The notes under the pieces: generated by a model
Database searches by the model: none
What the model was told of the DNA's origin: nothing
The model's input: the letters and a program-made list of their open reading frames with translations, nothing else
Source: a virus
Direction: 5' to 3' (one strand)
DNA length: 27,190 bases
Virus record (IMG/VR): IMGVR_UViG_3300025082_000054
Coordinates: 1-27,190 of that record
Shown: in pieces, positions 1 to 27,190 of the stretch
Layout of the letters: each line of letters begins with the position of its first letter
Numbering within the stretch: the first letter of the stretch is position 1
Program-made: the position numbers and the translations under genes

Positions 1-2
1 CA

Positions 3-146
3 GAAGGTGAATGGACATTGGCACAATTAATTGCTCTTTGTCCAATAGACAATTGGGATGCTACATTTGACAGTACGTATGACAGCATAATTACTAATCC
101 GCCTGATAAACCTGTGCCTGATGATGGTTATGTAATACCGAGTTAA
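3..146 (+). CDS. C-terminal end of an unknown phage protein (5' truncated)
   Basis: An open frame enters from the left edge and ends at TAA 144-146, giving about 47 residues. It includes the stretch LIALCPIDNWDATFD and ends in a Pro/Asp-rich tail (PPDKPVPDDGYVIPS). The start lies outside the window. It runs in the same direction as the virion genes that follow, so it is probably the last part of another late gene such as a tail or connector protein, but no family is recognised. The frame is clearly open and the next gene starts 26 bases later. Confidence 0.6.
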   Translation, partial: EGEWTLAQLIALCPIDNWDATFDSTYDSIITNPPDKPVPDDGYVIPS

Positions 147-172
147 TAAATACATACATATATGACACATCA

Positions 173-445
173 ATGGAATTTTCAAGCTACATAGTATGGA
201 ACATATTATTATCTTTAGTGGTAGCTCCTGTACTGTATGGAATCAGGTCAAACACTATAGATTTAAAAAGATTAGACATCTTATTAAACAGAACACGAGA
301 AGAACTAGGTAAAGATTATATATCTAGAAGAACTTTTGAAAACGATTTAAATCGTATTATGAAACTTTTAGAAAAAGTAGAACAAAAGATAGAAAGACAA
401 CATGCGATGTTAGAATCTAAAATTGATAGATTAATAGAGAAATAG
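173..445 (+). CDS. Small membrane-anchored coiled-coil protein
   Basis: This 90-aa protein has one hydrophobic segment at about residues 5-24 (YIVWNILLSLVVAPVLYGI). A charged, heptad-rich helix follows from residue 28 to the end, for example IMKLLEKVEQKIERQ. The layout resembles small phage proteins with one membrane helix and a coiled coil, such as XhlA-like hemolysin/holin helpers or spanin-like proteins, but no specific family motif is visible. It lies at the head of the visible virion operon, three bases before the next start codon, so it is probably co-translated with the 992-aa protein. An ATG at 162 is out of frame and stops quickly. Its function is unknown; an accessory role in lysis or virion assembly is a guess. 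Confidence 0.75.
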   Translation: MEFSSYIVWNILLSLVVAPVLYGIRSNTIDLKRLDILLNRTREELGKDYISRRTFENDLNRIMKLLEKVEQKIERQHAMLESKIDRLIEK

Positions 446-448
446 ATA

Positions 449-3427
449 ATGGCAATAACAACAAGAAAAAGATACAGTAAAGGTAAACGAGTAGATATGC
501 GACAAGGTGGTCGAGTAAGTTTTCAAAAAGGTGGTCCTGGCAGAACTCCAAGAGGTCCTAACAGCAGATCTGATAGAACAACTCGTGAGCCTAATGGTGA
601 TAGAACTACTCGTAGACCTCGCACTACTACTACAACACCTATACCTACGACTACAGTGACTACAACTCCTAGTGCTACTACAACTCCTAGTGCTACAACA
701 ACTCCTAGTGCTACTACAACTCCTAGTGCTACAACAACTCCTAGTGCTACAACAACTCCTAGTGCTACAACAACTCCTAGTGCTACAACAACTCCTGGTG
801 CTACTACAACTACAGCATTACCTACAACAACTACAACAACAGTTGCGCCTAGAGATCCGATTACTATTCCACCAAGTACAGGAGATTATACTCCACAATA
901 TGCAGATCGTACAGATCCACAAGCAGAAGCAGCTAGAGAATACGTACAACAAGCTGCAGAAGGAAAACTTCCAGCAGATGCAATAATACCTACTGCTGTT
1001 CAAACTGATAAAGGAATTCAATTTGAAGAAGATAAAATTCCTCAAATGGTAGATACAGGAGTAGCAACTGCAGGAGTAGCACAAGTAGGAGATGCAGAAG
1101 CAGTTTCAAAAGGAATTTCAACTGCAGCAGCAGATCCAGCAACTATTAGTGCGGCTACATACGATGCAGAAACAATATCTGGAAGAACTCCAGATGTTAT
1201 AGCTGCTGAAGGAGAAGTTACTAGAGAAGCAGAAGCAGAAGAGATTCGGCAACTAACTGAAAAAGCAGTAGCTGCAGGAATGCCTCCAGATGAAGCTCTG
1301 GAAAAAGCTAAAGCAGATCGTGTTGTTGGAGCTTTAAGCGCAGGAGCAAAAGCAGAAAAACAAACTGGAGTAGGCGCTCAAATTGCAGATACACCACAAG
1401 CAGAAGCAAAAGCAAGACAAGCAATCACAGGAGAAGCTCCGCAAGGAGATGAAGCACAAATAGGTGGTATACCTACTTTTACTGCAGCCACGAGACAGGC
1501 AGTAACAGGAACAGCACGAACAGGTGCGGCAGCATCGATGGTAGCAGAAGTAGGAGCATTGCCTCCTGATATTACAGCAGCTATTGTTGAAGATCCAGCT
1601 ACTGTAGAAGCTCAAATAGATGATCAACCTGTAGAAGTTCAAGCAGCAATTGCGGCATTACCTGAAGAAGCATTGGTTTCTTCACAAATGGAAACACTTA
1701 TAGCAGGTATAGAAGAAGGAACAACTCCTGCTTGGGCTAGACCAGCCGTAGCAAGAGTAGAAGAAATGCTTGCACAACGAGGCTTGGGTGCTTCAACAGT
1801 TGGTAGAGATGCATTGTTTAATGCTATTATACAAACTGCTTTACCAATGGCACAAAATAATGCACAAGCTTTACAACAACGTGCAGCACAAAACTTATCT
1901 AATCAGCAACAAGCCAACTTAGCACAATCTACACAAGATATGCAAAGACGAATGGCAAATCTTTCCAATCGTCAAACTGCTGAAAGTCAAACAGCACAAA
2001 TGGCACAACAGATTGCCGTACAGCAAGGACAGTTTAGACAAGAAGCTGTATTAACTTCGGCACAGCAACAACAGCAAACGAGAATGCAAAATTTGCAAAA
2101 TGCTCAACGTGCTGCTGAATTGAATACACAGCAACAACAGCAGATGAATATTCAAAACTTGGCAAATGCCCAGCAGATGGAAACTATGAATTTGCAGTTA
2201 GAATCTGAACGATTAGGTGCTGAATTTGGTGCTGAACAACAAACAAGACTTACCAAATTCCAAACTTCTTCTGAGTTCATGGCACAGAACGCAGCTTTTA
2301 CACAAGATATGAATAAAGCAAATCTTTCATCAGAAGAAAGATTAAATTTAGCAAACTTGTCAGCAATGAACCAAGCTGCTGCTGAAACTATGTCAAGTGC
2401 TGAAAAGACAGAGTTAGCTAATCTTCAAGCTAAAATGCAAGTAGGTATTACAAATGCTAATCTTGCTAATGCTATGGGTATTTCACAATTAAGTTCAGAT
2501 CAAGCAATAGCTATAAATAATGCACAAACTGTTGCAGGTATGGACATGACACAGTTTAGTGTAGATCAACAAACACAACTTGCAAATAGTAAATTTATGC
2601 AATCAACATTATTACAGGATTTTAATCAAAGACAACAAGCAGCTATGCAAAATGCTACAGCATTAGCAAGTCTTGATTTAGCAACAGTAGATCAACGAAC
2701 AAAACTTGCTGTAACTAATGCTCAAAATTTCTTGGCAATGGATATGGCAAATCTTAATAACGAACAACAAGCTAATGTATTAGAAGCTCAGATGGCACAG
2801 CAAGCTTTATTAAGTGACCAAAGTGCGACCAATGCTTCTAAACAGTTTAATGCTACTAGTATAAATCAAACTAATCAGTTTATGACAAACATAGCAACGC
2901 AGATAGATATAAATAATAAGACAAGAATGGATGCTATGGAACAGTTTAATGTAAGTGCTGATAATCAAGCAGAAGCTAGAAGATTTGCGGCAGAAACAGA
3001 TGTTTCTAAATTAAATGCACAGATAAGAACACAGGTTTCACAGTTTAATGATCAACAAGATTTTCAACGTGATCAATGGAACAAAGCAAACCAAACTGCT
3101 ATTATGCAATCAAATGTAGAGTGGAGAAGAAAAGCAAATACTATTGATACTGCAGCACAGAATGCTGTGAATCAGCAAAACGCTCAAAATGCTTTTGGAT
3201 TAAGTACACAAGCTATGACGTTTATGTGGCAAGAGCTTCGTGATCAAGCAAGTTATGTGTTTCAAGGAGAACAAAATGAAGCACAAAGACAAGCTGGATT
3301 GTTTAATACAATCTTAGGTCAAGCTGCAGAAATTAGAGATTGGGGAAAATTACAAGAACCATATGCAGATATGGTTGATAGTGTAAGCAGTTGGTTTGAC
3401 GTAGATCCACATACGGGTTCTTATTAA
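449..3427 (+). CDS. Large Gln/Asn-rich virion structural protein with mucin-like repeat
   Basis: This 992-aa protein has four visible regions. Residues 1-50 are basic and carry the peptide GGRVSFQKGG (20-29). Residues 59-132 are a Thr/Pro-rich linker with eight six-residue repeats (71-118). Residues 140-450 are Ala/Glu-rich. Residues 450-990 are a long Gln/Asn/Ala-rich, mostly helical region with a degenerate repeat of the type NLSNxQQA (for example NLSNQQQANLAQ and LNNEQQANVLEAQ), ending in a Trp/Phe-containing stretch. Such NLSNEQQA-like helical repeats are known to me from structural proteins of marine phages. No enzyme motif is visible. It is followed by a 28-base gap with a good AGGAG ribosome binding site for the next virion gene. 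A fibre-like or internal virion protein is the most reasonable call; the exact role is unknown. Confidence 0.8.
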   Translation: MAITTRKRYSKGKRVDMRQGGRVSFQKGGPGRTPRGPNSRSDRTTREPNGDRTTRRPRTTTTTPIPTTTVTTTPSATTTPSATTTPSATTTPSATTTPSATTTPSATTTPSATTTPGATTTTALPTTTTTTVAPRDPITIPPSTGDYTPQYADRTDPQAEAAREYVQQAAEGKLPADAIIPTAVQTDKGIQFEEDKIPQMVDTGVATAGVAQVGDAEAVSKGISTAAADPATISAATYDAETISGRTPDVIAAEGEVTREAEAEEIRQLTEKAVAAGMPPDEALEKAKADRVVGALSAGAKAEKQTGVGAQIADTPQAEAKARQAITGEAPQGDEAQIGGIPTFTAATRQAVTGTARTGAAASMVAEVGALPPDITAAIVEDPATVEAQIDDQPVEVQAAIAALPEEALVSSQMETLIAGIEEGTTPAWARPAVARVEEMLAQRGLGASTVGRDALFNAIIQTALPMAQNNAQALQQRAAQNLSNQQQANLAQSTQDMQRRMANLSNRQTAESQTAQMAQQIAVQQGQFRQEAVLTSAQQQQQTRMQNLQNAQRAAELNTQQQQQMNIQNLANAQQMETMNLQLESERLGAEFGAEQQTRLTKFQTSSEFMAQNAAFTQDMNKANLSSEERLNLANLSAMNQAAAETMSSAEKTELANLQAKMQVGITNANLANAMGISQLSSDQAIAINNAQTVAGMDMTQFSVDQQTQLANSKFMQSTLLQDFNQRQQAAMQNATALASLDLATVDQRTKLAVTNAQNFLAMDMANLNNEQQANVLEAQMAQQALLSDQSATNASKQFNATSINQTNQFMTNIATQIDINNKTRMDAMEQFNVSADNQAEARRFAAETDVSKLNAQIRTQVSQFNDQQDFQRDQWNKANQTAIMQSNVEWRRKANTIDTAAQNAVNQQNAQNAFGLSTQAMTFMWQELRDQASYVFQGEQNEAQRQAGLFNTILGQAAEIRDWGKLQEPYADMVDSVSSWFDVDPHTGSY
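659..802 (+). repeat. 18-bp tandem repeat encoding (TTTPSA)x7 + TTTPGA
   Basis: Eight uninterrupted 18-base units encode seven copies of TTTPSA and one TTTPGA (residues 71-118 of the 992-aa protein). Units differ mainly in the first Thr codon (ACT or ACA), which indicates recent unit duplication. The result is a mucin-like Thr/Ser/Pro linker, likely extended and possibly O-glycosylated. Copy number may vary between related phages. Confidence 0.95.
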
Positions 3428-3455
3428 ATTAAAAAAAATATAGGAGATATAAAAA

Positions 3456-5021
3456 ATGGCTGGACCACTAAGAAAAGCAATTAGAAAAATAGGCGGTGGT
3501 ATGAAAAAAGTTATTCGTACTGTAGCTAAACCTTTTAAAAAAGTAATGGGCTTTATGGGAAGACTCGGATGGGTTGGAACATTAGCTATGATGATTGCTA
3601 TGCCTTATATTTCTGGTTTTTGGGGAACTATAACAGAAGGAATATCTGCTGGAATAGGTGGAGCTGCAGCAGATGCAGCTACACAAGAAGCAATGAAACT
3701 AGCAGCAACTGAAGCAACCGCAGCAGCAGCAGCAGAAGGAGCAACAGTTGAAGTAGCAAAACAAGCAGGTGTAGAAGCAAGTAAAGCAGCAGCTAAAAAG
3801 GCAGCTACAACTGTAGGAGAAAAAATAGGATCTCGTTTTATATCAGAAACAGGAAAAGCAACAGGACTGTTTGCTAAAGGTCCGATGGCTAAAGCATTAG
3901 GATATACTTTAAAAAGTATGCAGATTGGAATATCTGGAATTGGTAAAGTCTATAGTAAGCTTACAGATTTAGTAACTGCTGGAGTTGATTTTATTGCTCA
4001 ACCTCTTATGAAAGAAGGTATGTCGTTTACTGATTCTATGTCCACTTGGGTAAGTGATCGTTTTAACGAAGCAAGAAGTGCGATGGGAATGAAAACATCT
4101 AAAGGATATGTGCCTGGAAAAGGAAAAACTGCAGCAGTAGCGGATGCTAATAAGGTAGATTTTACAACAACAGATAGTACAGTTAAAACAACAATTCCAA
4201 AATCAAAAACTGATCTTAAAGCATCAAGCACAGTAGATGCTGAAATATTGACAGAGCAATCTTTAGAAAAAGCTGATATAGGTAATCTTAAAGATAAAAC
4301 ACAAGATGATTTTTTAAAAAAAGAAAGAAACCTTTTAGATACTGAATCAAGTATTACAAGACAAACGTCTGAAAATATGCATCTTATATCCGATGATGGA
4401 ACAATAGTTGATATATACGGCAATCCAGTAGTAGATCTAACAACTGTAGATGAAAGTTTACTAGCTATGCAAAAAGGAGAAGATGATTTGGGCTTTTTTC
4501 AAAAAGGATGGCAAAATTTAAAAGAAAGTGCTGGAGAAACATGGCGTGGAAAATATGAACAACAGCCTATTTATGTAGCAACTGGTATTGATGATGATAG
4601 AATATATCTTGACTTTGATGGCAAACCTCTTCCTAAAGGACTAAAACAAACTGGTGTTGAAACTATTAAAACACCTGGTGTTCAAGGTTATATAAGAGAT
4701 CCAGAGGAAATATTTAAAAAAAGTGGAGAATATGCTATGGGAAAAGTAGAAGATTATCTTGATCCTCAACGACTTATTCAAGATAAGATTGACGAAACAA
4801 TAGGATTAAACGAAGATGAACAAAAAGAAGTAGTGCCAAGTTATGTTTATCCTTTAGATCCTTTGCCACAGGGAAGTGGAATATTGCCTAATCTTCCAGG
4901 AATGGACATTCTTTCTGTTGCTAATCATACAAGGAATATTAATAATGGTGAGTATTTTGCAAGTCCTTATAATTATACAGAAGAAACAAAACCATATACA
5001 CTTCCTGGACATGTTGGTTAA
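3456..5021 (+). CDS. Internal-virion-type protein with basic N-terminus and membrane segment
   Basis: This 521-aa protein starts with a basic, amphipathic stretch (residues 1-34, rich in Lys/Arg) followed by a hydrophobic segment at about 38-58 (VGTLAMMIAMPYISGFWG). Residues 64-117 are very Ala-rich and helical. The remainder is soluble and charged, with no recognised enzyme motif. The combination of a cationic start, a membrane segment and an Ala-rich helix fits proteins that enter or cross the host membrane during DNA ejection, as the inner-core proteins of T7 do, but sequence alone does not prove this. A strong ribosome binding site (AGGAG, 8 bases upstream) supports the start. It sits between two other virion genes in a tight operon. 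The family is not recognised with certainty. Confidence 0.75.
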   Translation: MAGPLRKAIRKIGGGMKKVIRTVAKPFKKVMGFMGRLGWVGTLAMMIAMPYISGFWGTITEGISAGIGGAAADAATQEAMKLAATEATAAAAAEGATVEVAKQAGVEASKAAAKKAATTVGEKIGSRFISETGKATGLFAKGPMAKALGYTLKSMQIGISGIGKVYSKLTDLVTAGVDFIAQPLMKEGMSFTDSMSTWVSDRFNEARSAMGMKTSKGYVPGKGKTAAVADANKVDFTTTDSTVKTTIPKSKTDLKASSTVDAEILTEQSLEKADIGNLKDKTQDDFLKKERNLLDTESSITRQTSENMHLISDDGTIVDIYGNPVVDLTTVDESLLAMQKGEDDLGFFQKGWQNLKESAGETWRGKYEQQPIYVATGIDDDRIYLDFDGKPLPKGLKQTGVETIKTPGVQGYIRDPEEIFKKSGEYAMGKVEDYLDPQRLIQDKIDETIGLNEDEQKEVVPSYVYPLDPLPQGSGILPNLPGMDILSVANHTRNINNGEYFASPYNYTEETKPYTLPGHVG

Positions 5022-5039
5022 AAACGGAGTATATAAATC

Positions 5040-5633
5040 ATGGTAGAATTAGATTTAGGAACAATTAGAACACCAGACTTTGAGAAACCGATTCCTGGTC
5101 AAGGATTAATGTCAGATCCAGAGAATCCTATGGCTTTTGAAAAACCTGCTGCAATATCAACTTTATCAGATGGTATAAATAAAGTCTTTCTTACAGTAAC
5201 AGAAGAAGGCTCTTTTGAAAGCATACTAAACTCTATGAAAGCTGGTATTGCTATAACTGAATTAACACATTTTATATTGTTTGAAGGATTTAGAAAAGGT
5301 ATGTGGAATCCTGATTTGATGTTAATGTTGGCAGAACCTGTAATGTTTATGTTAATAGCTTTTGCAGAAAAAGCTAGTATAGACTATGTTCTTTACGAAG
5401 GAGAAGAAGAGGAAGAAGAAGGAGAATTAAGTGATGAAGAAAAAATTGAACTGAACCAAAGATTCACACAGATTATAGAACAGCAGTTAAGAAACGGAAG
5501 TAAGGTATCTACTTTGCCTTCTGAAATGCAAGAAAGATTAGAAGAATTAGAAATACCAGAACAGTTTAAAGAAAAGAGTCTTATGGAAAAAACAGAAACA
5601 ACAACAGAAGAACAAACTGAGGAGATAATATAA
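5040..5633 (+). CDS. Small virion-operon protein with hydrophobic helix and acidic tract
   Basis: This 197-aa protein has a hydrophobic helix at about residues 92-109 (PDLMLMLAEPVMFMLIAFA) and then a run of Glu (121-127) inside a wider acidic segment (120-137). The C-terminal half is Glu-rich and helical. A ribosome binding site (CGGAG) lies upstream. Its TAA overlaps the next ATG by one base (TAATG at 5631-5635), a typical translational coupling arrangement. No family is recognised. Its place among proteins that look like internal virion components suggests a partner or scaffold role in that structure, which is an inference. Confidence 0.75.
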   Translation: MVELDLGTIRTPDFEKPIPGQGLMSDPENPMAFEKPAAISTLSDGINKVFLTVTEEGSFESILNSMKAGIAITELTHFILFEGFRKGMWNPDLMLMLAEPVMFMLIAFAEKASIDYVLYEGEEEEEEGELSDEEKIELNQRFTQIIEQQLRNGSKVSTLPSEMQERLEELEIPEQFKEKSLMEKTETTTEEQTEEII

Positions 5634-8600
5634 TGGCTAGTAGTAGCAGATGGAGAGGTATGGGCGCAAGAGAAGCTGAAAGTTATCGTTCTGAAAGAAC
5701 AGGCTTTATGAGAGCTGCTGATGAAGAAGCTGATAGAAGATCTAGTTTTAAAGGAAGACTCAGAGAGGCTGGAAAAGTTTTCGGTCTTGAGCTTATAGGA
5801 CAAGTATTTAAAGGTATTGGTAAGTCTGGTCAAAAAGATTTATTTAACCAAGTAGTAGCTAATGCTGGTAATAGATCATATAGTTTGAATCAAGTATTAG
5901 AAAAAATTAATCCTATGAAAACCTATATGGCAAATTTTGAAGCTCAAAAAGCGTTAATAGCTAAAGACGGAGGAGAGATAGGTATACGTAATCCAATGGA
6001 TAAAACAGACTATACTGCTCATTTTTTGACAAAAGCTGGTTTTAATGAAGCAAGCCACCTGGATACTTTGAGAGCAATGTTAGGAGGAAGAGATGCAGCA
6101 GGTGTGCCTAAAACCACAGATATGAGATTAATAGACATACAGAATTATATGGCAACAGCAGAGCCAAGAATCCAAGAAGATGCAAAGCGTATGATAGAAA
6201 AATACGAAAAGGATTTAGGATATTTTGGTAATTTAAAGGATAAAGAAACAGGTGTTCTTTTAACATCTGCGAATGTACAAAAAAGAATTGATCATATTGA
6301 AGGATTATTGAAAGTACAAACAAAGGCAGCTACATTAGACGGACAACTTGTAAGTATTTCGCAACTTGATGGTTGGTTATATAAATTAGGAATAACAGAC
6401 GGAAATGTTATATCAAATATTATTAATGATGTACAAAACGAAGATATAGGTGATGGATTAAAAAGAAGGCTTTCTTTTAATATAAGTGATAGTGTAGCTG
6501 ACGAAGATTTTGAAATAATGGTAGATACTCTTTTGACAGGTTGGAATCAGATTCAAAAGGATTTTACTGCTGAACAAAAAGAAGAGCTTAGAGAGGCTGG
6601 TGCAATATTAAATAAACCTGAAGATAATAGTAATAAAGATGTTGCTGAAGCAGAAAAGATTGTGGATCAAACTAAAGATACTGCACTAGCAGCAGGAGAA
6701 GGCTTTAGTTATAAGGATGCTGCAAAACATATTGGTTTTAAAACAGACCTTGCACCTTTAACAGATGCACAACAAAAGCAAAGAATATTAGATGGTTTAG
6801 ATGCGCTAATGGAAGCAGAAGCGGTTTATCTTGCAGATCAGACACCTGAAGGAAGGATAACATACAGAGATGCGACTACGAAGATTCTAAAAACAGTTGG
6901 CAGATACAGAATAAAGGATGCATTTGCAGCAGGTGCAACAGATGACTTAAATAATATGAAACTTAGGGTTGCTAAAGTATTGGCAACTGGTACTAATTAT
7001 AAGGATCTTGACAAAGGAGACAGACAATTATATGAAGCATTTTTTACTACTGGATCTAAGGTTACTAAACCTAAAAATCTACCTTATAGTTTAGGACCAA
7101 CTAGTGAATTAAATGCTTATAAATCTGGTCTTAATATCTTAGAAGGTCTTAGGTATAATTCATCAGGAGATTCTCAACAATTTGTTAATGAAAGAGTAAA
7201 TTTCTTAATAAATAAAGGTTGGTTATCTGAAGCTAATAGACAAGAAAAGACAAGTCAACTTTTAGATTTTATACAATCAAATCCAGCAGCAGCTAGATCG
7301 GCTGGTAGTGTTCTAGAGCATATGATAAAAGCTTTAAATAACGATGATCCTTCTATAGCTTCTTTTGGTGGTGCTTATTCATCAGCTATAAATAACTATG
7401 TTCTTGCAGGAGAACAAGATTTAGGAGATATAAAAGCAAAAGCTTTAACAGATGTATTAACTATGTCTTTTACACAAAGCGAAACTGGAGGATTGTTTGG
7501 TTTGAAAAATTTTGATAAAATGTATCAAGTAACAGGTATAGCAAACACAAAAGGAATAGGAAAAGGTTCTGATTGGGCAATATTACTAGGAACAGATATA
7601 CTTTATGATAAAGAAATAGCAGGTGTTAAAAATTCTCAAGTAATAAGAAGTTATACTGATCTTGATGAAGAGAAAAAACTAGCTATTGATACAATATCTA
7701 GACAATTTATAAATTGGGAAAATGGTGATGGTGAGTTTAGTTCTAAATATACTGGTGATCCTAAAAATAAAAAACCAAGTGTAAATCAAATTACAAATAT
7801 GATAGATAGATATGATTATTTATATGCAACTGCAAAAGAATTAGGAAAAGTAAGTCCAGATATTGCTGAAAGATTAAATCCTTTTATTAGAACATCCGAA
7901 GATATGACAAATTTTGGAAGACAAGAATTTAATGCTGCATATGATTATCTAAGAGATTCTGTATATTCAGAACTTGCGTTTTATAATGTTGCATTAAATA
8001 AAGAAGCTACTGCTGTATTTGATAATGTATTTAGTGAAGGCAAGTATCCTTCTGATACAACTAAAAAAGAATTAGATATAGATACACAGATGGATGAATT
8101 AGACTTAGAAGAGATTGTGGTTACAGCACAGAAGAAAGCAGAAGATATTACTGCTGTAGAAACAGAAGAAGAAATACCAGGTACAGAAAAATCTAGAAGG
8201 CAATTACGACAAGAAAGGAGACAAGAAAGAAGAGATGCTCGTGGTTGGGAAGATAAAGCAACTGTTGCAGCATATACATTAATGTCTATTCATCCTGCAA
8301 ATGCCATTAGAAAATGGGCAGTAAAGAGAGCAGGTCCACCAATAATGGCTAGAACATATTTATCAATAGGAAACGCTATGTTAAAAGGTAAAAATGTAGT
8401 TAATATTAAAGGAAAAATAGATTCGCTTATTTTTAAGAATGATAAATTATTTAATCTTGCACAAAAAAATATGCCTAAGTGGAAAGTAAAAAATCCTAAT
8501 AGTACAGAAGGTAAAGCTAGATTAGCAGTTTTACGAAGAAAATGGATAGAAAAAGAAAAGAAAAAACAAATAAAAGGTTTAAATCCTAATGTTAGGAAAG

Positions 8601-8878
8601 GTGTTATTAAAGACAGTAAATGGTATAAAGACTTATCTGAAAAAGATAAACTTATAGTTAATGAAATATTAAAAAATCCAAAGTATACTTATGGTGGTAA
8701 AACTACTGTTACGGCAGAAGAAGTAGGTAGAGCATGGTTATTACAAAGATTTACTAAAGAAGCAGCAACGGAAGCAGTCAAGAAATATGGACCTGGATTT
8801 GCAACTACAGCAGGATTTATGTCTTTGCTTGAAAAAAGAAGACGAAGTAAAAACGAAGAAGAAGAAGCTATAGAATAA
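5633..8878 (+). CDS. Very large internal-virion-type protein carrying a TonB-box-like peptide
   Basis: This 1081-aa protein is mostly helical and charged, without a recognised catalytic motif. Its size and its place directly before an even larger protein resemble the gp15-gp16 pair of T7, whose products are ejected into the cell and span the envelope. At residues 825-838 it has LEEIVVTAQKKAED, close to the TonB box of TonB-dependent outer-membrane receptors. Beyond it come a Glu-rich stretch and then Arg-rich repeats (855-871, RQERRQERR). The C-terminal 200 residues are basic and end with an acidic tail. The start overlaps the previous stop by one base and has a GAGGAG ribosome binding site. 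The virion assignment rests on context; the ejection role is inferred. Confidence 0.75.
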   Translation: MASSSRWRGMGAREAESYRSERTGFMRAADEEADRRSSFKGRLREAGKVFGLELIGQVFKGIGKSGQKDLFNQVVANAGNRSYSLNQVLEKINPMKTYMANFEAQKALIAKDGGEIGIRNPMDKTDYTAHFLTKAGFNEASHLDTLRAMLGGRDAAGVPKTTDMRLIDIQNYMATAEPRIQEDAKRMIEKYEKDLGYFGNLKDKETGVLLTSANVQKRIDHIEGLLKVQTKAATLDGQLVSISQLDGWLYKLGITDGNVISNIINDVQNEDIGDGLKRRLSFNISDSVADEDFEIMVDTLLTGWNQIQKDFTAEQKEELREAGAILNKPEDNSNKDVAEAEKIVDQTKDTALAAGEGFSYKDAAKHIGFKTDLAPLTDAQQKQRILDGLDALMEAEAVYLADQTPEGRITYRDATTKILKTVGRYRIKDAFAAGATDDLNNMKLRVAKVLATGTNYKDLDKGDRQLYEAFFTTGSKVTKPKNLPYSLGPTSELNAYKSGLNILEGLRYNSSGDSQQFVNERVNFLINKGWLSEANRQEKTSQLLDFIQSNPAAARSAGSVLEHMIKALNNDDPSIASFGGAYSSAINNYVLAGEQDLGDIKAKALTDVLTMSFTQSETGGLFGLKNFDKMYQVTGIANTKGIGKGSDWAILLGTDILYDKEIAGVKNSQVIRSYTDLDEEKKLAIDTISRQFINWENGDGEFSSKYTGDPKNKKPSVNQITNMIDRYDYLYATAKELGKVSPDIAERLNPFIRTSEDMTNFGRQEFNAAYDYLRDSVYSELAFYNVALNKEATAVFDNVFSEGKYPSDTTKKELDIDTQMDELDLEEIVVTAQKKAEDITAVETEEEIPGTEKSRRQLRQERRQERRDARGWEDKATVAAYTLMSIHPANAIRKWAVKRAGPPIMARTYLSIGNAMLKGKNVVNIKGKIDSLIFKNDKLFNLAQKNMPKWKVKNPNSTEGKARLAVLRRKWIEKEKKKQIKGLNPNVRKGVIKDSKWYKDLSEKDKLIVNEILKNPKYTYGGKTTVTAEEVGRAWLLQRFTKEAATEAVKKYGPGFATTAGFMSLLEKRRRSKNEEEEAIE
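8108..8131 (+). other. TonB-box-like peptide EEIVVTAQ (residues 826-833)
   Basis: These bases encode EEIVVTAQ, followed by KKAED. TonB boxes of marine proteobacterial receptors typically read EEIVVTAQKR or similar; classical ones are DTIVVTA and DTITVTA. The match is seen directly. That it binds TonB is an inference. It lies in a charged, probably flexible part of the protein, where a linear motif could be exposed. Confidence 0.5.
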
Positions 8879-8880
8879 TT

Positions 8881-11800
8881 ATGGCTAATATTACTCATAA
8901 AGAACAAATAAATTCTTTTAGAAGAGCTTTGCTTTCCTCCGATCCTTTTGATTCACAAGAGGAAGAAGAAGATGAAGAAGATGAAGAAGATGAAGTAGTA
9001 GAGAAAATAGAAGAAACAGGGGAATTTTCTTATTTTGTTCCTAGAAGAACAGAAGAGACCACACAAGATATTCCTTATTACGATAGACAATTAAAAAACT
9101 TTCGTTCTGCGCTAACTACTCCAGATGAAATAAAATTAGAAAAGTCAGTTCTTAATTACGATGATAGGTATCCTGTTAATCCTAAATCAATACCTCCTGG
9201 TGATATTTCTTATATCAAAACCTTAGACGATTTCATAAAAAACAAAACAATTAATCAAGTAGCCTACGATTTCTTTCAAGAAATGGGAGAAGAAGGTAAG
9301 GCTACTGATATGGCATATTATTTTAGAAAAGAAATTTCTATTGATGATATGATCAGAAGAATGAATCAATCTAAGAAATGGTCTAATAAACAAAAAGAAA
9401 GATATATGCTTTTAAAAGAAACATTTGATAATACAAGTTGGTCAGATTCTAGTTTTCAACAAAAGTTTAAATCAGTTAGACAGTATGGTTGGCAAGCAAT
9501 GTCAGATCCTTCTATGATAGTTGCAATGCTTCTTGCGCCTTTTACAGGAGGAGGATCTATTGCAGCTCGAACAGGAGCTACAGAAACAGGAAAATTTATG
9601 ATAAGACAAGCTGTAGCTAATACTATGAGAAGTGGTTTAACTAAAAAGAATGTACACTCTTTAGCAAGAAGTTTTGTTTCTACTCCAGCTAAAAGTACTG
9701 CAACTTTTACAGGTGCATTTTCTGGAGTAATGAATAGATTGAATCAAGAAGTAGAGATGCAGTTAGATCCCGAAAAAAAAGGTGTAAATTATACAGAATG
9801 GGCAACACACACAGGATTGGGAATTGTTCTTGGTGCAGGTTTAGCAAAAGGTATAGAAAAAATTCCAGTTGTAACAGCACCTATAAAGAATGCCATTGCT
9901 AAAGTCTATGAAAAAACAGATGAATTAACAGGACAAAAACTAACTGCTAGTGTAGAAGTAATGCAGCAGCATATTGATTTCGGTATGGGTAGAAGTTTTA
10001 GTCCAGCAGTTGTAGAGTATAAAGTGCCTGCTAAGTATTCGTCAGATTTAAAATCTATGCTAGAATCTGTAAATGCTAAAGCACTTATAAGAACTTATCA
10101 GCAAGCACAAGAGAAAATTCCTAATACTTATACAGACGATGCTTGGTCATTGACAGGAAAACTTGTTGCTGAACTTACAGATATTCTAGAACCTTTAAAA
10201 TCTGGAGCTAGAACAAGAATACAGCAAGCAAAAATACAAAAAAAATCTACATTAGATCAACTTAGAGGAGGTTGGAAAGGACTAGATAGAATAGACGATG
10301 AAACAAATAAATTACTTTCTGAAGCAGTTCGTGGCGGTATGTTCGAGAAACAACCAGGAATAACTTCTGTAAAAATTTCTAAAGAAATTATAAATGCTGC
10401 AAATAAATATGGTTATACAGTAAGTGATTTTACAAAGGCAGCAATAGGATTAAGAAGATTAGATGATGCAGCTTTTGAAATTGCTGTAAAATCAGGTCTT
10501 CCTTTAAAGCACGTTAAAAATCACTTTCCTCGTGTATATTCTAAATATCTAAATACTGATGAAGGGCAAGAAATATTTATTAAAGAGTTACTAAGAAGTA
10601 AACAGGTAGATTCAAGACAACAAGCAAAACAATTGATTGATGAAATGTTAGATAAATCAGATAGGTTTGGATTAGGATCTAATATTAATTCAAGATTTGC
10701 AAGAACTATAGATAAAATAGATGATACAAAAATAACAGATATATTAGATAATAATGTAGAAGAAGTATTTAGAAAATATTTTTGGGATATTGCAAAATTA
10801 AGTGCTGAAGCAAGGCATGGAGGAATACCTAAATTACCTACAATGTTAATAAAAGGAAAGAAAGGATTTATTGTAGGTGAAAATACAAGAGGATTAGGAA
10901 AAAAAATATATGACAAAACTAAAGTAGGCGGAACAATAGAACAACAGTTAAAAGCTGCAGGTAAAGAACATTTAATAAGTCGAAAAGATTTAAAAAGACT
11001 AGAAAAAATGTGGAAATTTACAATTGGTGATCTTCCACAACTGGAAGGAAAAGCAAGACTTGCTTCTGAAGCTTGGCAAGTTGTAACTCAAGTAGCTACT
11101 CTACCACTAGCTACGCTTACAAGTTTGTCAGAAGTATTTGTACCACTAACACGAATAGATGCACCTAATTATGTTTATAATTTAACCAAAGTAATGGCTG
11201 TTCGTAGTCAAAATACAGCAAGACATATGTATAAAGCAGTAGCTGTTAATAAAACTCCTAAATGGCTTACTAAATCAGAAACATTAAGAGATGCAAATAG
11301 TGTGTTTGTTGCTTTAGATCTAGCAACTATGCAAAGACTAGACTCTATTTTTGCTGGCGATATTAAAAATCCTATGTTAAAAGGAGTACAAAGAGGATTC
11401 TTTAGACTTAACTTATTAGCTGAATGGACAAAGACAGTTGAGCTGGCTAGTTATATGATGGGTAAAGACCTTATTAAAAAGAATGCTAGAAAATTAGCTA
11501 AAGGAGGATATTCTAAACCATCAATAGAAAGATATACGCTAGAATTAAATGAATTAAATATAGACATACCAACTGCAATAAAATGGGCAAATGGGCAATT
11601 AGCTAAAGAACAAAAGCTTTTATTTGAAAGACAAATAAATGAAGGAGGAGGTCGTTTTGCAAGGCAGGTTATTCTTAATCCTAAAAAAGCAGGACTAACT
11701 TCGCTATGGCTTCAAGATCCTAGATACAATGTTCTAACACAACTGTTATCTTATCCTTATGCTTTTGGTAATACTATCATGAAACGCTTTGCACAAGGAA

Positions 11801-13956
11801 TGTTGCAAGGACCAGTACAATCAGGACAAGCTTTGGTTGGTGGTACGCTGATGGCAATGACAGGTATCATGGGTAACGAATGGCGTACTCAAGGAGAAAG
11901 AACATGGGGAAAACGCTCAGATGCTGAAGTTATTTCAGAAGGTATTAAGCGTGTTGGTGGTTTAGGAATGTTAGAATATGTTTGGAGAGGGTTTCAACAA
12001 TTAGAATATAGCCAATATGGAGGATTAATAAAACTATTAAAAATGACTCCTCTTATGGGAAGTCCTACAGGATCAGATTTTATTGACTATCTTACTGGTA
12101 CTAAATCAATGTTAGAAATAATAGTAACAAAATCTCCAGGTTTTTATGCTTATTCTAAACCAGTACAACGGAAACTAATTAAGTGGGCAAAAGAAAATAG
12201 TGCTGAATCTAGAGATAAAATGTATCGTTTATTAAAATCAAAAGGAGTAACAAAACCTGAACAGCTAGGTTATCCTAAAAGAAAACCACAATTTGAAGGT
12301 GGTGCAATCTCCGAAGACTTTCCAGTTCCTAATGTAGCTGCTGATCCTTCAGAGAGAATAGATCCGAATACAGGCTTGCCTTATGACGAGCCTTTAGAAA
12401 GATTAGGATTCTCTGGAGGTGGTTTGCTAAACGGAGTAGAAGATCCGTTGGCTCGTTTAGGATTCACAGGCGGTGGAGGCTTGATGGTATCCATCGGTGT
12501 TGCACCTGTATCAGAAAAACAGATGAGTAAATTTGAAAAAGCTTTGAAGAAACGTAAAGCTAAAAGAGATGGTGGATATACAAGAGAACAATATTTTCTT
12601 GGATCTATTGGAGATGTGGCTAAACAGCAATTAGAAATAAACCCGAAAGATAGATGGGAAATAGAATCCATGAAAAATATTGATGAAGATGCAAATGCAC
12701 TTGCTTTATGGCTTCAAGTTCCTACTAAAACTGAAGCTGAAATTGAAAGAGATGAAGATAGAGCCGAACAAGAAAGGCAAGGAATAATAGATAGTAATCA
12801 ACAAAGTGTTTTATTCTCATTTCCAGGAGTAACTAGCTTAAGAGATGCTTTAGAAATAAGACAAGCCAAACGAGATGGTGGAAGGATTGGATTTCAAGAA
12901 GGTACACCAACGATGGAAGAAATAACAGTAACAGCACGAATGCCAAGCCTTCAAAGAAGACTTAAAGAAAGAGCCCCAAGATACGGTCAACAAAGACCTG
13001 CTTCTTGGGAGCGTTATCCTACCTTACGTTCTGATTGGAAACCAATAGATCCTGGAAAATTTGCAGAATGGGGAGGCGCAAATATGCCTATAACTGATGA
13101 ACAATATGAAGAGTGGGGAAAACAAGGTTATTCTTATGATGATATACAAGAATCATTAAAAGATATAGCAATTGCAAATGAAAAAGCATGGGATGAATTT
13201 GTAAAAACTTCAGTTTTAGATGAAGCTACAGGTCAAAGATACTCACAAGAAGAGTGGAAAAAGATGCAAAGAATTGGTAGTAAGGAAAGGAAGTTAGCAA
13301 AAAAACTAAAAAAGGCAACGAAAAAAGCAGCAACAGAAAAAAGAGATAAAGAAGCTAGTGGTGGAAGGATTGGGTTTGCTGAAGGTAGCATTAGTTTGCT
13401 AGAAGTATTAGGTAGAAGAAAAGGTAAGTTTCTTTTAGAAGAAGATATAATAAGTTCTGATGCTTTTGCAACACATAGTGAAAAGGAGTTTCAAAAAGCT
13501 CTTAAAGAAGGTATAAGCAAAAGAGCAGCAGTAGCGGTGTCTAAAGATAAAGGATTACCAGCACGTTTAAAAGAAACATCAATGAAAGATTTAGTAGCAG
13601 CTCAAAAAGAATATGGAAAGCCTATATATTTAGCAGATTCTACTGTTGGAAAAGACTATAAAATAGAAAGACAAAATCTGTATTATAGAAATCTAAAAGA
13701 TTATAAACGACAAGGTTATTATAACGATCCTGAAGGAAATAAAATAACTAGTCAGCCTCCTTATCAAAAAGGAGGAGACTCTTACCATGTCGAAGGACAA
13801 GCGATAGATTTAAACCAACCTTACTACAGAGATTATAATAGAAAAGAACTTGCGGAACTTATTCCTATTTTAGGAAAATATGGATTTGTACAAGACGATA
13901 AAGAAGAATGGCATTTTAGTCAAGGTGAACAAAGTCAAAGAAATATTTTTAGATAA
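8881..13956 (+). CDS. Giant internal virion protein with C-terminal M15 peptidase domain
   Basis: This 1691-aa protein starts with two copies of a short motif (INSFRRALLSSDP at 10-22 and LKNFRSALTTPDE at 71-83) around a very acidic tract (26-39). Hydrophobic stretches lie near residues 211-221, 311-322, 732-756 and 981-999. Residues 1150-1510 are a linker region with short repeated motifs, including GGRIGF twice and the TonB-box-like EEITVTAR. The C-terminus has the zinc-site signature of M15 peptidases (VanY/D,D-carboxypeptidase type): SYHVEGQAIDL with H1636 and D1643, and EWHF with H1678. It therefore probably cuts peptide stems of peptidoglycan during entry, the task done by the transglycosylase domain of T7 gp16. 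Only two bases separate it from the previous stop and no clear Shine-Dalgarno is visible, suggesting coupling. Confidence 0.85.
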   Translation: MANITHKEQINSFRRALLSSDPFDSQEEEEDEEDEEDEVVEKIEETGEFSYFVPRRTEETTQDIPYYDRQLKNFRSALTTPDEIKLEKSVLNYDDRYPVNPKSIPPGDISYIKTLDDFIKNKTINQVAYDFFQEMGEEGKATDMAYYFRKEISIDDMIRRMNQSKKWSNKQKERYMLLKETFDNTSWSDSSFQQKFKSVRQYGWQAMSDPSMIVAMLLAPFTGGGSIAARTGATETGKFMIRQAVANTMRSGLTKKNVHSLARSFVSTPAKSTATFTGAFSGVMNRLNQEVEMQLDPEKKGVNYTEWATHTGLGIVLGAGLAKGIEKIPVVTAPIKNAIAKVYEKTDELTGQKLTASVEVMQQHIDFGMGRSFSPAVVEYKVPAKYSSDLKSMLESVNAKALIRTYQQAQEKIPNTYTDDAWSLTGKLVAELTDILEPLKSGARTRIQQAKIQKKSTLDQLRGGWKGLDRIDDETNKLLSEAVRGGMFEKQPGITSVKISKEIINAANKYGYTVSDFTKAAIGLRRLDDAAFEIAVKSGLPLKHVKNHFPRVYSKYLNTDEGQEIFIKELLRSKQVDSRQQAKQLIDEMLDKSDRFGLGSNINSRFARTIDKIDDTKITDILDNNVEEVFRKYFWDIAKLSAEARHGGIPKLPTMLIKGKKGFIVGENTRGLGKKIYDKTKVGGTIEQQLKAAGKEHLISRKDLKRLEKMWKFTIGDLPQLEGKARLASEAWQVVTQVATLPLATLTSLSEVFVPLTRIDAPNYVYNLTKVMAVRSQNTARHMYKAVAVNKTPKWLTKSETLRDANSVFVALDLATMQRLDSIFAGDIKNPMLKGVQRGFFRLNLLAEWTKTVELASYMMGKDLIKKNARKLAKGGYSKPSIERYTLELNELNIDIPTAIKWANGQLAKEQKLLFERQINEGGGRFARQVILNPKKAGLTSLWLQDPRYNVLTQLLSYPYAFGNTIMKRFAQGMLQGPVQSGQALVGGTLMAMTGIMGNEWRTQGERTWGKRSDAEVISEGIKRVGGLGMLEYVWRGFQQLEYSQYGGLIKLLKMTPLMGSPTGSDFIDYLTGTKSMLEIIVTKSPGFYAYSKPVQRKLIKWAKENSAESRDKMYRLLKSKGVTKPEQLGYPKRKPQFEGGAISEDFPVPNVAADPSERIDPNTGLPYDEPLERLGFSGGGLLNGVEDPLARLGFTGGGGLMVSIGVAPVSEKQMSKFEKALKKRKAKRDGGYTREQYFLGSIGDVAKQQLEINPKDRWEIESMKNIDEDANALALWLQVPTKTEAEIERDEDRAEQERQGIIDSNQQSVLFSFPGVTSLRDALEIRQAKRDGGRIGFQEGTPTMEEITVTARMPSLQRRLKERAPRYGQQRPASWERYPTLRSDWKPIDPGKFAEWGGANMPITDEQYEEWGKQGYSYDDIQESLKDIAIANEKAWDEFVKTSVLDEATGQRYSQEEWKKMQRIGSKERKLAKKLKKATKKAATEKRDKEASGGRIGFAEGSISLLEVLGRRKGKFLLEEDIISSDAFATHSEKEFQKALKEGISKRAAVAVSKDKGLPARLKETSMKDLVAAQKEYGKPIYLADSTVGKDYKIERQNLYYRNLKDYKRQGYYNDPEGNKITSQPPYQKGGDSYHVEGQAIDLNQPYYRDYNRKELAELIPILGKYGFVQDDKEEWHFSQGEQSQRNIFR
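8965..8991 (+). repeat. 9-bp GAAGAAGAT microrepeat (x3)
   Basis: Three perfect units encode EED repeats in the acidic tract of the 1691-aa protein. It is a simple-sequence stretch that could expand or contract by slippage without changing the frame. Confidence 0.85.
12388..12477 (+). repeat. Duplicated (E/D)PLxRLGF(S/T)GGG motif
   Basis: Residues 1170-1181 (EPLERLGFSGGG, bases 12388-12423) and 1188-1199 (DPLARLGFTGGG, bases 12442-12477) are a clear duplicate, separated by six residues. They fall in the linker part of the giant virion protein, shortly before the GGRIGF motifs, and share the Gly-Gly and Gly-Phe features. Confidence 0.8.
12877..12894 (+). repeat. GGRIGF tag, copy 1 (residues 1333-1338)
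   Basis: The context is AKRDGGRIGFQEG. The first 14 bases (ggtggaaggattgg) are identical to those of the second copy at 13360. An AKRDGG without RIGF also occurs about 110 residues earlier. A related GGRVSFQKGG is present in the 992-aa protein. Confidence 0.85.
12916..12939 (+). other. TonB-box-like peptide EEITVTAR (residues 1346-1353)
   Basis: These bases encode EEITVTAR, preceded by TPTM. The core ITVTA equals the core of the E. coli FhuA TonB box (DTITVTA, known). It lies five residues after a GGRIGFQEG tag and about 290 residues before the M15 metal site of the same protein. Binding to TonB is inferred, not shown. Confidence 0.45.
13360..13377 (+). repeat. GGRIGF tag, copy 2 (residues 1494-1499)
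   Basis: The context is EASGGRIGFAEGS, directly before the segment leading into the M15 peptidase domain. It is nearly identical at base level to the copy at 12877. Confidence 0.85.
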
Positions 13957-13964
13957 ATTAAAAC

Positions 13965-13993
13965 TTGACAAATCTTAAAATACTTCCTATAAT
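13965..13993 (+). promoter_or_regulatory. Consensus sigma70 promoter
   Basis: TTGACA at 13965-13970 and TATAAT at 13988-13993 are separated by exactly 17 bases, so both hexamers and the spacing match the sigma70 consensus. It begins right after the stop of the giant virion gene and would start RNA at about base 14000, which is also the A of the next ATG. It would drive the small membrane-protein cluster and perhaps hsp20. Its upstream part (AAAACTTGACA) is shared with the - strand promoter at 26422-26450. Confidence 0.85.
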
Positions 13994-13999
13994 AACAGT

Positions 14000-14158
14000 A
14001 TGTTACTATACACTGAAGAACAACTTGAAAGGGCTTATGAAATTTATAGAATTTATCAAATAAAACAAGACTTGTCTTTTATGGTCTTAGAGAATTTTAG
14101 AAAACTCTATGAAGAACTAGTAGAGGAAATATTAAAAGAAGATGGGCTTTCCGTTTGA
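14000..14158 (+). CDS. Small conserved phage protein, possibly leaderless
   Basis: This 52-aa frame begins MLLYTEEQLERAYEIYRIYQ and continues with FRKLYEELVEEIL. The MLLYTEEQL start and the FRxLYEELL-type end resemble small hypothetical proteins I associate with marine phages, though I cannot confirm this here. No Shine-Dalgarno precedes the ATG, and the consensus promoter upstream would start transcription at or within a base or two of it, so a leaderless mRNA is possible. It overlaps the next gene by 17 bases. It has no membrane segment and its function is unknown. Confidence 0.65.
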   Translation: MLLYTEEQLERAYEIYRIYQIKQDLSFMVLENFRKLYEELVEEILKEDGLSV

Positions 14159-14576
14159 AATAATTACTATGCTTGGTTCGACTTTGCTTAGTGGATTACT
14201 AAGTGTATGGTCGCAAAGCCGTAAGGCTAAAGCTGAAGCACAAAAGCTATTAATAGCTAGAGGTAAGTTTCAACTTGAGGCTATTCAAGCTGCAAGAACT
14301 GATCCTAATAAAGGCTTCCAGTGGACAAGAAGGATCATAGCCTTGACTGCTGTTTTTGCTATTGTTTTATTGCCGAAACTTGTAGCTGTGTATTATCCAA
14401 CTGTGGATGTAACTGTGGGTTATACAAATTGGCGACCTGGATTTATGTTTTTCAGAGAAGGCAGAGAGATTTTTGAATGGATCACATTTCAAGGGTTAGT
14501 AATAACACAACTAGATACTAATTTAGTATCAGCTATTATTGGAATGTATTTTGGTGGTAGCTTAGTAAGAAGATAA
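14142..14576 (+). CDS. Three-helix membrane protein, holin candidate
   Basis: This 144-aa protein has hydrophobic segments at about residues 5-21 (FEIITMLGSTLLSGLLS), 65-84 (IIALTAVFAIVLLPKLVAVY) and 113-140. A basic amphipathic helix lies between the first two (KAKAEAQKLLIARGKFQLEA). The length and three membrane segments fit the range of phage holin-like proteins, and similar proteins (GFQWTRRIIALTAVFAI type) occur in marine phages, to my recollection. No single motif proves holin function. It follows the 52-aa gene with an overlap and is probably transcribed from the promoter at 13965. Two further small membrane proteins follow, so this looks like a lysis or membrane module. Confidence 0.7.
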   Translation: MGFPFEIITMLGSTLLSGLLSVWSQSRKAKAEAQKLLIARGKFQLEAIQAARTDPNKGFQWTRRIIALTAVFAIVLLPKLVAVYYPTVDVTVGYTNWRPGFMFFREGREIFEWITFQGLVITQLDTNLVSAIIGMYFGGSLVRR

Positions 14577-14583
14577 AATAGAT

Positions 14584-14712
14584 TTGAGAGACTTATTAAA
14601 AAAAACAATTAGGAATTTATTTGAAATATTATTTATATTGATGGTATTAATGATAATAGGTTCAAGTTTGTTTTTATTAATAAATTTTATACAACTTGCA
14701 ATAATAAGATGA
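14584..14712 (+). CDS. Small hydrophobic protein (TTG start, 42 aa)
   Basis: Starting at TTG 14584, the frame reads LRDLLKKTIRNLFEILFILM and then a hydrophobic helix (MVLMIIGSSLFLLINFIQLAII), ending in TGA. It fills the gap between two membrane-protein genes. Its stop overlaps the next ATG in the ATGA arrangement (14709-14712), a strong sign of translational coupling. The start codon is uncertain: an internal ATG at 14641 would leave only 23 residues. One basic-plus-hydrophobic helix is all that can be seen, so it may be a holin or antiholin accessory. Confidence 0.5.
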   Translation: MRDLLKKTIRNLFEILFILMVLMIIGSSLFLLINFIQLAIIR

Positions 14713-14915
14713 GCATATTTTTAAATATATTACAGACTTTAATAATAATTTGTATGTTTGTATATTGGTATAAAGATCCTACGATGGCTGGTAGAATTGT
14801 AGAACGAGTCACAGGAACAGCAAAGCTAATATATTCAATACCGATTGTTAATTTTATCGTATCTCGCATAATTCGTGGAGTGCGGTATTTAAGAAGTTTG
14901 TTTAGTAATCGATAA
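14709..14915 (+). CDS. Small membrane protein
   Basis: This 68-aa protein has an N-terminal hydrophobic segment (about residues 3-20, IFLNILQTLIIICMFVYW). A second, weaker hydrophobic stretch lies at about 39-52 (LIYSIPIVNFIVSR), and the C-terminus is basic. It has no separate ribosome binding site and overlaps the preceding 42-aa frame by four bases (ATGA). The opposite-strand frame covering the same bases is treated as a shadow. Function is unknown; a lysis or membrane role is suggested by its neighbours only. Confidence 0.65.
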   Translation: MSIFLNILQTLIIICMFVYWYKDPTMAGRIVERVTGTAKLIYSIPIVNFIVSRIIRGVRYLRSLFSNR

Positions 14916-14940
14916 CAAACCATTACTAGGCAGATAAAGT

Positions 14941-15046
14941 CCTCTTAGAACGCTCATACGAGGCTCTGTGAGAGGCATTAACGAAGCATACCCTAAATGG
15001 GTGTGTTTCATAACATTAATCTTGCTTATAAATAAGGAGAAATAAA
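14941..15046 (+). promoter_or_regulatory. ROSE-like RNA thermometer in the hsp20 5' UTR
   Basis: Three helices can be drawn before the hsp20 start. Helix 1 pairs CCTCT (14941-14945) with AGAGG (14971-14975). Helix 2 pairs seven bases (14987-14993 with 14999-15005) around a UAAAU loop. Helix 3 pairs 15020-15028 with 15033-15040 and holds the Shine-Dalgarno AAGGAG. Helix 3 contains UUGCU paired to AGGA with one bulged G (15024), which is the hallmark U(U/C)GCU of ROSE thermometers. Such elements are known before small heat-shock genes of alpha- and gammaproteobacteria. Heat would melt helix 3 and free the ribosome site. Regulation is inferred from this match. Confidence 0.65.
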
Positions 15047-15499
15047 ATGATTAGACGTAACTCAAACCTAACTCGCTATGGGTTAGTAGATTTCGGAGAT
15101 CCCATATTTTCATCATTATTTGTAGGGTTTGACAGACTCTTCGAGAACATGACACAAATGTCTGCTGGTTCTAAAAGTCTGCCAACTTACCCTCCATATA
15201 ATGTGATAAAAGATGGAGATCAATATACAATCGAGGTTGCTCTAGCAGGTATCGACAAGAAAGATCTTGCGGTTGAAGCACAAGAAAACACACTCAGTGT
15301 TTCTTATGAGTCTTCTAGTAAAGATGAAGCCGAGAATAAACTATACAGAGGAATAGCGCAACGCTCTTTCCGAAGACAGTTTAGTTTGGCTGAAGATGTC
15401 GAAGTAACAGGCGCTACATTTAAGAATGGCTTGTTGAAGATAGATCTTGAAAGGATCATACCTGAAGAGAAGCGACCTAAATTAATTAAAATTAAATAA
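15047..15499 (+). CDS. Small heat-shock protein, Hsp20/IbpA type
   Basis: This 150-aa protein has the alpha-crystallin domain at about residues 50-140. It contains PYNVIKDGDQYTIEVALAG, the conserved GATFKNGLLKIDLER (A-x-x-x-x-G-L-L-x-I motif near the end of the domain) and a C-terminal IKI (I-x-I) anchor. Small heat-shock proteins are ATP-independent holdases that bind unfolding proteins and form oligomers. The N-terminal part (FSSLFVGFDRLFENM) matches IbpA-like proteins of bacteria. In a phage it may protect host or virion proteins during late infection. The strong AAGGAG site seven bases before the ATG supports the start and is itself hidden in the leader hairpin. The next small gene follows immediately (TAAATG). 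Confidence 0.95.
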   Translation: MIRRNSNLTRYGLVDFGDPIFSSLFVGFDRLFENMTQMSAGSKSLPTYPPYNVIKDGDQYTIEVALAGIDKKDLAVEAQENTLSVSYESSSKDEAENKLYRGIAQRSFRRQFSLAEDVEVTGATFKNGLLKIDLERIIPEEKRPKLIKIK

Positions 15500-15655
15500 A
15501 TGGCAAAACAAGAACAAAGAGTACCCTGGATAAGGATAGATGAAAGAAAGTTAGTTGATTTGCAAAGTGAATTTAAACGCTATCGACTGATGTTCAGGAT
15601 TCTATTTGGATACTTGATATTCGATGTTCTTGTTCATTTTGACTTTTTAAATTAA
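15500..15655 (+). CDS. Small single-helix membrane protein
   Basis: This 51-aa frame begins MAKQEQRVPWIRIDERKLVD and has one hydrophobic helix (LMFRILFGYLIFDVLVHF, about residues 30-47). Its ATG directly follows the hsp20 stop, so it would be translated by coupling. Its end overlaps the end of the opposite-strand glycosyltransferase gene by nine bases, so this is the convergence point of the two gene blocks. Its function is unknown. Confidence 0.6.
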   Translation: MAKQEQRVPWIRIDERKLVDLQSEFKRYRLMFRILFGYLIFDVLVHFDFLN

Positions 15656-16486
15656 AAGCTCTACAATCTTTTCTATTTTTTCTTTTTCGTAACCTTCAGT
15701 TATGAAATGTTTTACTATGGACTTAACTTTTTTATTGTTTATGTCTCCATCATAAAGCTCTGCCCAACCTATAAGATAGTTTCTAATTCGATCATACATA
15801 TCGAGTGGATATTGAGGTTCGTTAGGTCTGCCAAACCTATGCATCCACTGTAGAAAAGGCAAACATAAAACATTTCCACCTTGTTTTCTAAACTTCTCTT
15901 GAACATACCACTCTTCTCCACCAAAGCCTCTAAATTCAGGATTAAACCCTACCCAATGTTCTTTTTTACATGAAAGAAGACCACAACCTTGCATTGGTAT
16001 TTCAAAAGGATCTCCTTTGTCTAAAGCTTCTTGATTGTTATCCCACGTTCCAAACATGCCTTGACTCCATTCAGGTTTAAAATGCGTAGAAAAGCTTTTT
16101 AAATCATCGTGTATTAACGGACCTTGAAGTAAGTCTTTAGTGTTTGGAAAAATAGAATAGTAATCAATTAATTTTTTTAAAGCTCCAGTAACTAAAAGTA
16201 CGTGACAATCTATACAAAGAACATACTCTCCTTGTGCTTCTTCAAATACTTTACCTTTTACAAATGAACTACTGTATTCTGTGAAAGGTATATATCGACC
16301 ATTAGATACATAAGCATCTATTAATTTTTTTGTTTCTTTCCCACTAGGACTGCTTGGGTTATTGTCTACAACTAATATCTCAACTTGATCCATTATCTCT
16401 GGATGATACATTCTAATGGCTTGAACAGAAAAAAATACACCATCGTAATCATCGTAAGTAGCCATTCCTATTGTTAGTTTTTTCAT
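15647..16486 (-). CDS. Glycosyltransferase, GT-A fold, GalNAc-transferase-like
   Basis: This 279-aa protein starts with a GT2-type nucleotide-sugar fold (KLTIGMATYDDYDGVFFSVQ; ILVVDNNPSS around residue 41). A metal-binding D-x-H (D93-C-H95 in YVLCIDCHVLL) follows, then GFGGEEWYVQEKFRKQGG (187-204) and WMHRF (H216). The D-x-H plus GGE(N/E)-type motif and a later His is the layout of polypeptide N-acetylgalactosaminyltransferases (GT27), which add a sugar to Ser/Thr. Other GT2 enzymes cannot be excluded, and the acceptor could be DNA, lipopolysaccharide or protein. It is the last gene of the - strand block and has no signal peptide, so it acts in the cytoplasm. Confidence 0.85.
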   Translation of the reverse strand: MKKLTIGMATYDDYDGVFFSVQAIRMYHPEIMDQVEILVVDNNPSSPSGKETKKLIDAYVSNGRYIPFTEYSSSFVKGKVFEEAQGEYVLCIDCHVLLVTGALKKLIDYYSIFPNTKDLLQGPLIHDDLKSFSTHFKPEWSQGMFGTWDNNQEALDKGDPFEIPMQGCGLLSCKKEHWVGFNPEFRGFGGEEWYVQEKFRKQGGNVLCLPFLQWMHRFGRPNEPQYPLDMYDRIRNYLIGWAELYDGDINNKKVKSIVKHFITEGYEKEKIEKIVELLI

Positions 16487-16534
16487 TTTTATTTATAGTA
16501 GTAGGTAGGTATTACTTAGAAATTTGAGTTCGGT

Positions 16535-16557
16535 AATCTATGCAAAACACATAGATT
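16535..16557 (-). other. Perfect 8-bp stem-loop after a - strand stop codon
   Basis: AATCTATG (16535-16542) and CATAGATT (16550-16557) form an 8-bp stem with a 7-base loop directly after the stop of the 85-aa gene. There is no run of U downstream on the - strand, so it is not a standard intrinsic terminator. It may protect or process the mRNA 3' end before the glycosyltransferase gene. Confidence 0.45.
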
Positions 16558-16815
16558 TCAGCCTTCAGGAGCATCTTTGAGAATGCTTCTAGCTCTTTTA
16601 TCTAAATCTTCTGGCTTTATTTGCCAATGATTTAAGAGTTCCATAGTTAAATATGTTTTTGTTCCTGCGTTCTTTCCAGTAACAGGTCTAACTTCATGTA
16701 AAGGACATATCTTAATTGTACAGGCAACTACTTGTTGTCTCCACGTACCTTTATCATACTCATCATAAGTACAATCTTTACACATTGCATCTATTGCTTT
16801 TCTTAAACTTTTCAT
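16558..16815 (-). CDS. Small Cys-rich, probable zinc-binding phage protein
   Basis: This 85-aa protein begins MKSLRKAIDAMCKDCTYD and has CTIKICPLHEVRP. Cysteines C12, C15, C32 and C37, with H40 nearby, look like a zinc site. Short proteins with the pattern CxxC-YD...GTWRxQV...C...CPLxxVRP are widespread in phage genomes, to my knowledge, without a proven function. It lies downstream of the 79-aa gene with a ten-base gap and before a strong hairpin. DNA or RNA binding or a regulatory role is plausible but not shown. Confidence 0.8.
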   Translation of the reverse strand: MKSLRKAIDAMCKDCTYDEYDKGTWRQQVVACTIKICPLHEVRPVTGKNAGTKTYLTMELLNHWQIKPEDLDKRARSILKDAPEG

Positions 16816-16825
16816 ATTATTTTAT

Positions 16826-17065
16826 TTACTCCACATACTGTATAGAAGTAGCCTCGTTTTCTAAATACCTATGAATGCTTTTAAGTTTTATTGTGCCTTC
16901 ACGAATTAGAAGACCAATGACATGAGCATCTTCAGGGCTTTTAAAAATATGTTTAACATCTTTTAAAGGTAGTCCACCTATGTCAGTCCATAGGTTTCCT
17001 TTAGCATCTAGAACCATTTTAAAAGTAAGGAGTGTAGCTTCTATTCTATCGTCTTTTTTATTCAT
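16826..17065 (-). CDS. Conserved-looking small phage protein, unknown function
   Basis: This 79-aa protein contains IEATLLTFKMVLDAKGNLW and a compact mix of predicted helix and strand, with no cysteine and no membrane segment. Its ATG overlaps the stop of the ribonucleotide reductase gene by one base (TAATG), so the two are co-translated. A role linked to nucleotide supply is suggested by position only. No family is recognised. Confidence 0.7.
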   Translation of the reverse strand: MNKKDDRIEATLLTFKMVLDAKGNLWTDIGGLPLKDVKHIFKSPEDAHVIGLLIREGTIKLKSIHRYLENEATSIQYVE

Positions 17066-18999
17066 TATAGTATCTCACAAACACCTGCCGAGCAAGCTAG
17101 TTCTTTAGTGTTCTCAGTAGAATCTTCTTTTTCATATTCGGTTATCAAAGACCAATCAATTGAGTCTGTGGTTTTCTTTAACCATTTGTTATATTCTTTC
17201 TTTGTTATCTCCTGGTATGGTGCTTGCTGATATGAATGATCTGCATAGGGTAAGAATGCAATGCCAGATACTGTTTCAAAGTTCTTCCAAACCCAAGAGC
17301 CTACATCTAACCACTCATGTTCTCTAACAGAAATAGTTACTGAGGGTTTATGCTCACACCAGTTGTCTTGATAAAGTTGCCAAAGTTCTAAATGTTCCAA
17401 AGCTGTAATGCTTTCTCTTGTTACTGAGCCTTCAGGAGACTTAATAGGAAAGTAGAATACGTAGGTGTGATCAGGTTTAGTAATATCATCTTCGTGGTAA
17501 ACTCCTTGATCAACCATTAACTGTGCAAGAGGATCTTTTTTATCAGCACGAATAGTCCTAATATAATAAGGACTGTGTCTAGTATGTATTCCTGATGAGC
17601 TATCAACCAATTGACTGACTGTTCCACTAGGCTTAACACAAGTAATAGCAGCAGAAGGATTGATCTTCAGCTTCTTTGCCCACGCTTCGTTGGTTTTAAT
17701 TGCTTTATCTCTTAAACAATGTAGATTATTCTCTAGAGTTTTTTCAGAATCGTGTCCACTTAACATGGAATTATCCATAATACCAGTAAGAGACACACCA
17801 AGTAGAGCTTCTTCAACTGTATTGTTTTGCCATGCTTTTGTTAAATACCTAAAGTTCGTTAAAGTTGCTTGGAACGTGCCGAGAATTGTCGCTAACTCTA
17901 TCTTTTTAGATAATGAAGACCAGTTATCGTCAGCTCGAACAACAACCTCTGTTAAATTACAGAATTGTTTGTTGCGTAATATGATCTCACTACATGGATT
18001 ACAACCAAAGTCTTTATAATCTTCTCGTCTACCATTTCTTAATGCTTGTTTCTCAGCAGCTTGTCTATTAAATATACCACGTTCTCCGTTTCTGCTTTCA
18101 TATAATGATAACCACTCACGCATGAACGCTCCCATCTCTGCTGAATCTGTATAAGCTACCGAGTTATTAGACAATGCTCTGTGTTGACTGTGTTCCCACC
18201 ATGCTCCCGATTTAGCATTTCTCATACGTTCATCAGAGAGATTAGATAGCGATATAAGTGCTGATCTTCTGACACCACCTACAACCACAACCTCTGCGAT
18301 CTTACACATCAAATCATGGCAGTCAATAGATACTAGCTTTCTTTGGTTCTTGATCTTTGCATCTTGGAATATATTAATTGTGAATTGAAATAGATCTTCT
18401 AAAGGTGCTGGACCACTGGCACGACCTCCAAAAGTTTTGAGTCTTGCACCTTGTGGTCTGACGTTGGACACATCCCATTTAGGAATTTGTCCTGAATATA
18501 ATAAAGACATTAATTCTTTGTAGGCTTTTGCCCAACCAATCTTTGAGTCTGCTACTTTGATGATAGTATCTGAGTCTGACATATCTTCTGGAAGATCAGG
18601 AAGCTTGTTAATGTATTGTCGTTCTACACTAAAGCCAACACCTGTGCCACACATTAAGATGTAGAGTGTTTCATCAAAGGCTCGTGTGTTGTCAACAGCA
18701 ACATAACTACAGTTAAATCCTGCTACGTTGTCTCGTTCTAAAGCTGTGCCTGCTGACATCAAGGCTCTCATGCTTGGCATAATTTCTAAGTTTAATATAG
18801 CTTGTTCTAATTCTTCACGAATAGTTCCCATTTTGAACTTGTGATTCTTTTGTAGATGCTTTTCAAAGAAATCAAAGTATCGTTTGACAGTCTCTTGCCA
18901 AGTCTCTCGTCTTCCTTTTTGTTCATTCCACCTAGCGTATCTGCTCAAATGTATGAACTGTTGATACTGTGTAGGTAGTTCAGTTTGTTCTTGTTTCAT
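17065..18999 (-). CDS. nrdJ: Class II (B12-dependent) ribonucleoside-triphosphate reductase
   Basis: This 644-aa enzyme makes deoxynucleotides from ribonucleotides with adenosylcobalamin as radical source. It follows the monomeric class II (RTPR, Lactobacillus leichmannii) pattern. C97 (GFNCSY) and C347 (FCNLTEV) would be the substrate-reducing pair, and C336 with E338 (NPCSE) the radical-forming cysteine and acid, with the known 11-residue spacing between C336 and C347. The C-terminal C636-x4-C641 pair (CSAGVC) would reload electrons from thioredoxin. KPSGTVSQLVDSSSGIHTR is the phosphate-binding region. It is somewhat shorter than the about 740-aa Lactobacillus enzyme. No separate subunit or activase is needed, but host cobalamin is. 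It lies in the replication operon, which fits its job of supplying dNTPs. Confidence 0.95.
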   Translation of the reverse strand: MKQEQTELPTQYQQFIHLSRYARWNEQKGRRETWQETVKRYFDFFEKHLQKNHKFKMGTIREELEQAILNLEIMPSMRALMSAGTALERDNVAGFNCSYVAVDNTRAFDETLYILMCGTGVGFSVERQYINKLPDLPEDMSDSDTIIKVADSKIGWAKAYKELMSLLYSGQIPKWDVSNVRPQGARLKTFGGRASGPAPLEDLFQFTINIFQDAKIKNQRKLVSIDCHDLMCKIAEVVVVGGVRRSALISLSNLSDERMRNAKSGAWWEHSQHRALSNNSVAYTDSAEMGAFMREWLSLYESRNGERGIFNRQAAEKQALRNGRREDYKDFGCNPCSEIILRNKQFCNLTEVVVRADDNWSSLSKKIELATILGTFQATLTNFRYLTKAWQNNTVEEALLGVSLTGIMDNSMLSGHDSEKTLENNLHCLRDKAIKTNEAWAKKLKINPSAAITCVKPSGTVSQLVDSSSGIHTRHSPYYIRTIRADKKDPLAQLMVDQGVYHEDDITKPDHTYVFYFPIKSPEGSVTRESITALEHLELWQLYQDNWCEHKPSVTISVREHEWLDVGSWVWKNFETVSGIAFLPYADHSYQQAPYQEITKKEYNKWLKKTTDSIDWSLITEYEKEDSTENTKELACSAGVCEIL

Positions 19000-19006
19000 T
19001 TTTTAT

Positions 19007-19240
19007 TTATTCTACAACTCTTTCATAGTTATACCAACCCTCACTTGATCTTTCAAGATTAAAGACTCGTTCTATCGTATATAGAAAATGATCAAGACCA
19101 TGCATTTCACTAACCATAATATCTCCACATTCAAAAAGACTATTAAGTCCACATCTAGTTTCACGATGATGTTTTATTAAATCATTCAAATCTCTTTCGG
19201 TTACTTTAATTGTTATTGTTTTTTCTTTTTTATTAGCCAT
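19007..19240 (-). CDS. Small phage protein, unknown function
   Basis: This 77-aa protein starts MANKKEKTITIKVTERDLND and has a mixed strand/helix pattern with two Cys (RCGLNSLFECGD) and a C-terminal aromatic-rich end (GWYNYERVV). A good AAAGGAG ribosome site lies before the ATG. It overlaps the end of the DUF3310 gene by eight bases and sits seven bases before the reductase start, so it belongs to the same operon. No family is recognised. Confidence 0.75.
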   Translation of the reverse strand: MANKKEKTITIKVTERDLNDLIKHHRETRCGLNSLFECGDIMVSEMHGLDHFLYTIERVFNLERSSEGWYNYERVVE

Positions 19241-19532
19241 TTTTAGCTCCTTTATTATTATTATTTAAAACTTCCATTAATCTATTTTCGTACCATTCGG
19301 CTTTCTCTAAATCCTGTATTCCGTTCTTGTATCTAAATCTCCAACGATATTTCAAAGAGTTTCCTCTTAAATATCCTACGTATTCTTCGTGTGTCAACAT
19401 AGCTTCAATAGCATCTATACATTCGATGTTACCTTTGTTGTAGTGTGGCGGATTGTTAACTAAATCTTTCGTTTGTTTTTCCTCTAAAATATATTTCATT
19501 TCTTCCTCATTATAGTAAATCATTTTTTCCAT
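19233..19532 (-). CDS. DUF3310 domain protein (related to the C-terminal part of T7 gp1.7)
   Basis: This 99-aa protein matches the DUF3310 pattern: VNNPPHYNKGNIECIDAIE (25-43), then YLRGNSLKYRWR (54-65) and DLEKAEWYENRL (74-85). The domain is found in many phages and makes up part of the T7 gene 1.7 nucleotide kinase, but the isolated domain has no proven activity. A TGGAGAT ribosome site upstream supports the first Met; a second Met follows three residues later. It lies between endonuclease I and the 77-aa gene. Confidence 0.88.
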   Translation of the reverse strand: MEKMIYYNEEEMKYILEEKQTKDLVNNPPHYNKGNIECIDAIEAMLTHEEYVGYLRGNSLKYRWRFRYKNGIQDLEKAEWYENRLMEVLNNNNKGAKNG

Positions 19533-19535
19533 TGT

Positions 19536-19958
19536 TTATCTCCAACCTTTAGGTAAACTATCTTCACTAAACCATCTAAAGCCATTCTTCTCTGCCCACT
19601 CTGCGTGGCTTCTCTTTGTTCCGTCTTTACGAAGTTTGGCACTAGGCATAGGCGCAGAAGGATTAGAGAAAAGGAACACTAACTCACACTCATCTGGTAA
19701 TACTTTCTTAACCCACTTGTATTTGTTGTATTCTTGAAAATCCCAAAACCTTCCTTTTGTTTCTAAGTAAATAACCTTATCGTTGATTATTCTAATGAAG
19801 TCAGGATGATAAACATGAGGGATAGAATATTCTATCAATCCTCTGTGGTGTTCCCAGTCCTGTAAGACCTCTTGATGTAGGTCATACTCCCACTTGGAAT
19901 CGTATCCTTTAGGAAGTCCTTTCTCAATAGGTCGCTTTTTTCTAGGTTTTCTTTTCAT
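19536..19958 (-). CDS. Endonuclease I (Holliday-junction resolvase, T7 gp3-like)
   Basis: This 140-aa protein has the T7 endonuclease I layout. A glutamate sits early (E24 in SKWEYDL), a PD motif follows (D53 in YHPDF), then E66-T-K68-G (LETKGRFWD), and a C-terminal part ends in FSEDSLPKGW. These are the metal-binding residues of the family. T7 gp3 is about 149 aa, so length fits. The enzyme cuts branched DNA, resolves recombination intermediates and helps break down host DNA to feed replication. The stop of the preceding gene lies two bases upstream. Confidence 0.92.
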   Translation of the reverse strand: MKRKPRKKRPIEKGLPKGYDSKWEYDLHQEVLQDWEHHRGLIEYSIPHVYHPDFIRIINDKVIYLETKGRFWDFQEYNKYKWVKKVLPDECELVFLFSNPSAPMPSAKLRKDGTKRSHAEWAEKNGFRWFSEDSLPKGWR

Positions 19959-19960
19959 AA

Positions 19961-20209
19961 TTAATGTAGTGTCTCATCTGTTGGCATATTCATAGAGTTT
20001 TCTCTTAAGATCAATTCAGCTTTGATTAAACCCTCTAGTCGTGAAAGCAAAGGAGCATCTATCTCTTGTATGTCTGCACCTGCAAACAACACACCACCTA
20101 AAGCTACTAAAAGTTCTTCTAAATCAATATTATTAATATCAACTTCAATTTCACCTGCTTGTTCTAACTGTTTTATTTTTTTAGTTTTCTTCATAGAAGG
20201 TTTGTTCAT
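19961..20209 (-). CDS. Small acidic phage protein, unknown function
   Basis: This 82-aa protein has a basic start (MNKPSMKKTKKIKQLEQAGE) and an acidic, helical middle (IDLEELLVALGGVLFAGAD). An AAGGA ribosome site precedes the first ATG; an internal Met at residue 6 is a weaker alternative. It overlaps the upstream gene's end by 29 bases. No family is recognised, and its place between nuclease genes is the only clue. Confidence 0.7.
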   Translation of the reverse strand: MNKPSMKKTKKIKQLEQAGEIEVDINNIDLEELLVALGGVLFAGADIQEIDAPLLSRLEGLIKAELILRENSMNMPTDETLH

Positions 20210-20465
20210 TTTTTAAATCCTTTTGTAGTTGTTCAAAAGTTAAGTGAGGATTCCTTTTAACTCTTTTGTAAATCCATTTCAAAGAGTAAGCACTAAGAAG
20301 AAACTTTCTGTTCAGATAAACATGAGTTTGTTCAGATAAATAATCTTCTAAAGTTTCTGTAGTTATTAAAGCTTTATCTTCAGTGTCAGGTAAAAGCGAA
20401 TGTAACCACTCAACTAGGATTTGTTTTCCTTGTCTTCGTATTGCTTTAGCTTTTCTTCCATTCAT
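20181..20465 (-). CDS. Small basic phage protein (NGRKAKxIRR type)
   Basis: I place the start at the ATG at 20465, giving 94 aa beginning MNGRKAKAIRRQGKQILVEW, because a GAGG ribosome site lies six bases before it. The further upstream in-frame ATG at 20501 has no such site and would deepen the overlap with the exonuclease. The protein is helical and basic with KWIYKRVKR near the C-terminus. Proteins with a similar NGRKAK-IRR start are, as far as I recall, common in phages, without assigned function. It overlaps the end of the exonuclease gene by 20 bases. Confidence 0.7.
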   Translation of the reverse strand: MNGRKAKAIRRQGKQILVEWLHSLLPDTEDKALITTETLEDYLSEQTHVYLNRKFLLSAYSLKWIYKRVKRNPHLTFEQLQKDLKNEQTFYEEN

Positions 20466-21330
20466 TTGTAACCTCTTCAACTCGTGGAAGCTTTGCAACA
20501 TTTGTTAAGTATTCAAACTTCTTAGCATATTTAAAAACTCTTAAACCCATACCTACATTAGAATCTTTATGGCATTCAAACTTATGTCTGCAATATACAC
20601 AACCTCTAGCAATTTTCATATTACCTGAAACTCCTTCTGGAACAGTAGGATAACAAAACTCTGTAGGAGGACTATCTTTCTTTATCTGTTTCTTTAAAGT
20701 TTTTATTCTGTCCTGAATGTTAGGTTTGTCTAGTTCTTCAGGTCTGAATAACGTAAGCTCTCCGTTTTCTTTGTTAAGAACCAGGAAACCACCTTTGTTT
20801 GTTCCTTCTGTTTCTTCGTAGGCTGTAATCTGAGCCATATATCCGAAGGGATCATCGTCAGCAAGTGTTCCTTCTTTAAACTTCTTGAATGCAAAACCTG
20901 AAGCTGTCTTAATATCCACAACTTCGCCATCTATTTTGCAGTCCATGTGTCCTTTGATACCATTGACAACAACTTCCTTTTGTTCTGAAGTAACATCGTG
21001 TTCTGCTAAACGAGCTAGAAACAAAACCACTTCTTCCAAGATGTGTCCATACAAAAACTTTATCTGTACTGGCGCAGAAAAAGAGCGCGTTTTTAATTTT
21101 GTTTTCATGTCATACCAAAGCTGTCTGTTAGGTTTACCTATGTTTGACATCCTTAGTGTTGGCTTATCAACTGGATGTTCACCCGACCAGTTTAAGAGTG
21201 CTTGTTTCATTGACTCTCCAAAAGTCGTGGCTGTTTCTTCCGAAACATTTAATGACTTACCTTCGGTTAATGTATCTAGTTTATCGTAGATGTCTTGTAC
21301 TAGTGTGTCTAGTGTTTTTTTATTTTTCAT
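20446..21330 (-). CDS. PD-(D/E)XK exonuclease (RecB/Cas4-like nuclease)
   Basis: This 294-aa protein shows the nuclease core: GHILEE (E99), GHMDCKIDGEVVDIKT with D130, D139 and K141, and QITAYEE (Q167-Y171). Cysteines C226, C244, C247 and C253 (CVYCRHKFEC) form a C-terminal cluster that may hold a zinc or iron-sulfur site, as in some Cas4/AddB-type nucleases. In T7-like phages a 5'-3' exonuclease (gp6) occupies this place; here a RecB-family nuclease probably does the same work of removing primers and degrading host DNA. An AAAGGA ribosome site lies upstream of the ATG. Confidence 0.88.
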   Translation of the reverse strand: MKNKKTLDTLVQDIYDKLDTLTEGKSLNVSEETATTFGESMKQALLNWSGEHPVDKPTLRMSNIGKPNRQLWYDMKTKLKTRSFSAPVQIKFLYGHILEEVVLFLARLAEHDVTSEQKEVVVNGIKGHMDCKIDGEVVDIKTASGFAFKKFKEGTLADDDPFGYMAQITAYEETEGTNKGGFLVLNKENGELTLFRPEELDKPNIQDRIKTLKKQIKKDSPPTEFCYPTVPEGVSGNMKIARGCVYCRHKFECHKDSNVGMGLRVFKYAKKFEYLTNVAKLPRVEEVTNEWKKS

Positions 21331-21347
21331 AATTCTTTTGTATCCTT

Positions 21348-21764
21348 TTAAAAATTAAATTCTTGCTGATCTAGTATATAACAAGATTCTTCTTGGATTA
21401 TTTTTTTGTTTTTTCTTACGTGCGGCATATAGTCTCTTTCTTCCCATGTCTTAATACTATGACAATTTTGACATCTTACTTCACACTTTCTAATTTCAGC
21501 AAATAGTTCTTTAAGATATTGTCTGTTTTTTATTTTATCAACAGTAGTAATTCTACAAACCAACGTTGACATATTTGATCCACCACTTTTAGAAGCATCT
21601 AATAATTCTGTTTTTTCTTCTCTAATTATATGATCAAAACACAATGCTTTAGGATGTTCATTATATCCACAATCTATACATCCTTTGGCTATTTTATATT
21701 TATTAATTCTTCGGTATCTTCTATCTCTAATATATTTTCTGTAATCAGAACTAGTGTGTTTCAC
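21348..21764 (-). CDS. HNH homing-type endonuclease
   Basis: This 138-aa protein has CIDC (C29, C32), CFDHI (D44-H45) and CEVRCQNCHSIKTWEE (C98, C101, H102). Together these form the zinc-stabilised HNH nuclease fold. It begins at a GTG that overlaps the end of the DNA polymerase gene by 14 bases; its AGGAG ribosome site lies inside the polymerase coding sequence. Free-standing HNH genes in phage replication operons are usually selfish elements that cut homologous phage DNA lacking them. No intron or intein is visible in the polymerase. The insertion between polymerase and exonuclease is a typical site. Confidence 0.88.
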   Translation of the reverse strand: MKHTSSDYRKYIRDRRYRRINKYKIAKGCIDCGYNEHPKALCFDHIIREEKTELLDASKSGGSNMSTLVCRITTVDKIKNRQYLKELFAEIRKCEVRCQNCHSIKTWEERDYMPHVRKNKKIIQEESCYILDQQEFNF

Positions 21765-23535
21765 TCCAGTTGTCTCCTATATTATATTCAGCATCGAGTG
21801 GACACTTCATATTGTAATATTTTCCTGCTTCCTTAATAGCTTCTACACCAAGTCTTCCAATATATTCAGCATGGGATTCGTGAACTTCTATTTGCCACTC
21901 ATCGTGTATGTTAGCAACAAACTTGAAATCCAGGTTTCTTGCGTTAGCTTCTTTGTTTAGAATAATTAAAGCTCTCTTCATGGCTATAGCACCACCACCT
22001 TGAAGTAAACTGTTTAAAGAAGAATGAACTTTCCTTATAAGGATACGTCTTCCATCAAGACCTTTGACGTAGCCTTTCGTTGCTGCTTTTGTAACTCTAT
22101 TTCGTAGTCTTTTAAATGCAGGCTGATCAGCAAAGAAATATTCTCTAATTCTTTTACCATCGCTTTCGCTTCCACCAACCACCGCTCCGAGTCTTTTATT
22201 TGCTGCTCCGTAGATGAGTGCATAGATGAAAGTTTTCGCCTGATCTCTTGATTGAAGTCGTGCAATTTTTTGATTATAGGAGTGTATATCTCCATTAATG
22301 ATTTCATTTGTAAAGTCCTCGTCTTTCATGTAGTGAGCAAGCATTCTAAGTTCTAATCCACTTGCATCAATACCTATTAATTTATATCCTTTAGGTGTGT
22401 TCCAGCATTCTCTGCATTCTTTACCATAAGGACTCTTAATTGATGGAACTTGTGCCATGTTAGGTTTCCTATGCGCCATACGACCTGTAATAGTTCCGTT
22501 AGGTATCACAAATCCATGCACTCTTCCATCATCTTCAACAGCTTCTACCCAAGACTCGATCTGTGCAACTCTTTTTTGCAAAAGTAGATACTCTGCTATG
22601 AGTTGAGCTTCAGGTATGTTCTTAATCTTTTTTAATATCTTCTCATCAACTACAGGTTGACCAGTAGGTGTAAACTTTTTAGGTTTCCAACCAACGTCTT
22701 GTAAATACTCACCTATTTGTTTTCTTGAACCTAAGTTAAACTCTTGAAGTTTCTTTCTCATGAATGGTTTAGGTTTAGGAACTTCAAAATCTTCTTCCTG
22801 TATTCCGTTCACACCTTTTTGAAGAATAATTTCAAGAAATACCTGGTTGTATTCCTTATCTGTCATCCCTCGTTTAGATAACGAGCCGTCTTTCTTAACA
22901 TAAGGAGCTACTAATTTATCATCTATCCATTTAGGTTTAAATACTTTATGGACTTCTCCCTCTGCTTCATACATTCTTTTATAAAGTTGTGAAAGTAATT
23001 TTTCAGCTTTAGGTTTATCAAAACAGAAACCAGATAACTCCTGTTGTTTCATTAATAAATTTACAGAGTGTTCCAACCTCACACTTTCTTTTGAAAAACC
23101 TTTTGCTTCTTTCTTTAAAGCATTTAAAACAAGTAAGGTTAAACTAACATCTCTAGCACAATAGTTTATCATTTCAGGTGAATAGCTTGTAAACTCTTTA
23201 AAATTAATTTTAGGGTATTTTAATTTATATCCCCACCTTGCCAAACTGTGTCCACCTTCTCGTGAAGGATTAAACAAACGAGATAAGACAAGAGTATCTA
23301 CCACTTTTTTACTGCTTAAATCTACTCCTAAAAGTTTCTTGATAACAGGAATATCAAAGCCTAGTATGTTATGTCCTATTAGTTTGTCTGCTGATTGAAG
23401 TAACTCAAGACCTGACTCTAGTTGGTGAGGAGCAAACCTGAAAAGTTTACCAGTGTCAGTATCTTGAGCTACAATGCACCAAACTTTGGTAGCTTTGAGA
23501 TCGTCAGTTTCTATGTCAAATATTAAACTAAGCAT
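21751..23535 (-). CDS. Family A DNA polymerase with 3'-5' exonuclease (T7 gp5-like)
   Basis: This 594-aa replicative polymerase has an exonuclease domain with FDIET (D7, E9), GHNILGFD (D61) and YCARD (D129). The polymerase motifs are A (GIDASGLELR, D390), B (KTFIYALIYGA, K434 and Y438) and C (HDEW, H544-D545-E546). Y438 aligns with T7 Y526 and E. coli F762; a Tyr there is typical of virulent T7-like phages. It is shorter than T7 gp5 (704 aa), and no clear thioredoxin-binding insertion is seen. The start overlaps the end of the primase-helicase by eight bases. It works in the cytoplasm with the primase-helicase and SSB encoded upstream. Confidence 0.97.
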   Translation of the reverse strand: MLSLIFDIETDDLKATKVWCIVAQDTDTGKLFRFAPHQLESGLELLQSADKLIGHNILGFDIPVIKKLLGVDLSSKKVVDTLVLSRLFNPSREGGHSLARWGYKLKYPKINFKEFTSYSPEMINYCARDVSLTLLVLNALKKEAKGFSKESVRLEHSVNLLMKQQELSGFCFDKPKAEKLLSQLYKRMYEAEGEVHKVFKPKWIDDKLVAPYVKKDGSLSKRGMTDKEYNQVFLEIILQKGVNGIQEEDFEVPKPKPFMRKKLQEFNLGSRKQIGEYLQDVGWKPKKFTPTGQPVVDEKILKKIKNIPEAQLIAEYLLLQKRVAQIESWVEAVEDDGRVHGFVIPNGTITGRMAHRKPNMAQVPSIKSPYGKECRECWNTPKGYKLIGIDASGLELRMLAHYMKDEDFTNEIINGDIHSYNQKIARLQSRDQAKTFIYALIYGAANKRLGAVVGGSESDGKRIREYFFADQPAFKRLRNRVTKAATKGYVKGLDGRRILIRKVHSSLNSLLQGGGAIAMKRALIILNKEANARNLDFKFVANIHDEWQIEVHESHAEYIGRLGVEAIKEAGKYYNMKCPLDAEYNIGDNWSETH

Positions 23536-25243
23536 ATTCGTTAAACTCTAAATCATTTCTGTCATTATCATCTTCGTAATCTTCTGGCTGGACTTCTGAT
23601 AATCTACCTGTCTCTCGATCATAAAGAAGTTTAGTAGCGAAACCTACATCACCTGTGTATCTAGATTTCAACACTCTTAATACTGTGGTGTTGGCTTCTT
23701 CGGGATCATCTGCTTGTTGGTTTCGTTCCAATCCTAAAACGCAGTCACTCAGTTGAGCTATTGACTGGCTACCTCTGAGGTGAGAAAGATTAACTTGTAT
23801 TCCGTCTTCGTGTCCTTTGTTGCCTACTACTCTGCGTAGATGAGAAACCAAAATGAGTCCTGCACCTGTTTCTTCTACAATGCTACGGAGCTTTGTCATA
23901 ATTCTGTCTATGGCTCTTCGTTCATCGCCTTCAGTTATAGCACTTACTAACATATGTAGATGGTCTATAACTATCCACTTACAATCACAACCAACGATCA
24001 TGTATCTCAATTTAGAAAAGATTTCTTCGATAGAATTAGTGCCAAAGTGTGCGTGTATCCATACTCTGTTCTCGTTTTCTCCGTTATAGAGAATGTCAAA
24101 GTAATTATCTATTTCTTCTTTCGAGAACCTTTCTAGTTCTTGGTCAATATACAATCTTGCATTAGCTTCGATAGATAAGATACCACTGATAGTTCTGTTA
24201 GGATCTTCTTCTAGGGATATGATACCTACATTGTCGTCTGTTTCTTTTATAAGCCAATGTTCTAGTTCACGAGTGACACTAGACTTACCTAGTCCTGTGC
24301 CACCTGTGAGTGTGACTAGTTCCCCTTCTCTCAAACCATAAAGTTTTCTGTTCAATCCTGCATAAGGATAAGGAACACTCTTCTTCTTTTCTCTTGTGAG
24401 AAATTTAAGTTTATGTTCTGATACATTGATAACACCTGAAGGTGTATAAGTTTTGGATTCCCACCAAGTTTGGTTAAATGCATTCTTTGCACCTGCCATG
24501 AGCATATCATTGGCATCTTTGAAACCATTAGGTATACGCATTATCTTTGCTTTTCCAGGAGTTAGAATTCTTGCTACTTTCTTCGCAGCTTTCTGACCTG
24601 CCTTATCTCTATCAAAGCAGATAACTACATTGTCAAAGCTTTCTACAAACTCTAGGCTATCTTTCACATCACGAACAGCGCCTTGTGCGCCTGTCTTTAT
24701 ACTAACAACTGCCCATTTAGATCCAAGCATTTCATAAGCAGCGAGTGCATCGTATTCTCCTTCTACGATAGTCAGATACTTGCCACCACTCTTGAATAGT
24801 TGTTCGCCAAACAGTCCACTTTCATTCAAAAACCCAGTTGTCCTAAAGTTTTTGTCCGTTCCATCTTTAGTATATTTAATTTTTGTGGCTACTAATTGAT
24901 TATCTGCGTAGTAAGGAAAGATTTGATCTCCTATCTCTACTTGATCACCTTTAAAATGTTGAACAACTTTTACTCCATACTTTTTAACTGCTCTTAGCGA
25001 GATGTTTCTGTGTTCTATCCTTGTAAAGATTCCATTCTTAGGAACTTCTAATACATTTTTTCTTTTTATATTTGTTACTGTTGCTGTTGTCATTGGTTTT
25101 ACTTCTCCCGTTGTTCTGTAATAGTCAGGAAAAAATTCATCACAACTAAAACATTTTGCTGATCCGTCTTCGTTAATAGAACACGCATCACTACTATTGC
25201 AAACAGGACAAGGTTTGTGTAATTCTACAAATTCTGTGTCCAT
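23528..25243 (-). CDS. Primase-helicase (T7 gp4-like)
   Basis: This 571-aa protein has an N-terminal zinc ribbon (C12, C15, C31, C34). A TOPRIM primase domain follows (VEGEYDALAAY, E161-D165; CFDRDKAGQKA, D211-D213). A RecA-type DnaB-like helicase domain comes next, with Walker A GGTGLGKS (314-321) and Walker B WIVIDHLH (423-430). The length is close to T7 gp4 (566 aa). The C-terminal tail is acidic and ends with an aromatic-containing stretch, like the T7 tail that contacts the polymerase. It unwinds DNA at the fork and makes RNA primers. An AAGGAG ribosome site lies ten bases upstream, at the end of a structured 165-base leader. Confidence 0.97.
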   Translation of the reverse strand: MDTEFVELHKPCPVCNSSDACSINEDGSAKCFSCDEFFPDYYRTTGEVKPMTTATVTNIKRKNVLEVPKNGIFTRIEHRNISLRAVKKYGVKVVQHFKGDQVEIGDQIFPYYADNQLVATKIKYTKDGTDKNFRTTGFLNESGLFGEQLFKSGGKYLTIVEGEYDALAAYEMLGSKWAVVSIKTGAQGAVRDVKDSLEFVESFDNVVICFDRDKAGQKAAKKVARILTPGKAKIMRIPNGFKDANDMLMAGAKNAFNQTWWESKTYTPSGVINVSEHKLKFLTREKKKSVPYPYAGLNRKLYGLREGELVTLTGGTGLGKSSVTRELEHWLIKETDDNVGIISLEEDPNRTISGILSIEANARLYIDQELERFSKEEIDNYFDILYNGENENRVWIHAHFGTNSIEEIFSKLRYMIVGCDCKWIVIDHLHMLVSAITEGDERRAIDRIMTKLRSIVEETGAGLILVSHLRRVVGNKGHEDGIQVNLSHLRGSQSIAQLSDCVLGLERNQQADDPEEANTTVLRVLKSRYTGDVGFATKLLYDRETGRLSEVQPEDYEDDNDRNDLEFNEYA

Positions 25244-25408
25244 TTCTTTTTGCTCCTTTTTTAAAACTCAAAGCCTACCACCTACCGAAGTTTAATATAG
25301 GCACTTCCTGCCTTTTTGAGAGTTAGTTCGCCGAGAAATCGGCACAATCTTACTACTTTACTCTCGTGCTATTATATTTATAGTCCAACTTAGCTTCTGG
25401 ACTTGAAA
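25244..25408 (-). promoter_or_regulatory. Structured leader before the primase-helicase gene
   Basis: This 165-base gap has no credible gene. Several complementary segments can be paired: CTCAAA 25267-25272 with TTTGAG 25315-25320; GCCTA 25273-25277 with TAGGC 25298-25302; AGGCA 25299-25303 with TGCCT 25309-25313; GCCGA with TCGGC around 25330-25343; GAGAGT 25318-25323 with ACTCTC 25360-25365; and a 6-bp stem 25382-25403 after the upstream gene's stop. Some exclude each other, so switching is possible. A TATAAT-like box occurs on the - strand near 25371-25378 without a good -35. It could be a cis-regulatory RNA or part of a replication origin. No known riboswitch class is recognised. Confidence 0.4.
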
Positions 25409-25687
25409 CTACGGAGTATCCTCAGACGGAAACGCTGCAGTTTCTTCGATGTCAGGAACAGATGTTCCTTCTTCTTCATCATCAGCATTAACGATACCAA
25501 CAATACTGTTAGTAAAAGAAGCTAGTCCTGCGTTGACTTCTTCCAAGTCTAGAACAAGATTAACTTTCTTTTGGTTCAGACGTTGTATCCTACCAAAGAT
25601 AGCTTGACCATCTTCAGGTAAGTCTTCAACATATATTTGAACACCATCAATAGTGATAAAAGGTTTTTGGTTTTCTTCTTCAACCAT
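25409..25687 (-). CDS. Small acidic phage protein (DUF6447-like)
   Basis: This 92-aa protein has KPFITIDGVQIYVEDLPEDG (8-27), then a helix, then a strongly acidic C-terminus (ADDEEEGTSVPDIEETAAF). The pattern PxITIDGxxYxVEDLxxxGxA...I..L is, as far as I recall, that of DUF6447-type proteins common in marine phages and cyanophages, whose function is unknown. A GGAGATAAC ribosome site precedes the ATG. It lies 21 bases after the SSB gene, which suggests a role in replication or in handling single-stranded DNA, but that is inference. Confidence 0.75.
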   Translation of the reverse strand: MVEEENQKPFITIDGVQIYVEDLPEDGQAIFGRIQRLNQKKVNLVLDLEEVNAGLASFTNSIVGIVNADDEEEGTSVPDIEETAAFPSEDTP

Positions 25688-25708
25688 TGTTATCTCCTTT
25701 TTGTTAAA

Positions 25709-26161
25709 TTAAAATTCGATGTCATCAGCATCTTCATCGAGCATTTCAAACTCGTCAGTTTCCCCATTGTTGTATTCTACAAGATCCAGAACTTGGATTG
25801 CTTGTAGTTCCAACCAGGGGAACTTTCCGTATTTGTTCTCAATGAGTCGTTCTTGATACTGAACAATACCTTTAGATCCATTTCCTACTGCTGCGGTTAG
25901 TGGATTCTTTGCTTTATCCACTACACGAACAGGAGGATTGGTTGATCCGTCAGGTCGATTGTAATACTTCCTGAAAAACAAAGCAGGTTGTTCATCAATT
26001 TCTTTGATTTTAAACCCTTTGCTTTCAAAGCTATCAGCAGTCTCTTGATCAACTATCACAGTAGCTTGATAAGTTACTGGTTCAAAAGTTGCGTTAGGTA
26101 CACTTGCACTTACCCAACGAAGTTCATGTCCTTCTCCGTTAGGCCCTTTTAATACAGCCAT
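25709..26161 (-). CDS. Single-stranded DNA-binding protein (T7 gp2.5-like)
   Basis: This 150-aa protein has a predicted beta-rich body (for example TFEPVTYQATVIVDQET and AVGNGSKGIVQYQ) and a very acidic C-terminal tail ending in phenylalanine (MLDEDADDIEF). That tail is the signature of T7 gp2.5, where the acidic end and terminal Phe contact polymerase and primase-helicase. The body sequence fits the phage SSB family only by general features, so the call rests on tail, size and location. An excellent ribosome site (AAAGGAGGT) and a sigma70 promoter (26214-26241) stand directly upstream, in keeping with the high amounts needed of an SSB. Confidence 0.82.
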   Translation of the reverse strand: MAVLKGPNGEGHELRWVSASVPNATFEPVTYQATVIVDQETADSFESKGFKIKEIDEQPALFFRKYYNRPDGSTNPPVRVVDKAKNPLTAAVGNGSKGIVQYQERLIENKYGKFPWLELQAIQVLDLVEYNNGETDEFEMLDEDADDIEF

Positions 26162-26213
26162 AATATGACCTCCTTTATTATTATTATTATCATTAATTCT
26201 TAACCATACCTGG

Positions 26214-26241
26214 ATTATACTCTCATTAATCCTAAAGTCAA
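26214..26241 (-). promoter_or_regulatory. Sigma70 promoter before SSB (P2)
   Basis: On the - strand TTGACT (26236-26241) and TATAAT (26214-26219) are 16 bases apart. It would start RNA about 45 bases before the SSB start codon. An inverted repeat GGATTA/TAATCC (26212-26217 and 26227-26232) overlaps the -10 and could be an operator. Confidence 0.75.
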
Positions 26242-26421
26242 GAAATTTCTTTTATTATTTTAAAAGGGGATACAAAAAGATATATGGTGTGGAGAGTTTA
26301 CGAACCATGAATGTCTCCACTCACTCATCTGCCATAGAAACAGGTGTGTCTTTTGCGCAAAAAGATTACGACTAACAGCACGATTCTAGTTATTTTTTAT
26401 CTTTTTATTTCCTTACTTTAT

Positions 26422-26450
26422 ATAATAAGGACAGATTTAAAATCTGTCAA
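26422..26450 (-). promoter_or_regulatory. Sigma70 promoter with overlapping operator (P1)
   Basis: On the - strand TTGACA (26445-26450) and TATTAT (26422-26427) are 17 bases apart. The AAAACTTGACA start is shared with the + strand promoter at 13965. It would transcribe the non-coding region and then the replication genes. Confidence 0.8.
26430..26448. promoter_or_regulatory. 19-bp perfect palindrome, putative operator
   Basis: GACAGATTT (26430-26438) and AAATCTGTC (26440-26448) are exact reverse complements around one central base. The site fills the promoter spacer and enters the -35 box, where a bound dimeric repressor would block RNA polymerase. No repressor gene is visible in the window, so the binder may be a host protein or encoded elsewhere. 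Confidence 0.7.
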
Positions 26451-26453
26451 GTT

Positions 26454-26687
26454 TTATTTAATTCTTTTTGTGTAATCAAAATGATACTCTTTTGGATTCT
26501 TTAACCCATCTATAAGATTGACACCTTTCATACCATGCATCTTGAACTTAGCTTTCGCTAGTAAATCAAAATCCTGGCTATTATCTAATCGAATAACAAC
26601 TGACATCTCCTTAAACTGTCTCAAATATTCACGAGCTGCAGTTACATTCTTCAATTGTAGGTGCAGTCCGTTCCATTCATAGCTCAT
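26454..26687 (-). CDS. Small phage protein, unknown function
   Basis: I start this 77-aa protein at ATG 26687 (MSYEWNGLHLQLKNVTAARE) because an AAGGAG site lies nine bases upstream and the previous gene stops one base before it. A longer in-frame start at 26714 would overlap that gene and lacks such a site. The protein has a mixed strand/helix pattern (LRQFKEMSVVIRLDNSQDF) and no recognised motif. The P1 promoter begins just after its stop. Confidence 0.7.
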   Translation of the reverse strand: MSYEWNGLHLQLKNVTAAREYLRQFKEMSVVIRLDNSQDFDLLAKAKFKMHGMKGVNLIDGLKNPKEYHFDYTKRIK

Positions 26688-26688
26688 G

Positions 26689-26913
26689 TTACTGTTCTCC
26701 TTTTTCATCTTCATAAATTAAAATACAATGTCCTATGAACTCAGGTATCTGTGGCACTACAGAGTTGCCAAGCTGCTTGAGTCTTTGGAGTCTACCTGGA
26801 ATTTTCTGTGCTACTCTAGGTATATGTTCTGGTTCTTCTACCCAAAGCCTCTTTGAATGTTGAGCAAAGTCTATCAACTGCCATCGCTTTACTACTTGTT
26901 CTAGTTCTTTCAT
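26689..26913 (-). CDS. C5-cytosine methyltransferase-like C-terminal fragment (motif X)
   Basis: This 74-aa protein has RLQRLKQLGNSVVPQIPEFIG. This matches motif X of DNA (cytosine-5) methyltransferases (R-x-K-x-L-G-N-x-V-V-P-x-x-x-x-x-I-G), which packs against the S-adenosylmethionine-binding motif I in full enzymes. The catalytic motifs (motif I FxGxG, motif IV PC) are absent here. It is in the same frame as the preceding gene, separated by one TAA and one codon, and has its own AGGAG ribosome site six bases before the ATG. It may pair with the upstream fragment, or be a remnant. Confidence 0.75.
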   Translation of the reverse strand: MKELEQVVKRWQLIDFAQHSKRLWVEEPEHIPRVAQKIPGRLQRLKQLGNSVVPQIPEFIGHCILIYEDEKGEQ

Positions 26914-26916
26914 CTT

Positions 26917-27174
26917 TTACTCCTCTTCTTCTATTAATGTATAGTCTTCTGGGTAACCCATCAACCACTCAACCCACGTAGGATTCAAGTGTCCTGGTTT
27001 TCTTTCTTCCAAATGAACTTGACCTGGCAAACCAAGTTGCTTACCTTTCTTCTTCCGCTTCAGGTGATACTCCACGTTGTCAGTATCTACCTTGTGCATA
27101 CCTGAGTATGGTGTCTCCCAAAACTTGTAAGCCACTTCAGTCTCTAGGTATTTCTTATGTCTGAGATCTGCCAT
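26917..27174 (-). CDS. C5-cytosine methyltransferase-like fragment (target-recognition/late part)
   Basis: This frame has KFWETPYSGMHKVD and then PGHLNPTWVEWLMGYPEDYT, the pattern (TPxxS.. and LNPxWVEWLMGxP) seen between motif VIII and motif X in many phage C5 methyltransferases. The first visible ATG is at 27174, but the frame stays open to the right edge without a stop and no ribosome site precedes the ATG. The true start may therefore lie outside the window, in a longer gene. The 85 residues visible carry no catalytic site. Confidence 0.65.
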   Translation of the reverse strand: MADLRHKKYLETEVAYKFWETPYSGMHKVDTDNVEYHLKRKKKGKQLGLPGQVHLEERKPGHLNPTWVEWLMGYPEDYTLIEEEE

Positions 27175-27190
27175 ATTCTTAGTAAGTTTC

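What the first reader, a model, noticed from the sequence alone, without database searches (positions are those of the whole stretch)
8102..8146. TonB-box-like peptide in a 1081-aa virion protein
Residues 825-838 read LEEIVVTAQKKAED, which is nearly the TonB box of marine TonB-dependent receptors (EEIVVTAQKR type). Colicins carry TonB boxes to use TonB for import (established for colicins B and Ia). If this protein is ejected like T7 gp15/gp16, the peptide could reach periplasmic TonB and draw on the proton motive force for DNA entry. The motif is seen; the mechanism is inference.
Basis: partly seen in the sequence, partly recalled or inferred. Interest (0 to 1): 0.82.

Follow-up and report, generated by a model that had tools for sequence, protein, structure and literature searches.

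The report
TonB-box-like peptides in phage ejection proteins
An uncultured marine tailed phage carries, in two of its large proteins thought to be injected into the host, a short peptide that looks like the handle (TonB box) by which bacterial outer-membrane transporters grip the cell's TonB motor; similar peptides turn up in tail proteins of many unrelated phages, which suggests, but does not prove, that some phages draw on TonB while entering.

Summary
The peptide is real: LEEIVVTAQKKAED is encoded at 8105-8146 (residues 825-838 of the 1081-aa ORF 5633-8878). A composition model expects about 0.0015 EEIxVTA in the window; there are two. A relative, L002, also has two in its copy of that protein, one upstream of an SLT transglycosylase domain. 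In IMG/VR the motif recurs in unrelated phage proteins, many of them tail or virion proteins (tape measure, tail tube). It reaches about three times more protein families than its reversal. A subset shows the flanks of receptor boxes (hydrophobic before, K/R after). The 1081-aa protein has no detectable homologue, 0 of 99 positional equivalents have the box, and 159 relatives chosen without reference to the motif have almost none. Nearby phages of Pelagibacter lack it too. Yet other clade members (L012, L032, L071/L327) have it in different proteins. That is how a short linear motif behaves, gained and lost repeatedly. TonB engagement by ejected proteins is the best reading (about 45%). TonB binding, host and ejection are all untested.

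The parts
8105..8146 (+). TonB-box-like peptide 1: LEEIVVTAQKKAED (core EEIVVTA 8108-8128), residues 825-838 of the 1081-aa protein
   Evidence: Translation; only EEIVVTA match in the record
12913..12945 (+). TonB-box-like peptide 2: MEEITVTARMP (core EEITVTA 12916-12936), residues 1345-1355 of the 1691-aa protein
   Evidence: Regex hit at residue 1346; aligned to MEEIVVTGRMP in L002
5633..8878 (+). 1081-aa protein, gp15-like by gene position only; no detectable homologue
8881..13956 (+). 1691-aa giant virion protein, gp16-like; residues 502-1036 match PHROG 7348 (endolysin) and 731-982 match PHROG 6958 (virion structural protein)
   Evidence: distant homologues in 40 of 79 and 44 of 80 related loci
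13489..13953 (+). C-terminal VanY/M15-like peptidase region of the 1691-aa protein (SYHVEGQAIDLN...EWHF)
   Evidence: Sub-threshold VanY match, E=0.056; the reading of the motif residues is by eye
12877..12903 (+). GGRIGFQEG linker immediately before box 2
12277..12480 (+). Conserved linker island (residues 1133-1200, FEGGAISEDFPVPN...RIDPNTGLPY...RLGF) upstream of box 2
   Evidence: 40-62% identity in homologues whose other parts do not align
5040..5633 (+). 197-aa protein of the same cassette, gp14-like by position and length
   Evidence: 37% identical to HTVC103P gp54, 33% to HTVC115P gp42
449..3427 (+). 992-aa virion-region protein; its relative in L032 carries EEIVVTA
   Evidence: 35-42% identical over part to HTVC103P gp59 and HTVC115P gp47; L032
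3456..5021 (+). 521-aa protein of the same cassette, no box
   Evidence: weak matches to HTVC103P gp58 and HTVC115P gp45
14142..14576 (+). 144-aa membrane-type protein used as clade marker
   Evidence: 78% identical in L012, 62% in HTVC103P

Best explanation
The two peptides are TonB-box mimics in flexible linkers of proteins that a T7-like podophage ejects into the periplasm, in a lineage whose host is rich in TonB-dependent receptors. [quoted passage not shown] That would tether the ejected proteins to, or let them be pulled by, the proton-driven Ton complex while the trans-envelope channel forms. Shown: the sequences, their excess over chance, a copy in each of two neighbouring virion-region genes, and recurrence in unrelated phage tail proteins. 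Inferred: that the proteins are ejected (gene order), that the linkers are exposed, that TonB binds, that force is used, and the nature of the host.
For: Two boxes in adjacent genes of the window and two in the relative L002, where the window expectation for EEIxVTA is about 0.0015. Flanks match receptor boxes: [LIM] before, Q/T/K then K/R after. Boxes occur in different proteins of the same clade: L012 (600 aa), L032 (992-like), L071/L327. In IMG/VR, EEITVTA lies in 36 ORF families (complete scan) and EEIVVTA in 32 non-receptor families (truncated scan), against 11 for the reversed ATVVIEE (complete scan). The receptor-type flanks are over-represented among EEIVVTA families (6 of 32, P=2e-4). 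Families with such flanks include tape measures (L018, L079/L023, L117/L105/L054), a tail tube (L404) and a virion structural protein (L394); L097, with a Cell Wall Hydrolase domain, carries EEIVVTA without those flanks. Receptor boxes on viral contigs sit just before Plug. Published precedent: pyocin S5 uses such a box (PMC7064778; Ton review PMC7014051).
Against: Not conserved: 0 of 99 positional equivalents and about one hit in each of two relative sets of 79 and 80 loci. Absent from the large virion proteins examined in HTVC115P, HTVC103P, CRP-804 and KM23-C739. Tape-measure homologues in Marinobacter phage PS3 and two Rhodoferax genomes lack it. The flank signature is not significant for EEITVTA families (P=0.08). 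Host unknown; no TonB could be tested; structure models uninformative. Some hits are in proteins that should not see the periplasm, e.g. an ssDNA-binding protein (L050). No paper in the searched library reports such boxes in virions.
Confidence: 0.45

Rival explanations
1. The peptide is a general short linear motif for something other than TonB, for example a beta-augmentation or docking tag used in virion assembly or in packing ejection proteins, which only resembles a TonB box.
For: It occurs in structural proteins of several virion parts, including a T4-type tail tube N-terminus (L404), baseplate and neck proteins (L085, L100) and Pro/Thr/Ala-rich linkers with two to three copies (L016, L061, L118). 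Beta-rich hits such as L410 and L376 look like ordinary strands.
Against: A tag read by a phage's own capsid or portal should be conserved within a phage clade, and it is not. It gives no reason for receptor-type flanks or for a shared sequence across unrelated phages.
Confidence: 0.25
2. Chance or functionless similarity: EEIxVTA is easy to make from common residues in Glu-rich linkers, and the reader picked the one window that has it.
For: Absent from nearly all relatives. In one sample of related loci the forward motif is no commoner than its permutations. The scan covers millions of contigs.
Against: A second unselected copy in the window (expected 0.0015) and two in L002; about three times more families than the reversed motif; over-represented receptor flanks among EEIVVTA families; box 2 retained in L002 with changes at permissive positions.
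Confidence: 0.25
3. The peptide marks a proteolytic processing site ([LIM]-x-E before a cut), not a TonB box.
For: [LIM]EE precedes I in the cores; from memory, T4-type prohead proteases cut after [LI]xE.
Against: Recalled, not tested. It does not explain the recurrence of IxVTA and the following K/R, and no prohead protease was looked for or noticed in the window.
Confidence: 0.05

Closest known systems
TonB box of TonB-dependent receptors (BtuB, FhuA and marine receptors)
   Same: Core EEIVVTA plus flanks, as in receptors met here (LEEIVVTATKRETNL, FEEIVVTATKR)
   Different: Receptor boxes lie at the mature N-terminus before a Plug domain; here the box is internal in a large phage protein without Plug or barrel
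TonB-dependent bacteriocins (colicins B and Ia; pyocins S2 and S5)
   Same: A foreign protein carries a TonB box in a disordered region and uses Ton for entry (PMC7064778)
   Different: Their box is near the N-terminus of a secreted toxin that uses an outer-membrane receptor; here it is in a putative ejected phage protein, internal, with no receptor known
Filamentous phage g3p binding TolA
   Same: A phage protein engages the Ton/Tol family of energised periplasmic proteins during entry (cited in PMC7014051)
   Different: Filamentous phage, folded g3p domains and TolA; not a TonB-box peptide in a tailed phage
TonB-dependent phages T1 and phi80
   Same: Entry needs TonB (PMC7014051 for T1; phi80 from own knowledge)
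   Different: Dependence is known through the receptor; no TonB box in their virion proteins was looked for here
T7 gp14/gp15/gp16 ejectosome
   Same: Gene order small-medium-giant and a lytic-type domain in the giant protein
   Different: No detectable sequence similarity to any solved structure; the lytic-type region is at the C-terminus

Membership tests
TonB box (short linear motif) | Core sequence of receptor boxes, EExxVTA type | tested here: met
   EEIVVTA and EEITVTA with receptor-type flanks; receptor boxes seen in L095, L038, L089
TonB box (short linear motif) | Binds the TonB C-terminal domain | not testable with these tools
   No binding or complex modelling available
TonB box (short linear motif) | Lies in a flexible, periplasm-accessible segment | tested here: inconclusive
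   Box 1 is followed by a very hydrophilic stretch (1st percentile); box 2 in a low-pLDDT linker; both models too poor to decide
TonB box (short linear motif) | Conserved among homologues as an island | tested here: not met
   No homologue of the 1081-aa protein; 0 of 99 positional equivalents have the box. Box 2 is kept in L002 but inside a wholly conserved block
TonB-dependent receptor | Plug domain and beta barrel | tested here: not met
   No Pfam Plug in the 1081- or 1691-aa proteins
T7-type ejection proteins | Position: gp14/gp15/gp16-like run of small, medium and giant genes in the virion cassette | tested here: met
   197, 1081 and 1691 aa in order; same order in HTVC103P, HTVC115P and many viral loci
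T7-type ejection proteins | Sequence or profile similarity to gp15/gp16 | tested here: not met
   No hit in PDB sequences; the giant protein matches PHROG endolysin and virion structural families
T7-type ejection proteins | Present in virions and ejected into the host | not testable with these tools
   Needs proteomics or cryo-ET

The most novel reading that the evidence does not exclude
Tailed phages of receptor-rich Gram-negative hosts repeatedly evolve TonB boxes in proteins that reach the periplasm during entry (ejection proteins, tape measures, tail tube and baseplate N-termini, hydrolases), and so couple genome delivery to the host's TonB motor; phages of hosts without TonB lack them.
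Probability: 0.3. Interest if true: 0.87.

Novelty: new variant of a known kind. Interest (0 to 1): 0.6.

Why it matters
How podophages and siphophages get proteins and DNA across the periplasm, and what energy they use, is still only partly understood. Phage use of Ton is known through receptors, and use of Tol through filamentous phages. A TonB box inside ejected or tail proteins would give a peptide-level handle that can be tested with a binding assay and a tonB-null host. It would also give a sequence marker for phages that depend on TonB. Full-text searches of the open library found no report of it.

Tried and rejected
Homologues of the 1081-aa protein: none in IMG/VR with the patterns used or in INPHARED by tblastn at E<=1; profiles of 91 positional equivalents do not match it. 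Conservation of the box as an island in the clade: rejected with 79 and 80 relatives chosen without reference to the motif. 'Characteristic of the pelagiphage group': rejected. Box as a remnant of a receptor gene: no Plug or barrel nearby. Known host in genomes: the single genome-contig scan with the tape-measure alignment gave two Rhodoferax loci and one unassigned MAG, all without the box. Structure: AlphaFold for the 1081-aa protein (pLDDT 37.6) and the C-terminal 561 aa of the giant (38.0) too poor for a fold search, so none was run. Solved-structure search: nothing. One near-mode search was wasted on a 100-base stretch. The small-protein family L005/L063 (EEIVVTA before a hydrophobic segment) looks like an ordinary conserved family, not a box.

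Full report
What is in the window. The 27,190-base record is a fragment of a tailed phage. Its DNA polymerase and primase are closest to Pelagibacter phages HTVC115P, HTVC103P and HTVC104P (45-51% identity). The virion genes run on the + strand: 992, 521, 197, 1081 and 1691 aa, then a 144-aa membrane-type protein and an Hsp20. HTVC103P and HTVC115P have the same order next to Hsp20. They share the 992-aa and 197-aa proteins at 33-42% identity, but nothing recognisable as the 1081-aa protein. By order and size the 197/1081/1691 run resembles T7 gp14/gp15/gp16; this is inference. The 1691-aa protein matches PHROG families called endolysin and virion structural protein, and its C-terminus has a sub-threshold VanY-like match (E=0.056).

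The observation. Residues 825-838 of the 1081-aa protein read LEEIVVTAQKKAED, at 8105-8146. L002, the only other contig found with a close relative of that C-terminal half, has MEEIVVTGRMP at the same place. It has a further PIEEIEVTAKKRP upstream of a transglycosylase SLT domain. The two changes between window and L002 in the first box (T to V, A to G) fall at positions that receptor boxes also vary (own knowledge), but the whole surrounding block is conserved, so this is not an island.

Chance. A first-order Markov model from 657,726 aa of related phage proteins gives 1.75e-7 EEIxVTA per residue: about 0.0015 expected in the window and 0.0004 in L002. The window has two, and L002 has one exact plus one A-to-G variant.

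Conservation. Two sets of relatives were fetched without reference to the motif: 79 loci through the 992-aa protein and 80 through the 144-aa protein. The box pattern E[DE][IV]xVT[AG] occurs once in each set, at a level permutations reach. Of 99 proteins at the position of the 1081-aa gene, none has the box, and profiles of the three main groups show no detectable homology to it.

Recurrence. L012 shares the 144-aa protein (78%), Hsp20 (71%) and a distant giant protein, and has LEEIVVTATRPKAVED in a 600-aa protein. L032 has it in its 992-like protein. L071, like its homologue L327 found without the motif, has PPPPELEEIVVTAQKRNETGPEL. Beyond the clade the motif lies in tape-measure proteins (L018, L079/L023, and L105, L117, L054, with two copies in L105 and L117), at the N-termini of tail or virion proteins (L028 METELEEIVVTAKPL; L404 tail tube MADETKLEEITVTAKKRE; L394 MGDRLEEITVTATRR; L041), in a protein with a Cell Wall Hydrolase domain (L097), and in up to three copies in Pro/Thr-rich linkers (L016, L118, L061). 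L028 has two boxes in two proteins. Complete scans give 36 ORF families for EEITVTA and 11 for the reversed control ATVVIEE; the truncated EEIVVTA scan gives 32 without receptors. The control families are a primase, a kinase, a terminase and mostly unknowns. Among EEIVVTA families 6 of 32 have both a hydrophobic residue at -1 and K/R at +2 (P=2e-4), among EEITVTA families 3 of 36 (P=0.08). One reversed heptamer is a limited control, and functional labels exist for only part of the families.

Gain and loss. Tape measures homologous to the box-bearing L105/L117/L054 but from Marinobacter phage PS3 and two Rhodoferax genomes have no box in the same linker. Presence in some members, absence in close relatives, and reappearance in unrelated proteins is what a short linear motif shows.

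Mechanism. TonB boxes of receptors pair as a strand with the TonB C-terminal domain, and pyocin S5 uses a box in a disordered segment to draw on the proton motive force (PMC7014051; PMC7064778). If the 1081- and 1691-aa proteins are ejected, their boxes would be in the right compartment. That step, linker exposure, TonB binding and force are not shown. AlphaFold models were too poor to judge burial. The host is unknown. The nearby isolates infect Pelagibacter and lack the box; whether Pelagibacter has TonB was not tested here. SAR86, one receptor-rich marine candidate, has abundant TonB-dependent transporters (PMC11582366), but nothing here ties this phage to it.

Verdict.

Noticed in passing
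L059:6513-8522, L004:3859-5850, L043:613-2649: Viral contigs, apparently T4-like (L059 lies in a 94-kb contig among genes that read like RecA/ssb/helicase genes), encode whole TonB-dependent receptors with a signal sequence, the box EEIVVTAQQEK and, in the family member tested (L089), a Plug domain; 22 of the 89 EEIVVTA hits in real ORFs are this family. A phage TonB-dependent receptor was reported for a marine megaphage (PMC9723777).
   Followed up: partly
12277-12480: Residues 1133-1200 of the giant protein form a conserved island (FEGGAISEDFPVPN...RIDPNTGLPY...RLGF), 40-62% identical in phages whose other parts of this protein do not align. Function unknown.
   Followed up: no
L028:2168-3457, L404:1272-2186, L394:1944-4667, L041:3194-4654, L107:527-1852: Tail, tail-tube or other virion-type proteins begin with a TonB-box-like peptide within about the first dozen residues, as bacteriocins do.
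   Followed up: partly
L016, L118, L061, L008: A family of Pro/Ala/Thr-rich phage proteins, some with a conserved C-terminus (LSDGEYVxxAxxVAxLGDGS), carries several EEIVVTA or EEIVVTG copies in otherwise variable linkers.
   Followed up: no
449-3427: The 992-aa protein has an N-terminal array of TTTPSA repeats and a Gln/Asn-rich C-terminal half that is conserved across the clade.
   Followed up: no

Follow-up and report, generated by a model that had tools for sequence, protein, structure and literature searches.

The leader of the hsp20 gene in the phage DNA analysed here, a stretch of 27,190 bases referred to throughout as the window and belonging to a marine phage, is probably a ROSE-like RNA thermometer of the short two-hairpin kind, a device that phages have retained and use in front of chaperone genes. 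The presumptive switch is the terminal hairpin of the leader (hairpin 3; 15020–15040, + strand), in which UCUU[G15024]CUUA is paired with UAAGGAGA, as read directly from the sequence, concealing the SD of hsp20 (AAGGAG; 15034–15039, + strand). The hairpin segment reads UCUUGCUUAUAAAUAAGGAGA, followed by AAAUAA and the ATG at 15047. Pairs are formed, abbreviating positions to their last two digits, between 20-40, 21-39, 22-38, 23-37 (U-G), 25-36, 26-35, 27-34 and 28-33, enclosing a loop of 4 bases and leaving G15024 unpaired and bulged, both by sequence and in the ViennaRNA fold. The same hairpin was returned by ViennaRNA for the isolated 21-mer at 20 °C, with a dG of −4.3 at that temperature that weakens to −1.8 at 37 °C, and it is conserved in relatives. 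Directly downstream lies hsp20 (15047–15499, + strand), encoding a small heat-shock protein of 150 aa with matches to PF00011 (E 6.8e-17) and PHROG 432 (E 2.1e-37). The initial annotation had claimed a UUGCU–SD pairing with one G bulged, a phage hsp20 behind it and two further hairpins ahead of it, and all of these were borne out, the additional hairpins being located at 14939–14976 and 14983–15009. The pattern CTTGCTN{0,8}AGGAG has 1 match in the 27,190-base window, at the hsp20 SD, compared with a mean of 0.10 in shuffled windows. The region of the hairpin 3 loop (about 15027–15034) also has the sequence TATAAATA, which matches a late promoter box of the T4 type exactly; the match is probably due to chance, and a late promoter at this position was rejected because almost no leader would remain.

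ROSE-like elements are described in two reports as having U(U/C)GCU imperfectly paired to the SD, a bulged G and two to four hairpins with the SD in the last, a small heat-shock gene downstream being usual but not universal (PMC11342760, PMC11182007). The window displays the imperfect U(U/C)GCU–SD pairing and the bulged G, and has three hairpins, the last of which contains the SD, immediately ahead of a small heat-shock gene. UUUU, the mark of fourU elements, is absent from the 5′ arm (15020–15028). A scan with the Rfam ROSE models, proposed in the initial annotation as a check, reached no curated cut-off; indeed, at these cut-offs there were zero Rfam matches in the whole window. The best match was to ROSE_3 (RF02523) at 14983–15052, aligned along the full length of the model; it scores 26.9 bits where 43 would be required (E 0.0007 for the 231 bases searched), and ROSE_2 (RF01832, cut-off 65 bits) gave no match in the window. 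Of 14 related loci, three (L033, L055 and L060) have a weak ROSE_3 match in the corresponding position. Twenty phage loci searched at the Rfam gathering thresholds yielded only tRNAs and no ROSE, and a mixed set of 20 loci searched likewise yielded ROSE_2 for two enterobacterial controls (L207 and L374; Salmonella and Enterobacter; 95 and 82 bits) and, for the other 18, SAR11-type loci included, a single tRNA and no ROSE. Since the Rfam ROSE models score below their curated cut-offs, the window element is designated ROSE-like, and is not a member of an Rfam ROSE family; the annotated identity is thus supported with respect to core motif, bulged G and covariation, and not with respect to the Rfam ROSE families. 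The window also has a weak match to freshwater-2 RNA (RF02980) at 14988–15049, with 25.4 against 49.9 bits, the consensus of which likewise ends AAGGAGAAAA..AUG, and in locus L052 a manA RNA (RF01745, 60.1 bits; 2048–2254) stops about 200 bases short of hsp20, which there too has a thermometer-like leader.

The two upstream hairpins of the window differ in character. Hairpin 1 (14939–14976, + strand) has a bulged G, G14952, between C–G pairs and, by inspection of folds, is the counterpart of the bulged-G hairpin conserved in other phage leaders. Hairpin 2 (14983–15009, + strand) is a perfect 11-bp hairpin devoid of a bulge; comparison with relatives, among which L015 lacks it, suggests that it is an insert of the window phage's clade. 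The 161-nt leader region as a whole folds better than 200 of 200 shuffled sequences (z −3.1). The hsp20 leader occupies a gap of 131 bases; five of the seven other + strand gaps are of 28 bases or fewer, and the two directly before the hsp20 leader are of 185 and 132 bases, a 52-codon ORF perhaps occupying part of the former.

Conservation was examined in 247 loci, comprising 80 selected by protein similarity with the window Hsp20, 80 with the Hsp20 of cyanophage Syn33 and 80 with that of HTVC115P, together with six named phages (among 499 phage records with a match) and the window; removal of two loci without a start codon and five with fewer than 45 bases before the start left 240 leaders. 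U(U/C)GCU is present 5′ of the SD in 222 of these 240 phage hsp20 leaders (UUGCU in 92, UCGCU in 130) and, opposite the SD, in 125 of 135 distinct leaders, as opposed to three of 204 distinct leaders of other genes from the same loci. A strict descriptor requires that the terminal hairpin have at least three outer pairs and that a hairpin with a single bulged G lie upstream of it. Of 159 distinct phage leaders, 136 matched it in full, 17 others having the terminal hairpin only and six neither, whereas among 273 control leaders none matched in full, one had the terminal hairpin only and 272 had neither. All six named phages (HTVC115P, HTVC103P, HTVC008M, P-SSM4, S-PM2 and Syn33) carry the element.

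The ten of 135 distinct leaders that lack U(U/C)GCU mostly support the rule. Four of them (L064/L067, L065/L071, L341 and L350) have the motif and an upstream hairpin of the same type before a small ORF instead; this ORF, of 65–79 codons, ends 10–13 bases before hsp20 and has the element in its leader, and the same pairing of genes is found in L143 and L478. In three more (the L338/L342 group, L345/L347 and L367) the sequence is ACGCUUAACGGAGGUUAU, the outer arms and SD having changed together and the bulged G being retained. Two (L059/L061 and L079) have UAGCU, and the last (L241) is situated where its contig stops. No convincing Pfam match was obtained for the small ORF, one copy having a match to Phasin_2 (E 0.014) that is below cut-off.

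With regard to covariation, the terminal hairpin leaves little room for change, the SD and the strand opposite it being almost constant. The third outer pair of the terminal stem is formed in 76 of 131 leaders, as UA, AU or CG, compared with 44 in shuffles (maximum 58); no covariation is seen at the next two outer pairs, the fourth and fifth (51/131 and 50/118, against 53.6 and 47.0 in shuffles). The upstream hairpin is far more informative. Amongst 77 non-redundant leaders, from which those shorter than 78 bases or at least 80% alike to a kept leader had been removed, 67 have the bulged-G hairpin, whereas shuffles gave a mean of 1.9 and a maximum of 6. Whole-leader MAFFT alignments misplaced the 3′ arms, and pairs were therefore counted on anchored, ungapped arms. 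With arms taken from the GCC..GG anchor alone (52 of the 77 leaders, 45 of them distinct, 4-base loops being preferred), 244 of 270 cells of the outer stem are paired, against 137 in shuffles (maximum 158); an earlier anchor rule, which placed the 3′ arm one base off at UUCG loops, gave 189 of 258 cells against 131. An ungapped set of 27 leaders (26 distinct), which leans towards structure because it was mostly drawn from hairpin-forming leaders, has 93.8% of its cells paired, as opposed to 64.5%, and 63 double changes, as opposed to 20.5. Its covariation score is 0.788, whereas shuffles score 0.206 and slid arms 0.05–0.14. These counts concern the relatives, the window's own upstream hairpins lying outside them. 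Among the leaders closest to that of the window, five (the window's own, L002, L005, L013 and L015) fail the strict upstream-hairpin test within the 58 bases examined; inspection of their folds places the bulged-G hairpin further upstream with a plain hairpin in between, except for L015, which lacks the plain hairpin, and the middle hairpin of the window is without the conserved bulge. The compensatory changes expected of the ROSE-like class are accordingly found in relatives, and the absence of covariation, named beforehand as grounds for abandoning the idea, did not materialise: core motif, bulged G and upstream hairpin are all kept. The annotated element is present in this hsp20-bearing phage and is not special to it, since it occurs also in many hsp20 phages, ahead of viral dnaK and in SAR11-type bacteria.

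The association with chaperone genes was recovered also when protein information was disregarded. Viral contigs were scanned with the pattern CTTGCTTN{0,6}AAGGAGN{4,9}ATG, which returned at least 120 stretches, of which 80 loci were kept, and in 68 of the 80 the ATG opens Hsp20. The remaining 12 comprise two dnaK genes, two small ORFs with an upstream hairpin (L090 and L143) and eight that appear chance-like. In an equivalent scan for the UCGCU version, 62 of 80 were hsp20, 54 with the upstream hairpin, and a further two (L486 and L515) look like Hsp20 cut by the contig end. A third dnaK with the element was found in L101, which also has an hsp20 with an element of its own. The leaders of 80 viral loci related to the L101 DnaK were then considered, two of which had no usable leader: the terminal hairpin is present in 77 of 78 (51 distinct), 36 of which also have the strict upstream hairpin, one leader having neither. 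The T4-type capsid protein gp23 was detected in three of eight dnaK records examined (contigs of 214–383 kb), a search for gp23 in the other five giving no match. A TATAAATA-like box lies ahead of many of the viral dnaK leaders (L084, L101, L105 and L573–L652). The U(U/C)GCU–SD motif was also observed before other small ORFs, in L461, L490, L530, L524 and L090; no hsp20 was found directly after these ORFs, which are possible further targets of the element. A peroxiredoxin-like match in L465 was set aside because the next ORF, named by eye as ahpF-like, suggests that the DNA may be bacterial.

The nearest cellular Hsp20 proteins found are about 47% identical to that of the window and belong mostly to uncultured Alphaproteobacteria, with some from Pelagibacterales/Pelagibacteraceae; SAR11-type is used here as a label for this group of records. 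Both hairpins are present in 43 of 45 distinct cellular hsp20 leaders, nearly all SAR11-type, and in the SAR11-type loci (L369–L448) the ROSE-like element, which is uncalled by Rfam, lies within roughly 110 bases before hsp20. The motif occurs once each in three of five cellular genomes searched and is absent from the other two, the leaders of which have a variant. No published description of the SAR11-type leader element was found in the open-licence PubMed Central literature. The cellular and phage leaders differ in their promoters: a sigma-32-like promoter, CTTGAA..CCC, is present in 38 of 45 cellular leaders as opposed to one of 159 phage leaders. In 26 of 67 phage leaders the upstream hairpin is instead preceded by a box resembling TATAAATA, which we take to be the T4 late promoter, compared with 2.5% at random positions, and in 12 of 67 by a sigma-70-like promoter just before the hairpin, compared with 4.7%. 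In HTVC115P and HTVC103P this is a perfect TTGACA-17-TATAAT ending 6–7 bases before the hairpin. An equally perfect sigma-70-type match in the window (13965–13993, + strand), identified by consensus alone, sits between a 1691-codon ORF and the hsp20 cassette and is the nearest strong one upstream of the cassette, about 1 kb away. The DNA polymerase of the window is nearest, among phage records, to those of Pelagibacter phages HTVC115P, HTVC103P and HTVC104P (51–49% identity), and HTVC115P has a similar layout, in which hsp20 closes a block of long unnamed ORFs and faces replication genes; the host of the window phage is likely to be SAR11-type. Elsewhere in the window, a 992-codon ORF (449–3427) contains successive TTTPSA repeats and is rich in Q/N in its middle part.

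In the thermometer reading, the UUGCU strand would pair with the SD in the last hairpin at low temperature and keep ribosomes off. Because the bulged G and the U–G pair make this hairpin weak, warming would melt it and allow Hsp20 to be made; we infer both the melting and its effect on translation. The upstream hairpins are stable and probably assist folding of the terminal hairpin. By analogy, then, the phage element would hold Hsp20 low in the cold and release it on warming. We likewise infer a direction of transfer in which phages kept the RNA element and not the sigma-32 promoter; lacking that promoter, they would rely on phage or sigma-70 promoters for transcription, with translation still heat-responsive. 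The device is common to SAR11-type hsp20 and, in form, to proteobacterial ibpA, and in other phages the same element stands before dnaK or before the small gene ahead of hsp20.

It is also conceivable, if unlikely, that the leader serves primarily to bind Hsp20, such that free Hsp20 blocks translation until it becomes busy on aggregates; the switch would then respond to aggregation in the course of infection, and heat would be sensed only indirectly. The upstream hairpin lies off the SD and yet is conserved as strongly as the terminal hairpin, and the presence of the element before dnaK and the small gene near hsp20 is as expected of a shared regulator. IbpA of E. coli, according to Miwa and Taguchi, reportedly controls itself through its own leader, which we count in favour of Hsp20 binding. 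The terminal hairpin of the Pseudomonas leader, however, gives heat control by itself (PMC3669281), and a docking site for Hsp20 and a thermometer are mutually compatible.

That the hairpins serve only to fix a constant low rate of translation, or to protect the mRNA, with no response at natural temperatures, seems improbable, although folding predictions lend it some weight. The SD is predicted to be less often unpaired at 20 °C in phage hsp20 leaders than in controls (medians 0.24 and 0.49 for 77 and 201 leaders; P about 1e-5), whereas the predicted opening from 20 to 37 °C, at 0.057 against 0.050, does not differ from that of other genes. A 5′ hairpin may, moreover, stabilise mRNA, as noted in the Pseudomonas work (PMC3669281). 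Counting against the thermometer itself, nearest-neighbour folding shows no steady preference for the hairpin, the partition function giving terminal hairpin probabilities anywhere from 0.00 to 0.99 over 29 leaders. Non-standard pairs, which have been reported for ROSE, are left out of account by such models, so that a switch is neither proved nor disproved by them. The predicted hairpin energies (dG37 of −0.7 for SAR11-type L371, −1.8 for the window, −2.8 to −3.0 for cyanophages P-SSM4, S-PM2 and Syn33, and −4.6 for Salmonella) would fit a cool-water range, as a trend across 17 hand-picked leaders. What argues against a constant rate is that a weak U(U/C)GCU core with a bulged G has been conserved, rather than a stable stem, and that the element is associated with chaperone genes.

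A further alternative, and quite an improbable one, is that the thermometer has decayed in the window phage itself, the inserted hairpin and a competing strand leaving the SD open. Hairpin 2 is specific to the clade, and a possible competing strand (14927–14935, + strand), known from prediction only, could pair with 15019–15028 and open the SD in long transcripts. The model favours this pairing for an RNA whose 5′ end is at 14926 or earlier, whereas hairpin 3 forms when the end is at 14931 or later, with a probability of 0.96 for the C–G pair at 20 °C. In the long leader at 20 °C the SD is predicted to be 54% unpaired and hairpin 3 to have a probability of 0.08. Even so, this balance is still temperature-shifted, the predicted probability of hairpin 3 being 0.36 at 10 °C and 0.03 at 30 °C; hairpin 3 is intact, with a core identical to that of relatives; and leaders L002, L003 and L004 of the same clade keep the hairpin with a long leader (0.86–0.97 at 20 °C). 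The outcome for the competing strand differs among relatives in predicted folds. Finally, the idea that an A/U-rich leader complements a strong SD merely by chance, which the shortness of the motif and a genome of 35% G+C might have invited, has a negligible probability and is refuted by the leader counts and the motif-only search given above.

If, then, the element is a thermometer, viruses would appear to carry their own heat-responsive control of protein folding. A broader proposal, on which we consider the arguments evenly balanced, is of a phage-owned translational heat-shock regulon, in which aquatic phages have a ROSE-type module, freed from sigma-32, in front of hsp20, of dnaK and of a small gene ahead of hsp20. 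The virus would thereby set its chaperone supply by temperature, irrespective of heat-shock transcription in the host; the upstream hairpin may also dock Hsp20, such that both heat and aggregation are sensed. Phage RNA thermometers have been thought rare, and the present element, a single class, is encountered repeatedly among T4-like cyanophages, pelagiphages and many phage contigs that are unclassified. Provided that it works, a single RNA would suffice to test how viral infection in the sea depends on temperature, the absence of the sigma-32 promoter from phages would reveal the half of heat control that it pays to keep, and nature would offer a large collection of cool-water thermometers. 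The class itself is known; what appears to be new is its presence in viruses, detached from sigma-32 and also ahead of dnaK. In the open-licence PubMed Central literature neither a ROSE element nor an RNA thermometer was found to be reported ahead of a phage hsp20 or dnaK, which does not amount to proof that no such report exists.

Thermometers described previously in phages, as listed in a 2024 paper, are those of lambda cIII, SP-beta blyA and a sigma-70 gene of gut Caudoviricetes, and its authors regarded their previous find as only the second in a phage genome (PMC11182007). The blyA and sigma-70 examples are of the fourU type and cIII relies on alternative folds; all are single cases before non-chaperone genes, unlike the phage hsp20 element. 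The cyanophage genes considered here were treated, as proteins, in a 2013 study, according to which cyanophage sHSPs have more in common with bacterial class A than with the sHSPs of cyanobacteria; a search of the main text for thermometer, ROSE or untranslated region gave none of these terms (PMC3827213). Among ROSE-like RNAs, deletion of the bulged G from another member lowered heat induction, and elements before ABC transporter genes are in print (PMC11342760). A review states that ROSE is always tied to small heat-shock genes (PMC4166951), with which the element before dnaK contrasts. ROSE_2 of enterobacterial ibpA (RF01832), which the strict descriptor also finds, shares the U(U/C)GCU core, the bulged-G upstream hairpin and the terminal SD hairpin, the latter being much stronger (dG37 of −4.6 in Salmonella against −1.8 in the window). 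The SAR11-type hsp20 leader has both hairpins as in phages but, unlike them, a sigma-32-like promoter. A close parallel is provided by Pseudomonas ibpA, an experimentally proven short ROSE-like thermometer of two hairpins, the first of which is stable while the second melts with heat and suffices alone for control (PMC3669281). The phage leaders resemble it in having two hairpins, a stable 5′ hairpin, U(U/C)GCU–SD pairing in the 3′ hairpin and a small heat-shock gene downstream. They differ in that the Pseudomonas element is cellular and sigma-32-dependent, whereas the phage leaders have phage-late-like or sigma-70-like promoters and occur also before dnaK, and the window has, in addition, a third hairpin between the two.
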